A stretch of 64,000 nucleotides of DNA, taken from assembly GCA_016125355.1 (NCBI GenBank), contig WGLX01000037.1:1-64000 (forward strand), read 5' to 3'. Below are positions 1-64,000 of this stretch, in pieces. Origin of the DNA: Actinomycetales bacterium. Its GTDB lineage: Bacteria; Actinomycetota; Actinomycetes; S36-B12. The translations under genes and the position numbers were made by a program. The stretch's first letter is position 1. Every line of letters begins with the position of its first letter. Below the pieces are notes generated by a model. That model was not told the origin of the DNA. It made no database searches and saw only the letters and a list, made by a program, of their open reading frames with translations.

Positions 1-696
1 CCGCGACGCCCCCACAGCCGCGCCGAGGGAGTCGGCCAGCGCCTCGATCACCGAGAAGCCCTCCGCACTGCCCACGCCCCGGCCCCCGGAGACCACGATC
101 GCCGCCTCGGTCAGCTCCGGACGACCGCCCTTGACCGCCGCCGTGCGACCCGTGACCCGCGCCAGCGTCGACGACGGCGACAGCGCCACCGCCACGTCCT
201 GCCGTACGCACGTCGTGGGGGCCGGCTCCGGCGCGACCGCGTTGCCGCGCACGGTGATGATCGGGGTGCCATGCGTGACCCGCGAGTGGACCACCGTCGA
301 CCCGCCGAACACCGACTGCGTGGCCACCAGATCCGCAGACACGTCCACCGCATCCGTGATCACGCCCGACCCGATCTTCACGGCCAACCGTGCCGCCGCC
401 TCCTTGCCATCCGCCGTCGACGACACCAGCACCGCGACGGGCGATGCGGAGCCGACGAGCTGTGCCAGCACTTCCGCGGTCGGAGCCACCGGATGCTCGA
501 CGGTGGCCGCGTCGTCCGCGACGTACACCGTGCCGGCGCCGTACTCACCCAACGCCGCGATGGCAGCGTCGTCGATGCCGGGACCCACCCAGACCGCACT
601 CGGCTCGCCGAGACGACGCGCCAGCGTCAGCAGCTCCAGCGTGACCTTCTTGACCGCGCCATCCGTCTGCTCAACGAGGACCAGGACCTCACCCAT
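1..696 (-). CDS. etfA: Electron transfer flavoprotein alpha subunit (truncated by window edge)
   Basis: The large FAD-binding half of the heterodimeric electron transfer flavoprotein, which passes electrons from acyl-CoA dehydrogenases to the quinone pool. Only the first 232 codons are present, and the reading frame runs off the left edge. The protein begins MGEVLVLVEQTDG. The visible part covers the N-terminal alpha/beta domain and enters the FAD domain at VSGGRGVGSAEGF, ending at GAAVGASR, a highly conserved stretch. A GGGAG-type ribosome site precedes the ATG. It lies 28 bp after etfB on the same strand, the normal etfBA arrangement. The family assignment is secure. Confidence 0.93.
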   Translation of the reverse strand, partial: MGEVLVLVEQTDGAVKKVTLELLTLARRLGEPSAVWVGPGIDDAAIAALGEYGAGTVYVADDAATVEHPVAPTAEVLAQLVGSASPVAVLVSSTADGKEAAARLAVKIGSGVITDAVDVSADLVATQSVFGGSTVVHSRVTHGTPIITVRGNAVAPEPAPTTCVRQDVAVALSPSSTLARVTGRTAAVKGGRPELTEAAIVVSGGRGVGSAEGFSVIEALADSLGAAVGASR

Positions 697-724
697 GACT
701 GTTCTTCTCCCTCTGTCCTGCGAC

Positions 725-1504
725 CTAGATGAACTTCTGCTCGGCGAGGAAGCCGGCGATCTTCATGCCGCCGTCGCCCTCGTCGGTCACGACCGTGCCG
801 GCCGCCTTCGGGGGCCGCGCCGCGAAGTCCGCGACCGCGCTCCACGCCGCAGACAGCCCCAACTGCGCCGGATCCAGGCCCGCCCCCGCGGCATCCAGCG
901 TCTCCACGGGCTTCTTCTTGGCGGCCATGATCCCCTTGAACGACGGGTACCTGGGCTCGTTGATCTTCTCCACCACCGATACCACCGCCGGCATCGACGC
1001 GGTCACGGTCGCATGACCCTCCTCGGTCACCCGCTCGATCGTCACGTCCGACCCGGAGACCTCGACCTGCTGGGCGAACGTCAGCTGCGCCCAACCCAGC
1101 CGCTCCGCCACCATCGCCGGCACCACGGACATGCGCGCATCCGTCGACTCCGACCCGAACACCACCAGGTCGAACCCACGATCCTTCAGCACCTCGGCCA
1201 GCGCATAGCTGGTCGCGAGCGCGTCGGACCCGTGGAAGTCATCCCCGACGAGGTGGATCCCGGAGTCGGCGCCCATGCTCAGCGCCTTGCGGACCGTCTC
1301 CGCGGCGCGCTCCGGGCCCATCGAGACCACGACGACCTCACCGCCATGCGCCTCGACCAGCTTCAGCGACTCCTCGACCGCGTACTCGTCCAGCTCGTTC
1401 ATCACCCCATCCGCCGACTCCCGATCCAGCGTCGCGTCACCGGCGGTCAACTGCTTCTCCGCCCAGGTATCCGGCACCTGCTTCACACACACGGCGATCT
1501 TCAT
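725..1504 (-). CDS. etfB: Electron transfer flavoprotein beta subunit
   Basis: The AMP-binding beta subunit that pairs with EtfA in shuttling electrons out of acyl-CoA dehydrogenation. It is 259 residues, the usual family length. The N-terminus MKIAVCVKQVPDT is diagnostic, and the segment SFKGIMAAKKKPVE near residue 190 matches the conserved signature loop of beta subunits. A GGGAGGACC ribosome site precedes the ATG. The gene is first of the etfBA pair and follows the glucosyltransferase gene by 75 bp. That gap holds a perfect TTACT/AGTAA inverted repeat overlapping a TATATT box, so it probably has its own regulated promoter. Confidence 0.95.
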   Translation of the reverse strand: MKIAVCVKQVPDTWAEKQLTAGDATLDRESADGVMNELDEYAVEESLKLVEAHGGEVVVVSMGPERAAETVRKALSMGADSGIHLVGDDFHGSDALATSYALAEVLKDRGFDLVVFGSESTDARMSVVPAMVAERLGWAQLTFAQQVEVSGSDVTIERVTEEGHATVTASMPAVVSVVEKINEPRYPSFKGIMAAKKKPVETLDAAGAGLDPAQLGLSAAWSAVADFAARPPKAAGTVVTDEGDGGMKIAGFLAEQKFI

Positions 1505-1531
1505 GGGGCTGGTCCTCCCGAACCCAGTTAG

Positions 1532-1545
1532 TTACTCGTCAGTAA
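1532..1545. promoter_or_regulatory. TTACT-N4-AGTAA inverted repeat upstream of etfB
   Basis: Perfect 5-bp half-sites separated by four bases, 28 bp upstream of the etfB start. On the minus strand the repeat overlaps a TATATT hexamer that could be the -10 element. Short palindromes in this position are typical repressor sites. Binding by a TetR-family regulator of fatty-acid catabolism is an inference. No other copy was noticed in the intergenic regions I inspected. Confidence 0.5.
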
Positions 1546-1579
1546 TATAGCGGCACTCGTCCGACCGCGCAGCGGCCCA

Positions 1580-2773
1580 TCACCCCGCGCCGCGGTCGTC
1601 GTCCCCCAGCGCCCTCGCGTACACGGCATCCGTCGACGCCGCGATGGCGGCCCAACCGTACTGTTCCTCGGCCGCCCGTCGCGCTGCGGTCAGGCAGCGT
1701 CGGGCGTGGGACGGATGGGCGAGCATGTCGACGACGGCCTCGGCCAGATCGCCGGCATCACCGGGCGCGAACAGCCGCCCGGTGACCCCATCCTCCACGA
1801 TCCCCGCCAGGCCGCCGGTGCGCGCGGCCACGAGGGGCGTGCCCATCACCATGGCCTCCAGGGCGACGAAGCCGAACGGCTCGTACAGGGACGGCACGAC
1901 CTGCACGTCGCTTGCGGCGACGATCGCCCTCAAGTCCTCGTCGCTGACGTACCCGGCGAAGTGCACGGCATCGGAGAGGCGGCGACGCCGGACGCGATTC
2001 CTCAGCTCCGCCTCAGCGCCGCCGGTGCCGACGATCACGGCGCGCGCATCCGGTACCGACCGTCGGATGACGGGCATGGCGTCGATCAGCGTCTGGACCC
2101 CTTTCTCGGACTCCAGGCGACCGGTGAAGCCGATGAGCGGGGACCCGAACCGATGTCGCATGGCGCGCTTGCGCGACGGGGTCGTCGACCACTCCCGTGG
2201 GTCGATGCCGTTGGGGATGACCGTCAGCACCTCCGGGTCGCAGTCGAACAGGCCGACGACCTCGTGGCGCATGTATTCGCTGCAGACGATCACCTCGTCG
2301 GCCTCGCCGACGACCCACCCCTCGATGGCATCGACGCCGCGCGACAGCGCGGTGCCCAGGACACCGCCCGTGCGCCCCGACTCGGTGGCATGCACGGTGA
2401 GTACGACCGGGAGACCGAGCGCGGACCGCAGCATGATCGACCCCTGGGCGACGAGCCAGTCGTGGACATGCAGGACGTCCGGACGCCAATCGCGCGCGAA
2501 CGGGATCGCCGCCGTTGTGACCGCGGTGTTGAAGCCGAAGCACCACTCGAGGAAACCGTCACGCCAGTCCTCCGGCGCGGGGGCCACGGGAGCCACCCGA
2601 AGGATGCGCACGCCGTGGACGACCTCCTCCGCCGCCGCCCCTTCCCCGGCCTGCGTCACCACGGCGACGTCGTGCCCGAGGGCCGCCTGAGCCTCGGCCA
2701 GGGCATGCACATGCCGACCCAGCCCCCCATAGACCACGGGCGGGTACTCCCAGGACAGGTGCAGGATGCGCAT
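1580..2773 (-). CDS. GT4 glycosyltransferase, Rv3032-like alpha-glucan synthase
   Basis: A retaining GT-B glycosyltransferase of 397 residues. It opens with MRILHLSWEYPPVVYGGLG, whose Gly-rich loop binds the donor nucleotide, and carries the E-x7-E motif EPFGFVALE at residues 298-306. From memory, the best match is M. tuberculosis Rv3032, the alpha-1,4-glucosyltransferase for methylglucose lipopolysaccharide and glycogen, which shares the opening motif and the segment HDWLVA. Rv3032 also lies near etfAB (Rv3028c-Rv3029c), as here. The alternative is GlgM, which makes maltose-1-phosphate, the GlgE substrate. The glycogen genes that follow make either role sensible. It lies 23 bp after the enoyl-CoA hydratase gene. 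No strong ribosome site is visible. Confidence 0.8.
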   Translation of the reverse strand: MRILHLSWEYPPVVYGGLGRHVHALAEAQAALGHDVAVVTQAGEGAAAEEVVHGVRILRVAPVAPAPEDWRDGFLEWCFGFNTAVTTAAIPFARDWRPDVLHVHDWLVAQGSIMLRSALGLPVVLTVHATESGRTGGVLGTALSRGVDAIEGWVVGEADEVIVCSEYMRHEVVGLFDCDPEVLTVIPNGIDPREWSTTPSRKRAMRHRFGSPLIGFTGRLESEKGVQTLIDAMPVIRRSVPDARAVIVGTGGAEAELRNRVRRRRLSDAVHFAGYVSDEDLRAIVAASDVQVVPSLYEPFGFVALEAMVMGTPLVAARTGGLAGIVEDGVTGRLFAPGDAGDLAEAVVDMLAHPSHARRCLTAARRAAEEQYGWAAIAASTDAVYARALGDDDRGAG

Positions 2774-2796
2774 GCGTGCCGGTGATGCCGTCTCGC

Positions 2797-3570
2797 CTAG
2801 TGCCCGGTGAACTCGGCCGGACGCTTCTCGACGAAGGCGGCCATGCCGAGCTTCTGATCGTCCGTGGCGAACAGCCCCGCGAACCGCACCCGCTCGATGT
2901 CGAGACCGGTCTCGAGGTCCACCTCGGTACCTCGGTCGATGGCCTCCTTGGCCGCACGCAACGCCAGGGCGGGACCCTTGGCCAGGCGGGCAGCCAGTCC
3001 CTGGGCCGCGGTGTAGACCTCATCCGCGGGGACGACCTGGTTGACCAGGCCGATCTGCAGGGCCTCGTCGGCCTTGACGTGCCGTCCGGTGAACACCAGA
3101 TCCTTGGCGCGTGCGACGCCGACGAGTCGCGGAAGGCGCTGGGTGCCCCCCGCCCCCGGGATGATGCCCAGCAGGATCTCCGGCTGCCCCAGCTTGGCGT
3201 CGTCAGCCGCGATGCGGAGGTCACAGCACAGGGCGAGCTCGCAACCGCCGCCGAGCGCGTAGCCCGTCACGGCCGCAATGGTCGGCTGCGGGATCCTCGC
3301 CACCGCCGTGAACGCATCCTGCAGGCGCGAGGAGGCGCGGAGCATGTCCTGGTACGACATGTCGGCCATCTCCTTGATATCCGCGCCGGCCGCGAACACC
3401 TTCGGCCCGCCGTAGAGGATCACGGCCCCGACGTCGGCGCGCGCGCCCACCTCGTCGGCAGCGTCGCGGATCTCCTCCTGTACCTGCCGGTTCAGCGCGT
3501 TCATCGGCGGACGCTGGAGAAGGATGGTGGCAACTCCATCGGCGACGTCGACGGACACGAACTCGGCCAT
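2797..3570 (-). CDS. Enoyl-CoA hydratase (crotonase family)
   Basis: Hydrates trans-2-enoyl-CoA to 3-hydroxyacyl-CoA in beta-oxidation. The start used gives 257 residues, the normal crotonase length. It is chosen because GAGGAAG lies just upstream of this ATG, while the reading frame extends 26 codons further without family similarity. The oxyanion-hole segment [10 protein letters not shown] is at residues 59-68. The two catalytic glutamates are E111 ([11 protein letters not shown]) and E131 ([17 protein letters not shown]), 20 residues apart as in rat crotonase (E144/E164). It probably heads a minus-strand unit with the glucosyltransferase and etfBA, and is divergent from glgX. Confidence 0.9.
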
Positions 3571-3677
3571 GGCACTTCCTCTCGGATCGGTCGTGGCGGC
3601 GACGGGGAGCCGCGACGTGGGGCGAGCGTATCCGTCCGGTCCTCGCACCTGATCCGCGACCGGACCGGCCCTGTACC

Positions 3678-5792
3678 GTGTGCCGCGTGACGCGCCATGC
3701 CTCGACCGGATGGGACCCGCTGGGCGTCACCCCGGACGGCCGAGGCGGAGCCAATGTCGCCATCTGGGCACAAGGCGCCTCGGGCGTGGAGCTCTGCATC
3801 TTCGACGAGGCCGGCCGCGAGGACCGGATCGCGCTGCACGAGCGGGTCTTCAACGTCTTCCACGGGCACGTCGACGACCTCGCTCCGGGGACCCGCTACG
3901 GCTTCCGGGTGTCCGGGGACTGGAACCCCGCAGTGGGTCACCGCTGGAATCCGGCCAAGCTGCTCCTCGACCCCTACGCCCGGGGCATCGATGGCGCCTT
4001 CCGCCTCAATCCCGCCGTGTTCGGGCATGTCGGGAGCGACGACCTGACGATGAATCCGGTCGACTCAGCACCCTTCGTTCCCAAGAGCGTCGTCGTCGAC
4101 GACTGGTTCGACTGGGGCGACGACCGCTCCCCGGGGACCGCATGGGGCGACACCGTCATCTACGAGACGCACGTGCGGGGCATCACCCGGCTGCACCCGT
4201 CCATCCCTCCTCATGAGCGCGGTACGTATGCAGGGCTCACGCACCCGGCCGTGCTCGAGCACCTGACGACGCTGGGCGTCACGGCAGTCGAGCTGCTGCC
4301 GGTTCACCACTTCGTCGACGAGACGCACCTGCTCGAGGACGGCCTCACCAACTACTGGGGATACAACTCGATCGGCTACTTCGCACCGCACGCCGCGTAC
4401 TCGTCGACGGGGTCGCGCGGCGGCCAGGTCTCCGAGTTCAAGCGGATGGTCAAGGCGCTGCACGAGGCGGGCCTGGAGGTGATCCTCGACGTCGTCTACA
4501 ACCACACCGCCGAGGGCAACCAGCTGGGACCGACCCTGTCCTTCCGGGGCATCGACAACGACGACTACTACCACCTGCGCGACGACGGCCGGTACTACGC
4601 CGACTACACCGGCTGCGGGAACACTCTCGACGTCTCGAAGCCGCATGTACTGCAGCTGGTGATGGACTCGCTCCGGTACTGGGTCACCGAGATGCACGTC
4701 GACGGCTTCCGGTTCGACCTCGCGTCGGCCCTCGCCCGCTCCTTCCACGACGTCAACATGCTGGGCAACTTCATGACGACGATCCAGCAGGATCCGATCC
4801 TGCGCCGGGTCAAGCTCATCGCCGAGCCGTGGGACGTCGGGCCCGGCGGCTACCAGGTCGGCGAGTTCCCGCCTCTGTGGACCGAGTGGAACGACAAGTA
4901 CCGCGACAACGTGCGCGACTGGTGGCGCGGGGCCACCGGGATCGGCGAGCTCGGGTGGCGGCTCTCGGGCTCCGCTGACCTGTACGCCAGCGAGGGACGC
5001 CGCCCGTTCGCCTCGATCAACTTCGTCACCGCGCACGACGGCTTCACGCTCCGGGACCTGGTGACCTACGAGCGCAAGCACAACCTCGACAACCTCGAGG
5101 GCAACCGCGACGGCACCGACAACAACCGCTCCGACAACTACGGCGTCGAGGGCGAGACCGACGACCCGGACGTCAACCGGATCCGCCAACAACAGCTCCG
5201 GAACCTCCTCGCCACCCTGCTGCTGTCGACCGGGGTCCCGATGCTCTGCGGCGGCGACGAGTTCGGCAGGACGCAGCGGGGGAACAACAACGCGTACTGC
5301 CAGGACAACGAGATCTCCTGGTACGACTGGAACTGGGCCCCTTGGCAGTCCGATCTCAAGGTGTTCGCCAGCCAGGTCCTGCACCTGCGGCGCATGCACA
5401 GCGCGTTCCGACAGCGCTACTTCTTCGAGGGCGAGCCGCTCCACGCCGGAGGCCCGAAGGACCTGGCGTGGATCGCCGCCGACGGCCACGAGATCGGCGA
5501 TGACGACTGGCACGATCCGGATGCCCGCACCCTCGGCATGTTCCTGGCCGGGGAGACGCACGGCGTCGACGACGAGGGACGTCCGATCCGGGACGAGTCC
5601 TTCCTCGTGCTCCTGCACGCCGGCGAGTCCGCGATCGACTTCACCCTGCCCGCGGAGCCCTACGCCCGTGCCTACCGGGTCGTCATCGACACGAGCACCG
5701 GCCAGGCGATCGAGGGCGAGGAGGCCGTGCGGGCTGGGACGCCCCTCGAGATCGGACCCCGCAGCCTGATCGTGCTCCACGCGCTCCGCTGA
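3678..5792 (+). CDS. glgX: Glycogen debranching enzyme GlgX (GH13)
   Basis: Hydrolyses alpha-1,6 branches left after phosphorylase action on glycogen. It is 704 residues, with an N-terminal CBM48-like beta domain (about 10-110) followed by a GH13 barrel. The motifs are DVVYNHTAEGN (region I), the nucleophile D347 in GFRFDLAS, the acid/base E383 in AEPWD, and transition-state D454 in TAHDGFTL. The start is GTG. A second GTG nine bases downstream is equally possible, because neither has a clear Shine-Dalgarno. It is divergent from the hydratase gene and followed 26 bp later by a metallophosphoesterase gene. An isoamylase-type TreX specificity cannot be excluded. Confidence 0.92.
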   Translation: MCRVTRHASTGWDPLGVTPDGRGGANVAIWAQGASGVELCIFDEAGREDRIALHERVFNVFHGHVDDLAPGTRYGFRVSGDWNPAVGHRWNPAKLLLDPYARGIDGAFRLNPAVFGHVGSDDLTMNPVDSAPFVPKSVVVDDWFDWGDDRSPGTAWGDTVIYETHVRGITRLHPSIPPHERGTYAGLTHPAVLEHLTTLGVTAVELLPVHHFVDETHLLEDGLTNYWGYNSIGYFAPHAAYSSTGSRGGQVSEFKRMVKALHEAGLEVILDVVYNHTAEGNQLGPTLSFRGIDNDDYYHLRDDGRYYADYTGCGNTLDVSKPHVLQLVMDSLRYWVTEMHVDGFRFDLASALARSFHDVNMLGNFMTTIQQDPILRRVKLIAEPWDVGPGGYQVGEFPPLWTEWNDKYRDNVRDWWRGATGIGELGWRLSGSADLYASEGRRPFASINFVTAHDGFTLRDLVTYERKHNLDNLEGNRDGTDNNRSDNYGVEGETDDPDVNRIRQQQLRNLLATLLLSTGVPMLCGGDEFGRTQRGNNNAYCQDNEISWYDWNWAPWQSDLKVFASQVLHLRRMHSAFRQRYFFEGEPLHAGGPKDLAWIAADGHEIGDDDWHDPDARTLGMFLAGETHGVDDEGRPIRDESFLVLLHAGESAIDFTLPAEPYARAYRVVIDTSTGQAIEGEEAVRAGTPLEIGPRSLIVLHALR

Positions 5793-5806
5793 TCGATCCC
5801 GACGGC

Positions 5807-5812
5807 TAGCGT
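5807..5812 (+). promoter_or_regulatory. Candidate -10 box (TAGCGT) for the metallophosphoesterase gene
   Basis: TAGCGT lies six bases before the ATG at 5819, and no Shine-Dalgarno is present. This spacing implies a transcript beginning at or next to the start codon. The pattern recurs at several genes in this window. Confidence 0.4.
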
Positions 5813-5818
5813 CGTCCC

Positions 5819-7255
5819 ATGCCCCGGCTCATCGTCCTCCTCGCGGCCGCGTCGGCGGCCGTCTGCACCGCCACCGTCGGGCCGGCGGCCGCCGCACACG
5901 CACCGATCGATGCCCCGGCGGGGGTGCTCTCGGCCTACGCGCTCGCCGCACCGCGATCCGAGTCCGCGTCGGGACTGGTGGCGCGCGCGGTCGTGCCGCG
6001 GGGAGCCGCGTGCCCGGCCCTGACGGTACAAGCGCCGCGGGACCCTGCCCGCCGGCTCGCGATGGCCGTGCGTCCTGCTCCTGCCGACACCTCACCGGCC
6101 TTCGAGGCCATCACTGTCTGCTCGCGGGCCATCCCCGCCGGGATGGCGAGGGCGTCGATCGCGGGGACCGCGGTCCCCGCCCACCTTCCGACCAGAGTCC
6201 GTCGCCTGGCGCTGCTCGGGGACTCGGGCTGCCGGATCGCGTCCTGGCAGGTGCAGGACTGCGCCTCGGAGAGTGCATGGCCCCTGGGCCGGCTCGCGCA
6301 GAGCATGGTGGCCGACCGGCCCGATGCGATCCTGTTCAACGGGGACTTCTTCTACCGGGAGGCACCCTGTCCGCCCACGGCCGAGGACCAGTGCGGGTCG
6401 AGCCCGCCGCCGGTGGCGGGCCTGCCGTTCACGGACAGCGCCTACGGATGGATGGCGGATGTCCTGGTCCCCCTTGCTCCCGTGCTCAGCGCCGCACCGC
6501 TGATCGTCGCGCGGGGCAACCACGAGGCCTGCTACCGCGGGGGCAACGGCTACTTCCTGCTCCTGGACCCGCGGGAAGGGACACAGGACACCTGCGCACC
6601 CGTTCGGACGGACAAGGGCCTGAAGGCCGCGCCGACGCTTCCGACCGCCACCTACGCCCTCGACCTACCCGTCTCACCGGGTCGCACCCTGCGCCTTGCC
6701 ATCGTGGACTCCGCAGGCGGCAGCGACACCCAGGTCACGACCTACGCGGACGCACAGCGTCCCGCCTACGCGACGGCCGCGAGGCTGACCGCCCGCCAAC
6801 CGGGGCGCGAGTCCTGGCTGATGACCCACCGGCCGCTGTACGGATACGTGACCGACCAGTTCGCGACACCCGGGGTGCCCTTCAACCCGTGGACATCCCT
6901 CGACCAGTCCGCCGCGGCGTACGGCCTGCTCGATACCTACGACCTGGTGTTCGGCTCGCACGCCCACATCGCCCAGGCGGTGCAGCTGACCGGTCTGCCG
7001 CCGCAGCTCGTCCTCGGCAACGCCGGCACGCTCCTCGACCCGGCGAGCGGGTATCCGCTGCCGACCCAGCCCCTCGACGTGGGCGACGGCCGGGCGTACC
7101 CGTCGCCCAGGTGGGCGTGGGTCGCCGTGCGCTTCGGTTACGCGATCGCGCAACCGGGAGCCGCGCCGGGGCAGTGGCGACTGTCGATGCACGACCCGCA
7201 GGGCAGGCAGTTCGCCCGCTGCGGACTGTCCGATCGCCAGCTGTACTGCCGCTGA
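5819..7255 (+). CDS. Secreted calcineurin-like metallophosphoesterase
   Basis: A predicted exported phosphoesterase of 478 residues with a signal peptide (about residues 1-26, ending in an Ala-rich AAAA/H boundary). The dinuclear-metal motifs occur in order: GDSGCR (near 135), NGDFFYRE, ARGNHEACYRGG, MTHRPLYGY and FGSHAHIAQ. These correspond to the GDxG, GDxx, GNH, H and GHxH blocks of purple-acid-phosphatase-like enzymes, with GSHAH at the last. The substrate cannot be read from the sequence. It follows glgX by 26 bp but has its own TAGCGT box, so co-transcription is uncertain. It is convergent with glgP, 19 bp apart. Confidence 0.8.
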   Translation: MPRLIVLLAAASAAVCTATVGPAAAAHAPIDAPAGVLSAYALAAPRSESASGLVARAVVPRGAACPALTVQAPRDPARRLAMAVRPAPADTSPAFEAITVCSRAIPAGMARASIAGTAVPAHLPTRVRRLALLGDSGCRIASWQVQDCASESAWPLGRLAQSMVADRPDAILFNGDFFYREAPCPPTAEDQCGSSPPPVAGLPFTDSAYGWMADVLVPLAPVLSAAPLIVARGNHEACYRGGNGYFLLLDPREGTQDTCAPVRTDKGLKAAPTLPTATYALDLPVSPGRTLRLAIVDSAGGSDTQVTTYADAQRPAYATAARLTARQPGRESWLMTHRPLYGYVTDQFATPGVPFNPWTSLDQSAAAYGLLDTYDLVFGSHAHIAQAVQLTGLPPQLVLGNAGTLLDPASGYPLPTQPLDVGDGRAYPSPRWAWVAVRFGYAIAQPGAAPGQWRLSMHDPQGRQFARCGLSDRQLYCR

Positions 7256-7274
7256 CCGTGATGCGAGGTCAGAC

Positions 7275-9869
7275 CTAGCGCAGGACTCCGTCCGCGAGGC
7301 CGGCCGTCTCAGGGGGCAGCACCTGCAGGCCCAGCTCCGCCGACGAGGCCAGGCCGAGGTGGTGGGGCAGGATCCGCACCGTGTACCCGAACGGCCCGTT
7401 CTTGTCGAGCTCGATGTCGAGCCGGTACTCCCACCGATTGCCCTCGTACGACTCGACCGGGGCCATGGCCGACTGCTGGGCGGCCACGAGACGGTCGTCC
7501 GCGTCGACGCGACCGTAGGCCACCTCGACGTCGACGTCCTCCGGGCCCAGGTCACCGAGGTTGACGAAGGCACGCACGGTGATCTTGGCGCCCTGCATGA
7601 CGGCATCGCCGACACCGTCCGCCTCGACATGCTCGATGCGGAGGGTGGACCAGCCGCCGCGCACGCGCTTCTTCCACGTCGACAGGTCACGGGCGACCGT
7701 GAAGGAGGACTCCTCCACCGCACGCGCCGACTCCGCCGCGGGCGTGTACAGGCGGGTGACGTACTCGCGGAGCATCCGGCTCGCGAGCACCTTCGGCCCG
7801 AGCGTGCGCAGGGTGTGCTTCAGCATGGCCATCCACCGCGGTGGCAGGCCGACATCGTCCCGGCGGTAGAAAGCCGGAGCGACCGAGTTCTCGATGAGGC
7901 TGTACAGCGCCTCAGCCTCGAGATCGTCCCGGCGATCAGCGTCCTCGACGCCCTCTGCCGTCGGGATCGCCCAGCCGTTCTCGCCGTCGAACCACTCGTC
8001 CCACCACCCGTCGAGGATCGACAGGTTGAGGGCCCCGTTGAGGGCAGCCTTCATGCCCGACGTGCCGCTCGCCTCGAGCGGACGGATCGGGTTGTTGAGC
8101 CAGACGTCGCAGCCGGGGTACAGGTCCACGGCCATGGACATGTCGTAGTCCGGAAGGAAGACGATCCGGTGACGCACATCCTCGGAGTCCGCGAACTGCA
8201 CGAGCTGCTGGATCAGCCGCTTGCCGCCGTCGTCCGCGGGGTGGGCCTTGCCGGCCACGACGAGCTGCACGGGACGCTCCGGATCGAGGAGGAGCGAGCG
8301 CAGCCGCTCGGGGTCGCGCAGCATGAGCGTCAGCCGCTTGTACGAGGGCACCCGTCGGGCGAAGCCGATGGTGAGGACGTCGGGATCGAGGACGTCGTCG
8401 ATCCAGCCGAGCTCGGCCTCGGTGGCACCGCGATTCAGCCACGACTCGCGCAGCCGGGTACGCGCCATCTCGATGAGACTCTGTCGCAGCGAGCGCTTGA
8501 TCCCCCACAGCTCCGCGTCGGGGGTGGCGGCGATCGCCTCCCAGCCCTCCGCGTCATCGATGGACGCGCCGTGGGCGAGGTCGGTGACCTCGCGCGCGGT
8601 CCACGTCGGCGCATGCACACCGTTGGTGACCGACGTGATTGGCACCTCCTCGCCGTCGAACCCCGGCCAGAGACCGGAGAACATCCCGCGCGAGACGGCA
8701 CCGTGCAGCAGGCTGACGCCGTTGGCGCGCTGAGCGAGCCGCAGGCCCATCACGGCCATGTTGAACACGGCCGGATCACCTCCGTCGAAGGACTCCGCGC
8801 CGAGCGCCATGATCCGGTCGACCGGGACGCCGGGCGCCGCATTCTCCCCCCCGAAGTACTGGGAGATCATGTCCATCGGGAAGCGATCGATGCCGGCAGG
8901 CACGGGGGTGTGTGTCGTGAAGACGGTGCTCGCCCGGCTCACCTCCAGGGCCTCGTCGAAGTTCATCGAGGGGTTGGCGGTGACCAACTCGCGGATCCGC
9001 TCCAGGCCGAGGAAGCCGGCGTGACCCTCATTGGTGTGGAACACCTCCGGCTCGGGGTGACCGGTGATCCGGCAGTACACCCGCAGCGCGCGCACGCCGC
9101 CGATGCCGAGGAGCATCTCCTGCTGCAGCCGGTGCTCCCCCCCACCGCCGTAGAGGCGATCGGTGACCTCGCGCTCCGCGGGGCCGTTCTCCTCCACGTC
9201 GGAGTCGAGCATGAGCAGCGGGACGCGGCCCACCTGGGCCACCCAGATCCGGGCCGTGACGTAGCGGCCGCCCGGCAGCCCCACAGCCACCTTGGCCGGT
9301 GAACCATCCGCCTCGCGCAGCAGCGAGACCGGACTCCCGTCGGGGTCCGTCACCGGGTAGCGCTCCTGCTGCCACCCGTCGCGCGACAGGGACTGCTTGA
9401 AGTAGCCCGAACGGTAGAACAGCCCCAGGGCGATGATCGGGACGCCGAGGTCGCTGGCCGTCTTCAGGTGGTCTCCCGCAAGGATCCCGAGGCCGCCCGA
9501 GTACTGCGGCAGCGCGGCGGCGATGCCGTACTCGGGCGAGAAGTAGGCGATGGCCTTCGGGGCGGTGTCGCCGAGCGTCTGGTACCAGTGGTCCGATGCG
9601 AGGTACTCCTGCAGGTCCGCACGGGCCCGGCCGACCCAGCCCACGAACGCCTCGTCGGCCGCGAGCTCGCTGAGCCGCTCGGCCGACACCTCGCCCAGCA
9701 GCCGCACCGGGTCCTGGCCCGTGGCCTCCCACAGTTCCCGGTCGATGGCGGCGAACAGGTCCCGCGTCGGCGGGTGCCAGGACCACCGGAGGTTGACGGC
9801 CAGCTCCTCGAGGGCCCGCAGGCTCTCGGGCAGGACGGTACGGACGGTGAATCGTCGGATCGCTCTCAC
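7275..9869 (-). CDS. glgP: Alpha-glucan (glycogen) phosphorylase
   Basis: Phosphorolyses alpha-1,4-glucan to glucose-1-phosphate (GT35, PLP-dependent). The GTG start at 9869 (VRAIRRFTVRTVLPE) gives 864 residues, close to the mycobacterial GlgP as I remember it. The frame is open for 30 more upstream codons, but these do not resemble the family. A TACGGT box lies eight bases before the GTG. The N-terminal part is the DUF3417 domain of the actinobacterial subgroup, including the N-terminal region ELAVNLRWSWHP. The PLP lysine is K607 in EASGTSGMKAALNGALN. It is divergent from glgE, as in Rv1328/Rv1327c, with a repeat-bearing control region between them. Confidence 0.94.
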   Translation of the reverse strand: MRAIRRFTVRTVLPESLRALEELAVNLRWSWHPPTRDLFAAIDRELWEATGQDPVRLLGEVSAERLSELAADEAFVGWVGRARADLQEYLASDHWYQTLGDTAPKAIAYFSPEYGIAAALPQYSGGLGILAGDHLKTASDLGVPIIALGLFYRSGYFKQSLSRDGWQQERYPVTDPDGSPVSLLREADGSPAKVAVGLPGGRYVTARIWVAQVGRVPLLMLDSDVEENGPAEREVTDRLYGGGGEHRLQQEMLLGIGGVRALRVYCRITGHPEPEVFHTNEGHAGFLGLERIRELVTANPSMNFDEALEVSRASTVFTTHTPVPAGIDRFPMDMISQYFGGENAAPGVPVDRIMALGAESFDGGDPAVFNMAVMGLRLAQRANGVSLLHGAVSRGMFSGLWPGFDGEEVPITSVTNGVHAPTWTAREVTDLAHGASIDDAEGWEAIAATPDAELWGIKRSLRQSLIEMARTRLRESWLNRGATEAELGWIDDVLDPDVLTIGFARRVPSYKRLTLMLRDPERLRSLLLDPERPVQLVVAGKAHPADDGGKRLIQQLVQFADSEDVRHRIVFLPDYDMSMAVDLYPGCDVWLNNPIRPLEASGTSGMKAALNGALNLSILDGWWDEWFDGENGWAIPTAEGVEDADRRDDLEAEALYSLIENSVAPAFYRRDDVGLPPRWMAMLKHTLRTLGPKVLASRMLREYVTRLYTPAAESARAVEESSFTVARDLSTWKKRVRGGWSTLRIEHVEADGVGDAVMQGAKITVRAFVNLGDLGPEDVDVEVAYGRVDADDRLVAAQQSAMAPVESYEGNRWEYRLDIELDKNGPFGYTVRILPHHLGLASSAELGLQVLPPETAGLADGVLR

Positions 9870-9877
9870 GGGGCACA

Positions 9878-9883
9878 CCGTAG
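9878..9883 (-). promoter_or_regulatory. Candidate -10 box (TACGGT) for glgP
   Basis: On the minus strand TACGGT ends eight bases before the chosen GTG start of glgP. There is no Shine-Dalgarno, which fits a leaderless transcript and supports the shorter start. No convincing -35 is seen at 17-18 bp. Confidence 0.45.
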
Positions 9884-9926
9884 CGGCTCGATCCCGGCAG
9901 AATGGCGCTCGGCTCCCGGAAACGCG

Positions 9927-9965
9927 CATGTAATTGTCGTGTTCTTCCATGTAACGCAAGTTCTT
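9927..9965. promoter_or_regulatory. Two composite direct repeats between glgP and glgE
   Basis: An AT-rich patch in an otherwise GC-rich region. CATGTAA occurs at 9927-9933 and 9948-9954, exactly 21 bp apart (about two helical turns). Each copy is followed by GTTCTT, at 9941-9946 and 9960-9965. The paired arrangement in the middle of a divergent promoter region suggests binding of a dimeric regulator to one face of the helix, controlling both glucan breakdown and glucan elongation. The regulator is unknown. Confidence 0.45.
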
Positions 9966-10010
9966 TCACACCAGCCTCAGCGGACACCCTCGCCGCCCAT
10001 CCCCCGCGAC

Positions 10011-10016
10011 TAGGCT
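10011..10016 (+). promoter_or_regulatory. Candidate -10 box (TAGGCT) for glgE
   Basis: TAGGCT lies eight bases upstream of the glgE ATG with no Shine-Dalgarno between, suggesting a leaderless mRNA. No clear -35 is visible. Confidence 0.45.
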
Positions 10017-10024
10017 GATGGACC

Positions 10025-12103
10025 ATGGTCACCCGTCGTACGAGACCGTCGACCACGCCAGCCGAGCCACCCAGCGCCCGCCCACCGGCTGTGGTCGAGC
10101 GGACGTCGCCGTGGCGCGGGCACCTGCTCCCGGTGCCTGCGGAGCTCGTCGGCCGCTACCCCATCACGGACGTCTCCCCCGCCAGTCTCTCCGGTCGACG
10201 TCCGGCGACCGCCGCGGTCGGCGAGGCGGTGCCGGTCCGCGCCACGTCGTTCCGTGAGGGCCACGACAGCATGGGAGTCACGGTCGTGCTGCACCGTCCG
10301 GACGGGTCGGTGGCCGAGACCGTGCGCATGCGCCCCGAGGGGATCGGACTGGACCGCTGGGTCGGACACGTCCGCCCGGACGACCTGGGCGACTGGACGT
10401 TCACGATCGAGGCATGGGGCAGCCCCTGGGACACGTGGGTGCACCGGGCCACCATCAAGGTCCCGGTCGGCGTGGACGTCGAACTCGAGTTCGCCGAGGG
10501 TGCCCTGCTGCTGGAGCGGGCCGCCCGGGAGCTGCACCCGGACGATGCCGAGGCGCGATCGACGCTGACGGGCGCGGCCCGCACGCTGACCTCCACGTCC
10601 CTCCCGGTGCCCGTGCGCCTTGCCGCCGGCACCGATCCGGCGATCTCGGGGCTCATGGACGCGCACCCCCTCCGCGAGGGCGTCACGGCCAGCGGTCCTT
10701 GGCCCCTGCGCGTGCAACGGCGTCGCGCACTCGTGGGCTCCTGGTATGAGTTCTTCCCTCGCAGCGAGGGCAGCAGCCTCGATCCGCCCCGCTCCGGCAC
10801 CTTCGAGACAGCCGCCGAGCGGCTGCCGGCGATCGCCGCCATGGGCTTCGACGTCGTGTACCTGCCGCCGATCCATCCGATCGGCACCATCAACCGCAAG
10901 GGGCCCAACAACACTCTCAACCCAGGACCGGACGACCCGGGATCCCCCTGGGCGATCGGGTCCGCGGACGGCGGTCATGACGCCGTCCACCCCGACCTCG
11001 GGACCGTCGCCGACTTCGACGCCTTCGTCGCACGCACCCGCGACCTCGGGATGGAAGTGGCCCTCGACCTCGCCCTGCAGGCCGCACCCGACCACCCCTG
11101 GGTCGCCGAGCACCCCGAGTGGTTCACCACCCGCGCCGACGGCACCATCGCCTACGCCGAGAACCCACCCAAGAAGTACCAGGACATCTACCCGCTGAAC
11201 TTCGACAACGATCCCGAGGGCCTGTACGCCGAAGTGGAGCGCGTCGTCCGATTCTGGATGGACCACGGCGTGCGGATCTTCCGCGTCGACAACCCGCACA
11301 CCAAGCCGCTATGGGTGTGGGACCGGCTGATGACGAGCATCTACGCCACCGATCCGGACGTGCTGTTCCTCGCCGAGGCGTTCACCCGACCCCCGATGAT
11401 GAGTGCGCTCGCCGAGGTCGGCTTCCAGCAGAGCTACACGTACTTCACCTGGCGGACGGGCAAGGGCGAGATCGAGGAGTACGCGCGGGAGCTGGCCGGA
11501 CCGAAGTCCGCCTTCATGCGCCCGAACTTCTTCGTCAACACCCCGGACATCCTCCACGAGTACCTGCAGCACTCAGGCCCCGCAGGCTTCGCGATCCGGG
11601 CCACCCTGGCCGCGACGCTCTCGCCCACCTACGGGGTGTACAGCGGCTTCGAGCTCTACGAGCACGTTGCCGTGCGGCCGGGCAGCGAGGAGTACCTCGA
11701 CTCCGAGAAGTACCAGTACCGCCCGCGGGACTGGGAGGCGGCGCGGAAGCAGGGACGCACGCTCGCCCCCTACCTGACCATCCTCAATGAGATCCGGCAT
11801 GCGCATCCGGCGCTGCAGGACCTCCGCTCCCTGCACTTCCACCACAGCGAGAACCCCGACGTCATCGCGTTCTCGAAGCGTGATGGTGATGACGTCATCG
11901 CCGTGGTCTGCACGCTCGACCCGCACCGCGACCACGAGACGACGATCTGGTGGGACCTCTCCGCCCTCGGGGTCGCGGACGGCGAGCGCTTCGTGGCCCA
12001 CGACCTCGTCACTGACGCCACCTGGGCGTGGGGCCAGGGCACCTACGTCCGACTCAGCCCGTGGGAGCACGTCGCCCACATCGTCCACGTCCGAACCCTC
12101 TGA
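10025..12103 (+). CDS. glgE: Alpha-1,4-glucan:maltose-1-phosphate maltosyltransferase
   Basis: Transfers maltosyl units from alpha-maltose-1-phosphate to the non-reducing ends of alpha-1,4-glucan (GH13_3). It is 692 residues. Recognisable segments are [21 protein letters not shown] and [16 protein letters not shown]. The nucleophile is D422 in RVDNPHTKP and the acid/base is E451 in LAEAFTRP. Their 29-residue spacing equals that of Streptomyces GlgEI (D394/E423). The last 100 residues form the usual beta domain. It is followed 23 bp later by glgB, the standard GlgE-GlgB pair. No treS or pep2 lies in the window, so maltose-1-phosphate must come from the GT4 enzyme at 1580-2773 or from genes elsewhere. 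Confidence 0.96.
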
Positions 12104-12126
12104 TCGCACCCCACCCCGGAGACGAC

Positions 12127-14316
12127 ATGCCCACCGATCCTGCAGGACCCGCCCCCCGCGAGGTCTCCGTGCTCGACATCGATCGACTCGTCGACGGCTG
12201 GCACCACGATCCGCATTCGATCCTCGGGCCGCACCCCGATGGCGACACCGTCACGGTCCGCGTCCTTCGTCCGGGAGCGGAATCGGTCGTCCTCGTCACC
12301 GCCGATGGCCGCCTGCCCTTCGTGCACGAGCACCGGGGCGTCTGGGTGGTGGCGCTCCCCGGCTCCACCGCGCCGGACTACACCGTCGACGTCACGTACG
12401 GCGATCAGGTCGTTCCCGCGGATGACCCGTACCGGTTCCTGCCGACCCTCGGCGAGATCGACCTCCACCTGATCGGCGAGGGCCGCCACGAGCAGCTCTG
12501 GCAGGTGCTCGGGGCGCACACCCGGTCCTACCAGACCTCGCGCGGCGTGGTCGCCGGAGTCTCCTTCGCGGTCTGGGCACCCAATGCGCAGGGCGTCCGC
12601 GTGGCGGGCAACTTCAACTGGTGGGACGGCACCGCCCATCCCATGCGGTCACTCGGTTCCTCGGGCATCTGGGAGCTGTTCATCCCGCACATCGGCGACG
12701 GCGCGATCTACAAGTTCCAGATCCTCGGTCGCGACGGCGTATGGCGGGAGAAGGCCGACCCGTTCGCCTTCGCCACCGAGGTGCCCCCGGCCACCGGGTC
12801 GGTCGTGTTCACGCCCGCCTACGAGTGGGGCGACGAGGACTGGCTGACTGCCCGAGCGGAGGAGCACGCGTACCGGCGCCCGATGTCCATCTACGAGGTC
12901 CATCTGGGCTCGTGGCGGGCCGGGCTCGACTACCGGCAGCTGGCCGACGAGCTCACCGAGTACATCACCGACGCCGGGTTCACCCACGTCGAGTTCCTCC
13001 CGGTCGCGGAGCACCCCTACGGGCCGTCATGGGGGTACCAGGTCACCTCGTACTTCGCCCCGACCTCCCGCTTCGGCTCACCCGACGACCTCCGCTACCT
13101 CATCGACCGGCTGCACCAGGCGGGCATCGGCGTCCTCGTCGACTGGGTGCCGGCGCACTTCCCGAAGGACGAGTGGGCCCTGGCGCGATTCGACGGCACG
13201 GCGCTGTACGAGCACGCCGACCCTCGCCGCGGAGAGCATCCCGACTGGGGCACCTACGTGTTCGACTTCGGCCGCACCGAGGTCCGCAACTTCCTCGTGG
13301 CCAACGCGCTGTTCTGGCTCGAGGAGTTCCACGTCGACGGCCTGCGCGTGGACGCAGTCGCGTCGATGCTGTACCTGGACTACTCGCGCAAGGAGGGCGA
13401 GTGGTACCCCAACCAGTACGGCGGACGCGAGAACCTCGATGCCGTGGCCTTCCTCCAGGAGATGAACGCCACCGTCTACAAGCGCGTCCCCGGCGTCGTC
13501 ACCATCGCGGAGGAGTCCACGGCCTGGCCCGGCGTGACCCGACCGACCTTCCTCGGCGGCCTCGGCTTCGGCTACAAGTGGAACATGGGGTGGATGCACG
13601 ACACCCTCGAGTACATCAAGCACGAGCCCATCCACCGGCAGTACCACCATCATGAGATGACCTTCTCGATGGTCTACGCGTACAGCGAGCACTTCATCCT
13701 GCCGATCTCGCATGACGAGGTGGTGCACGGAAAGGGCTCGCTGATCGAGCGCATGCCGGGCGACCGCTGGCAGGAACTGGCCAACCTGCGCGCCTACCTG
13801 GGCTTCATGTGGGGGCATCCGGGCAAGAAGCTGCTGTTCATGGGCTCCGAGTTCGCGCAGAGCAGCGAGTGGTCCAGTGAGCGCAGCCTCGACTGGTGGC
13901 TGCTCCAGTTCCCCGAGCACGCGGGCGTGCTGCAGGCGGTCATGGACCTGAATGCCCTCTACCGGGCCACGCCTGCCCTGTGGGCACTCGACGACGAGCC
14001 AGCCGGCTTCGAGTGGATCGACGCGAACGACTCGGGGAGCAACGCGTTCAGCTGGATCCGCCGGGACGACGAGGGCGGCATCGTCGCTGTCGTCGCGAAC
14101 CTGTCGCCGGTGCCTCGTGAGGGCTACCGCCTCGGCCTGCCGGTGTCCGGACGATGGGCGGAGGTGCTCAACACCGACGCCGCCGAGTACGGCGGCTCGG
14201 GGCTGGGCAACAAGGGCGCCGTCACCGCCGAGGATGTGCCCTGGCACGGTCGTCCGGCCTCGGCCACGCTGGTGCTGCCACCGCTGTCCACGGTCTTCCT
14301 GCGCTACGACGGCTGA
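12127..14316 (+). CDS. glgB: 1,4-alpha-glucan branching enzyme
   Basis: Introduces alpha-1,6 branches into the glucan made by GlgE. It is 729 residues from the ATG at 12127, which has GGAGA just upstream. The frame is open 33 codons further, overlapping glgE, but that part is not family-like. Domain order is N1 module ([15 protein letters not shown]), CBM48 (about 125-220), GH13 barrel and C-terminal beta domain. Catalytic D409 (GLRVDAVAS), E462 (TIAEEST) and D530 ([12 protein letters not shown]) have exactly the 53/68 spacing of E. coli GlgB D405/E458/D526. The gene runs 13 bp into the convergent kinase-like gene. Confidence 0.96.
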
Positions 14317-14816
14317 TGCAGGGCCGACGGCAGGCCGGCGATGATCGCGCTCACGTCGGCCACGACGTCGGTGAGCGGTCGGTCGGTGCGCACCTCGGCC
14401 GTGCACGTGGCCCGGAGCAGCGGCTCGACCTCGGCGAGGTCCGCCAGCACCCGGGCCCGGTCCTCCGCTGACTTCCCGAAGCCCTTGGCCCGCGCATCGA
14501 TGCGAGCGAGGAGCACCTCCGCGGGCGCGGAAAGCAGGAGCACGGCATCGAACCGGTCGTAGAAAGCACCCTGATTGCTGGCACAGCCGGACACCACCAG
14601 CGCCGCGTGCCGGGGCAGCCCGAGGAGTTCGTCCATGGCGGCGACGTCCCACACCTGCTCGCGCGTCCTGCCGTCCGCGGAGACGATCTCATGCGCGAGC
14701 CCGTCGTCCGTGTCGACGACCTCGTAGCTCCGCTGCCCCAGCTCCCGCAGCACAGCGGACTTGCCGGTTCCGGACATGCCGGTCACCAGGACCGCCACAT
14801 GCGCCCGATCGGGCAT
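14304..14816 (-). CDS. P-loop nucleotide kinase-like protein
   Basis: A 170-residue P-loop protein with Walker A GMSGTGKS at about residues 13-20, DTDDG at the substrate-side position, and a Walker B-like DAVLLLSAP strand. The overall size resembles shikimate/gluconate kinases or small AAA_18 proteins, but the substrate-binding signatures of those families are not evident. Its ATG follows the stop of the thioredoxin-TPR gene with no gap, so translation is coupled. The 3' end overlaps glgB tail-to-tail by 13 bp. The function is unknown; a nucleoside or sugar kinase is the most likely class. Confidence 0.6.
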
Positions 14817-15713
14817 CTAGAACAGGGCGCTGGCGAGGGCAGTACGGGCCTTCGGCACGGCCGGGTCGTCTCCGGCCAGCTGGAAGTACTCGAGAACGCG
14901 CTGCCGAGCCGCCTCGCGTTCGTCGCCGGCCGACGAGCGCACGACCGCGATGCCGAGGTCGAACGCCCGGGCGAAGTCCCCCTGGAGAACGGCGAAGTCC
15001 GCCGCCACGAGCGGCGGCTCATCGCCTGCTGGCGGCGTGACACCGTCCGTGCGCTCGTAGAGGCCGACCATGGCCAGCCCCGCCGCGGCGTCCGGATCGG
15101 AGGGCTCCGCACTGAGCACCGACTGGTACGCGCTCCTGGCCGCGGGCCAGTCGCCGGCCTCGATGGCGGCGTAGGCCGCCTCGAAGCGGGGGTCCGCAGG
15201 CGCCTCCTCCGGCTCGGCCGGCGCCTCGGACGGGCCGTCCGCACCCAGCGTGCCGGACACGCCCTGCTCGGCCGCCACCTTCAGCAGCTCGTCGAGCACC
15301 TGTCGGATCTGCGCCTCGGGGTAGGCGCCCTGGAACAGCGGGATCGGCTGGCCCTTGATGACCGCGAACACCGACGGGATGGACTGCACCTGGAAGGCTG
15401 CCGCGATCTGCTGCTCGGCATCGACGTCCACCTTGGCGAGCACCCAGCGGCCGCCGTACTCTGCGGCCAGCTTCTCCAAGGTCGGCGAGAGCTGCTTGCA
15501 CGGGCCGCACCACGTCGCCCAGAGGTCGAGCACGACCGGGACCGTCATCGAGCGATCGATGACGTCGGCCTGGAAGCTCTCGGTGGTGACGTCGATGACG
15601 ACGCCGGCGGGGGCGTTGGCCAGCGCGGCCGCTGCCTTCTGCTGGTTCTGGCGGGACGTGGCGAGGGCGCCGAGGTCGACGGCGCCGCGGGCAGAGAACG
15701 GTGTCGAGGCCAT
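14817..15713 (-). CDS. Thioredoxin-TPR protein (YbbN/CnoX-like)
   Basis: A thioredoxin fold (residues about 35-145) with an intact WCGPC active site in LWATWCGPCKQ, an acidic linker rich in Ala, Pro and Glu (about 150-180), then a TPR-like helical part (about 180-298). This architecture is that of the co-chaperone YbbN/CnoX, which protects proteins from oxidation and hands them to chaperones. YbbN lacks a full active site in some lineages, whereas CxxC is complete here. The start at 15713 is chosen because the upstream in-frame ATG overlaps an AGGAAG ribosome site for this ATG. It corresponds in position to Rv1324, beside glgB-glgE. Confidence 0.82.
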   Translation of the reverse strand: MASTPFSARGAVDLGALATSRQNQQKAAAALANAPAGVVIDVTTESFQADVIDRSMTVPVVLDLWATWCGPCKQLSPTLEKLAAEYGGRWVLAKVDVDAEQQIAAAFQVQSIPSVFAVIKGQPIPLFQGAYPEAQIRQVLDELLKVAAEQGVSGTLGADGPSEAPAEPEEAPADPRFEAAYAAIEAGDWPAARSAYQSVLSAEPSDPDAAAGLAMVGLYERTDGVTPPAGDEPPLVAADFAVLQGDFARAFDLGIAVVRSSAGDEREAARQRVLEYFQLAGDDPAVPKARTALASALF

Positions 15714-15814
15714 GCGGTCATTCTTCCTCATGACCCCGACCGACCCGACGCCACACGGCGCGACACCCCTCGTTCGCGGTGGAAGGCTGACGATCGCCCG
15801 CCAAGGAGTGCCCC

Positions 15815-16480
15815 ATGCGCCGCACCGTCGTCCTCGTCGCAGGACTCATCGCCGCCACCGCCCTGGTTCCTGCATCGGCCTCCGCCCAGCAGGTGGCTGC
15901 CGGGGCGCCCTCGACGCAAGGGCTCTCGACGCCGGCAGGGGACATCGCCCTGCCGACCGTCCCGCGTCCGCCCGAGGATCCGGGGTCGGGAACGACGATC
16001 ACGCGGAGGTCGTTCACCTCGACCACCGGCAACGTGGCCTGTCGACGCGTCCATCAGGGAGCGACCTGGCTGGAGTGCCTCCTCGTCCGCTCCGGCGAGA
16101 TCCTGCGCGTCAGCACGGATGCCGACCGGGCCGTCGCGGTCCCCTGCACGGCGAAGGACGCCGACGTCACGTGCCGCCTGAGCTACCCGGTGGTCACGTT
16201 CCACGCGGCGTCCCGCCTTGAGCGGCGGCGGTTCGCGGACGCACGCAGGGTCCGCTACGAGCGCCCCGTCCAGCTCGGACCGCTCACGGCTCCGTATCCG
16301 ACATGCCTCGTCGACCCGAACCTCGGCACGTCCTGCCACACCGGGTACGACGATCGCGTCGGGGAGCAGGTCTTCATCGGGGTCGCCGACTCCGTGTGGA
16401 TCTGCCCCGGATACGAGCACGTGCAGGACGGTGACCCCGTGCCCGTCGGAGCCGACACCTGCCTCGTCGTGCGCCCCTGA
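15815..16480 (+). CDS. Secreted protein with eight cysteines, function unknown
   Basis: A 221-residue protein with a clear Sec signal peptide (MRRTVVLVAGLIAATALVPA, cleavage after SASA, near residue 24). No family is recognised. The mature part begins with a Pro/Ser/Thr-rich stretch, then contains eight cysteines spread over residues about 75-217 in contexts such as NVAC, WLEC, TSCHTG and WICPG. The even number suggests four disulfides. AAGGAG lies well placed before the ATG. It is divergent from the thioredoxin-TPR gene by about 100 bp and convergent with the Rrf2 gene. Location is probably extracytoplasmic. Confidence 0.7.
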   Translation: MRRTVVLVAGLIAATALVPASASAQQVAAGAPSTQGLSTPAGDIALPTVPRPPEDPGSGTTITRRSFTSTTGNVACRRVHQGATWLECLLVRSGEILRVSTDADRAVAVPCTAKDADVTCRLSYPVVTFHAASRLERRRFADARRVRYERPVQLGPLTAPYPTCLVDPNLGTSCHTGYDDRVGEQVFIGVADSVWICPGYEHVQDGDPVPVGADTCLVVRP

Positions 16481-16493
16481 ACGGGCCCGTCGC

Positions 16494-16961
16494 CTACCGG
16501 CGCTGCCACGCTCCCGGCTCATCGAGCAGGACCCGTACCGACTCCGGCAGCGCTCCTGTCGCCACGTCCGCCAGCGTGATCGTCTCCAGGACGTGGCGCA
16601 TGGCGGCCCGCACGGCGATCCAGACCTCGCGCAGGTGCTCCGCGGAACCCGAGTAGTCCAGCCCCTCGGGTCGCTGCCCGCGAACCGCCGCCAGGGGGCC
16701 GTCGAGGGCCCGCACCACGTCGGCGATGGTCACCGAGTGCGGGTCCCGGTCGAGCCGGTAGCCGCCCTCCGCGCCACGTTGACTCGCGACGATCCCGGCC
16801 TGGCGGAGCTGGCGCAGGATGCCCTCGAGGAACTTCATGGGGATGTCCTGGGAGCGCGCGATGGCATCGCCCTTCACGAGGCGGCTGGGCGAGTCCAGGT
16901 AGGCGGTCGTCAACTCCAGGGCGGCCCGCATCCCGTAGTCGGCCTTCGCGCTGACGTGCAT
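16494..16961 (-). CDS. Rrf2-family transcriptional regulator without cluster cysteines
   Basis: A 155-residue winged-helix regulator. MHVSAKADYGMRAALEL is the diagnostic Rrf2 opening, and SQDIPMKFLEGILRQLRQAGIV is the DNA-recognition helix with the wing GAEGGYRLDRDP. The Fe-S ligand cysteines found near residues 90-105 in IscR and NsrR are absent, and the protein has no Cys at all. It therefore cannot sense through a Cys-ligated cluster, and some Rrf2 members of this type use other ligands. A CACAAT box lies six bases before the ATG. Targets are not evident; the gene is followed by a convergent secreted-protein gene. Confidence 0.85.
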   Translation of the reverse strand: MHVSAKADYGMRAALELTTAYLDSPSRLVKGDAIARSQDIPMKFLEGILRQLRQAGIVASQRGAEGGYRLDRDPHSVTIADVVRALDGPLAAVRGQRPEGLDYSGSAEHLREVWIAVRAAMRHVLETITLADVATGALPESVRVLLDEPGAWQRR

Positions 16962-16967
16962 CCGCGC

Positions 16968-16973
16968 ATTGTG
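16968..16973 (-). promoter_or_regulatory. Candidate -10 box (CACAAT) for the Rrf2 gene
   Basis: CACAAT ends six bases before the ATG on the minus strand and no Shine-Dalgarno is present, consistent with leaderless transcription. Confidence 0.35.
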
Positions 16974-17029
16974 TCGCGTCTGACGCGCCGACGCGCGGCC
17001 ATTGGCCGGCCACGAGCCGACGCGACGAC

Positions 17030-18832
17030 CTACACCGGACCCGGCCCGCCAAGCAAGGCCGTCAGGGCCGGGTTGTCCACCGACGCGAGCAGACTGCGCG
17101 CCGCGTCGGCATCCCCAGCCCGCCCGAATGCCGCCCCGTGGATGAGGGCTCGGATGCGCAGTTCCCGCATGTCGGTCCGCTCGGCGAGCTCGCCCAGGGT
17201 CGCGATCCAGTCACCCGTGCTCGGGTGGCCATGCCGGAGTCCCAGGGTGCACCGCGCATCGAGGATGTGGCCATCGAGCCACGCGTACGCGTCGGAGACG
17301 CGCGAACAGCGGCGCTCCGCGTCATCGAGCAGCTCGAGGGCTCCCACGGCGTCGCCCCTCGCGTCGGCGACCAGAGCCATGCCGCGAGCACTGAAGCCCT
17401 CCCAGCAGGGGTCACCAACCTGGCAGGCACGTGCGAACGCCATGCCCAGCGCGGCCTCCGCGGCGGTCACCTCCCCCTGCGCGAGCAGCAGCTCGCCGCG
17501 GATGGTCTCCGGCCAGGGCTGGAAGGAGAGCCAGTGCTCCGCTTCGCAGATCTCCAGGGACTGGCGAACGGCGCTCTCGGCGGGGGCGAGGTGACCGCGC
17601 AGCAGGTGAATGCGTCCCAGCATGGCCAGCGCATACGCGGCTCGGCGCGGTCGACGAGCCTCCCCCGCGACGGCGATCGCCTCCTCCAGGTGCCCCATCG
17701 CGGCCCGATAGTCCCCACGGTCGCTCTCGACCGAGCCGAGGTACATCAATGAGACGGCGCGGGTGTCCAGCTCGCCTCCCGCCATGTCGAGCGCCTCGAT
17801 CAGCCAGCGGGCGGCCCGGTCGTAGCGAGCCCGGAGGAAGTCGACGTATCCGAGCTCCGCGCGAATGCGCGCGGAGCTCGTCCGCTCGCCGGCGTGCCGG
17901 GAGATCACGTCCGCCTCGTGCAAGGCGGCAATGCCCTCCTCATCAAGCCCGCGGGCTGAGTGGATGAGCGTCTCGGCGAGGATGAGTCGGGCGCGGACGC
18001 GCAGATCCGGGCTCCTCGTCTGGTCGGCCAACTCGACGGCCGTGCGCAAGGAGGTCATCCCGGGGACCAGCGCCCCCGCAGCAACCGCCGCCTGGCCCGC
18101 CTCGAGCAACGCCACCGCAGCGTGGGGGCCGGAACGAGTGTCGGACGGCTGAATGCGCCACGCAGACTCGACCGCGGCTCCGGGCTCGATGCCCAACTCC
18201 TCCCTCAGGACGGCCCTGCACGCTTCGTACGCCTGTCTCGCACCGACGAGGTCGCCCGACTGCCGGAGAAGGCGGATCAGAAGGGCCTGCAGGTTCTCGT
18301 CCAGGGGGTCACGTCGCACGGCCCGTGACGCGCAAGCGAGCGCTCGCTCCGATTCGCCCTCGGCCATGAGCGCGAGAGCAGCCTCATGCAGGGCGGCTAC
18401 GGTCGCCGCCGCGATCCGGCGGCGTTCTGCCCCCAGCCAGATATCGGCGCCGACGGAGCCCTGCGGTGCGATCCCGTCGAGGAGCTCCTCGCCGAGATCC
18501 TCCAGGGCGAGCGCCTCGTCCCAGCCCCCGTGGACGAGCACCTGCACGTCCACGAGGGCGCCCTGGGGCAGCCGGAGCGTCACGGGATCGCCGACCAGCA
18601 TCGTCTGCGGCCCCAGCGCCCGCCGGAGCTCGGCGAGGCTCCACCGGAGTGCACCGAGTGGGTCGTCCGCACTGGGGAACAGCAGGTCAGCGAGCTCCGA
18701 GCGGGACAGGGGACGCTCCCCGAGGACCAGGAGGCCGAGCAGTGCCCAGCTCTTCTGGCTGCGGAGTCGGTAGACGTCCCGCGTTCCGTCCTCGATCCGC
18801 GGGCGACCCAGCAGACGGACGGCCAGGGTCAT
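17030..18832 (-). CDS. SARP/BTAD-type transcriptional activator with TPR region
   Basis: A 600-residue regulator. The N-terminus MTLAVRLLGRPRIEDG through about residue 95 is an OmpR-like winged helix, with recognition region ADDPLGALRWSLAELRRALG. Residues about 100-245 form the bacterial transcriptional activation domain (ERALACASRAVRRDPLDENLQ, ARQAYEACRAVLREELGIEPG). The rest is a run of TPR-like helical hairpins, a usual C-terminus of large SARPs. It lacks an NB-ARC ATPase domain. It lies 39 bp behind the DUF4242 gene, probably in one transcript. A candidate SARP operator lies upstream of that pair, so autoregulation is plausible. Confidence 0.85.
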   Translation of the reverse strand: MTLAVRLLGRPRIEDGTRDVYRLRSQKSWALLGLLVLGERPLSRSELADLLFPSADDPLGALRWSLAELRRALGPQTMLVGDPVTLRLPQGALVDVQVLVHGGWDEALALEDLGEELLDGIAPQGSVGADIWLGAERRRIAAATVAALHEAALALMAEGESERALACASRAVRRDPLDENLQALLIRLLRQSGDLVGARQAYEACRAVLREELGIEPGAAVESAWRIQPSDTRSGPHAAVALLEAGQAAVAAGALVPGMTSLRTAVELADQTRSPDLRVRARLILAETLIHSARGLDEEGIAALHEADVISRHAGERTSSARIRAELGYVDFLRARYDRAARWLIEALDMAGGELDTRAVSLMYLGSVESDRGDYRAAMGHLEEAIAVAGEARRPRRAAYALAMLGRIHLLRGHLAPAESAVRQSLEICEAEHWLSFQPWPETIRGELLLAQGEVTAAEAALGMAFARACQVGDPCWEGFSARGMALVADARGDAVGALELLDDAERRCSRVSDAYAWLDGHILDARCTLGLRHGHPSTGDWIATLGELAERTDMRELRIRALIHGAAFGRAGDADAARSLLASVDNPALTALLGGPGPV

Positions 18833-18871
18833 GGGCAGATGCTTCCACGTGGATGAGCCGCGGGGAACCGG

Positions 18872-19123
18872 TCAAGAGCCCTCGACGACCGGGTAGATCT
18901 CCTGCGCCACGAGCCCATGCGCCTCGCGGTGCACGGCCGCCGCCGCAGCCGCATCCGGCGCCTCCACCAGGCAGAACACCTTCCCGGCCTCCTCATCCAC
19001 CCAGTAGCGCAGGTAGTCGACTCCGTACGAGTCCTGGGTCTCGAGGTCCGCCTGGTGCGCTCCGGCGACATCCGCCGCGGACACACCACCGTCGATCGTG
19101 TGCACATCCAGGAACAGGGGCAT
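18872..19123 (-). CDS. DUF4242 (nickel-binding ferredoxin-like) protein
   Basis: A small protein of 83 residues starting MPLFLDVHTID. The ATG at 19123 is preceded by GAAGGAG at good spacing, and a longer frame to 19174 lacks support. The sequence matches the DUF4242 family (ferredoxin-like fold) with conserved segments DVHTI, RYWVDEEAGKVFCLVEAPDA and HREAHGLVAQEIYPV. As I recall, S. coelicolor SCO4226 of this family is a nickel-binding dimer. The His residues at HREAH and the N-terminal DVH are candidate metal ligands. It is the first gene of a two-gene unit with the SARP regulator, which suggests a shared signal or output. The physiological role is unknown. Confidence 0.75.
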   Translation of the reverse strand: MPLFLDVHTIDGGVSAADVAGAHQADLETQDSYGVDYLRYWVDEEAGKVFCLVEAPDAAAAAAVHREAHGLVAQEIYPVVEGS

Positions 19124-19168
19124 GGTCACTCCTTCGTCACAAGGCGGCCCGGTGCCGCCGTGCGCCCA

Positions 19169-19174
19169 GTACAC
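19169..19174 (-). promoter_or_regulatory. Candidate -10 box (TGTACT) for the DUF4242-SARP unit
   Basis: On the minus strand TGTACT lies about 46 bases upstream of the DUF4242 ATG and 7 bp downstream of a pair of direct repeats. The spacing fits the known arrangement at SARP-activated promoters, where the proximal repeat lies about 8 bp from the -10. Confidence 0.4.
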
Positions 19175-19181
19175 GCGGCGC

Positions 19182-19203
19182 GCGTGTGACGGAGCGTGTG
19201 ACG
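19182..19203 (-). promoter_or_regulatory. Direct repeat CGTCACACGC x2, candidate SARP operator
   Basis: Two identical 10-mers (CGTCACACGC on the minus strand) with a two-base spacer, giving a 12-bp period, in the 80-bp gap between meaB and DUF4242. SARP proteins bind direct repeats with about one helical-turn period just upstream of the -10. A further 7-bp inverted repeat (ACACGCG-N3-CGCGTGT, 19171-19187) overlaps the proximal copy and the -10. That the SARP encoded in this unit binds here is inference. Confidence 0.5.
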
Positions 19204-20151
19204 CTACGACCCGTCGACGAGTGCTTCGGCAGCAGCATGCGGATCGAGCCGGCCGGCCGCGACCTCGCGCGCCGCCTTCTCAAGCACGCCTCCGTCGGTC
19301 CCTGCTTCCCAGCGTCGATGCAGGATCGCGACAGCCAGGGCCTCGACCTCGTCCCGTGCCCGACGGAGGCGCCGCTGCTCACCTTCTCCCGACTCCGCGA
19401 GCCACGCGCGGTGCTCGTCGATCGTGGAGATGAGCGCGTCGACGCCCTCGCCCGTGGACGCCACGGTCTTCACCACACGCGGTTGCCACCCGCGATCCGG
19501 ATGGTCGCCGAGGGCGATCATGTTGCGCAGCTCGCGGACGGTGGAATCCGCGCCCTCGCGGTCCGCCTTGTTGACCACGAAGACGTCGCCGATCTCCAGG
19601 ATGCCCGCCTTGGCGGCCTGGATGCTGTCGCCCATTCCGGGCGCCAGCAGGACGAGGGTGGTGTCCGCCGCGGCCGCGACCTCGACCTCGGACTGGCCGA
19701 CGCCGACGGTCTCGATCAGCACCGTGTCGAAGGCCGCGGCGTCAAGCACGCGAAGGGCCTGCGGGGTCGTGGCGGACAGACCGCCCAGGTGACCCCGCGA
19801 GGCCATCGACCGGATGAACACCCCGGCGTCCGTGGCGTGCTCCTGCATGCGGATGCGATCGCCGAGGAGTGCCCCGCCCGAGAACGGGCTGGAGGGGTCC
19901 ACCGCGAGCACCCCGACGCGCTCGCCCCGCGCCCGCAGGCCCGAGATGAGCGCCGCGGTGGTCGTCGACTTGCCGACGCCGGGCGAGCCGGTGATCCCGA
20001 TGACCTGGGCGTGCCCCGACGTCGCCGCGAGGTCCCGCATGATGGCCGGCACCTCGGGGGCACCGTCCTCGATCATGGAGATCAGGCGCGCGATGTCACG
20101 CGTGCGCCCCTCGTGTGCCCCCGCGACGAGCGTGGCGACGTCCCTGGCCAT
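19204..20151 (-). CDS. meaB: MeaB/ArgK-type G3E GTPase, methylmalonyl-CoA mutase chaperone
   Basis: A GTPase that gates adenosylcobalamin loading and protects methylmalonyl-CoA (or ethylmalonyl-CoA) mutase. It is 315 residues, normal for the family. The P-loop is GSPGVGKST (about 54-62), followed by VDPSSPFSGGALLGDRIRM, the metal motif ETVGVGQSE, and base-recognition VNKADREG (NKAD). C-terminal helices follow. It starts six bases after the thiolase stop, so they form an operon. Together with the epimerase, Ccr and the adenosyltransferase gene it points to B12-dependent mutase metabolism, although the mutase genes lie outside the window. Confidence 0.94.
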   Translation of the reverse strand: MARDVATLVAGAHEGRTRDIARLISMIEDGAPEVPAIMRDLAATSGHAQVIGITGSPGVGKSTTTAALISGLRARGERVGVLAVDPSSPFSGGALLGDRIRMQEHATDAGVFIRSMASRGHLGGLSATTPQALRVLDAAAFDTVLIETVGVGQSEVEVAAAADTTLVLLAPGMGDSIQAAKAGILEIGDVFVVNKADREGADSTVRELRNMIALGDHPDRGWQPRVVKTVASTGEGVDALISTIDEHRAWLAESGEGEQRRLRRARDEVEALAVAILHRRWEAGTDGGVLEKAAREVAAGRLDPHAAAEALVDGS

Positions 20152-20157
20152 CCCGGC

Positions 20158-21348
20158 TCAGGAGGCGGGAACGCGGATCAGGAGCGCATCGCCCTGCCCG
20201 CCGCCGCCGCACAGGGCGGCCGCCCCGATGCCACCGCCTCGGCGCCTGAGCTCCAGGGCCAGGCTCAGCACGAGGCGGGCGCCGGACATGCCGATCGGGT
20301 GCCCGAGCGCGATGGCGCCGCCGTTCACGTTCACGACGTCCGCATCGATGCCGAGCTTCCGCATCGAGACGACTCCCACCGCAGCGAAGGCCTCGTTGAT
20401 CTCGAAGAGGTCCACGTCCGCCACCGAGATGCCCTCCCGATCGCAAGCCTTGATGATCGCGTTGGCGGGCTGCTCCTGGAGCGACGCGTCCGGGCCGGCC
20501 ACTACCCCGTGAGCGCCGATCTCCGCAAGCCAGGTCAGGCCCAGCTCCTCGGCCTTGGCCTTGCTCATGACGACGACGGCGGCCGCCCCGTCGGAGATCT
20601 GGGATGCGTTGCCGGCCGTGATCGTGCCGTCCTTCGCGAAGGCCGGTCGGAGTCCGGACAGCGACTCGGTCGTCGTCTCGGCCCGGATGCCCTCGTCGGC
20701 GGTGACCATCAGCGGGTCGCCCTTGCGTTGGGGCACGGCGACCGGCGTGATCTCCTCGGCCAGCAGGGCTGCAGCTGCGGCGGCACGCTGATGAGACTGG
20801 GCGCTGAAGGCATCCTGCTCCTCGCGAGTGAGCCCATATCGCTCGTTGTACCGCTCGGTGCTCTCTCCCATCGCACACTCGTCGAAAGCGCAGGTAAGGC
20901 CGTCGAAGGCCATCGAGTCGATGACCGTCCAGTTGCCGTACTTGACGCCCTCGCGGGAGCCGACCAGGAGGTGGGGGGCGTTGGACATCGACTCCATCCC
21001 GCCCGCGACCACCACGTCGAACTCCCCGGCCCTGATGAGCTGGTCGGCGAGAGCGATGGCATCGACGCCGGACAGGCACACCTTGTTGATCGTCAACGCC
21101 GGCACGTCCATGCTGATGCCCGCCTTGACCGCAGCTTGGCGGGCGGTGATCTGGCCCGCACCGGCTTGCAGGACCTGGCCCATGATCACGTAGTCCACAT
21201 CCGCGGGAGAGACACCGCCGCGCTCGAGTGCCGCCTTGATGGCGAACCCGCCGAGGTCGGTGGCCGAGAACGACTTGAGCGAGCCCTGGAGCCGGCCCAT
21301 CGGCGTACGCGCCCCCGCAACGATGACCGACCCGCTAGAGAAGCTCAT
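20158..21348 (-). CDS. Acetyl-CoA C-acetyltransferase (thiolase)
   Basis: Catalyses condensation or cleavage of acetoacetyl-CoA and related 3-ketoacyl-CoA. The ATG at 21348 has AAGGGAG five bases away and is preferred over the adjacent GTG; the product is 396 residues. Nucleophile C91 is in NKVCLSG. Further conserved blocks are [34 protein letters not shown] (catalytic His) and the second cysteine in CGGGGQG. It corresponds in position to FadA4 of mycobacteria. It is divergent from the epimerase gene and co-directional with meaB, so it could feed acetoacetyl-CoA into the crotonyl-CoA route or end beta-oxidation. Confidence 0.93.
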
Positions 21349-21404
21349 CACAACTCCCTTGTCCGCAGTGTGTCCCGAAGGGCCCGGGTGACACCATAGT
21401 CACC

Positions 21405-21833
21405 ATGCATTCACTGCTGACGCGCATCGACCATGTGGGAATCGCCGTAGCCGACCTCGACGAGGCGAAGGAGTTCTACGGCCGGGCCTTCGGGCTCGAG
21501 GTCGTCCACGAGGAGGTCAACGAGGAGCAGGGCGTTCGGGAGGCCATGCTCGGGGTCGGCGAGTCGGGCTCGTGCATTCAACTGCTCGCGCCTCTCACGC
21601 CGGAGTCCACGATCGCGAAGTTCCTCGAGCGCTCGGGCCCGGGCATCCAGCAGGTCGCCTACGGGGTCGATGACGTCGAGGCCGCAGCGGCCGCGCTGCG
21701 GGCGTCCGGCGTGCGGGTGCTGTACGAGACGGCCCGGCGGGGCACCGCCGGGTCGAAGGTGAACTTCTGTCACCCGAAGGACTGCGGCGGGGTGCTAATC
21801 GAACTGGTCGAGGCGGGCCCTGAGGGTCACTAG
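21405..21833 (+). CDS. mce: Methylmalonyl-CoA epimerase
   Basis: Interconverts (2R)- and (2S)-methylmalonyl-CoA between propionyl-CoA carboxylase and mutase. It is 142 residues with two vicinal-oxygen-chelate repeats. Expected metal ligands H10 (IDHVGIAV), Q59 (CIQLLAPL) and E133 (GVLIELVE) are present. The third ligand position, His in the Propionibacterium enzyme, reads IQQVAY (Q82-Q83) here. NEEQGVREAML and PRRG-like ARRGTAGSKVNF are family signatures. A CATAGT box four bases before the ATG suggests a leaderless start. It is divergent from thiolase and upstream of ccr. Confidence 0.9.
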   Translation: MHSLLTRIDHVGIAVADLDEAKEFYGRAFGLEVVHEEVNEEQGVREAMLGVGESGSCIQLLAPLTPESTIAKFLERSGPGIQQVAYGVDDVEAAAAALRASGVRVLYETARRGTAGSKVNFCHPKDCGGVLIELVEAGPEGH

Positions 21834-21846
21834 GACGTATGCGCTT

Positions 21847-21874
21847 GCATGACGGGATGTGACCTTCGTCATGC
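21847..21874. repeat. Inverted repeat between mce and ccr
   Basis: Perfect 8-bp arms GCATGACG and CGTCATGC with a 12-base loop, starting 14 bp after the mce stop. It may be a weak terminator of mce or an operator for ccr. There is no T-run. A second small hairpin (GTGGA/TCCAC, 21903-21919) lies further along the 124-bp gap. Confidence 0.35.
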
Positions 21875-21957
21875 CGGATGGCCTTTCCCCGGCCTCGTGG
21901 CTGTGGAAATGATGTCCACGGACTTGACCGCAAGGCAGGCACCCGACAGGAGGAACC

Positions 21958-23292
21958 ATGGACGACATCCGTGACGCCATCGTCAATGGCGCGGAGGCGG
22001 AGCAGTTCGCAGCACTCCCGATCCCGGAGTCGTATCGCGCGGTCACCCTGCACAAGGACGAGCAGGAGATGTTCGCCGGCGTGCCGTCGAAGGAGAAGGA
22101 CCCGCGCAAGTCGCTGCACGTGGAGCAGGTGCCCACGCCCGAGCTCGCTCCCGGCGAGGCGCTGATCGCGGTGATGGCATCGTCTATCAACTACAACACC
22201 GTGTGGTCGAGCATCTTCGAGCCGGTCTCGACCTTCGGTTTCCTCGAGCGCTACGGGCGCACGCATGCGGATGCCAAGCGGCACGACCTGCCTTACCACG
22301 TGCTCGGCTCCGACGCGGCCGGCGTCGTCCTTCGGGTGGGTCCCGGCGTCAACGCGTGGAAGCCGGGCGACCAGGTGGTCGCCCACTGCCTGAGCGTCGA
22401 GTTGGAGTCCCCCATGGGGCACAACGACACGATGATGGATCCGGAGCAGCGGATCTGGGGATTCGAGACGAACTTCGGCGGACTGGCCGAGCTCGCGGTC
22501 GTGAAGTCGAACCAGCTCCTGCCCAAGCCCAAGCACCTGACGTGGGAGGAGGCCGCCTCCCCCGGTCTGGTCAACTCGACCGCGTACCGGCAGCTGGTCT
22601 CGCGCAACGGCGGCGCCATGAAGCAGGGCGACGTCGTGCTCATCTGGGGAGCGTCCGGCGGCCTCGGCTCGTACGCGACCCAGTACGCCGTCAACGGCGG
22701 CGCCATCCCCGTCTGCGTGGTCTCCTCGCCCGAGAAGGCCGACCTGTGCCGGGCCATGGGCGCCGAGTTGGTGATCGACCGCAACGAGGAGGGCTACCGG
22801 TTCTGGAAGGACGAGCACACCCAGGACCCCAAGGAATGGCAGCGCCTCGGCAAGCGCATCCGGGAGCTGACCGGCGGCGACGACATCGACATCGTGTTCG
22901 AGCACCCGGGGCGGGAGACCTTCGGCGCCTCGGTCTACGTCACCCGCAAGGGCGGCACCATCGTCACCTGCGCCTCCACCAGCGGGTTCATGCACGAGTA
23001 CGACAACCGCTACCTGTGGATGAACCTCAAGCGCATCGTCGGCTCGCACTTCGCCAACTACCGCGAGGCGTTCGAGGCCAATCGCCTGATCTCCCGCGGC
23101 ATGATCCACCCCACGCTCTCCAAGACCTTCCCCCTCCACCAGGCCGGGCAGGCCGCCCTCGAGGTGCACCTCAACAAGCACCAGGGCAAGGTCGGCGTGC
23201 TCGCCCTGGCCCCCCAGGAGGGACTCGGCGTGTCGGATCCCGAGATGCGCGCGCGACACGAGAAGGACATCAACCGCTTCCGCGACGCCTGA
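21958..23292 (+). CDS. ccr: Crotonyl-CoA carboxylase/reductase
   Basis: Reductively carboxylates crotonyl-CoA to (2S)-ethylmalonyl-CoA with NADPH and CO2, in the ethylmalonyl-CoA pathway or as polyketide extender supply. It is 444 residues of the medium-chain dehydrogenase/reductase superfamily, starting with a perfect AGGAGG five bases before the ATG. The CO2-pocket residues described for the Kitasatospora enzyme (N81, F170, E171, H365) appear here one position earlier: N80 in INYNTVW, F169-E170 in GFETNFGG and H364 in GSHFANY. The nucleotide-binding loop is WGASGGLGSYA. This residue set separates it from plain enoyl reductases. It follows the epimerase by 124 bp. Confidence 0.94.
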   Translation: MDDIRDAIVNGAEAEQFAALPIPESYRAVTLHKDEQEMFAGVPSKEKDPRKSLHVEQVPTPELAPGEALIAVMASSINYNTVWSSIFEPVSTFGFLERYGRTHADAKRHDLPYHVLGSDAAGVVLRVGPGVNAWKPGDQVVAHCLSVELESPMGHNDTMMDPEQRIWGFETNFGGLAELAVVKSNQLLPKPKHLTWEEAASPGLVNSTAYRQLVSRNGGAMKQGDVVLIWGASGGLGSYATQYAVNGGAIPVCVVSSPEKADLCRAMGAELVIDRNEEGYRFWKDEHTQDPKEWQRLGKRIRELTGGDDIDIVFEHPGRETFGASVYVTRKGGTIVTCASTSGFMHEYDNRYLWMNLKRIVGSHFANYREAFEANRLISRGMIHPTLSKTFPLHQAGQAALEVHLNKHQGKVGVLALAPQEGLGVSDPEMRARHEKDINRFRDA

Positions 23293-23322
23293 GTCCATGA
23301 GGGCGCCCCGTACCATGACCGG

Positions 23323-25239
23323 GTGACGGGGTCCACGGCGCGCACTGAGCAGGTGCCCTGGGCACTCGATCGGGGACGCCGCAAGGGCGAGATGGGGTAC
23401 CTCCCCGGACTCGACGGAGTCCGTGCGCTGGCCGTCCTCGGCGTCCTGCTCTACCACGCGGATCTCAGCTGGATCAGCGGCGGCTACCTCGGCGTCGACG
23501 TATTCTTCGTGCTGAGCGGATTCCTCATCACCTCGCTCATCCTCGAGGAGTTCGACCGTTCCGGACGCATCGACTTCGGGAAGTTCTACCTCGGCCGCGC
23601 CCGGCGGCTGCTGCCCGCCCTGCTCCTGGTCCTTCTGACCGTCTCGGTGGCTGCGGCCCTGTTCTACCGTGACGCGGCGTCGCAGGTCCGCGCGGACACC
23701 ATCGCCTCGCTGTTCTACGTGAACAACTGGCACTACATCCTGAGCGACTCCTCGTACTTCGAGTTCATCGGGCGTCCGCCCATGCTCAAGCACCTGTGGT
23801 CCCTCGCGGTCGAGGAGCAGTTCTACCTCGCCTGGCCCGCCATCGCCTTCCTGCTGATGCGGCGCTGGCGCCGCCTCGGGGTGGGGCTGACCGCGTTCCT
23901 CCTGGCCCTCGCGTCGACCGCCTGGATGATCGTCTTGTCCCTGCAGAACGGCTTCCCCGACTACGCGGATCCCAGCCGCGCCTACTTCGGGACCGACTCG
24001 CACGCGATGGGGCTGCTCATCGGCGCCACGCTGGCCACCTTCTGGCGCCCGGGGATGCTGTCCGCCCGCGTTCCGGTGGGCGGCCGGGTCGTCCTCACCG
24101 GCATGGGGATCTCCGCCCTGCTCGGCGTCGTCGCCTTCTTCCTGTTCGTCGGGGAGTTCACGCCGTGGATGTACCAGCGCGGCGGCTTCCTGGTGCTCGC
24201 GCTGGTGGTGGCCGTGATGATCGCCGGGGCGACGCACCCGGCGTCCCGTCTCGGACCATGGATGGGCACCCAGCCCTGGCGCTACGTCGGCCAGCGGTCC
24301 TACGGCCTGTACCTGTGGCACTGGCCGATCTTCATGGTCACCAGACCCAACCTCGATGTGCCCCTCGATGGGATCCCTCTGCTGGCCCTGCGCCTGGCGC
24401 TGACCTTCGGCATCGCGGAGCTGAGCTACCGGTTCGTCGAGATGCCCATCCGACGAGGGGCCATCGACCGCTGGGTCTCCGCGTGGCGGGCATCGACCGG
24501 CCGGGAGCGCTCGCGCCACACGCGTCGAGCCGTATCGGCCATCGTGACCGGGGCCATCGCCGTGACCACGGTGGGCGTCCTGCTCTCGACCGCACCGAAC
24601 GCCAACGAGGCGTCGGCCCTACCGGCTGACGTGGCGCAGGCCATGGGCATCGAGAGCGGTGGGCCGACGGAGGTGAGCCTCGACGACAGCGGGCCGTCAC
24701 CGTCACCGGGCGGGTCCGGCCTGCCCTCTCCGGCCGCGTCGGCCGCGGCCTCCTCCAGTCCCTCAGCCAATCCGAATGGCAACCTCAGCGGGATCGGCGA
24801 CTCCGTCATGCTCGGCGCGCGGGACACGCTGAAGCAGGTCATCCCGGGTACGAAGGTCGACGCCGCCGTCTCCCGCTTCCCCGGTGCGTTCATCGGCCGG
24901 CTCAAGCGGTACGTCAAGAACGACAAGCTCGCCGATGTCGTCGTGCTCCATCCGGGCACCAACGGGGTTCTGCCCGAGGACATGATGCGTCAGATGCTCG
25001 ACATCCTGAAGGACACCCCACGCGTCGTGGTCGTGAACGACAACATGCCGCGCAGCTGGCGGGATCCGAACAACAAGGTGATCGCCAAGGTGGTCCCGGA
25101 CTACGGAAATGCCGTGCTGGCCGACTGGTTCGCCGCGTCGAAGGACCATCCGGAGTACTTCGTGTCCGACGGGATCCACCTGACGAGCAAGGGCGCCCGC
25201 GCCTACGCCACCCTCATCAAGAGGGCCGCCGGGCTGTAG
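23323..25239 (+). CDS. OafA/YrhL-type membrane O-acyltransferase with SGNH domain
   Basis: A 638-residue two-part protein that probably O-acetylates a cell-surface glycan. Residues about 25-400 form the multi-helix Acyl_transf_3 domain, with LPGLDGVRALAVLGVLLYH at its start and SLAVEEQFYLAWP as the second conserved block. A Ser/Pro-rich linker (about 445-485) leads to a C-terminal SGNH esterase-like domain. Its blocks are GDSVMLG, HPGTNGVLP and DGIHLTSKG, so catalytic Ser, Asp and His are present. Relatives include OatA-type acetyltransferases. The GTG start has no Shine-Dalgarno but a TACCAT box upstream. It begins 30 bp after ccr. The acceptor is unknown. Confidence 0.88.
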   Translation: MTGSTARTEQVPWALDRGRRKGEMGYLPGLDGVRALAVLGVLLYHADLSWISGGYLGVDVFFVLSGFLITSLILEEFDRSGRIDFGKFYLGRARRLLPALLLVLLTVSVAAALFYRDAASQVRADTIASLFYVNNWHYILSDSSYFEFIGRPPMLKHLWSLAVEEQFYLAWPAIAFLLMRRWRRLGVGLTAFLLALASTAWMIVLSLQNGFPDYADPSRAYFGTDSHAMGLLIGATLATFWRPGMLSARVPVGGRVVLTGMGISALLGVVAFFLFVGEFTPWMYQRGGFLVLALVVAVMIAGATHPASRLGPWMGTQPWRYVGQRSYGLYLWHWPIFMVTRPNLDVPLDGIPLLALRLALTFGIAELSYRFVEMPIRRGAIDRWVSAWRASTGRERSRHTRRAVSAIVTGAIAVTTVGVLLSTAPNANEASALPADVAQAMGIESGGPTEVSLDDSGPSPSPGGSGLPSPAASAAASSSPSANPNGNLSGIGDSVMLGARDTLKQVIPGTKVDAAVSRFPGAFIGRLKRYVKNDKLADVVVLHPGTNGVLPEDMMRQMLDILKDTPRVVVVNDNMPRSWRDPNNKVIAKVVPDYGNAVLADWFAASKDHPEYFVSDGIHLTSKGARAYATLIKRAAGL

Positions 25240-25278
25240 CCCGCTCCTGGCCGCATCTCGCGTCCGAGCGCTCAACCT

Positions 25279-25316
25279 GCCCGCGAAAATCTGTTGCACG
25301 ACAACGGTTTTCTGGG
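25279..25316. repeat. Imperfect inverted repeat downstream of the acyltransferase gene
   Basis: GAAAA and TTTTC flank GTTG-N5-CAAC, forming an imperfect hairpin in a locally AT-rich patch of the 123-bp gap before the DUF222/HNH gene. It could terminate the acyltransferase transcript or be an operator near the following promoter. Confidence 0.3.
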
Positions 25317-25325
25317 GATTCAGGG

Positions 25326-25355
25326 TTGCGATCCAGGGCGCCATGCGACTAGGAT
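25326..25355 (+). promoter_or_regulatory. Promoter of the DUF222/HNH gene (TTGCGA-18-TAGGAT)
   Basis: TTGCGA at 25326-25331 and TAGGAT at 25350-25355 are separated by 18 bp. The ATG at 25363 follows the -10 by seven bases with no Shine-Dalgarno, which indicates a leaderless mRNA and fixes the start codon. Confidence 0.55.
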
Positions 25356-25362
25356 CGAACAC

Positions 25363-26844
25363 ATGTTCGAACACCCTGACGACCTCCTCGCGGACTGGCC
25401 GCCGCCGGTCCCGGAGGCCCCGGCGTGGCTCGACGACGAAGGGTTCGGGGACCTGCCGGAGTGGACCGACAGCGATGCCCTGGCTGAGGCGGTGACTCGT
25501 CCGGCTGGTGTGGATCAGCTGGCGAACCTGCTGCAGGTCGACCCGGCGGCGCTGTCGGCGGATGAGGCGGTGACGTTCGCTCAGCAGGTGGACCGGGTGG
25601 CGGCGTTCGTGGCCGGGTTCCAGGCAAGGGCGCGTGCCGACGTGCAGGCCCGCCTGGTCGCGCACTTCGAGACCGAGAGGGCCGAGCGAGCGGAGCAGGC
25701 GTCCGGGTTCGTGACGGCGGAGATGCTCGCCTCGGCCGAGCTCGCGGCCGCGCTGCGGCTGAGCCCGCGTGCGATGGATGTCCAGTTCGAGCATGCGGCG
25801 GACCTCGCGGGGCCGATGCGTCCCCTGCGCGACGCTCTTGAGGCGGGACTGGTCTCGGCGGGGCACGTGTCCGCGATCGCGCGGGAACTGACGCGTCTGC
25901 CGCTGGCTGGCGATAGGGACCGGGTCGCGGAGTACGCCGCGCAGTGCTCGCGGATCCTCGCGGTCGTGATCCCGTACGCCGAGTCCCATACCGCCCGGCA
26001 GGCCGCCGGCAAGACCAAGACCCTGGTCCTGGCGGTGGATTCGCGCGGCGCCGACGAGCGGCGTCGGGACGCGGCGGAGCGGGAGCACGGCGTCTGGCTG
26101 ACCCCGACCGAGAACGGCTCGTGCGAGATCACGGCCGTGCTGCCTCTGGCGCACGGGTTCGCGGTGATGGACGCCATCACCACCCTCGCCAAGGATCAGC
26201 GGTTCGAGACCGCCGACGGGTGCATCACGGCCGGGCAGCGGAAGGTCGCCGCGCTGGTGACGATGATGCTCGGCGACCCGGGCAGCGTCGCCACCCTCGA
26301 CGGTCCTGTGTCCGAGGCGAAGGTGCGGGCGTCCGTGAGCGTACTCGTCCCCCTCTCGACCCTCACCGGCACCGACCCCGCTGCCGCGGGCGGGTCGATC
26401 GGCGGGGAGCCGGTCACCGCGGACACCCTCCGCGACCTCCTCATCGATGCCGACCCGTCTTCAACGCTCCGCAAGCTGGTCACCGATGCCGCCGGCTGCA
26501 TCCTCGACGCCGGCCGCGCCCGCTATGCGATCTCGGACCTCCAGCGCCGCCTGATCAGCCTCCGGGACGGGACCTGCCGGTTCCCCGGCTGCATGAGACC
26601 CGCCGAGAACTGCGAGATCGACCACGCCACGGCCTACGCCAACGGCGGACGCACCGATCTCGACAACCTAGGACCGCTCTGCAAGCACCATCACCAGCTG
26701 AAAACCCACGGCGGCTGGCACATCACCACCAGCCGACGATCGGGTGCCTGCACCTGGCGATCCCCCCTCGGCCGCATCTACCACCACGAACCACCCGGAC
26801 GACCAGCCGGACTGACCGCCGTCACGCGTGCCGGGGGCCTTTGA
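25363..26844 (+). CDS. DUF222/HNH endonuclease-domain protein (13E12 family)
   Basis: A 493-residue protein of the actinobacterial 13E12/DUF222 family. An acidic N-terminus is followed by the helical DUF222 region (about residues 45-330) and a C-terminal HNH nuclease motif, CRFPGCMRPAENCEID followed by H-A-T-A-Y, NGGRTDLDNLGPLC and KHHH. The Cys pairs and His residues for zinc and catalysis are intact. The start at 25363 is set by the promoter just upstream; the open frame 23 codons further has no support. These proteins are often multicopy and are sometimes treated as mobile or selfish elements, but no flanking repeats or integrase are seen here. It overlaps the convergent hydrolase gene by 23 bp. 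Confidence 0.87.
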   Translation: MFEHPDDLLADWPPPVPEAPAWLDDEGFGDLPEWTDSDALAEAVTRPAGVDQLANLLQVDPAALSADEAVTFAQQVDRVAAFVAGFQARARADVQARLVAHFETERAERAEQASGFVTAEMLASAELAAALRLSPRAMDVQFEHAADLAGPMRPLRDALEAGLVSAGHVSAIARELTRLPLAGDRDRVAEYAAQCSRILAVVIPYAESHTARQAAGKTKTLVLAVDSRGADERRRDAAEREHGVWLTPTENGSCEITAVLPLAHGFAVMDAITTLAKDQRFETADGCITAGQRKVAALVTMMLGDPGSVATLDGPVSEAKVRASVSVLVPLSTLTGTDPAAAGGSIGGEPVTADTLRDLLIDADPSSTLRKLVTDAAGCILDAGRARYAISDLQRRLISLRDGTCRFPGCMRPAENCEIDHATAYANGGRTDLDNLGPLCKHHHQLKTHGGWHITTSRRSGACTWRSPLGRIYHHEPPGRPAGLTAVTRAGGL

Positions 26845-27628
26845 CCGTCTCCAGGAAGGCCAGCAGTGCCGAGGTGGCCAGGTCGGCCGCCTCCACGTTC
26901 ACCAGGTGCCCGGCACCCGCCACCGCCGCCAGCCGCGCATCAGACGGCGCCGCGACCATCCGGTCCTGCTCGGCACGCGAGCTGAGCGCGTCCTCCTCCC
27001 CCCACAGCACCAGCGTGGGGACGTCGGCGTCGGCGATGTCGGCGATCGAGTCCGGCCGGCCGGCCATCGCCCGCTGGTACCAGGCCACGCTGGCGGCATC
27101 CGCAGCACCGACCCAGCCGCGCACCCGCTCCACCACCTCCGGGCGTCGCTGACGGCTCGTGTCCCCCAGCAGGCCGGGCAGGACCGCCTCCTCGAGGATG
27201 GCCCGGGTCTGCTCGGGCGACTCGAGCACCCGCTGGGCGAGCCGCTCACGATTGGCGCGAGCCTCCTCGCTGTCGGCCGACGCCTTGGTGCCCCCGAGGA
27301 CGAGCCCGGCGACGAGGCTGGGGCGCCGCCGGATCAGGGCCATCGCGAGGTAGCCGCCCATCGAGACGCCGCCGACGACGGCGCGCTCCACGTCCCGGTC
27401 GTCAAGCTCGGCGAGGAGTGCGTCGGCGACCACGTCGAGATCCGGCGCGGCCGCGAGCAGCGGGGATGTCCCGAAGCCCGGAAGGTCGGGCACGAGCACC
27501 CGCCATCCGGCCTCGGCGGTGGCACGCATCTGCGGATCCCACATCCGGCCATCGCAGGGGAAGGCGTGCAGAAGCAGCAGCACGGGGCCGTCCCCGAGCT
27601 CCCGGACGTTCATCGCGGCTGCGCTCAC
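26822..27628 (-). CDS. Alpha/beta-hydrolase
   Basis: A 268-residue alpha/beta-hydrolase fold protein. The oxyanion strand LLLLHAFPCDGRMWD is followed by nucleophile elbow GGVSMGGY (GxSxG), acid in VLWGEEDALSS and catalytic His in GAGHLVNVEAA. The likely start is the GTG at 27628, which overlaps the stop of the upstream hydrolase gene as GTGA. An ATG at 27613 is the alternative. Such enzymes cleave esters, lactones or C-C bonds, and the substrate is not evident. It is translationally coupled to the gene before it, though the two hydrolases are not close paralogues. Confidence 0.8.
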   Translation of the reverse strand: MSAAAMNVRELGDGPVLLLLHAFPCDGRMWDPQMRATAEAGWRVLVPDLPGFGTSPLLAAAPDLDVVADALLAELDDRDVERAVVGGVSMGGYLAMALIRRRPSLVAGLVLGGTKASADSEEARANRERLAQRVLESPEQTRAILEEAVLPGLLGDTSRQRRPEVVERVRGWVGAADAASVAWYQRAMAGRPDSIADIADADVPTLVLWGEEDALSSRAEQDRMVAAPSDARLAAVAGAGHLVNVEAADLATSALLAFLETVKGPRHA

Positions 27629-28365
27629 AGATCCGACCACCTCTCCATGGGACCGTCCCAGTGCGTCGGCAGCGGTGCCCGCTCCGGCGCGATGACCCCC
27701 ACCACCTCGTTGAGCACGCGGGTCACCTGGCGTTCACCGACCCACAGGTGCTTGCCCTCGTCGATCCCGCGCACATCGGCATGGCGCACCACCGAGAACC
27801 GCTCGCGGGCCTGCTCGGGTACGAGGTAGTCGTCGAACTCGGGCACAAGGCAGACCACGGGCCGATCCGACGCGTCCCACGCCGCCAGCTCATCCATCGT
27901 GGTGAAGCGCAGCGGCGGTGCCAGCAGGATCACGCCGAGCACGGGGTCGACGTCGCCGTGCTTGAGGATCACGTCGGTGCCGAAGGACCAGCCCACCAGC
28001 CAGGGGTCGGGCAGGCCGCGCCGGACCACCTCGTCGATGGCTGCCCGGAGATCCAGCCCCTCCCCCTGCGCCGAGTCGAACGCACCGTCGCTGGTTCCGG
28101 CGGCACTCGACGTGCCGCGTGTGTTGAACCGCAGGACGGCGAAGTCCGCCAGCGCCGGCAGCCGCCAGGCCATCTTGCGGAAGACGTGGCTGTCCATCAT
28201 GCCGCCATGCGTGGGCAGCGGATGCACCGTGATGACCGTTGCCAGCGGGTCACTGCGCACCGGCAGCGCCAGTTCCGCCACGAGCGAGAGCCCATCGGAG
28301 GTCTGCAGGCGCAGGGCCTCCCGACGCGCCGGCAGCACGGAGTTTGCGACGATGCGACCGTTCAT
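27625..28365 (-). CDS. Alpha/beta-hydrolase (serine aminopeptidase S33/DLH-like)
   Basis: A 246-residue hydrolase with oxyanion segment ITVHPLPTHGGMMDSHVF, RFNTRGTSSAAG, nucleophile elbow VGWSFGTDV and catalytic His in EGKHLWVGER. It resembles the small alpha/beta hydrolases that actinomycetes keep next to the zinc-ribbon gene found immediately upstream here. It begins three bases after that gene's stop and ends overlapping the next hydrolase gene, so all three form a compact operon. The substrate is unknown. Confidence 0.78.
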   Translation of the reverse strand: MNGRIVANSVLPARREALRLQTSDGLSLVAELALPVRSDPLATVITVHPLPTHGGMMDSHVFRKMAWRLPALADFAVLRFNTRGTSSAAGTSDGAFDSAQGEGLDLRAAIDEVVRRGLPDPWLVGWSFGTDVILKHGDVDPVLGVILLAPPLRFTTMDELAAWDASDRPVVCLVPEFDDYLVPEQARERFSVVRHADVRGIDEGKHLWVGERQVTRVLNEVVGVIAPERAPLPTHWDGPMERWSDL

Positions 28366-28368
28366 GCG

Positions 28369-28662
28369 TCAGTACCTCCCGGTGCGCGGCCCGCGCCGGT
28401 CGCGTGCGGCCCAGCAGGGCGTATGCCAGTGCCGGCGGTGCTCCACGCCCTGCGGATCGTCGGACCGGAACGCCACCGTGTGCGGGGTCGCGGGCCGGAT
28501 CTCCTGGTCGCACCCCGGGCAGCGGTAGGCCTTGGTCGACGCCGAGCCGGTGACCTTCTGCACGACCCAGTCGCCGTCGGGATGGGACTCGACGGTGCGG
28601 CTGGAGTAACCGGGCCCAAGTGGCCGGACCTCCTCCTCGCGACGTCGGTTCTTGCGGCCCAT
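28369..28662 (-). CDS. Small zinc-ribbon protein, conserved in actinomycetes
   Basis: A 97-residue basic protein with a CPGCDQEIRP knuckle and a second metal half at HWHTPCW, plus R/K-rich ends. Proteins of this type are often labelled ATP/GTP-binding in Streptomyces genomes, but no P-loop is present, so the label is not supported. The C-x2-C...H-x-H-x3-C pattern suggests one bound zinc. It sits between the dehydrogenase gene (10 bp upstream) and the hydrolase pair, all on the minus strand. Confidence 0.7.
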   Translation of the reverse strand: MGRKNRRREEEVRPLGPGYSSRTVESHPDGDWVVQKVTGSASTKAYRCPGCDQEIRPATPHTVAFRSDDPQGVEHRRHWHTPCWAARDRRGPRTGRY

Positions 28663-28672
28663 CCGGGGGACC

Positions 28673-30439
28673 TCAGTTCACGTAGTCGCGGAAGCCGCGG
28701 CCGGTCTTGCGGCCCAGGTAGCCCGCCGTGACGAGGTGCTCGAGGCGAGGGGCCGGCGCGAACCCCGGCTCACGGAACTCGAGGTACAGCGTGCGCTGGA
28801 TCGCGTAGGAGACATCCAGCCCGACCACGTCCAGGAGCTCGAACGGCCCCATCGGGTAGCCGCAGCCCTTCTTCATGGCGAGGTCGATGTCGTTCGCCGA
28901 CGAGTAGTTCGCCTCGAGCATCCGCACGGCATCGTTGAGGTACGGGAAGAGCAAGGCGTTGACGATGAAGCCGGCGCGGTCGCCGCAGGTCACCGGGTGC
29001 TTGCCCAGGGCTCGGCAGACCGCGATGGCCGTGTCGACGACCTCGTCACTGGTCGACACGGTCCGCACGACCTCCACGAGCTTCATCACTGCAGCCGGGT
29101 TGAAGAAGTGCAGCCCGACGACATCCTGGGGGCGCTTGGTGACCACCGCGAGGTCGATGACCGGCAGGCTGGACGTCGTGGTGGCGAGGATCGCGCCGGG
29201 CTTGCAGGTGCGGTCCAGCTCGACGAAGAGGGCCTTCTTGACCTCCAGGTCCTCCACCACCGCCTCGACGACGAGGTCGGCATACGACAGCTCGCGCAGC
29301 GACGAGGTCCCCCGGACGCGCTCGAGTGCCGCGTCGCGCTCCTCCTGCGTCATCTTCTCCTTGCTCACCGCCTTGTCCAGCGATGCCTCGATGCGCGACA
29401 GCGCCTGCGCGGCCTTGTCCCCGCTGCGGGCCACCAGCACGACGTCCATGCCGGCCTTGGCGAACACCTCGGCGATGCCGGACGCCATGGTGCCGGAGCC
29501 GACGACCCCGACGGAGGCGATCTCCCGGGTCGGCCCGAGCTCGATGGCCTCCGTGTCAACAGCGTCGACGACCACCGGCGACCCGGGGGCCTCGTAGGTG
29601 TAGAAGCCCCGCCCGGTCTTGCGGCCCTTCAGGCCCGCGGTGACCAGCTGCTTGAGGATCGGCGACGGCGCATGAAGGCGATCACGGCCCTGCTTGTACA
29701 TGGTGTCGAGGATCTCGTAGGCCGTGTCGAGTCCGATGAGGTCGAGCAGCATGAGCGGTCCCATCGGGTAGCCGCAGCCCAGCCGCATCGCGTCGTCGAT
29801 GTCCTCGCGGCTGGCGTACTTCGACTCGAACATCGAGACGGCGTGGTTGAGGTACCCGAACAGCAGGGCATTCGCGATGAAGCCCGCGCGGTCGCCGATG
29901 ACGACCGGCTCCTTGCCGAGGGTCCGGGCGAAGGCGACGGCCTCGTCGACGATCTCCTGGGAGGTGACGACCGTGCGCACGATCTCCACGAAGGACAGCA
30001 CCGGCGCCGGGTTGAAGAAGTGGATGCCGACGACGTTGGCCGGGCGCCCCGTGGCGACCGCGATGTCCGTCACCGACAGGGAGGAGGTGTTCGTGGCGAG
30101 GATGGCGTGCGGGGGCGTGATGGCGTCGACCTCGGCGAAGATCGCCTTCTTCAGCTCGAGGCTCTCACTCACCGCCTCGATGACCAGGTCAGCGGAGGCG
30201 AGCGCGGGCATGTCGGTCGTGAACGTGATCCGGTCGAGAAGGGCGGACCGCTCCTGCTCGGTGAGCTTCGCGCGCTTGACGGCGCGGGCCGTGGAGGCCT
30301 CCAGCGTGCCGCGCCCGTGCTCCAGCGCCGCGGTGCTGTTCTCGATGGCGATGACGGAGTAGCCGTTTCGGGAGATCACCTCCGCGATGCCGGCACCCAT
30401 GGTGCCGAGGCCGATGACGCCGACCGTGGAGATGGCCAT
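28673..30439 (-). CDS. Tandem-fused 3-hydroxyacyl-CoA dehydrogenase
   Basis: Two complete NAD-dependent 3-hydroxyacyl-CoA dehydrogenase units in one 588-residue chain (about 1-294 and 307-588). Each has a Rossmann loop (GLGTMGAGIAE and GSGTMASGIAE), the SSL motif, catalytic HFFNP (H140 and H444) with Glu 12 residues later (E152 and E456), and a C-terminal helical domain. The second Rossmann loop has Ala where the first has the third Gly. GGAAGG precedes the ATG at 30439; a longer frame to 30505 lacks support. It oxidises 3-hydroxyacyl-CoA, possibly 3-hydroxybutyryl-CoA. It is divergent from the Vps62-like gene. Confidence 0.92.
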   Translation of the reverse strand: MAISTVGVIGLGTMGAGIAEVISRNGYSVIAIENSTAALEHGRGTLEASTARAVKRAKLTEQERSALLDRITFTTDMPALASADLVIEAVSESLELKKAIFAEVDAITPPHAILATNTSSLSVTDIAVATGRPANVVGIHFFNPAPVLSFVEIVRTVVTSQEIVDEAVAFARTLGKEPVVIGDRAGFIANALLFGYLNHAVSMFESKYASREDIDDAMRLGCGYPMGPLMLLDLIGLDTAYEILDTMYKQGRDRLHAPSPILKQLVTAGLKGRKTGRGFYTYEAPGSPVVVDAVDTEAIELGPTREIASVGVVGSGTMASGIAEVFAKAGMDVVLVARSGDKAAQALSRIEASLDKAVSKEKMTQEERDAALERVRGTSSLRELSYADLVVEAVVEDLEVKKALFVELDRTCKPGAILATTTSSLPVIDLAVVTKRPQDVVGLHFFNPAAVMKLVEVVRTVSTSDEVVDTAIAVCRALGKHPVTCGDRAGFIVNALLFPYLNDAVRMLEANYSSANDIDLAMKKGCGYPMGPFELLDVVGLDVSYAIQRTLYLEFREPGFAPAPRLEHLVTAGYLGRKTGRGFRDYVN

Positions 30440-30533
30440 GTCCACACCCTTCCGAACCGTCGCAGTTCCTGCGGTTGACCCTATCTGCGGACGTTCCCGC
30501 ATCACCGGGTGGCCGGGACTCCCAGACGGCAGA

Positions 30534-32459
30534 ATGCCGACGATGCCGACGATGCCGCGCCTGCGAATCCCACGCCCGCTGTGGCTGCTGGTCCTGCTGG
30601 CCGCCGCCTGGTTCGCGGCTGCCCCTGTGTCCGAAGCGGCCGTCGACCCCGCCCAGCAGCTGGCGGACCGGTATGCCCCGGTTGTCGTGGTTCGCGAGCA
30701 GGCATCCGCATGCGGTCCAGGCGAGCCCTACCGACCCGAGCCCGTGGAATCGATCCTGGGACAGCCCGACGTCACCCTCATCGGGCCTGCTGGGGAGCGC
30801 ATCCCGGCACCGACGGCGGCGCAGCTCGCGGGCAAGGGCGACGGCTGGTACCTGGACCTCCCGGCGAACCCGCTCTCCCCCGGCTGCGACTACGAGCGCT
30901 GGGCGGCCACCGCGACGGCCGACCTCACCCCCACGGTGTACGCACGCGTCGCCGCGGATCCGGACCATCCCGGTCAGCTCGCGCTGCAGTACTGGTTCTG
31001 GTGGGTCTACAACGACTGGAACGACAAGCATGAGGGCGACTGGGAGATGATCCAGCTGCTCTTCGATGCGAGCACGGCAGCCGACGCACTCGCGAAGACG
31101 CCGGTGAGCACCGCCTATGCCCAGCACGAGGGATCCGAGACGGCCTCCTGGGACGACCCGAAGCTGGTGAGGATCGGCGACCACCCGGTCGTGTACCCGG
31201 GCCAGGGGTCGCACGCGGCCTACTACACGCAATCGCGCTGGTTCGGGAAGAGCGCCGCCGCGGGCTTCGGGTGCGACAACACCGCCGCCCCCGGAGCACG
31301 GGTCGATCCCGCGGTGGTCCTGATCCCCGAGAAGCCGAGCGGGCCGTTCGGATGGCTCGACTTCACCGGACGCTGGGGCCAGAAGGCGCCCTCGTTCAAC
31401 AACGGCCCGACGGGACCCAACACCAAGACGCAGTGGGCGCACCCCGTCACCTGGCAGCTTGACGAGGGCCGCCCCGCCGCCGTCGCCCTCCCCGTGGTCG
31501 GCGGTCCGGCCGTCGACTCCTTCTGCAACCTGGCGGAGAACGCCTCCCTGCTGTTCATCGCCCTGCTCGACCAGCCGATCCTGGTCGTGCTGGTCCTCCT
31601 GCTCGCCACTGGGCTGACCGTGCTCCTCGTCCGGGGTACCCGGTGGCGCACCCGGGGGGACACCACCCCCGACCGCGAGCGACGGGCGGGCCAGGTCGTC
31701 ACGTCGTCGTTCGTCCTGCTTCTCCGCCACCTCGACCGCCTCTGGCCGATCCTGCTCGTCGTGGCCCTCACGACCGCGGGAGGCCTGGCCGTGCAGCAGT
31801 TCGCGCTCCGCCGCCGGCCGACCGGCGATCCGACCGACGTCTTCGGCCTCGCCGCGCACCCGGTGTGGCTTGTGGTGGCCCTGCTCGTGCCCCTCGTCGT
31901 GGCCCCGCTGGTCGCCTGGGCGATGGCGGCCACGAGCGCGGTGATGGAGGGGGTCGCGCACAAGCACCGCATCTCGGGATGGTCCGCCCTTGCGCTGGCC
32001 GTGCGTCATCCGGCGGCGGCGATCGTCCAGATGCTCCTGCTGGGGGCATCAGCGGTGCTGATCTCGTCCCTGTGGCTGCTCCCCCTGGCACTGCTCGTGA
32101 TCGCGGTGTGGTCGGTGACCATGCCGGCCGCGGTCATCGAGGACCTCGGGGTGCGCGCCGCCTTCGGTCGCAGTCGTCGCATCACGCGGGGCCGCCGGTG
32201 GCGGTCGGTCGCCCTGAGCACCCTGCTGGTGTGGGTCGGCTTCACCGCGCCGAACCTGGTCGGCGGCTTGCTTCTCCTCATCACCGGCTGGCCGTTCTGG
32301 GTCACCAACCTGGTGGCCATCCTCGCCGGCGCGGTCCTGATCCCGTTCTCCGCGATCGGCCTGACCCTGCAGTTCTACGACTTCCGGCACGAGTGGGCGG
32401 AGGCATCCGATCAGAACAGCCGGGACTCCGGGTCGTCGACCCCGCGCAGCGCGTCGTAG
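30534..32459 (+). CDS. Membrane protein with Vps62-like extracytoplasmic domain
   Basis: About 641 residues from the first of three clustered ATGs (30534, 30543, 30552); the exact start is uncertain. A signal/anchor helix ([14 protein letters not shown]) precedes an outside domain of about 330 residues with the Vps62/DUF946 hallmarks [44 protein letters not shown] and WFG. One transmembrane helix follows at about residue 350, then a basic stretch and four or five more helices in the last 250 residues. The fusion of this domain to a multi-pass tail looks unusual to me. Function is unknown. The 3' end overlaps nucS by 49 bp tail-to-tail. Confidence 0.68.
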
Positions 32460-33091
32460 TCGAGGACGACGCACTCGATGCCGCGATCCTCGGCGAGCAC
32501 CCGGGCCTGCGGCTTGATCTCCTGGGCCGCGAAGATGCCGCGCACGGGCGCCAGCAGGGGATCCCGGTTCAGCAGCTCGAGGTACCGGGTCAGCTGCTCG
32601 ACCCCGTCGATCTCGCCGCGCCGCTTGATCTCGACGGCCACGGCCAGCCCGTCCGCGTCACGGCACATCAGGTCCACGGGCCCGATCGCGGTCGGGAACT
32701 CGCGTCGAACCAGCCGCCAGCCGGCCCCGAGGACCTCCACCTGCTCGGCCAGCAGCTTCTGCAGGTGCGCCTCGACACCGTCCTTCATGAGGCCGGGATC
32801 CACTCCGAGGTCGTGGTCGGAGTCGTGGAGCACCTCGTGGACGGTGATCTGCAGCTGCTCGCCGGCCCTGTTCTCCACGACCCAGGCCTGCTGGATGCCC
32901 TCCTCGTCGGGCTCGCTGATCCGCGTGGTGCACGGGGGGCTCATCCAGTTCAGGGGCTTGTATGACCCCCCGTCCGAGTGGATGAGCACGGACCCGTCCG
33001 CCTTCACCATGATCACACGGGTCGCCTCGGGCAGGTGCGCCGTGAGCCGTCCGACATAGTCCACGCGGCAGCGCGCCACCAGAATCCGCAC
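32411..33091 (-). CDS. nucS: Mismatch-specific endonuclease NucS/EndoMS
   Basis: Cuts both strands at G-T, G-G and T-T mismatches and replaces MutSL in most actinobacteria. The GTG start at 33091 ([21 protein letters not shown]) gives 226 residues, the size of Rv1321. An open frame extending far upstream is not real. The N-terminal domain holds [10 protein letters not shown]. The C-terminal nuclease domain has GPVDLMCRD and [22 protein letters not shown], with Asp, Glu and Lys as catalytic residues. The acidic tail ending DPESRLF resembles the short C-terminal clamp-binding motif described for the family. The gene stands alone on the minus strand, divergent from the ABC exporter. Confidence 0.93.
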
Positions 33092-33142
33092 GCAGTCAGC
33101 GTATCCGTGCCGTGGACCGGGCGACTGTGCCAGCATGCAGGC

Positions 33143-34020
<878 letters not shown>

Positions 34021-34024
<4 letters not shown>

Positions 34025-34839
34025 GCGCTCCGACCCTGTCCCTCCCCACGACGGTCGCCATCGGACGCCGCCGGGTCTCCGTCGAGCTCAAGCAGTTCTT
34101 CCGCGACCGGCAGTCGGCCCTGTGGAATTTCGCGTTCCCCGTGATCCTCATGGTGATCTTCGGCTCCGTCTTCGGCGGCCAGTCCGTCGCCCCGGACATC
34201 ACCTTCGCCCGCTACTTCGTGGCCGGCATGATCGCGTCCGGCGTCTTCTACACGGCGTTCCAGAACCTCGCGATCGCCATCCCCCTCGAACGCGAGGACG
34301 GCACGCTCAAGCGGCTCCAGGGCACTCCCATGCCCACGCCCTCCTACTTCATGGGAAAGATCGGCACGGTCGTCATCGCCTACATCGCCCAGGTGACCCT
34401 GCTCGTGCTGGTGGGCGCGCTGTTCTACGGCGTCAAGGTGCCGACCACGGCGACGCAGTGGTTCACCTTCGTCTGGGCGAGCATCCTGGGCCTGACCGCA
34501 TGCACCCTCCTCGGCATCGCGTTCTCCGTCGTGCCGCGCACCGGCCGGGGCGCCCCGGCGATCGTCTCCCCCATCGTCCTCGTGCTGCAGTTCACGTCCG
34601 GCGTCTTCTTCGTCTTCACCCAGCTCCCCCACTGGATGCAGGTCTTCGCCTCGTTCTTCCCGCTCAAATGGCTGGCGCAGGCGATGAGGAGCGTCTTCCT
34701 CCCGGAGGCCGCCGCCGTCATGGAGCCGGCCGGGTCGTGGGAGCTCGGCATGTGCGCCTTCATGCTGGCCCTGTGGAGCATCATCGGCCTCGTGCTGGCC
34801 ATCGTCTTCTTCCGATGGGCCCCCCGCGGCACCAACTGA
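34021..34839 (+). CDS. ABC-2 type transporter permease
   Basis: A 272-residue membrane protein with six predicted helices of the ABC2_membrane family. The N-terminus is cytoplasmic with [19 protein letters not shown], and the conserved cytoplasmic loop [20 protein letters not shown] lies after helix 2. Coupled by the ATGA overlap to the ATPase gene, it forms a half-size exporter that probably works as a dimer with two ATPases. The substrate cannot be deduced. Confidence 0.9.
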
Positions 34840-34882
34840 GATCCGGCTGGCGCTTTCGGCCTCGAGGACGCACCATGGGCAG

Positions 34883-35203
34883 GTGCCAGCCTGGGGCTCC
34901 TTCTCCTTCGCCTACGGACCGATCGTCGCGCTGATCCTCGTGGGCGCCCTCGCCGCATTCCTCCGGTGGGCGTTCCGGCGCGGCTCCTCGGTCGTGGCCG
35001 CCCCCGCGAAGCCCGGTACGGCCGACGAGTACGGGCTGCTCGTCGCCATCGCCTCACCCCCGACCTACATCGAGGGCGAGGTCACCCGCCGTCGGCTGGA
35101 GGACGGCGGCATCCGCGCCACCCTGGCATCCACCCTGGATGGCCCCCGCATCATGGTCTGGCCAGGCGACGAAGCACGCGCCCGCGCCCTGCTCACCCGC
35201 TAG
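34883..35203 (+). CDS. Small membrane-anchored DUF2007-like protein
   Basis: A 106-residue protein with one N-terminal transmembrane helix (about residues 10-31, FAYGPIVALILVGALAAFLR), a short linker and a C-terminal ferredoxin-like domain. The segment EYGLLVAIASPPTYIEGEVT resembles the DUF2007 putative signal-transducing family. The GTG start has a CACCAT box six bases upstream and no real Shine-Dalgarno. It is convergent with murA, six bases apart. The function is unknown. Confidence 0.6.
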   Translation: MPAWGSFSFAYGPIVALILVGALAAFLRWAFRRGSSVVAAPAKPGTADEYGLLVAIASPPTYIEGEVTRRRLEDGGIRATLASTLDGPRIMVWPGDEARARALLTR

Positions 35204-35209
35204 CGGGGC

Positions 35210-36478
35210 TCAGTCGGGCTGGTCCATGCGGACGATGCCCGCGCCCAGCCCCTGCAGCTTCGGGATGAAGCCGGCATAGCCCCGGTCGATGTGGGAGACG
35301 CCGTAGACGGTGGTCTCGCCCTCGGCCACCAGGCCCGCGAGCACGAGCCCGGCTCCGGCCCGGATGTCGGTCGCCTCGACCGGGGCCGCCGACAGCCGCG
35401 CTCGGCCGCGCACGAGGGCGTGGTGCCCGTCCGTGCGCACATCTGCCCCCAGCCGAGCCAGCTCCTGCACGAACCGGAAGCGGGCCTCGAAGAGGTTCTC
35501 GGTCACCAGCGCCGCGCCCTCGGCGATCGCGTTCATGGCGATGAACTGCGGCTGCAGGTCGGTCGGGAACCCGGGGTAGGGCAGCGTCACGATGTCCACC
35601 GCCTGGGGGCGCCCGTCCATGCGCACCCGGAATCCGCCGGGCTCCTCGTCGATCGAGGCCCCCGCCGTGACCAGCTTCTCGAGCGGCATCGCCAGATGGT
35701 CGGCATGGCCGCCTCGGATGAACACGTCCCCCTGGGTCATGGCGGCGGCCACAGCCCAGGTGCCGGCCACGATGCGGTCCGGCACCGTCGCGTGCTCAAC
35801 GGGATCCAGGCGCTCGACTCCCTCGATGGTGAGCGTCGACGTGCCCACGCCCTCGATGCAGGCGCCCATGGCGAGCAGCATCTGGCAGATGTCGACGATC
35901 TCGGGTTCGCGGGCGGCATTGTCGATGACCGTCTCCCCCTGCGCGAGGACGGCCGCCATCAGGATGGTCTCGGTCGCCCCGACGCTGGGGAAGTCCAGCC
36001 ACGTGTGCGCGCCCTGGAGGCGGTCGCTCGCCTGGGCGAGGAGGTAGCCGTGCTCGCTGGTGACGTCGGCACCCATACGACGCAGCCCGTCGACATGCAT
36101 GTCCAGCCCACGCGAGCCGATGTTGTCGCCCCCGGGCAGGGCGACGTCGGCCGCTCGCACGCGGGTGACGAGGGGACCGAGGACACAGATGGACGCGCGC
36201 ATGCGGCGCACGAGGTCGTAGTCGGCGCGGTGGTCGGGCTGTTCGGGCACGTCGATCCGGACGAGGCCGCCGTCGCGGTCGTGGTGAACATCGCACCCGA
36301 GGCGGCGCATGAGCTCGGCCATGATCTCGACGTCGAGGATGTCCGGGACGTTGGTGATGGTCGACGTGCCCGGCGCCAGCAGCGTGGCCGCCATGAGCTT
36401 CAGGACGGAGTTCTTGGCCCCCGCGAGCGACACCTCGCCGACCAGCCGCCGGCCGCCGGTGACGCGTAAGACCTCCAC
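35210..36478 (-). CDS. murA: UDP-N-acetylglucosamine 1-carboxyvinyltransferase, Asp-type
   Basis: Adds enolpyruvate from PEP to UDP-GlcNAc, the first committed step of peptidoglycan synthesis. It is 422 residues with K22-N23 in AGAKNSVLK and the conserved [12 protein letters not shown] near 300. The active-site loop reads [13 protein letters not shown]: position 118, where E. coli has the fosfomycin-reactive Cys115, is Asp. This is the same change as in M. tuberculosis and predicts intrinsic fosfomycin resistance. The GTG start has a TACGAT box seven bases upstream (leaderless). It is divergent from the adenosyltransferase gene, and the two promoters share about 70 bp. Confidence 0.95.
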
Positions 36479-36485
36479 CTGCCGA

Positions 36486-36491
36486 ATCGTA
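36486..36491 (-). promoter_or_regulatory. Candidate -10 box (TACGAT) for murA
   Basis: On the minus strand TACGAT ends seven bases before the GTG start of murA, with no Shine-Dalgarno between. It faces the TAGGGT box of the divergent adenosyltransferase gene. Confidence 0.4.
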
Positions 36492-36535
36492 CGGATCCCG
36501 ACGTCGGTGGCGCTGCCGGGTCACGTCCCGTGGCG

Positions 36536-36541
36536 TAGGGT
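36536..36541 (+). promoter_or_regulatory. Candidate -10 box (TAGGGT) for the adenosyltransferase gene
   Basis: TAGGGT ends six bases before the ATG at 36548, consistent with leaderless transcription. Confidence 0.4.
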
Positions 36542-36547
36542 CGTTGC

Positions 36548-37123
36548 ATGGTCAACCTCACCCGCATCTACACGCGCACCGGAGACGACGGGACCACCTC
36601 CCTGGGCGACATGAGCCGGACCGGCAAGAACGACGCCCGCCTGCGCGCCTACGCGGACGTGGACGAGGCCAACTGCGTCATCGGCGTCGCCCTCGCCACC
36701 AGCGAGATCCAGGACGACGTCCGGGCGCTCCTCGAGCGCGTGCAGAACGAGCTCTTCGACGTCGGCGCCGACCTGTGCACCCCCGTCGTCGAGGAACCGG
36801 CTCATCCGCCGCTGCGGGTCACGGAGGACTACATCGCCCGCCTCGAGGAGGCGTGTGATGAGTACAACGCGCAGCTCGAGCCGCTGCGCTCCTTCGTGCT
36901 GCCGGGTGGCACGCCGGCCGCCGCCCACCTGCACGTGGCCCGCACCGTCGTGCGACGCGCCGAGCGCTCGACCTGGGCGGCGTTGGACACCTTCCACGGC
37001 GGGATGAACCCGCTGACGGCTGCCTACCTGAACCGGCTGAGCGACCTGCTGTTCATCCTCGCCCGGCTCGCCAACAAGGATGCCGGCGGCGACGTGCTCT
37101 GGGTTCCCGGGGGCCAGCGCTAG
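36548..37123 (+). CDS. ATP:cob(I)alamin adenosyltransferase, PduO type
   Basis: Makes adenosylcobalamin from cob(I)alamin and ATP, the cofactor of methylmalonyl-CoA mutase. It is 191 residues. The N-terminal ATP-binding motif is IYTRTGDDGTTSLGD, followed by YADVDEANCVIG. The conserved C-terminal motif is LNRLSDLLFILARLAN, preceded by ARTVVRRAER. All are standard for PduO/MMAB enzymes. It supplies the cofactor needed by the B12 mutase that MeaB and the epimerase in this window imply. It is convergent with atpC, 24 bp apart. Confidence 0.94.
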   Translation: MVNLTRIYTRTGDDGTTSLGDMSRTGKNDARLRAYADVDEANCVIGVALATSEIQDDVRALLERVQNELFDVGADLCTPVVEEPAHPPLRVTEDYIARLEEACDEYNAQLEPLRSFVLPGGTPAAAHLHVARTVVRRAERSTWAALDTFHGGMNPLTAAYLNRLSDLLFILARLANKDAGGDVLWVPGGQR

Positions 37124-37147
37124 CACCCCCGCGACGGAGCCGGAGCG

Positions 37148-37564
37148 CTAGCGGGCGCTGACGCCCTTCGCGATGCTGGCGGTCTGGATCCGGGTCTCGG
37201 CGCGACGTGCAGCACCGAGCTCGTCCTCGTCCTGCGAACCACTCGCCTGTGCCCGGGCGAGGGCCGCCTGGGCGCGCTCGAGATCGATGTCCTCCGCCAG
37301 CTCCGCCACCTCGGCGATGACGTTCACGTCATTGTCCGAGACCGAGAAGAAGCCGCCGTGCACAGCGACCACGAGCTTGGTGCCGTCGGGCTCCTCGATC
37401 CGCAGCGGGCTCTCGACGAGGAGCGCGAGCACCGGCTCGTGCCCGGGCAGGATGCCGATGTCGCCCTCGGGGGTCTTGGCGACCAGCGACTTCGCCTGAC
37501 CGCTCCAGAGCGCTCGCTCGGCCGACACCACGGCCACGTTGAGGATCTTCTCGCCGTCCGCCAT
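37148..37564 (-). CDS. atpC: ATP synthase epsilon subunit
   Basis: The F1 central-stalk epsilon subunit, 138 residues. It contains LSA-like opening ILNVAVVSAERALWSGQ, the loop TPEGDIGILPGHEPVLALL and HGGFFSVSDNDV, then two C-terminal helices that can restrain rotation. It is the last gene of the operon, starting three bases after the atpD stop. Confidence 0.95.
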   Translation of the reverse strand: MADGEKILNVAVVSAERALWSGQAKSLVAKTPEGDIGILPGHEPVLALLVESPLRIEEPDGTKLVVAVHGGFFSVSDNDVNVIAEVAELAEDIDLERAQAALARAQASGSQDEDELGAARRAETRIQTASIAKGVSAR

Positions 37565-37567
37565 CGC

Positions 37568-39939
<2,372 letters not shown>

Positions 39940-39944
39940 GTCGG

Positions 39945-41579
39945 CTAGCCCCGCACCTGCCGCTTGATCTGGGTGGGATCGATCTCCTCGTCCGCCACGG
40001 CCTCGACGGGCTCGTCGTTGACCAGCAGGTGGCCGGACGACGTCCGGAACTGCCGCTTGAACTGGTCGATGGCCTTGAGCAGCTCGCTGACGGTGTCGTC
40101 AGCCAGTTCCGCGCTCTCCCGGATGACCGTGAGGATGTTCGCGGCGTGCCGCTCGATGTAGTCGAGGAACTCGCTGTCGAAGCGCCGGATGTCCTCGACG
40201 GGGACGTCGTCCAGCTGACCCGACGTGCCGGCCCACACGGACACGACCTCGCGCTCCATCGACTGCGGGCGGTACTGCGGCTGCTTGAGCAGTTCGACCA
40301 GGCGCGACCCACGCTCCAGCTGAGCCTTGGACGCGGCGTCGAGATCCGAGCCGAAGGCAGCGAACGCCTCGAGCTCGCGATACTGGGCCAGGTTCAGTCG
40401 CAGGCTGCCCGCGACCTTGCGCATGGCCTTCGGCTGTGCCGAACCGCCGACGCGCGAGACCGAGATGCCGACGTTGATCGCCGGGCGGACACCGGAGTTG
40501 AACAGGTCCGACTCGAGGAAGACCTGGCCGTCGGTGATGGAGATGACGTTCGTCGGGATGTATGCCGACACGTCGTTCGCCTTGGTCTCGATGATCGGCA
40601 GGCCGGTCATCGAGCCACCACCCAGCTCATCGGACAACTTGGCGCAGCGCTCGAGAAGGCGGGAGTGCAGGTAGAAGACGTCGCCCGGGTATGCCTCACG
40701 ACCCGGCGGGCGGCGCAGCAGGAGGGACACAGCGCGGTACGCCTCGGCCTGCTTCGACAGGTCGTCGAACACGATGAGGACGTGCTTGCCCTGGTACATC
40801 CAGTGCTGGCCGATGGCCGAGCCGGTGTAGGGCGCGAGGTACTTGAAGCCGGCCGGGTCGGACGCGGGCGCGGCCACGATGGTCGTGTACTCCATCGCGC
40901 CGTACTCCTCGAGCGCCCCCTTGACCGACGCGATCGTGGAGCCCTTCTGGCCGATCGCGACGTAGATGCAGCGCACCTGCTTCTTCGGATCGCCGGACAG
41001 CCAGTTCTCGCGCTGGTTGAGGATCGTGTCCAGGCAGACCGCCGTCTTGCCGGTCTGACGGTCGCCGATGATGAGCTGGCGCTGACCGCGGCCGATCGCC
41101 GTCATGGCGTCGATGGCCTTGATGCCGGTCTGCATCGGCTCCTTCACGGGCTGGCGCTGGACGACGGTGGGCGCCTGCACCTCGAGGGCGCGGCGGGTCT
41201 CCGCCTCGATCGGGCCCATGCCGTCGATCGGGTTGCCCAGGGGATCGACCACGCGGCCGAGGAAGGCGTCGCCGACCGGAACGGAGAGCACCTCACCGGT
41301 GCGCTTGACCGGCTGGCCCTCCTCGATGTGGCTGCCTTCGCCGAGGAGCACGACGCCGATCTCGCGGACGTCGAGGTTGAGGGCCACGCCGAGCAGGCCG
41401 CCCTCGAACTCCAGCAGCTCGTTGGTCATCGCGGAGTGGAGACCCTCCACGCGGGCGATGCCGTCACCGGTCTCGATGACGCGACCGACCTCTTCGCGGG
41501 CGGTTCCCGGCGAGTACGCCGCGACGTTCCGCTCGATCGCATCCCGGATCTCTTCCGGCCGGATCGTCAGCTCCGTCAT
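39945..41579 (-). CDS. atpA: ATP synthase alpha subunit
   Basis: The regulatory nucleotide-binding F1 subunit, 544 residues. The P-loop is [10 protein letters not shown] and the strand [16 protein letters not shown] and [12 protein letters not shown]-like [21 protein letters not shown] are typical. A short extension of about 30 residues beyond the E. coli length is present at the C-terminus, as is common in actinobacteria. It lies 66 bp after atpH. Confidence 0.97.
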
Positions 41580-41645
41580 GGTGTCCTGCTCTCTTTCTCG
41601 GCCCGCGAGGGGCAGTGTCGATATGGGGTTGAGCCGTGGTGCCCG

Positions 41646-42455
41646 TCAGCCCAGGAGGGTCCGGCGGGCCTGTTCCATGCGTGCAGCGACGGTGCCGTCG
41701 ATGACCTCGTCGCCGATTCGTACGTGAACGCCGCCGAGCACGGCGGGATCGACCGCCACGTTCAGACGGACCGTGCGTCCCTTGAGCCGGGACAGCGCAT
41801 CGCTGAGCCGACGGATCTGGGACTCGTCGAGCGGAGCCGCGACCCGCACCTCGGCCACGACCCGCTCACGCTGCTGGGCGGCGAGGCCGCACAGCTCGTC
41901 GACCACGGAGTCGATGCGGCGGCCATGCAGGTGCCCCACCGCATACTCGAGGACGGCCTGCGTGGCCGCCGTCGAACGGCCCTGCAGCAGGTCCCGGGCG
42001 ATGCCCGCCTTGACCGCGGTGGATTGCGCCGGATCGGTCAGGGCCATCTGGAGATCCGGCGAGGCGTCGATCGCGCGGCCGAAGCGGAAGAGCTCCTCCT
42101 CGGTCGCGTCGAGCGTGCCGTCGGCCTCGGCGACGGTGAACGCCGCCTGGTCGGCGAGCTGCTCGAGCGCCAGCACGAGATCGAGATCCGCGGCCCAGCG
42201 GCGATCCACCGCCATGAGGACGATGTCGACTGCGAGCTCGCTGACGCGTCCGTCGAGCACCTGGCGCACCAGGCCCTGGCGGACGGACTGCGGCTGGCCC
42301 GAATCGCCCAGCGTGCTGCGCAGCTGGACCTCCTGGCCGAGCAGGTCCGCCACGGCGAACAGCTCGCCGGACAGCTGCGGGAATGCCGCGTCCTGCCGGC
42401 GGGCGTCGAGGCCCTCCTGGCAGGCCCGCAGGCTCTCGCGGCTGGATCCGATCAT
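41646..42455 (-). CDS. atpH: ATP synthase delta subunit (long actinobacterial form)
   Basis: The stator delta subunit of 269 residues, about 90 longer than in E. coli, as usual in actinobacteria. Unlike mycobacteria there is no fused b-type membrane helix, because a separate atpF lies directly upstream. The family signatures are in the last 100 residues: VRVAAPLDESQIRRLSDALS and VDPAVLGGVHVRIGDEVIDG. Its ATG overlaps the atpF stop by four bases. Confidence 0.93.
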   Translation of the reverse strand: MIGSSRESLRACQEGLDARRQDAAFPQLSGELFAVADLLGQEVQLRSTLGDSGQPQSVRQGLVRQVLDGRVSELAVDIVLMAVDRRWAADLDLVLALEQLADQAAFTVAEADGTLDATEEELFRFGRAIDASPDLQMALTDPAQSTAVKAGIARDLLQGRSTAATQAVLEYAVGHLHGRRIDSVVDELCGLAAQQRERVVAEVRVAAPLDESQIRRLSDALSRLKGRTVRLNVAVDPAVLGGVHVRIGDEVIDGTVAARMEQARRTLLG

Positions 42456-43021
42456 GCCTGCGCCTGCCGCTCGAGGTCGGCGATGAAGTCCTCGACCGTC
42501 TGGCGCACCCGGGCGTCATCGGTCAGCGACTGGCCGACGATCTTGCCAGCCAGAGTCACGGACATCTCACCGATCTGCCGGGTGAGCTGGGAGGTGGCCT
42601 GGGACCGGTCCGCCGCCAGCTGGGCCTCGGCCTGGGCCGTGACCTGCTGCGCCGCGGCGCGGGCCTCGTTGCGCGCCTCCTCGATGATCGCCGCACGGTC
42701 GGCCTGGGCCTGCGTCCTGATCGCGGACGCCTCCTCGCGGGCCGCCGACAGCTGGGCGCGGTACTCCTCGGCGAGCTGCTGGGCCTCGGCCTCGGCCTTG
42801 GCTGCCCGCTCGATGCCGCCCTCGATCGCATCCGCCCGCTCGGCGAGCGTCTTCTTGATGTTCGGCAGCGCGAACTTCGCCAGGCCGCCGAACACGATGA
42901 TGAAGGCGATGATGCCGATGATCAGCTCATCGACCGGCACCGAGAGGACGGAGGGCATCTCCTCCGTTCCCTCGCCAGAAGCGAGGACCACAGCCTGGGC
43001 TGCAGCGATTACGTTGATCAC
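42452..43021 (-). CDS. atpF: ATP synthase b subunit
   Basis: The peripheral stalk subunit, 189 residues. One N-terminal membrane helix (VDELIIGIIAFIIVFGGLAKF) is followed by a long Ala/Glu/Arg-rich coiled coil to the C-terminus. It begins with GTG after GGAAGG, 51 bp downstream of atpE, and overlaps atpH by four bases. Confidence 0.95.
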   Translation of the reverse strand: MINVIAAAQAVVLASGEGTEEMPSVLSVPVDELIIGIIAFIIVFGGLAKFALPNIKKTLAERADAIEGGIERAAKAEAEAQQLAEEYRAQLSAAREEASAIRTQAQADRAAIIEEARNEARAAAQQVTAQAEAQLAADRSQATSQLTRQIGEMSVTLAGKIVGQSLTDDARVRQTVEDFIADLERQAQA

Positions 43022-43072
43022 GACGGTGACCTTCCCGTGTCAGTCAGTGGATCGAACCGGTGAGGGCTCGGA

Positions 43073-43390
<318 letters not shown>

Positions 43391-44218
43391 TCAGTGCTCG
43401 GGGTTGAGCGCACCCGCGATGTACACCGCCGCGAGCAGGGTGAAGATGTAGGCCTGCAGGGCCTGGATCAGGAGCTCGAAGGCCGTGAGCGCGATGGACA
43501 CCGCGAACGAGGCCACCGAGCCGAGGATGCCGATGACGCTGGCGCTGATCAGGTAGAAGGCGGCGATGCTGAACGTGGCGATCAGCAGGTGGCCGGCGAA
43601 CATGTTGGCGAACAGACGGATGGCGTGCGTGGCCGGGCGGACGATCAGGTTGGAGAGGAACTCCAGCGGGGCCAGCAGCACGTACATCGCCTTCGGCACG
43701 CCGGGCGGGAAGAGCAGGTTCTTGAAGAACCCGCCGAATCCCTGACGGTAGATACCGATCGGCACCCAGGTGATGTAGACGATGAGCGCGAAGGCGACGG
43801 GGATCGCGAAGATCGAGGTCACCGGGATCTGCGCGAAGGGCACGATGCCCATGAAGTTGGACAGCCACACCAGGAAGAAGAAGGCGAACAGGAACGGGAC
43901 GAACTTGTCCCCCTCCTTGCCGATGGTGTCGCGGGCGATGCCGTCGCGGATGAACAGGTAGCCCATCTCGCCCACGTTCTGGGCGCCCCTCGGAACCAGC
44001 TTCGGGCTCCGGAAGGCGTAGATGAAGAACGCCAGGATGATCGCGACCACGAGGAAGAGCAGGATCGTGACCTTCGTGATGTGGAACTCGAGGTTGGCGA
44101 TGGTGAACGACGCCACATCGTCGAAGAGGAAGATCTCCGCACCCGGCGCCGGGAAGCCGCAACCCGAGTGCAGGTGGCAGTCCAAGCCGCCGGACGCGAC
44201 CACATTGCTAAGCAACAC
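43391..44218 (-). CDS. atpB: ATP synthase a subunit
   Basis: The Fo stator membrane subunit, 275 residues, five to six helices. The essential arginine lies in PATHAIRLFANMFAGH and the second conserved helix is ELLIQALQAYIFTLLAAVYI. It starts with GTG after a good GGAGGAG site. It lies 36 bp after the AtpZ-like gene. Confidence 0.96.
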   Translation of the reverse strand: MLLSNVVASGGLDCHLHSGCGFPAPGAEIFLFDDVASFTIANLEFHITKVTILLFLVVAIILAFFIYAFRSPKLVPRGAQNVGEMGYLFIRDGIARDTIGKEGDKFVPFLFAFFFLVWLSNFMGIVPFAQIPVTSIFAIPVAFALIVYITWVPIGIYRQGFGGFFKNLLFPPGVPKAMYVLLAPLEFLSNLIVRPATHAIRLFANMFAGHLLIATFSIAAFYLISASVIGILGSVASFAVSIALTAFELLIQALQAYIFTLLAAVYIAGALNPEH

Positions 44219-44254
44219 CAGGCTCCTCCATGCCCTTAGCGAGCTTCACCGCTG

Positions 44255-44578
44255 TCATGCGGCGTCCTCGTTACGGCGCCGCTCGTCCTCACGCCGTTCG
44301 TGCTCGAGACTCTTGAACATCAGGTAGTACGAAAGGCTCAGGCCGACGAGAGCGCCGATGGCCATCAGAAGCGCCTGATGCCCGACCCACCTCGACACCA
44401 GCCAGCCGATGGCGGTGTACAGAAGCAGGCCGGTGATCAACCGACTGCTGTTGGCCCACGCAGAATTGGACATCCTCCGGGCGTCATCAAGGGTGACGCT
44501 GCCCATCGTGCCGCTCCGCCTCCGCGCGCCCGAACGGTACCAGCCGGACCACGGGTTGATCTCCTCGGGGGCGGTCAC
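44255..44578 (-). CDS. Small two-helix membrane protein, AtpZ/AtpI-like
   Basis: A 107-residue protein with a polar N-terminus (about 35 residues) and two membrane helices (LITGLLLYTAIGWLVSRWVG and LLMAIGALVGLSLSYYLMF) followed by a charged tail rich in Glu and Arg. Length, topology and place between atpI and atpB fit the AtpZ family, thought to help assembly or cation handling of the ATP synthase. Its GTG overlaps the atpI stop (GTGA), so the two are translationally coupled. Confidence 0.6.
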   Translation of the reverse strand: MTAPEEINPWSGWYRSGARRRSGTMGSVTLDDARRMSNSAWANSSRLITGLLLYTAIGWLVSRWVGHQALLMAIGALVGLSLSYYLMFKSLEHERREDERRRNEDAA

Positions 44579-45024
44579 GTGTGGGCCTCGTCACTGTCGT
44601 TCGAACGCGGCGCCGACGGCGCCGGATCGACGTAGAGGACCTTGGTCCTCGAGAAGATCGCCACCTCGGTGAACGTCCACGCCAGGGTGCACACGACGAT
44701 CACCGCGGCGAACACCTTGGGCGCGAAGAAGGTGGCGTCCTGCAGTACCAGCAGCAGCACCAGCAGTGCGCCGATCTTGCCCAGGTACAGGGCCATCGCG
44801 ACCATCATGGCGTTCTGGGGATTGTTCTTCAGGACCGACCCGAGCACGAGCTGCCCGACGCTGAAGAAGGCCAGCACGATCATCGTGCCGAGGACTCCGG
44901 CGATCAGGCCCTCCGTGCCGGCGACGACGGTGCCGATGATCGTGCCGACAACGCCCACCACGAGGGCTGCGGTTCCCGTTCGTAGGAGCACCATCCGGTC
45001 CACGGCCGGGGCGTCGGAATGCAC
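44575..45024 (-). CDS. atpI: ATP synthase I-like membrane protein
   Basis: A 149-residue protein with four predicted helices, the first gene of the atp operon. The GTG at 45024 (VHSDAPAVDRMVLLRTG) is chosen because TACCGT lies six bases before it and TTGGGG 18 bp further up, a good promoter. The in-frame start at 45060 would fall upstream of the inferred transcript. AtpI proteins assist c-ring assembly. The sequence itself is poorly conserved, and the assignment rests largely on position and topology. Confidence 0.65.
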   Translation of the reverse strand: MHSDAPAVDRMVLLRTGTAALVVGVVGTIIGTVVAGTEGLIAGVLGTMIVLAFFSVGQLVLGSVLKNNPQNAMMVAMALYLGKIGALLVLLLVLQDATFFAPKVFAAVIVVCTLAWTFTEVAIFSRTKVLYVDPAPSAPRSNDSDEAHT

Positions 45025-45030
45025 ATAGTG

Positions 45031-45060
45031 ACGGTAGCGCAACGCGCCAGCGAGCCCCAA
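45031..45060 (-). promoter_or_regulatory. Promoter of the atp operon (TTGGGG-18-TACCGT)
   Basis: On the minus strand TTGGGG (45060-45055) and TACCGT (45036-45031) are 18 bp apart, and the GTG of atpI begins seven bases after the -10. It lies in the 93-bp gap after wecA, so the atp genes need not depend on the upstream genes. A leaderless first gene is implied. Confidence 0.5.
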
Positions 45061-45117
45061 ACCCCAAGAGCCGCAACGGAGGTGGCGTTGCTCACCTCTC
45101 CGGCGGCCCAGACCCGA

Positions 45118-46236
45118 CTACGTCCCCGTGCGCAGTTCGCGCACCGTGGACTCGGCCGTGCCATCGGGGCGGCGCACCAGGAAGATCAGCACCCCCAGGC
45201 CCACGAGGAACCCCGCGGCCGCCCAGATGAGCGGGATGAAGGCGATCGCCACCGCCGTCCCGGCGATGAGGGCCGTCCACGCGTACATCAGCAGGACCGC
45301 GCGCACCTGCGAGTGTCCCATCTCCAGCAGGCGGTGGTGCAGGTGCTGCTTGTCCGGGGCGAACGGGTTGCGGCCGGCCCGGGTGCGTCGGATCACGGCG
45401 AGGACGAGGTCCATGAGCGGGATGGCCATCACGGCCACCGGGAGCAGGACCGGCAGCAGCCACGGGAACAGCGCCCCGCTGGTCACGGCGTTGGGATCGA
45501 TCTGGCCGGACAGGGTGATGGTCCCGGCGGCGAGCAGCAGGCCCAGGGTCATGGACCCGGTGTCGCCCATGAAGATCCGGGCTGGGAAGAAGTTGTTCGG
45601 CAGGAAGCCCAGGCAGACGCCGAGAAGCAGCACGGACACCAAGGTGGCAAGGGTCGTCCGCTCGAAGCCCATCTCGACCGACAGCAGGTAGGAGTAGGCG
45701 AAGAACGCCGCGGCAGCGACCGCGACGATCCCGGCCGCCAGCCCGTCAAGGCCGTCGACGAAGTTGATGGCGTTGATGCTGACGAGGACGATGATCACCG
45801 TGAAGAGCACGCTGGTCAGCGGATCGAGCACGAACGTGCCCCCGATGGGCAGCCAGATGATCGCGATCCCCTGGAAGGCCATGACGCCGGCGGCAAGGAC
45901 CTGACCGGCGAGCTTCGTCGGGGCGTCCAGGCCCCAGCGGTCGTCGATGATGCCCAGCACCACGATGATCGCCACGCCTGAGAGCAGGGCGATCGCCGGG
46001 TTGTCACCGCCCTCGAAGACGGCGCGCATCCGGGGCAACTTGCTGGCCAGAAGGATCCCCGCAAGGATTCCGCCCAGCATCGCCAGGCCGCCCAGCCGGG
46101 GCGTCGGTGAATCGTGGATGTCCCGGTCCCTGACCTCCGCCATGAAGCCGAGTCGCAGTGCCATCGCGCGGACCGGTGGGGTCAGCAGGTACGTGACCGC
46201 GACAGCGGCCATGAGGCACAGCAGGTACTCGCGCAT
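45118..46236 (-). CDS. wecA: WecA/MraY-family undecaprenyl-phosphate glycosylphosphotransferase
   Basis: Transfers an N-acetylhexosamine-1-phosphate (probably GlcNAc-1-P) to decaprenyl/undecaprenyl phosphate, the start of arabinogalactan-, teichoic-acid- or other wall-polymer synthesis. It is 372 residues with about eleven helices. Conserved loops are DSPTPRLGG, GIIDDRWGLDAPTK (DD motif), INAINFVDGLDGLAAG, FMGDTGSM and HLHHRLLEMGHS (HHR motif). It starts eight bases after the glyA stop and is the counterpart of Rv1302 (rfe). Confidence 0.9.
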   Translation of the reverse strand: MREYLLCLMAAVAVTYLLTPPVRAMALRLGFMAEVRDRDIHDSPTPRLGGLAMLGGILAGILLASKLPRMRAVFEGGDNPAIALLSGVAIIVVLGIIDDRWGLDAPTKLAGQVLAAGVMAFQGIAIIWLPIGGTFVLDPLTSVLFTVIIVLVSINAINFVDGLDGLAAGIVAVAAAAFFAYSYLLSVEMGFERTTLATLVSVLLLGVCLGFLPNNFFPARIFMGDTGSMTLGLLLAAGTITLSGQIDPNAVTSGALFPWLLPVLLPVAVMAIPLMDLVLAVIRRTRAGRNPFAPDKQHLHHRLLEMGHSQVRAVLLMYAWTALIAGTAVAIAFIPLIWAAAGFLVGLGVLIFLVRRPDGTAESTVRELRTGT

Positions 46237-46244
46237 GCGGCGCG

Positions 46245-47513
46245 TCAGCCCCGGGGGTACGCCGGGTGCTTGGAGACCAGGTCGGCGACCTGCTCGGCGA
46301 TGGCCGGCGCGTCGTTGCCATCCGCGTCGCGGACCGCGCGACCGATCAGGACGGCGACCTGGCCCATGTCGGCCTCGGTCATCCCCTGCGTCGTCACTGC
46401 CGGAGTGCCCACGCGGATGCCCGAGCCCTTGGCCGGCGGCTGCGGGTCATACGGGATCGCGTTCTTGTTCAGGGTGATCCGCGCGGCATCGCAGCGTGCC
46501 TCCGCGACATCGCCGGTGACGTCGAGCCCCTGGATGTCGATGAGGGCCAGGTGGGTGTCGGTGCCCCCGCTGACCGGGCGCATCCCCTCCTCCGCGAGGC
46601 CGGCCGCGAGCGCCTGGGCATTCGCGATCACCTGGCGGGCGTACTCCTGGTAGGAGGGCGAGGCTGCCTCCCTGAGGGCGACCGCCTTCGCGGCGACCGC
46701 GTGCATGAGCGGGCCGCCCTGCATCATCGGGAACACCGCCTTGTCGATCTTGGCGGCGTGCTCCTCCTTGCACAGGATCATGCCGCCGCGGGGGCCGCGC
46801 AGCACCTTGTGCGTGGTGAAGGTGACGACATCGGCGTACGGGACCGGGCTCGGGATCGCCTTCCCGGCGACCAGGCCGATGAAGTGCGCGGCGTCGACCA
46901 TCAAGATGGCGTCGACCTCGTCGGCGATCTCGCGGAAGATGGAGAAGTCGATCAGCCGCGGGTAGGCGGTAGCGCCGGCGATGATCATCTTGGGGCGGTG
47001 CTGGTGGGCCAGCGCCCGCACCTCGTCGTAGTCGATGAGCTCGGTGTCCTGGCGGACCCCATAGGACACGATGTCGAACCACTTGCCCGAGAAGTTGACC
47101 TTGGACCCGTGGGTCAGGTGGCCGCCGTGCGGCAGGCTCATGGCCAGGACCGTGTCGCCCGGGGAGACGAAGGCCCCATAGGCCGCGAGGTTGGCGCTGG
47201 CGCCGCTGTGCGGCTGCAGGTTGGCGTGGTCGGCGCCGAAGAGGGCCTTCGCGCGCTCGATGCCGATGTTCTCGGCTCGATCGACATCGGCGCACCCGCC
47301 GTAGTAGCGGCGCCCCGGGTAGCCCTCGGCGTACTTGTTGCTCAGGGTCGACCCGAGGGCGGCCAGCACGGCCGGCGAGGTGAAGTTCTCGCTGGCGATG
47401 AGCTGGAGACCGCCGCGGAGGCGCTCGAGCTCATCGAGGATGACCGCGGCAATCTGGGGATCCTCCTCGGCGAGCTGGTCGAAGTCCGGTCCCCAGAACG
47501 GCGTGCTGTTCAT
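46245..47513 (-). CDS. glyA: Serine hydroxymethyltransferase
   Basis: Converts serine and tetrahydrofolate to glycine and methylene-THF (PLP enzyme). It is 422 residues. SNKYAEGYPGRRYYGGCADVD, HGGHLTHG and the PLP-lysine motif TFTTHKVLRGPRGG are all intact. GAGGAG lies five bases before the ATG. In Streptomyces, as I recall, glyA also lies between sua5 and wecA, whereas in M. tuberculosis it is elsewhere. Confidence 0.96.
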   Translation of the reverse strand: MNSTPFWGPDFDQLAEEDPQIAAVILDELERLRGGLQLIASENFTSPAVLAALGSTLSNKYAEGYPGRRYYGGCADVDRAENIGIERAKALFGADHANLQPHSGASANLAAYGAFVSPGDTVLAMSLPHGGHLTHGSKVNFSGKWFDIVSYGVRQDTELIDYDEVRALAHQHRPKMIIAGATAYPRLIDFSIFREIADEVDAILMVDAAHFIGLVAGKAIPSPVPYADVVTFTTHKVLRGPRGGMILCKEEHAAKIDKAVFPMMQGGPLMHAVAAKAVALREAASPSYQEYARQVIANAQALAAGLAEEGMRPVSGGTDTHLALIDIQGLDVTGDVAEARCDAARITLNKNAIPYDPQPPAKGSGIRVGTPAVTTQGMTEADMGQVAVLIGRAVRDADGNDAPAIAEQVADLVSKHPAYPRG

Positions 47514-47544
47514 GAATCTCCTCGGTCAGCGGTTGCGGGTCACT

Positions 47545-48210
47545 CTACGCGCCAGCAGCGTCCGACCCGTCGAGGATGTGCGGCACGATCCCTCGCAGGC
47601 GGTCGAGGCCCAAGGCGCCCGGTCGGACGATACGGGTGACCGTCCCGGTCACGTCGACGATCGTGCTGGCCAGACCGGGATCGGGCCCCAGATCCCCCGC
47701 GTCGAGGGCGAGGGCGGCGGCCTCCCCCATCTGGACGAGGGCGTCGTCGACGTCCACCGGCGCGGGGAGCCCCCTCTGGTTGGCCGTCGTCACCGCGAGC
47801 GGGCCGCTGCGAGCCAGCAGGGCGAGCAGCACCGGGTGCAGGGGCATCCGCACCGCCAGCGGCACCTCTCGGGGCAGGTCCCACGCGAGCGTGGGCTGGG
47901 GGCTGAGGAGCAGCGTGAGCGGTCCGGGCCAGAAGGCCTCCATGAGCGCGTGCGCGTCGTCGGGGATGCGGGCGGCGATGCCCGGAACGGTGCTGCGGGC
48001 ACCCACCATCACCGGGATGGGGGCACTGTCCGCGTAGCCCTTCGCCTCGCGCAGCGCGGCGATCCCCCGCGGGGAGAACGCGTCCGTCGCGAGGGCGTAG
48101 ACCGACTCCGTCGGAACGACCACGAGATCACCACGGCGAACCGCCGCGAGGGCCGCCGCGACGGCCCGCTCGCGGACCGCGCCGTCCGCGCAGGGGATCC
48201 GCTGGGTCAC
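47545..48210 (-). CDS. L-threonylcarbamoyladenylate synthase (Sua5/YciO/YrdC)
   Basis: Makes threonylcarbamoyl-AMP for the t6A37 tRNA modification. It is 221 residues of the YrdC fold with VVPTESVYALATDAF, AKGYADSAPIPVMVG, FWPGPLTLLL and VAVRMPLHPV-like LAVRMPLHPV. The C-terminal Sua5 domain is absent, so this is the short TsaC-like form. Its ATG overlaps the prmC stop (ATGA), giving the common prfA-prmC-sua5 translation cluster. Confidence 0.92.
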   Translation of the reverse strand: MTQRIPCADGAVRERAVAAALAAVRRGDLVVVPTESVYALATDAFSPRGIAALREAKGYADSAPIPVMVGARSTVPGIAARIPDDAHALMEAFWPGPLTLLLSPQPTLAWDLPREVPLAVRMPLHPVLLALLARSGPLAVTTANQRGLPAPVDVDDALVQMGEAAALALDAGDLGPDPGLASTIVDVTGTVTRIVRPGALGLDRLRGIVPHILDGSDAAGA

Positions 48211-49211
48211 GAAGGAGAGTCTCCCGCGCGGCGGGCCAGGGTGAAGCGCGGCAGGCCGTTCAGGTCGATCCGGTCCTGCACGTCGCGGAACACCGGCGAC
48301 CCCTCAGGCAGCCCCGTGCGTGCGGCCAGCGCGCCGTCGGCCCGCATGGCCCGCGCCGCGCCGGGCACCCCGGCCTCGCCCGCCGACTGGCCCTGGACGT
48401 CCGCATGCTCGACGACGACAAGGCCTCCCGGCCGCAGCAGGACGGCCGCGGCCCGCAGGACCCCCCGGACCACGTCGAGACCGTCCTCGCCCCCGAAGAG
48501 GGCGAGCTTGGGCTCGTGGTCCCGGACCTCCGGCTCGCGTGGCTCCATGTACAGCGGGATGTAGGGCGGGTTGGTGGCGACCACCGCGACCGTGCCGGCC
48601 AGCCGGGCGAGGGGCTCGCCGAGGTCGGCGACGGTCGTGGCGTCGTGGTGCAGCACCTCGACACGCGAGCCCCGTGAGACGAGCCTCTCCTCGTACGTCC
48701 CCACGTTGTCCCGGGTCCACGTGATGGCGTCGTCGGACAGCTCGACGGCGTGGACGCGCGCACCATCGACCTCCGTCCCCAAGGCGATCGCGATGGCACC
48801 ACTGCCGGCGCACAGGTCGACGGCGATCCGCTCCCCCACGGGACGGCTGGCGAGCTCCCGGATCGCGGCCTCGGCGACGAGCTCCGTCTCGGGCCGCGGG
48901 ATGAACACGCCCGGACCGACGGCCAGCTCGAGGTAGCGGAAGGGTGCGGTTCCGAGAAGGTGCTGAAGCGGCACCCGGCTCAGCCGCCGGGTGAGCAGCT
49001 GCTCGATCCGGACCTTCTGCTCATCGCTCACGGAATCCTGCAGGAACAGCCGGCTGCGGGTCGTGCCGAGCGCGAAGGCCACGATCTCGGCCGCATCGAC
49101 GGCCGGCGAGGGCACCCCCACGGCTCCGAGGCGCCGCTCGGCGTCGAAGAGCACGTCGCGCACGGAGACGCGTCCCCCCGTGGTGTGGTCCTCGGTCCAG
49201 TCGAGCGTCAT
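48207..49211 (-). CDS. prmC: Release factor glutamine methyltransferase
   Basis: Methylates the Gln of the GGQ motif in RF1 (encoded by the preceding gene) and RF2. It is 334 residues: an N-terminal helical domain (with [15 protein letters not shown]) and a Rossmann methyltransferase domain with [16 protein letters not shown] and the substrate motif VATNPPYIP. It is about 40-50 residues longer than typical, mostly at the two ends and in the region around residues 270-300. The ATG overlaps the prfA stop by four bases. Confidence 0.93.
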
Positions 49212-50281
49212 CCTGCGGACTCGCTCAGGCGGGACTCCTGGTCGGCGGCGACGCAGGCCTGGATGACGTCGTCGAGGTCACCGTCGAGCACCTGATCGAG
49301 GTTGTAGGCCTTGAAGCCGACCCGATGATCGCTGATCCGGTTCTCGGGGAAGTTGTACGTGCGGATCCGCTCGCTCCGGTCGACCGTCCGCACCTGGGAG
49401 CGGCGGGCGTCCGACGCCTCCTTGGCAGCCTCCTCCTCGGCGATCGCAAGGAGGCGGGCACGGAGGATCCGGAGAGCGGACTCCTTGTTCTGCAGCTGGC
49501 TCTTCTCGTTCTGACAGGACACCACGACTCCGGTGGGCACGTGCGTGATGCGCACGGCGGAGTCCGTGGTGTTGACGCTCTGGCCCCCCGGGCCCGAGGA
49601 ACGGTAGACGTCGATGCGCAGGTCGTTCGGGTCGATGACGACGTCGACCTCCTCGGCTTCGGGGAGGACGAGCACGCCCGCCGCCGAGGTATGGATGCGG
49701 CCCTGGGACTCCGTCACCGGGACGCGCTGCACGCGGTGGACCCCACCCTCGAACTTCAGCAGGGCGAAGGGCGCGGTTCCCGGCTCCGGCACCCCCTTGG
49801 CCTTCACCGCGATGGAGATGTCCTTGTAGCCGCCTAGGTCCGACTCGACGGCATCGATGACCTGGGCGTTCCAGCCGCGCCGCTCGGCATAGCGCATGTA
49901 CATGCGGGAGAGGTCGCCGGCGAACAGGGCGGACTCCTCGCCGCCCTCCCCGGCCTTGATCTCGAGGATGACGTCCTTGTCGTCCATGGGGTCGCGCGGC
50001 AGCAGCAGCGTGGTGAGACGCTCCGCGGCGACCTCGATCCGGGCCTCCTGCTCGGTCACCTCGTCCGCGAAGGCGGGATCAGCCTCCGCGAGCTCCCGGG
50101 CCGCAGCGAGGTCGTCCGTGGCGGCCAGCCACTCGCGGTACGACGCGACGATCGGGCCGAGCTCGGCGAAGCGGCGTCCGAGCTTGCGAGCGCGGGCCTG
50201 GTCGCTGTGCACGGCCGGATCGGCCAGCTGCGACTCGACGTCGGCGTACTCATTGACGAGCTCGACGCAGGACTCGAACAT
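49208..50281 (-). CDS. prfA: Peptide chain release factor 1
   Basis: Reads UAA and UAG stop codons and releases the peptide. It is 357 residues. The GGQ loop is [19 protein letters not shown], and the anticodon-like PxT region lies in the central domain, where [19 protein letters not shown] is diagnostic. [18 protein letters not shown] is also typical. It is followed by prmC with overlap, and preceded by a large inverted repeat after rpmE. Confidence 0.96.
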
Positions 50282-50316
50282 CAGCCTTCCTCAGTCGGAA
50301 CGACGTGCAGACGAAA

Positions 50317-50392
50317 CATCCCGGGCGCCGACCTGGGGCCGGCCGCGCGACGGGGGAGACACGCGGCCGACCCCGGGCCGGCGCCCGGGATG
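50317..50392. terminator. Large inverted repeat between rpmE and prfA
   Basis: A 76-base hairpin. The outer 14-bp arms are perfect (50317-50330 and 50379-50392), and the inner arms (50333-50347 and 50362-50376) pair with two mismatches around a 14-base loop. It starts six bases past the rpmE stop. On the minus strand it is followed by only a short TTT, so it may be a terminator, an attenuator before prfA, or an RNA-processing/stability element. Confidence 0.6.
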
Positions 50393-50397
50393 GGAAG

Positions 50398-50610
50398 CTA
50401 CTTGTCCTTCTTGCCGTACCGGCTCTCGAACCGGGCGACGCGGCCGCCGGTGTCGAGGATCTTCTGCTTGCCGGTGTAGAAGGGGTGGCACTGCGAGCAG
50501 ACCTCGACGTGGATCACGCCGTTCTTCGCAGTGCTCCGGGTGACGAACGAGTTCCCGCAGCTGCAGGTGACGGTGGTCTCACCGTACGCGGGATGGATGT
50601 CGGCCTTCAT
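50398..50610 (-). CDS. rpmE: 50S ribosomal protein L31, zinc-binding type
   Basis: Large-subunit protein L31, 70 residues. The four zinc cysteines are present as CSC (16,18) and CSQC (38,41), so this is the C+ form rather than the zinc-independent paralogue. The opening [14 protein letters not shown] and the segment [17 protein letters not shown] are family-typical. GAGAGGAAA lies before the ATG. A CATACT box in the rho-rpmE gap could drive it separately. Confidence 0.97.
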
Positions 50611-50691
50611 GGTTTCCTCTCATGGCACCGGGTCGACCGCCAGGTGCGGCCGTGAACCGGAGCCCGGCAAGTATGCCACTCCCCCATGGTT

Positions 50692-50710
50692 CGGGAGAAA
50701 TCGGCTCCCG
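50692..50710. terminator. Short hairpin after rho
   Basis: CGGGAG and CTCCCG with a 7-base loop, about 20 bp past the rho stop, with a short T-rich part of the loop but no T tail. It may mark the 3' end of the rho message. Evidence is weak. Confidence 0.3.
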
Positions 50711-50729
50711 GACGTCGTTCCCCTCAGGG

Positions 50730-52472
50730 TCAGTCGTCGTCGCGGGAGCCGTTGACGGCCGGAGTGGTCTGCTTGACCTGGAGCAGGAACTCGTTGTTGC
50801 TCTGGGTCTCGCGGAGCTTGTTCAGCAGCAACTCGATCGACTGCTGCTGGTCGAGGGCGTGGAGGACCCGGCGCAGCTTCCAGACGATCTTGAGCTCCTC
50901 GTTCGACATGAGCAGCTCCTCCTTGCGGGTTCCGGACGCGTCGACGTCCACCGCCGGGAAGATGCGCTTGTCAGCGAGTCGCCGGTCGAGCTTGAGCTCC
51001 ATGTTCCCGGTGCCCTTGAACTCCTCGAAGATGACCTCGTCCATGCGCGATCCGGTCTCGACGAGAGCGGTCGCGAGGATCGTGAGCGAGCCACCGTGCT
51101 CGATGTTGCGGGCCGCACCGAAGAACTTCTTCGGCGGGTAGAGGGCCGTGGAGTCGACGCCGCCCGACAGGATGCGGCCGGAGGCCGGTGCCGCCAGGTT
51201 GTAGGCGCGCCCGAGGCGGGTCATGGAGTCGAGCAGGACGACGACATCGTGGCCGAGCTCGACGAGGCGCTTGGCCCGCTCGATCGACAGCTCCGCGATG
51301 ATCGTGTGGTCCTCGGCGGGCCGGTCGAAGGTCGAGGCGATGACCTCACCCTTCACCGACCGCTGCATGTCGGTGACCTCCTCGGGGCGCTCGTCCACGA
51401 GGACGACCATGAGGTGCACCTCGGGATTGTTCGTCGTGATCGCGTTGGCGATGGCCTGAAGCACCATGGTCTTGCCGGCCTTCGGCGGAGACACGATCAG
51501 GCCGCGCTGGCCCTTGCCGATCGGCGCCACCAGGTCGATGACGCGGGTGGTGAGGTTCGCCGGCACGGTCTCCAGGCGGAGGCGGTCCTGCGGGTAGAGC
51601 GGGGTGAGCTTGGAGAACTCCTTGCGGTCGCGAGCGGCCTCCAGGGTGCCGCCGTTGACGGTGTCGATCCGCACCAGCGGGGTGAACTTCTCCTTGCGCT
51701 CACCCTCCTTCGGCTGCTTCGTGGCGCCGGTGATGGCGTCGCCCTTGCGCAGTCCGTTCTTGCGGACCATCGACAAGGAGACGTACACGTCGTTCGGGCC
51801 CGGCAGGTAGCCGCTGGTCCGCACGAAGGCGTAGTTGTCCATGACGTCGAGGATGCCCGCGACCGGGACGACGACGTCGTCCTCGCCGATCTCCACGTCG
51901 ACGTCGCTGTACTGGCCGCCCCGCTGGCGGTCGCGACGGTCGCGGAAGCGATCCCGGCCCCGGCGGCGCCGGCTGCGGCTTCCGCCGCCCTCCTCGCCGT
52001 CACGGTCGCGGTCCCGGTTCTGGTCGCGGTCCCGGTTCTGGTCCCGGTTCTGGTCGCGGTTCTGGTTCTGGTCGCGGTCGCGGTTCTGGTTGCGGTCGCC
52101 GCGGTCTCGGCTCTGGTCGCGGTCCCGGTTCTGGCTCCGGTCGGCGGTGTCGCCGCCGGCGCTGGCCGACTCCCCGGCCGCGGTGTCACCACCCTTGGCT
52201 GCCTCAGCCGGAGCCTGCTCGCGGCGGGCGGACCGGCGGGCACGGGGTGCCGACTCCTCCGACCTCTCGGTCGCGGGCGCCGACTCGGCGCCCTGCGGTC
52301 GGGCCGGCGGACGCTGGCGGTCACGGATCGCCGCGACCAGGTCTGCCTTCTTCATGCTGCTCGCGCCGGAGATGCCCATCTGCTGGGCCAACTGCTTGAG
52401 CTCGGGCAGGAGCATCCCGGACAGGCCTGAGGCCTTGGTCGACGTGGACTCCTGCACTTGTGCTTCTGTCAC
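50730..52472 (-). CDS. rho: Transcription termination factor Rho with Arg/Asn/Asp-rich insert
   Basis: The hexameric RNA helicase that terminates transcription, 580 residues. The order is a Rho_N (SAP-like) helical domain (about 15-55, LPELKQLAQQMGI), a low-complexity insert (about 60-190), the RNA-binding cold-shock domain (DVMDNYAFVRTSGYLPGPNDV) and the RecA motor with Walker A SPPKAGKTMV, the Q-loop and arginine finger region. The insert contains about 45 residues of Asn/Arg/Asp/Gln repeats (near 111-155) followed by Arg-rich sequence. Actinobacterial Rhos commonly carry such disordered RNA-binding inserts. The start is GTG after AAAGGA. A long leader precedes it. Confidence 0.96.
   Translation of the reverse strand: MTEAQVQESTSTKASGLSGMLLPELKQLAQQMGISGASSMKKADLVAAIRDRQRPPARPQGAESAPATERSEESAPRARRSARREQAPAEAAKGGDTAAGESASAGGDTADRSQNRDRDQSRDRGDRNQNRDRDQNQNRDQNRDQNRDRDQNRDRDRDGEEGGGSRSRRRRGRDRFRDRRDRQRGGQYSDVDVEIGEDDVVVPVAGILDVMDNYAFVRTSGYLPGPNDVYVSLSMVRKNGLRKGDAITGATKQPKEGERKEKFTPLVRIDTVNGGTLEAARDRKEFSKLTPLYPQDRLRLETVPANLTTRVIDLVAPIGKGQRGLIVSPPKAGKTMVLQAIANAITTNNPEVHLMVVLVDERPEEVTDMQRSVKGEVIASTFDRPAEDHTIIAELSIERAKRLVELGHDVVVLLDSMTRLGRAYNLAAPASGRILSGGVDSTALYPPKKFFGAARNIEHGGSLTILATALVETGSRMDEVIFEEFKGTGNMELKLDRRLADKRIFPAVDVDASGTRKEELLMSNEELKIVWKLRRVLHALDQQQSIELLLNKLRETQSNNEFLLQVKQTTPAVNGSRDDD
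52008..52140 (-). repeat. Low-complexity tandem repeats inside rho
   Basis: Degenerate units of 6-12 bp (CGGTTCTGGTCG-like on the plus strand) coding for Asn-Arg-Asp and Gln-Asn-Arg motifs in the disordered insert of Rho. The region is prone to slippage, so its length is likely to differ between strains. Confidence 0.75.
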
Positions 52473-52491
52473 TCGGATTCCTTTGGACTGT

Positions 52492-52506
52492 CCTCGCGTC
52501 GCGAGG
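52492..52506. promoter_or_regulatory. Hairpin next to the rho ribosome site
   Basis: CCTCGCG and CGCGAGG around a single base (effective five-base loop) lie just upstream of the AAAGGA of rho. A stem here could affect ribosome access. Confidence 0.35.
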
Positions 52507-52520
52507 AGAGATTGCGCCCG

Positions 52521-52568
52521 TCATCCGAACGGGGCTTTCACCCGCCGGCGTGTGTCGTCGTACGACAT
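52521..52568 (-). CDS. Possible 15-codon leader ORF of rho
   Basis: ATG to TGA on the minus strand within the rho leader, coding MSYDDTRRRVKAPFG, 48 bases upstream of the rho start. The upstream sequence GGTGG is only a weak ribosome site. E. coli has a rho leader peptide gene, but no homology is claimed. It may be chance. Confidence 0.2.
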   Translation of the reverse strand: MSYDDTRRRVKAPFG

Positions 52569-52682
52569 CCACCACTGACCACGGGTGCTTCCGGATCGAT
52601 CTGTCGAGGATCTCAGTCGCGTGGCACGGCTGCGCTGGGGACTGTCACCGTCGGCTCTTACGGCCGATCCCGGAATGAGAGG

Positions 52683-52688
52683 AGCATA
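52683..52688 (-). promoter_or_regulatory. Candidate extended -10 (TGT-TATGCT) for rho
   Basis: On the minus strand TATGCT preceded by TGT lies about 210 bases upstream of the rho start, just past the thrB stop. It implies a leader of about 200 bases, in line with autoregulation of rho in other bacteria. No -35 is evident. Confidence 0.4.
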
Positions 52689-52695
52689 ACACCCG

Positions 52696-53622
52696 TCACC
52701 CCTCGGCCAGCGGAACGGGCACCTCCCGCGCCCCCTCCACGGAGACGTCGACCATCCGCACGATCCAGGACTCTCCGGCGACTCCGGACATCGTGGGCAG
52801 GGTCGAGGCGTCCGCGAACGCGAGCACCGTGGGTCCGGCACCAGAGATCACGGCGGGGATGCCCGCGTCGCGCAACTGACGGACGAGAGCAACCGAGTCC
52901 GGGTACGCGGCCGCGCGCCGCTGCTGGTGCAGGCGATCCTCCGTCGCCGCCATGAGCCGGGCAGGCTCGCGGGTCATCGCATGCACCAGCAATGCGGCGC
53001 GCGCCACGTTGCTGGATGCGTCCGCGAAGGGCACGGAGTCCGGGAGCATCTCCCGTGCCTGCGCCGTCTTGAGCTCTTGGGGTGGCACCAGGACGACCGG
53101 GTGCACGTCGGCGTGCACCGGCATGCCGACCACGTCCGCCCGACCGTCCTGCTCGAGCCACGCGACCGTGAAACCGCCGTGCAGTGCGGCGGCAAGGTTG
53201 TCCGGGTGCGGCTCCTGCTCGAGGGCGAGCTGGAGCACGTCGGCGTCGGTCATCCGATCGCGTCCGTCGACGACCATGGCGCGGGCCAGCACGATCCCTC
53301 CGACGATCGCGGCGGCCGACGACCCGAGCCCGCGACCGTGCGGGATGGTGTTGCCGCAGCGCAGGATGAACCCCGGAACCTCGACCCCGAGCCACGCGAA
53401 GGCCCGCCTCATCGACTGCACGACCAGATGGGACTCATCGCGCGGGAGGGTGTCCGCCCCTTCCCCGGCGATCTCGATGAGCACCCCCTCATCGTCGGTC
53501 ACCATGGCAATGAGCTCGTCGTACACGGCGAGCGCCAGACCGGCCGAGTCGAATGCGGGACCGAGGTTCGCACTCGTCGCCGGAACCACGACGCGCACCG
53601 CGTCCCTGCGCAGCTCGACCAC
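52696..53622 (-). CDS. thrB: Homoserine kinase
   Basis: Phosphorylates homoserine, the penultimate step to threonine. It is 308 residues of the GHMP kinase family. The N-terminal VVVPATSANLGPAFDSAGLAL and the phosphate loop IPHGRGLGSSAAAIVGG are diagnostic, and VISGAGPTVLAF is the third GHMP motif. The start is the GTG at 53622, two bases past the thrC stop; the longer frame overlaps thrC and is not family-like. It is last of the hom-thrC-thrB operon. Confidence 0.95.
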   Translation of the reverse strand: MVELRRDAVRVVVPATSANLGPAFDSAGLALAVYDELIAMVTDDEGVLIEIAGEGADTLPRDESHLVVQSMRRAFAWLGVEVPGFILRCGNTIPHGRGLGSSAAAIVGGIVLARAMVVDGRDRMTDADVLQLALEQEPHPDNLAAALHGGFTVAWLEQDGRADVVGMPVHADVHPVVLVPPQELKTAQAREMLPDSVPFADASSNVARAALLVHAMTREPARLMAATEDRLHQQRRAAAYPDSVALVRQLRDAGIPAVISGAGPTVLAFADASTLPTMSGVAGESWIVRMVDVSVEGAREVPVPLAEG

Positions 53623-53624
53623 GG

Positions 53625-54683
53625 CTACGCCAGTCCGAGGGCGCCCGCGACCGCACCGGCGTCCACGGGCAGCACGGTGGGCTCGTGCGCACCCTCGAGG
53701 GCCCACTGCGTGTCCTTGAGGCCATTGCCGGTCAGGGTGCAGACGACCGTCTGCCCGGAGTCGAGCTGGCCGGCCGCATGCATCTTGAGCAGCCCGGCCA
53801 CGCTCGCGGCGCTGGCAGGCTCGCAGAAGAGCGCCTCCTCCGCGGCCACGAGGTAGTAGGCGGCGAGGATCTCCTCGTCGGTCACGGCGTCGATGCGTCC
53901 AGCAGACTCGTCCCGAGCGGCGACGGCGCTGGTCCACGACGCCGGGTTGCCGATCCGGATGGCGGTGGCGATGGTCTCCGGCGCCAGCACGGGCTCCCCG
54001 GACACCAGCGGTGCGGCACCGGCCGCTTGGAAACCCCACATGCGGGGCCGACGCGAGGACACGCCCGCGTCCGCATACTCGACGTAGCCCTTCCAGTACG
54101 CCGTGATGTTGCCGGCGTTGCCGACGGGCAGGCAGTGGATGTCGGGCGCAGCGCCGAGCTGGTCGACGATCTCGAAGGCGGCCGTCTTCTGGCCCTCGAT
54201 GCGAGCCGGATTCACGCTGTTGACGAGCTCGACCGGGTGGTCCACGGCCAGCTTGCGGGCGAGTTCGAGGCAGTCGTCGAAATTGCCGTCGATCTGGATG
54301 AGCTTGGCACCGTGCACGATGGCCTGGGCCAGCTTGCCCATGGCGATCTTCCCCTGAGGCACCAGGACAGCACAGGTCATCCCGGCCTTGGCGGCATAGG
54401 CCGCCGCACTCGCCGAGGTGTTGCCCGTGGATGCGCAGATGACGGCCTTGGCGCCGTCCTCAGCCGCCTTCGAGATCGCCATCGTCATGCCGCGGTCCTT
54501 GAAGGAGCCGGTCGGATTGGCGCCGTCGTACTTGAGCCAGACCTCGCAGCCGGTCCGCTCGCTGAGCGTGCACGCGTAGACGAGCGGGGTGCCCCCCTCA
54601 CGCAGGCTGACGACCGGAGTGGCGTCGGACACCGGCAGGCGGTCCCGGTACTCCTCGATCAGCCCCCGCCACACGTGCGCCAT
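53625..54683 (-). CDS. thrC: Threonine synthase
   Basis: Converts O-phosphohomoserine to threonine (PLP fold type II). It is 352 residues of the short actinobacterial form. The PLP lysine is in [18 protein letters not shown], the cofactor-phosphate loop is [14 protein letters not shown], and [16 protein letters not shown] is conserved. It begins two bases after hom and ends two bases before thrB. Confidence 0.96.
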
Positions 54684-54685
54684 CT

Positions 54686-55987
54686 CTACTCCCCTGCCTC
54701 GCCCTCGACGCGCATGACGCCGAGGACCTGTCGAACGGTGTCGAGCTCCTTGAGCTGCTGGACGGTGCGCTGCAGGTCGGCGTCCGTGGCCAGGTGCGTC
54801 CGCACCACGAGGGAGGCCTCGTCGCCGTGCCCGTCCTGTCGCACCACCTGGATGCTCACGTCGTTGTCGGAGAAGGCGGTGGCGATGCTGGCGAGAACGC
54901 CCGGCTTGTCGGCGACCGCGAGGTTGACGTAATAGCGCGTGATGGCGTCGCCGACGGGCAGCACCGGCAGGTTGGAGTACGTGCTCTCGCCGGGGCCGCG
55001 GCCGCCGGACACCCGGTTGCGGGCCGCCGTGACGAGGTCGCCCAGGACCGCGCTCGCGGTCGGGTCACCGCCGGCGCCTCGGCCGTAGAACATGACCTCC
55101 CCGGCCGACTCCGCCTCGACGAAGACCGCGTTGAACGCGCCGCGCACCGAGGCGAGCGGATGATCCCGCGGCAGCATCGCGGGGTGGACGCGGACGATCA
55201 CGCCGCGGTCGTTGCGCTCCGCCACCGCGAGGAGCTTGATGACGAACCCCATCTGCTGGGCGGCCCGGATGTCGTCGGCCGTGACGTGCGAGATCCCCTC
55301 GCAGTGGACGTCGTCGAGGGTTACCCGGGTGTGGAAGGCGAGCTCCGCGAGGATGGCCGCCTTGGCGGCGGCGTCGAAACCCTCCACGTCGGCGGTCGGG
55401 TCCGCCTCCGCGTATCCGAGCGCCTGCGCGTCGGCCAGGACCTGCGCGTAGTCGGCACCCTCCTCGTCCATGCGGGTGAGGATGTAGTTGGTGGTGCCAT
55501 TGACGATGCCGAGCACCGCGGTGACCTTGTCGCCCGCGAGGGACTCCCTCAGCGGACGGAGCAGCGGGATGGCCCCGGCCACGGCGGCCTCGAAGTAGAG
55601 GTCGACGCCATAGCGGGCCGCGGCCTCGTACAGCGTGGCGCCGTCGGCGGCGAGGAGCGCCTTGTTGGCCGTGACGACACTGGACCCGGCGGCCATGGCC
55701 GAGAGGATGAGCGTGCGGGCCGGCTCGATGCCCCCGATCAACTCGACGACGATGTCCGCCCCGCTGGCGGCCGCCGAGGCGGCGTCTGCGGTCAGCAGCT
55801 CGGCCGGCACCCCGGGACGCGCTCGGTCGACATCCCGCACGGCGACCGACTGGAGGTGCACGGGCGCACCGACCCGCTCCTCGATGTCGCGCGCGTTACC
55901 GAGCAGCAGGCGGGCGACGGAGGAGCCGACGGTGCCGCCACCGAGCAGTACGACGGTCAGCGGGCGTTCGAGGGCGGAGCTGGACAC
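54686..55987 (-). CDS. hom: Homoserine dehydrogenase with ACT domain
   Basis: Reduces aspartate semialdehyde to homoserine. It is 433 residues. The NAD(P) loop is [17 protein letters not shown], the catalytic region contains [14 protein letters not shown] and [24 protein letters not shown]-type sequence ([17 protein letters not shown]), and the C-terminal 80 residues form an ACT domain for threonine feedback. It is monofunctional, with no aspartokinase part. The GTG start has GAGAGG upstream. It is first gene of the threonine operon and divergent from aqpZ. Confidence 0.96.
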
Positions 55988-56038
55988 GGGAGAAGCCTCT
56001 CAGGTGCTCCCGTGGAGTCGCCAACCGGTGGCGCGCCT

Positions 56039-56050
56039 CCGAAGCTTCGG
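56039..56050. promoter_or_regulatory. CCGAAGCTTCGG palindrome between hom and aqpZ
   Basis: A perfect 12-bp palindrome in the 130-bp divergent region, about 50 bp from the hom start and 68 bp from aqpZ. It could be an operator for either gene, or chance. Confidence 0.3.
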
Positions 56051-56117
56051 CGGCCCGAGGCACCACGATGTGACCCAGACCACGTCGCGAGAGGGTCTCG
56101 CAGGGTCAGGAGGAGCG

Positions 56118-56864
56118 ATGAACAGCACCGCCCGAAAGCTGCTGGCCGAACTGGTCGGCACCTTCCTGCTTGTGTTCCTGGCGGTAGGTGCCGCCGTGTT
56201 CGGCATTTCCGCCAAGGTCGGAGCGGACGGCAACGGCCCCGGCAACGGCGTCGTTGGCGTGGCGCTGGCGTTCGGCCTCGTCCTGCTGGGCATCGCCTAC
56301 GCGTTCGGGCCGGTCTCGGGCGCGCACGTGAACCCGGCGGTCACGCTCGGCATGCTGCTCGGCCGGCGCATGCCCACCAACGAGGCGGTCGGCTACTGGA
56401 TCGCCCAGTTCCTCGGCGGCATCCTCGGCGGCTTCGTCCTGTGGCTGTTCGTCAACTCGTTCGGCGTCACCGACTACACCGGCGCCCTGGGCACGAACGC
56501 CTACGACAACGGCGCCATCAACATGGGCGGCGCATTCGTCCTCGAGGTTCTCCTCACCGGCGCGTTCGTCCTCGTCCTCCTGCTCGTGACGGAGCGGGTC
56601 GCGGCACCGGGCTTCGCCGGTATCGCCATCGGCCTGACGCTCACGCTGGTCCACCTCGTCGGCATCCCGCTCGACGGCACGTCCGTGAACCCGGCCCGCT
56701 CCTTCGGCCCGGCCCTGTTCGCCGGCGGAGACGCTCTTGGCCAGGTGTGGCTGTTCATCGTGGCGCCGCTCGTGGGCTCGGTGGTGGCCGTCATTGTCTG
56801 GCGCCTGACGCGCTCGTCGGTCGAGGAGCCGGAGCCGCTGGTCGCGGGTTCCGAGCGCGAGTAA
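56118..56864 (+). CDS. aqpZ: Aquaporin Z-type water channel
   Basis: A 248-residue MIP-family channel with six helices and two re-entrant loops, each with an intact NPA motif (GAHVNPAVT and TSVNPARS). The His, Thr and Arg of the water-selective filter are present in LVHLVGIPLDGTSVNPAR, which matches E. coli AqpZ closely, so water rather than glycerol is the expected substrate. A strong GGAGGAGCG ribosome site precedes the ATG at 56118; the open frame upstream is a shadow of hom. It interrupts the hom-lysA adjacency seen in other actinobacteria and may be a later insertion. Confidence 0.93.
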   Translation: MNSTARKLLAELVGTFLLVFLAVGAAVFGISAKVGADGNGPGNGVVGVALAFGLVLLGIAYAFGPVSGAHVNPAVTLGMLLGRRMPTNEAVGYWIAQFLGGILGGFVLWLFVNSFGVTDYTGALGTNAYDNGAINMGGAFVLEVLLTGAFVLVLLLVTERVAAPGFAGIAIGLTLTLVHLVGIPLDGTSVNPARSFGPALFAGGDALGQVWLFIVAPLVGSVVAVIVWRLTRSSVEEPEPLVAGSERE

Positions 56865-56873
56865 CCCTCTCCG

Positions 56874-56934
56874 CGAAATCCCACGCTCGGCGTCACACAG
56901 GAGGCCCTGTTGTGACGCCGAGCGTGGGATTTCG
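56874..56934. terminator. Perfect 24-bp inverted repeat between aqpZ and lysA
   Basis: Arms 56874-56897 and 56911-56934 are perfectly complementary, and the 13-base loop can add four more pairs (CAGG/CCTG). It lies exactly between two convergent genes, 9 bp from each stop, so a bidirectional terminator is the simplest reading, although neither side has a T-run. It could equally be a repetitive extragenic palindrome. Confidence 0.7.
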
Positions 56935-56943
56935 GCGTTGTGA

Positions 56944-58359
56944 TCAGGCGCCGGGGTCGAGCCGGAGCAGATCGTCCAGCGTCTCGCGGCGCAGGAACAC
57001 GGTGGTCGCGCCGTCCCGGGCGGCCACGACGGCGGGCCGCGGGAGGTAGTTGTAGTTCGACGCCATGGAGCGGCAGTAGGCCCCCGTCGCCGCGACCGCC
57101 AGCAGGTCACCCGGCACGAGGTCGCCCGGCAGCCAGGCATCGCGCACGACGATGTCGCCCGACTCGCAGTGCTTGCCGACCACGCGGCACAGCATCGGCT
57201 CGGCCGACGACTCCCGAGAGGCCAGCACCACGGTGTACTCAGCGTCGTAGAGCGCTGTGCGGATGTTGTCGCTCATCCCGCCGTCGACGGAGACGTAGGT
57301 GCGCACGACCCCGCGATCAAGCTCGACCGGCTTGACGGTGCCCACCTCATACAGCGTCACGGCCGCCGGGCCGACGATCGCCCGCCCAGGTTCGAAGGCG
57401 AGCGCCGGCATGGGGATGCCCTCGTTCGCGCACTGCTTGCCGACGATGTCACCGATCTGCGAGGCCATGTCGATGACATCGAGCGGGTCGTCCGTCTCCA
57501 GATACGCGATGCCCATGCCGCCGCCGAGGTTGAGCTCCTCGACCTCGATGCCCTGCTCATCCCAGATCCGCTGCGCGACCGACACCACGCGGGCGGCGGC
57601 AACCTCGAACCCGGATGCGTCGAAGATCTGTGAGCCGATGTGCGAGTGCAGGCCGCGGAAGTCCAGGCTCGGCAGCTTCGCCACCCGACGCACTGCCTCG
57701 TCGGCGGCACCGGACGTCACCGACAGGCCGAACTTCTGGTCCTCGTGCGCCGTCGCGATGAACTCGTGGGTGTGCGCCTCGACGCCGACGGTGACCCGCA
57801 CCAGCACGGGCTGCACCACCCCGGCCCGGACGGCTGCATCGGCGATCCGCACGATGTCCTCGAACGAGTCGACGACGATCCGACCCACCCGGGCCTCGAC
57901 GGCGGCCTCGATCTCCGCCAGCGACTTGTTGTTGCCGTGCATCAGGATGCGCTCGCCGGGCACCCCGGCTCGGAGGGCGACAGCGAGCTCGCCGCCAGAG
58001 GCGACGTCGATGCCGAGCCCCTCGTCCGTGACGATCCGTGCCACGCTCGTCGTCAGGAACGCCTTGGCGGCGTAGTAGACCAGCCGGGCCCCGACGCCGA
58101 CGTACGCCTCGCGGTAGCGGCGGGCGCGCGTCCGCAGGTCGTCCTCGTCGAACAGGAACAACGGCGAGCCGAACTCGGCCACCGCGTCGCGGACGTCGAT
58201 GCCGCCGATCTCGATGGCGCCGTCGGCGTTCCGTCGCGCCGACGACGGCCAGACGCCCGGAGCCAGCACGTTCATCGCCGCGACGGACTCAGGCCGCGAC
58301 GCCGCCTCGTGGGCCATCAGCCCATCGGCGTGGAGGGGTCCGGCCGGGTGCGCGCGCAT
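56944..58359 (-). CDS. lysA: Diaminopimelate decarboxylase
   Basis: The last step of lysine synthesis, meso-DAP to lysine (PLP fold type III). It is 471 residues. The PLP lysine is in VYYAAKAFL, the substrate Cys in GKHCESGDI, and GLHSHIGSQIFDASGFE, EPGRAIVGPA and VDGGMSDNIRTALY are all conserved. The start at 58359 (MRAHPAGPLHADG) is supported by TAGCCT seven bases upstream. In M. tuberculosis lysA is adjacent to argS and thrA; here a secreted protein with a TetR gene and an aquaporin gene have separated them. Confidence 0.97.
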   Translation of the reverse strand: MRAHPAGPLHADGLMAHEAASRPESVAAMNVLAPGVWPSSARRNADGAIEIGGIDVRDAVAEFGSPLFLFDEDDLRTRARRYREAYVGVGARLVYYAAKAFLTTSVARIVTDEGLGIDVASGGELAVALRAGVPGERILMHGNNKSLAEIEAAVEARVGRIVVDSFEDIVRIADAAVRAGVVQPVLVRVTVGVEAHTHEFIATAHEDQKFGLSVTSGAADEAVRRVAKLPSLDFRGLHSHIGSQIFDASGFEVAAARVVSVAQRIWDEQGIEVEELNLGGGMGIAYLETDDPLDVIDMASQIGDIVGKQCANEGIPMPALAFEPGRAIVGPAAVTLYEVGTVKPVELDRGVVRTYVSVDGGMSDNIRTALYDAEYTVVLASRESSAEPMLCRVVGKHCESGDIVVRDAWLPGDLVPGDLLAVAATGAYCRSMASNYNYLPRPAVVAARDGATTVFLRRETLDDLLRLDPGA

Positions 58360-58366
58360 GCGCCAC

Positions 58367-58372
58367 AGGCTA
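58367..58372 (-). promoter_or_regulatory. Candidate -10 box (TAGCCT) for lysA
   Basis: On the minus strand TAGCCT ends seven bases before the lysA ATG with no Shine-Dalgarno, consistent with leaderless transcription. There is no clear -35. Confidence 0.4.
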
Positions 58373-58401
58373 GGGCACCCAGCCGGAAGGGGTGGACTCG
58401 C

Positions 58402-60750
58402 TCAGCGGGGGAAGCGGACGGTCACCACCACTCGACGGGCCTCGGCCACGTTCTTCACCTTCACCGGTCGCGTCCGAATGGACACGGTGCCCGGAAGCCC
58501 GGCGGCCTTCAGGTACCGCGCGACGTTGGACGCCCGCGTGCGGGCCAGCGCGCGATCACCTCGACGAGGATTCTGCGCCTGCACGATCCCGACGACCACC
58601 GAGGATGCCGTGGCGTCGGCCGGGACCTGGACCGCGAGGGACCGCAGGGTGCGCTTGGCCTTCGCGGTGAGCTTCGCCGACCGGTAGGGGAAGTACACGC
58701 GGCTGCCTACGGACGTAGTCACGGTCGCCGGCCTGACCACCTCGATGCCCAGCGACACGCTGCGCACCTCGTTGCCTGTCGTGTACCCGTTGACCTGGGC
58801 GACATGGGCACCGAGCGAGATGCCGGGAGGAAGGTCGACCGTCCCCGAGAACGATCCCGAGGCATCCGTCGTCAGCTCCCCCAGGAAGGTCGCGTCGGAG
58901 AACAGGAACAGTTGGACCGGGCTGTTCGGCTTGAAACCGACGCCCTCCGTCGCAAGGCGTTGGCCTGGAATGAACCGCAGGACGCCGTTGGGCCCCAGCG
59001 GAGCCGGCTGGCCGGCCGGAGTGCGCGCGGCCAGCGACAGCCGCCAGCCCGCAGCCGACACGTCAATCCCCGTGTTCTGTCCATTGGGGGCCGCCACGAC
59101 GGGCACCACGACTCCCCCGACCGTCGCTCGGTCGGCGCCCGGGACGAGTCCGCCGGGCACCGGCTCGGCGCCCAGGCTCGGAACCGACGGGGTCGCCGTT
59201 GGCGATGGCTCCGGTGTCGACCCACCGGACGACGAGCCGCCGCCACCCCCACCGCCACTGGACGAGGCAGCTGTCCCCGCCACTGTCGCGCTGCCATCGA
59301 CATATCCCGTGCGAGTCGCAGCCACCGTCACCGTCGCCGACGCACCAGCGGCAAGCCCCGACACCGTCAGCGGGAGCGTGCTGCCCGAAGCCGTGCCGGC
59401 CGCCACGGACCCCGAGTCCACCGACGGCGTCCACGTCCAGCTCGCGTCATAGTTCGTCACGTTCACGGTGAACCCGTCCGCTGTCGACACCGGCGACGAG
59501 AACGTCGGCGTGCGCGCGGCGGACAGAGCCGATCCGTTGACAGTCGCGCTGCCGTCCACGTATCCCGAGCGAGTCGCGTCCACCGTCACGGTCGCTGACG
59601 CGCCCGGTGCAAGGCCGGTCACCGTCAGCGGGAGCGTGCTGCCCGAAGCCGTGCCGGCCGCCACGGACCCCGAGCCCACTGACGGCGTCCACGTCCAGTT
59701 CGCGTCATAGTTCGTGACGTTCACGGTGAAGCCTTCCGCCGTCGACACCGGCGACGAGAACGTCGGTGTGCGGGCTGGCTGAGTGACCGCTCCGGTGAGT
59801 CCCAGAGAGTAGGTGATCGGCGACTCGGTGATCGTGAGCGTCGCACTGAGAGGAGTGGAGCTTGAGGGAGTCCAGGAAAGCTCCATGGTGCAGGTGCTCC
59901 CGGCTGTGAGCGAGGCATTTGCGCAGCCGCTCGTCCGGTTGACGTTTCCTGATCCCGTGGACACCGTGTTGATGTAGAAGGACGCCGTCGTCGCAGTGTT
60001 CTTGACGTAGACCGTCTTGGACGACGGAGTCCCACTGGGTGTGCTTGGGAAGGCGACGGTCGAGACAGCCGACCACGGACTCAGGGTCTCACTGAACTCC
60101 AGTGGACCGCCCGTCCACTCGGCATAGAGCGTGGTGTCCTCGTTGATCGCGAAAGTACCCCCGGGGGCGCGGGGCGTACCTGTGCCGTTCGCTGCGGTGT
60201 TCCAGCGACGGAACAGATAGCCGGTTCGTGCAAGACTCCCGGTGTTTCCCAGCACTGTGACGGTTGAGTCCGCTGAGTACGGGCTACTGGGGTCGCTCGG
60301 CACGGACCCGCTGGTTGCGTTGTTCGCGTCATAAGTGACGGTATAGGAGGGGGCGGCGACCGTCAGAGTTCGAGTTTCGGCCAAGAAAGGCGAGCCAACG
60401 ACAGTGTCGCCATCGAACATCGCAGCGGCAAGCGTGTACTCGCCTGGCGACTCGAAGAGGTAGTCGTAGGACAGGTCGACCGGGGACGTGTCGGTCCACC
60501 AGTGTCTCACGATGGTGCCATCAACGCTGAGCGCCAAAGTGATGCCGGCGGGGTGCTCACCAGGAGTGAAGTACGCCTTCGCGTACAACTCGATCGTGTC
60601 GCCCGCGTTAGCGGTTGCGGGCGGGTTGAAGTCGATCTGATCGGCGGCCCCTGCGGCGGGCGAGGCCATGCCGACTGCACCCATCGCCAGTGACACCGCC
60701 GCCAGCACCGCCGATGCGACCATCACTCGCGTTCTCGTTCCGGTGGCCAT
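58402..60750 (-). CDS. Secreted multi-repeat protein with C-terminal OmpA-like domain
   Basis: A 782-residue exported protein, probably wall-associated. A signal peptide (about 1-36, cut near SPAAGA) is followed by an Ig-like part and an InlB B-repeat (about 135-215, with YTVTYDANNATSGSVPSD, RRWNTAANGTGT and TLYAEWTGG). Next come a beta domain with TAGSTCTMELSWTP, two near-identical 86-residue repeats (327-412 and 413-about 495), a Gly/Ser/Pro linker, a beta domain, and a C-terminal OmpA_C-like domain (about 676-782, YFPYRSAKLTAKAKRTLRSL). The start follows GGGGAGGATGCG. Adhesion or peptidoglycan binding is inferred. No LPXTG or membrane anchor is seen. Confidence 0.75.
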   Translation of the reverse strand: MATGTRTRVMVASAVLAAVSLAMGAVGMASPAAGAADQIDFNPPATANAGDTIELYAKAYFTPGEHPAGITLALSVDGTIVRHWWTDTSPVDLSYDYLFESPGEYTLAAAMFDGDTVVGSPFLAETRTLTVAAPSYTVTYDANNATSGSVPSDPSSPYSADSTVTVLGNTGSLARTGYLFRRWNTAANGTGTPRAPGGTFAINEDTTLYAEWTGGPLEFSETLSPWSAVSTVAFPSTPSGTPSSKTVYVKNTATTASFYINTVSTGSGNVNRTSGCANASLTAGSTCTMELSWTPSSSTPLSATLTITESPITYSLGLTGAVTQPARTPTFSSPVSTAEGFTVNVTNYDANWTWTPSVGSGSVAAGTASGSTLPLTVTGLAPGASATVTVDATRSGYVDGSATVNGSALSAARTPTFSSPVSTADGFTVNVTNYDASWTWTPSVDSGSVAAGTASGSTLPLTVSGLAAGASATVTVAATRTGYVDGSATVAGTAASSSGGGGGGGSSSGGSTPEPSPTATPSVPSLGAEPVPGGLVPGADRATVGGVVVPVVAAPNGQNTGIDVSAAGWRLSLAARTPAGQPAPLGPNGVLRFIPGQRLATEGVGFKPNSPVQLFLFSDATFLGELTTDASGSFSGTVDLPPGISLGAHVAQVNGYTTGNEVRSVSLGIEVVRPATVTTSVGSRVYFPYRSAKLTAKAKRTLRSLAVQVPADATASSVVVGIVQAQNPRRGDRALARTRASNVARYLKAAGLPGTVSIRTRPVKVKNVAEARRVVVTVRFPR
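59257..59772 (-). repeat. 258-bp tandem duplication within the OmpA-like gene
   Basis: Copy A (59515-59772) and copy B (59257-59514) encode units that each begin RTPTFSSPVSTA and differ at about a dozen residues. The period is exactly 258 bp (86 codons). The high similarity points to a recent duplication or ongoing conversion, and copy number may vary between strains. Confidence 0.85.
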
Positions 60751-60788
60751 CGCATCCTCCCCTGTGCGTCCAGATGAAATGACGTTAT

Positions 60789-60811
60789 CCTCATTTTTGA
60801 GGCTTTCCTCA
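60789..60811. promoter_or_regulatory. Three alternating CCTCA/TGAGG half-sites, candidate TetR operator
   Basis: CCTCA (60789), TGAGG (60798) and CCTCA (60807) follow each other at 9-bp steps with four-base T-rich spacers. They form two overlapping palindromes in the 103-bp region between the divergent OmpA-like and TetR genes. The position suits a site where the TetR protein controls both. On the minus strand it abuts GATAAC, a possible -10 for the OmpA-like gene. Confidence 0.5.
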
Positions 60812-60853
60812 GGACTAAAGTCCCCACCGGAGGGAAGGAGGTCACGTCGGACA

Positions 60854-61456
60854 ATGACGCCCAAACCGATCCGCGTCAGCACGCGCGACGCACTCCTCGC
60901 CGGCGCCCAGGCGGTGCTCGCTGAGCACGGCCCTTGGGCACCCATCAGCGACATCACCGACCGTGCCGGTGTCTCCGTCGGATCCTTCTACAACCACTTC
61001 GAGAGCAAGGACGAGCTCTTCCGAGCAGCTGCCCAGTCAGCCCTGGCCGAGTGGGAGGACTACATGATCCGGCGGACAGCTGCCCTGGATGACCCGGACG
61101 AACGGCTCTGCGCGCGCATCCGCCTTATGGGCCGGATGAGCGACATCCGTCCGGACATCGCGCACATCATCGTGAACTCCGGGCCCCGCCTGCTGGCCAT
61201 GCCGCCCGGGTACAGCGAACGGGCCGTGCCCGACCTCGAGGACACAGGCGACGGGGAAGACGCGGACCCCGGCCTTCGGCTGATGGTGGTCGTCGCCGCC
61301 GGCGAGAAGCTGCTCGCCCTGCGCCTTCAGGACCCCAGCATCCCGGCCGAGCGGGCGGACGAACTCGCGGAGACACTCATGGCCTTCCTGGGAACCGACT
61401 GCGCCGAGGCACGACGCCTCTCGCGACTCCCCCTGCCGCCGGAACCCGCAACTTGA
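60854..61456 (+). CDS. TetR-family transcriptional regulator
   Basis: A 200-residue repressor-type regulator. The N-terminal helix-turn-helix is typical (RDALLAGAQAVLAEHG, then ISDITDRAGVSVGSFYNHFESKDELF), and the C-terminal ligand domain is unassigned. The ATG at 60854 lies 13 bases from the nearest AGGAGG, an unusually long spacing, so the start is not certain. It is divergent from the OmpA-like gene with a candidate operator between them, and ends directly against the argS stop with no spacer. It probably represses its neighbour and itself. Confidence 0.85.
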   Translation: MTPKPIRVSTRDALLAGAQAVLAEHGPWAPISDITDRAGVSVGSFYNHFESKDELFRAAAQSALAEWEDYMIRRTAALDDPDERLCARIRLMGRMSDIRPDIAHIIVNSGPRLLAMPPGYSERAVPDLEDTGDGEDADPGLRLMVVVAAGEKLLALRLQDPSIPAERADELAETLMAFLGTDCAEARRLSRLPLPPEPAT

Positions 61457-63115
61457 CTACATGCGCTCGGGCGCGCTGACACCGAGCAGGTCAAGCCCGT
61501 TCGCGATCGTCTGCCGTGACGCGGCACACAGCCACAGCCGGGCGATGTGCAGGGGCGCGAGCTCCTCGTCGCCGCGCGGCAGCACCCAGCACACGTCGTA
61601 GAACCGGTGATAGGCCGTGGCCAGGTCCTCGAGGTACCGGGCCACGCGGTGCGGCTCGCGCAGTTCGGCGGCGGAGGCCACGACTCTCGGGAACTCGCCG
61701 ATCATGCCGAGCAGGTTGTTCTCCCGCTCATGGTCAAGCAGCGACGGGTCGAACTCCGCGCCCTCCCAGTCGATGCCGAGCTCGGCCGCGTTGCGCAGCA
61801 CCGATGAGATCCGCGCGTGCGCGTACTGCACGTAGAACACCGGGTTGTCGTTGGTCGCGCGGACCATGTCCTCGAGGTCGAGCGTCAGCGGCGAGTCGGC
61901 CGGGTAGCGCGACAGCGTGTAGCGCGCGGCGTCGACGCCGACCTCCTCGACCAGGTCGTCAAGCGTGACGATCGTCCCGGCCCGCTTGGAGAGCTTGACC
62001 TCCTCGCCACCGCGGGTGATCTTCACCAGCTGGCCGATGAGCACCTCGACGTTGGCATCCATGTCGTCACCGGCGCAGGCGGCGACCGCGCGGAGCCGGT
62101 TGACGTAGCCGTGATGGTCGGCTCCGAGCAGGTAGATGCTGAGGTCGAAGCCCCGGGCACGCTTGTCGACGTAGTACGCGGTGTCGGACGCGAAGTACGT
62201 GTACTCGCCGTCGGCCTTGACGAGGACCCGATCCTTGTCGTCCCCGAAGTCGGTCGTGCGCAGCCAGACCGCGCCCTCCTGCTCGAACACGTGCCCCTGC
62301 TCCCGCAGCTTGGCCATCCCGCGTTCGACCGCACCCGACTCGTGCAGGGACCGCTCGGAGAACCAGACGTCGAAAACCGTCCGGAACAGCCCCAGCACCT
62401 GCTTCTGCTGGGTGAGCTGCAGCGCATAGCCGGCCTCCCGGAAGGCGACGAGCTGCTTGTCCTCGGGCAGCGAGGTGATGTCGGGCCGCGCCGCGACGAT
62501 CGCGGCGGCCAGATCGAGGATGTAGCCACCGTGGTAGCCGTCCTCGGGCACCGGTCGGCCGTTCGCGGCCGCCATCAGGGACGCCCCGAACTTGTCCATC
62601 TGCACGCCGCGGTCGTTGATGTAGAACTCGCGGGTGACGTCGGCGCCGGCCGCCTCGAGCACCCGGGCGATCGCGTCGCCCACCGCTGCCCACCGGGTGT
62701 GGCCGAGGTGGATGGGGCCGGTGGGGTTCGCGGAGATGAACTCGACATTCACGGTCAGACCGGACAGTGCGTCACTGTGGCCCCACGAGTTACCTGCCGT
62801 CACAGCCGTCCGGGCGAGCTCCCCCTGCGCCGCGCTCTCAAGGCGGATGTTGACGAATCCCGGCCCTGCCACCTCGGCGCTGGCCACGCCCGGCGTCTCC
62901 TCCAGATGCCGCGCCACGAGGACGGCGAGGTCGCGTGGGGCCATGCCCGCCGGCTTGGCGAGTGCCAGTGCGATGTTCGTGGCGTAGTCCCCGTGCTCGC
63001 GCGACTTCGGGCGGTCGAAGCGGACCTCGGGAGCGTCCACGGGCGGGATGGCCCCCTCGGAGACAAGGGTCGCGATGATGTCCGTGACGGTGTCGGCGAG
63101 CTGGTCAGGTGTCAC
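61457..63115 (-). CDS. argS: Arginyl-tRNA synthetase
   Basis: Charges tRNA-Arg; class I synthetase of 552 residues. The N-terminal ArgS-specific domain (to about 110) precedes NPTGPIHLGHTRWAAVGDA with the HIGH-type HLGH, and the KMSKS-equivalent KLSKRAG is present. The C-terminal anticodon-binding DALR region ends with ANGLDLLGVSAPERM. The GTG start has a TAGGCT box six bases upstream (leaderless). It is convergent with tetR with no intergenic base. Confidence 0.97.
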   Translation of the reverse strand: MTPDQLADTVTDIIATLVSEGAIPPVDAPEVRFDRPKSREHGDYATNIALALAKPAGMAPRDLAVLVARHLEETPGVASAEVAGPGFVNIRLESAAQGELARTAVTAGNSWGHSDALSGLTVNVEFISANPTGPIHLGHTRWAAVGDAIARVLEAAGADVTREFYINDRGVQMDKFGASLMAAANGRPVPEDGYHGGYILDLAAAIVAARPDITSLPEDKQLVAFREAGYALQLTQQKQVLGLFRTVFDVWFSERSLHESGAVERGMAKLREQGHVFEQEGAVWLRTTDFGDDKDRVLVKADGEYTYFASDTAYYVDKRARGFDLSIYLLGADHHGYVNRLRAVAACAGDDMDANVEVLIGQLVKITRGGEEVKLSKRAGTIVTLDDLVEEVGVDAARYTLSRYPADSPLTLDLEDMVRATNDNPVFYVQYAHARISSVLRNAAELGIDWEGAEFDPSLLDHERENNLLGMIGEFPRVVASAAELREPHRVARYLEDLATAYHRFYDVCWVLPRGDEELAPLHIARLWLCAASRQTIANGLDLLGVSAPERM

Positions 63116-63121
63116 GAGGGG

Positions 63122-63127
63122 AGCCTA
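63122..63127 (-). promoter_or_regulatory. Candidate -10 box (TAGGCT) for argS
   Basis: TAGGCT on the minus strand ends six bases before the argS GTG, with no Shine-Dalgarno. This is identical to the glgE box. Confidence 0.45.
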
Positions 63128-63165
63128 TCTGCGGCGGTTCACCGCCACAGGGGCGCCCGAGCGGC

Positions 63166-63171
63166 TATGCT
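63166..63171 (+). promoter_or_regulatory. Candidate -10 box (TATGCT) for the cold-shock gene
   Basis: TATGCT is the best -10 match in the 223-bp argS-csp gap and is the same hexamer as in the rho leader. It would give a leader of about 160 bases, long leaders being typical for cold-shock genes. No convincing -35 is present. Confidence 0.35.
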
Positions 63172-63207
63172 CTCCTCAGGCAAGGCCACATCAGCACCAT
63201 AGTTCTG

Positions 63208-63234
63208 AGATGCCCGCCCACCCGGTGGGCATCT
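63208..63234 (+). promoter_or_regulatory. Hairpin with T-rich tail in the csp leader
   Basis: AGATGCCC and GGGCATCT form an 8-bp stem whose loop contains CCCAC, able to pair instead with GTGGG of the 3' arm. The two pairings are mutually exclusive. A T-rich stretch follows. This resembles a terminator/antiterminator or temperature-switching leader. Confidence 0.4.
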
Positions 63235-63288
63235 GTGTTTCTGGGCACGTGCACAGATCCGGGACGAAAGGTTTGAACGGCTAGGCCT

Positions 63289-63312
63289 CACCACGGGCGA
63301 CCGCCCGGGGTG
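63289..63312 (+). promoter_or_regulatory. Second hairpin in the csp leader
   Basis: CACC-CGGGC and GCCCG-GGTG pair around a GACC loop with one A/G mismatch, about ten bases before the AAGGAG ribosome site of csp. Confidence 0.4.
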
Positions 63313-63338
63313 TCGTTCCCGCAAGGAGTATGTGCACC

Positions 63339-63542
63339 ATGGCTCAAGGAACCGTCAAGTGGTTCAACGCTGAGAAGGGCTACGGCTTCATCGCCCAGGC
63401 CGACGGCGGCCCGGACGTCTTCGTCCATTACTCGGCCATCCAGTCCGATGGCTACCGCTCCCTCGAGGAGAACCAGGTGGTCGAGTTCGACATCGTCCAG
63501 GGGCCGAAGGGCCCGCAGGCCGACAAGGTCCGCACCGCCTGA
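63339..63542 (+). CDS. Cold-shock protein (CspA family)
   Basis: A single cold-shock domain of 67 residues that binds single-stranded [26 protein letters not shown] carries RNP1 (KGYGFI) and DVFVHYSAI carries RNP2. The ATG at 63339 is preferred over 63330 because AAGGAG lies ten bases before the former and only one base before the latter. A strong hairpin terminator follows the stop. The long structured leader suggests post-transcriptional control. Confidence 0.95.
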
Positions 63543-63555
63543 CGATCTCGCTATG

Positions 63556-63587
63556 AAGGGGCCCCACCGCTCGGTGGGGCCCCTTCG
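63556..63587 (+). terminator. Intrinsic-type terminator after the cold-shock gene
   Basis: A perfect 15-bp GC-rich stem (63556-63570 with 63573-63587) with a minimal loop, 13 bp after the stop codon. The tail is GTCTGTCC, only partly T-rich. Confidence 0.8.
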
Positions 63588-63722
63588 TCTGTCCGGCCCC
63601 AGGTCCCCCGACCCTTCGGCCCGACACCAGGGGTATGCCCACTCGTGGGGCAATCGAAACCCGATCTCGCCGGCGAATTCCGCTCCTCGGGCGTCCGCAT
63701 GACCATCAGGCACAATGGACAC

Positions 63723-64000
63723 ATGGCCGACGACGAGATCGAGCGCCTCCTCCGCGAGGTCGAGAAGACCACGTCGGGCACCCCGCAGGCCCGACCCGAC
63801 CAGCCCCGCGAGGTGGCCCCCGCCGAGAAGGACAAGCCCGGTGGCCGCGTCGCCTTCGCCGGGATCTCGGCGGTCGTCCTGGGTGCGGGGGCCTGGCTGT
63901 TCGGAATCTTCACCCCGTGGACGGATGCCCTCGACATGGGCGTCGCCGCCGCCGGCGCGGCCTTCCTCACCGGCCTGGTGGCTGGTCCTCCGAAGTGGTT
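63723..64000 (+). CDS. Small membrane protein, truncated by window edge
   Basis: The first 92 codons of a protein beginning MADDEIERLLREVEK. A charged N-terminus of about 45 residues is followed by two probable membrane helices (VAFAGISAVVLGAGAWLFGI and a second Ala/Gly-rich one). A CACAAT box six bases before the ATG suggests a leaderless start. No family is recognised, and the 3' end is outside the window. Confidence 0.6.
   Translation, partial: MADDEIERLLREVEKTTSGTPQARPDQPREVAPAEKDKPGGRVAFAGISAVVLGAGAWLFGIFTPWTDALDMGVAAAGAAFLTGLVAGPPKW

Follow-up and report, generated by a model that had tools for sequence, protein, structure and literature searches.

A RolR-related TetR gene and a divergent surface-protein gene at a probable insertion site between argS and lysA in an actinobacterium

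The locus

The stretch of DNA analysed here (the window), from an uncultured actinobacterium of freshwater type, comprises 64 000 nucleotides of contig WGLX01000037.1 and contains, between the housekeeping genes lysA and argS, a gene for a modular secreted protein and a divergently oriented gene for a TetR-family regulator. The features of this region, with the evidence on which each was called, are the following.

56944-58359, minus strand: lysA, with a probable start at 58359 (MRAHPAGP..., kept in relatives; locus comparison)
58360-58401, minus strand: left edge of the proposed insert, a conserved, -10-like CCCTAGCCT motif directly upstream of the lysA start, as in empty sites (locus comparison)
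58402-60750, minus strand: gene for a secreted modular surface protein of 782 aa (translation, Pfam domains)
58405-58695, minus strand: divergent OmpA-like C-terminal domain, in which GIVQ replaces GHTD and the Arg of the RA pair is kept (Pfam, alignment, profile match)
58756-58983, minus strand: Ig-like region before the C-terminal domain (weak NCBIfam GxPGS match; common to genus paralogues)
59170-59259, minus strand: linker rich in Gly/Ser and then in Pro/Thr (sequence)
59260-59775, minus strand: two tandem 86-aa repeats with a 258-bp unit (sequence comparison of the copies)
59821-60087, minus strand: ASH or choice-of-anchor-D type domain, PF15780, residues 222-310 (31.2 bits, cut-off 27)
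60121-60345, minus strand: InlB B-repeat (Listeria-Bacteroides repeat), PF09479, residues 136-210 (37.6 bits, cut-off 27)
60643-60750, minus strand: predicted Sec signal peptide, MATGTRTRVMVASAVLAAVSLAMG...AGA-AD (read from the sequence)
60780-60793, no strand: predicted operator palindrome 1, TGACGTTATCCTCA (pattern scans, homologue comparison)
60798-60811, no strand: predicted operator palindrome 2, TGAGGCTTTCCTCA (pattern scans, homologue comparison)
60854-61456, plus strand: gene for a RolR-like TetR-family repressor of 200 aa, TetR_N plus TetR_C_40 (open reading frame, Pfam, structure match)
61457-63115, minus strand: argS, whose stop codon abuts that of the TetR gene, the right edge of the proposed insert (sequence, locus comparison)

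Architecture of the surface protein

The initial annotation of this DNA had correctly placed the surface-protein frame on the minus strand with its end at 58402, but had begun it at 60957, which makes it too long. The likely start is the ATG at 60750, which is preceded by GGGGAGGATGCG and opens into the signal peptide; with this correction the starts of the surface-protein and TetR genes lie 103 bp apart. The InlB B-repeat named in the same annotation scores above the Pfam cut-off, and a weak NCBIfam choice_anch_D match coincides with the ASH domain. The same query gave no further match to the surface protein within its own 3.34-Mb genome.

The 258-bp tandem repeat, previously described as a fresh duplication, does exist, but it is old: its two copies share 221 of 258 nucleotides (86%) and 75 of 86 amino acids. 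A recent tandem duplication was rejected because the copies are not near-identical, with 18 differences in synonymous codons, next to 19 in non-synonymous ones. Two further repeat-rich frames were observed: the 86-aa repeat type recurs many times in a 4451-aa open frame of another genome (G036:C3, ~101598-108980), and within the window a short-period tandem repeat with 18/24-bp units (GGTCGCGGT...) lies inside an open frame at 51999-52148.

The C-terminal domain alone reaches 26.7 bits against PF00691, just below the Pfam cut-off of 27.2. A profile built with nine relatives nevertheless matches the solved domains of PA0833, YfiB, Pal and Rv0899, the best at 1.5e-13 and the others more weakly, which bears out the OmpA-like C-terminus that had been proposed. 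In OmpA and Pal, the conserved Asp of the GHTD motif is implicated in peptidoglycan binding. This residue is absent from the window domain, which reads GIVQ. As in the window, VQ or a similar pair takes the place of the canonical TD of GHTD in most genus paralogues, while GHTD or GFTD is retained in the OmpA-like domains of G181 and G647. The Arg of the LSxxRA motif is kept (LARTRA), R80 and A81 being invariant in the alignment. Wall binding by this domain is possible from its sequence, but because GIVQ stands in the GHTD position it should not be assumed, and the wall-binding role ascribed to the protein at the outset is unsupported, the alternative role in adhesion being hypothetical. A single-sequence structure model of residues 590-782 had a mean pLDDT of 55.

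The TetR-family regulator and its relatives

The divergent TetR gene, on the plus strand and ending at 61456 as first annotated, encodes an N-terminal TetR_N helix-turn-helix (45.4 bits, cut-off 24), which places the product in the TetR family, and a C-terminal TetR_C_40 domain (28.6 bits, cut-off 27), which makes it RolR-like. Its closest full-length solved relative is RolR (3aqs/3aqt; E 1.3e-9, residues 7-196). The aromatic-catabolism operon that lies divergent to a RolR-type gene is replaced here by the surface protein, and the window TetR is classed as related to RolR rather than as RolR itself.

In a class-wide search, most TetR homologues over threshold were divergent to a gene for a VOC-type dioxygenase, with hydroxylase and hydrolase genes further on wherever the loci were annotated. 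The highest single identity to the window TetR, 39%, belongs to a TetR from a Streptomyces plasmid whose neighbour is catabolic; all plasmid relatives are distant, at less than 60% identity, and no close copy is present in any other genus member. The tree separates the window TetR from the catabolic clade (22 rows, 100/99) and places it within a 12-row group (90/84) of weak internal order, its own placement in this group being weak at 81/69.

The neighbours of 21 members of the TetR group were classified by hand from their contigs. Fourteen members have, in divergent orientation, a gene for a secreted protein of repeat or collagen-like type (the window, G013 twice, G011, G015, G018, G429, G348, G609, G181, G647, G618, G676 and G600); a secreted gene is adjacent in another orientation in four (G031, G059, G576, G678), and the remaining three (G488, G581, G088), of which one lies at the end of its contig, have no secreted neighbour. 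The builds of the targets vary, from InlB/ASH/repeat/OmpA through propeller/Fn3/OmpA and RCC1/Fn3 to collagen-like, and an OmpA-like C-terminus occurs in five of the 14 (the window, G013:C149, G181, G647, G618). The G181 protein, from another family of the class, combines Fn3, an InlB B-repeat and OmpA in one chain, like the window protein. The count of 14 of 21 rests on hand reading of the loci because a crude automatic secretion scan was too permissive in controls: it called none of 37 catabolic-group neighbours secreted, but 17 of 29 neighbours of unrelated control TetRs, mostly one orthologous substrate-binding lipoprotein counted repeatedly. The pairing of TetR and surface protein first noted in the window thus reaches further, related TetRs apparently guarding surface proteins in other families. 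That a TetR group would guard varied surface proteins while its relatives are catabolic repressors is the more interesting result of the comparison.

Other TetR arrangements were seen in the same material. Double-length proteins made of two fused TetR units are encoded in G013 (L066:8187-9554, with two TetR_N domains and beside tandem operators) and, as judged by eye, in G018 (L067:8163-9353); a double TetR already known is Mce3R (PDB 9b7y). In L024, L027, L031, L129, L130, L131 and L138-L142, a distinct TetR gene recurs in divergent orientation to one for a substrate-binding lipoprotein, and several of these loci carry TGAAT-N4-ATTCA palindromes between the two genes.

The predicted operator

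The 103-bp intergenic region contains two 14-bp palindromes at an 18-bp pitch, separated by a 4-bp spacer. The initial annotation had recognized half-sites in the shared control region, but counted three, at 60789-60811; the first had been missed, and four alternating half-sites (TGACG/CCTCA/TGAGG/CCTCA) are present at 60780-60811. The pattern TGAS-N6-STCA-N4-TGAS-N6-STCA has a single exact match in the 3.34-Mb genome, at these positions, and shuffled versions of the window never reached as many matches to the tandem palindrome pattern.

Upstream motifs were counted, with shuffled controls, for eight surface-linked TetRs, 23 catabolic or other homologues and 36 unrelated TetRs. TGA-N8-TCA was found upstream of 20 of the 23 catabolic or other homologues, 4/8 surface-linked and 8/36 unrelated TetRs, and the longer TGA-N8-TCA-N4-TGA upstream of 11/23, 4/8 and 1/36, respectively. 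The full tandem TGA-N8-TC-N5-TGA-N8-TC was present in half of the surface-linked set (4/8), in 7/23 catabolic or other homologues and in none of the 36 unrelated TetRs, against shuffle means of 0.00-0.03. The catabolic homologues carry TGAYGAAATCRTCA-like or TGA[CT]GAAATC[GA]TCA-like palindromes, and that upstream of the Prescottella equi plasmid homologue, TGACGTTATCGTCA, is one base off the palindrome of the window. Tandem palindromes are common to four genus loci, the window, G013:C149, G013:C121 and G011:C549, and in the last three they likewise sit in intergenic regions between divergent TetR and secreted-protein genes. Comparison thus gives good grounds for regarding 60780-60811 as the operator of the window TetR, and the earlier assignment of the shared region to TetR binding is borne out, as a prediction, by comparative footprinting in homologues. 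The TGAC palindrome code is not universal in the TetR group, because roughly half of the surface-linked members that were checked (the GRK-type subclade and others) lack it; G181 and G647 have a different inverted repeat of the ATAAAAGAAT type. In the subclade with the GRK N-terminus, an inverted repeat ATAAAAGAAT...ATTCTTTTAT is seen at ~6250-6275 of L298 and in the control region of L314. A literature search for the catabolic consensus operator string TGACGAAATCGTCA did not find it.

These observations bear on the reading that a catabolic-type regulator landed by chance beside the surface-protein gene and acts on distant targets or only on itself, the surface protein being a passenger. The control of dioxygenase operons by the nearest broad relatives and the catabolic neighbour of the top identity match would fit such an origin; nevertheless, with the window TetR outside the catabolic clade, two thirds of its group (14/21) divergent from secreted proteins, intergenic operators in three further pairs of this kind and no second exact operator in the genome, we consider a chance association unlikely.

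Insertion between argS and lysA

The nearest named records to the window argS are uncultured Actinomycetes, several of which are labelled Candidatus Nanopelagicales. The comparison of the lysA-argS interval in relatives that had been suggested at the outset shows that a short spacing is ancestral: the gap, measured to the second lysA start, is no longer than 185 bp in 71 of the 78 named actinobacterial loci with both genes, and the pair does split a conserved order, as had been claimed. Seven species of the genus have an empty site, in which a short spacer separates the argS stop from a conserved CCTAGCCT-like motif that lies just ahead of the lysA start; in the window, the CCTAGCCT motif lies undamaged beyond the surface gene. 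Five other species carry unrelated cargo at the same point (L095, L096, L100, L099, L098), namely DUF1778/GNAT-like, AbrB/RelE-like or HicAB-like pairs or a lipoprotein, as named by eye, and in G007 other genes follow argS up to the end of the contig, which stops before lysA.

Empty sites in relatives together with intact junctions support the interpretation that the TetR/surface pair was inserted, at a point where insertions recur, with both neighbours left whole, and the acquisition proposed in the initial annotation agrees with this picture. Signs of a mobile element were sought: the window contains no tRNA, and terminal repeats were not seen at the insert. The GC3 of the inserted pair is mildly lower than that of lysA and argS (0.81-0.84 versus ~0.92), which is weak evidence for a foreign base composition.

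The pair could instead be ancestral in the genus and have been lost in most species. The presence in G013 of a similar TetR/OmpA-like pair, albeit at another locus (L062), and the incompleteness of the metagenome-assembled genomes would leave some room for such losses. The short gap across actinobacteria and in seven genus members, the argS stop leading directly to the lysA promoter motif in those seven, the unrelated cargo at the exact same point in five species and the lack of close TetR copies in the genus make this decidedly unlikely.

Proposed mechanism

In the reading that we favour, to which we assign a probability of about 0.6, the insert is a self-contained module in which the RolR-like TetR represses both itself and the divergent surface protein until a ligand releases it. 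Two TetR dimers would sit on the two palindromes at 60780-60811 and, once bound, would close both divergent promoters in the shared region. No match to a sigma-70 consensus promoter was found, so that exactly how operator and promoters overlap is a matter of inference. A small molecule, possibly aromatic as for the catabolic relatives, would then release TetR from the DNA, and the surface protein, once derepressed, would be exported and displayed. The aromatic nature of the ligand is a guess from kinship with RolR. The operator and the divergent spacing of 103 bp lead us to infer that the pair is tightly repressed. In streptomycetes, a divergent gene at a distance of under 200 bp was repressed by its TetR in five of five tested cases (PMC3511530). 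Activation or dual regulation of the surface gene by TetR is very unlikely, since, although some TetR-family proteins such as AtrA are activators (PMC3511530), the spacing in the window is within the range below 200 bp where the tested regulators repressed.

Significance

Uncultured aquatic actinobacteria commonly have large, repeat-rich surface proteins, and little is known of how these are switched. In the present case, sequence alone suffices to read off a regulator subfamily, the operator predicted for it and the targets that have been swapped, and the switch as well as its ligand thereby become directly testable. The comparison suggests the recruitment of a catabolic type of repressor to the control of surface proteins, its DNA code being partly unaltered. 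A broader proposal, which is tentative and may well prove wrong, is that a TetR clade derived from or sister to aromatic-catabolism repressors, keeping part of their DNA code, has become specialized in the switching of modular surface proteins in several families of actinobacteria; the cell surface would then change with dissolved aromatics, such as those of plant or humic origin, the surface modules being swapped while repressor and promoter region are retained.

Comparison with known systems

The window protein shares PF09479 in a secreted protein with the InlB B-repeat surface proteins, but Pfam found no leucine-rich internalin part in it and its sequence shows no LPXTG anchor. Its C-terminal domain is matched by domain profile (2lbt, E 2.6e-11) to the actinobacterial OmpA-like domain of Rv0899 (OmpATb, ArfA) from Mycobacterium tuberculosis, to which it adds InlB, ASH and repeat modules, and in which GIVQ replaces GHTD.

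In Staphylococcus, IcaR is a TetR-family repressor divergent from a surface or adhesion function, icaADBC. The likeness to the window pair is in outline; icaADBC makes a polysaccharide, whereas the proposed target in the window is a protein. Further counterparts are the actinobacterial TetR/VOC-dioxygenase/hydroxylase operons, such as that of the Prescottella equi plasmid (PVAPB1533), in which the TetR is ~32-40% identical to that of the window and the divergent layout and the type of 14-bp palindrome are the same; they differ in having an enzyme operon as target and in their palindromes, which are mostly ~43-56 bp apart, in contrast to the 18-bp tandem of the window. RolR itself, the resorcinol repressor of Corynebacterium glutamicum, matches the window TetR over its full length with the same combination of TetR_N and TetR_C_40, but guards an aromatic-catabolism operon, whereas the window TetR would guard a surface protein.
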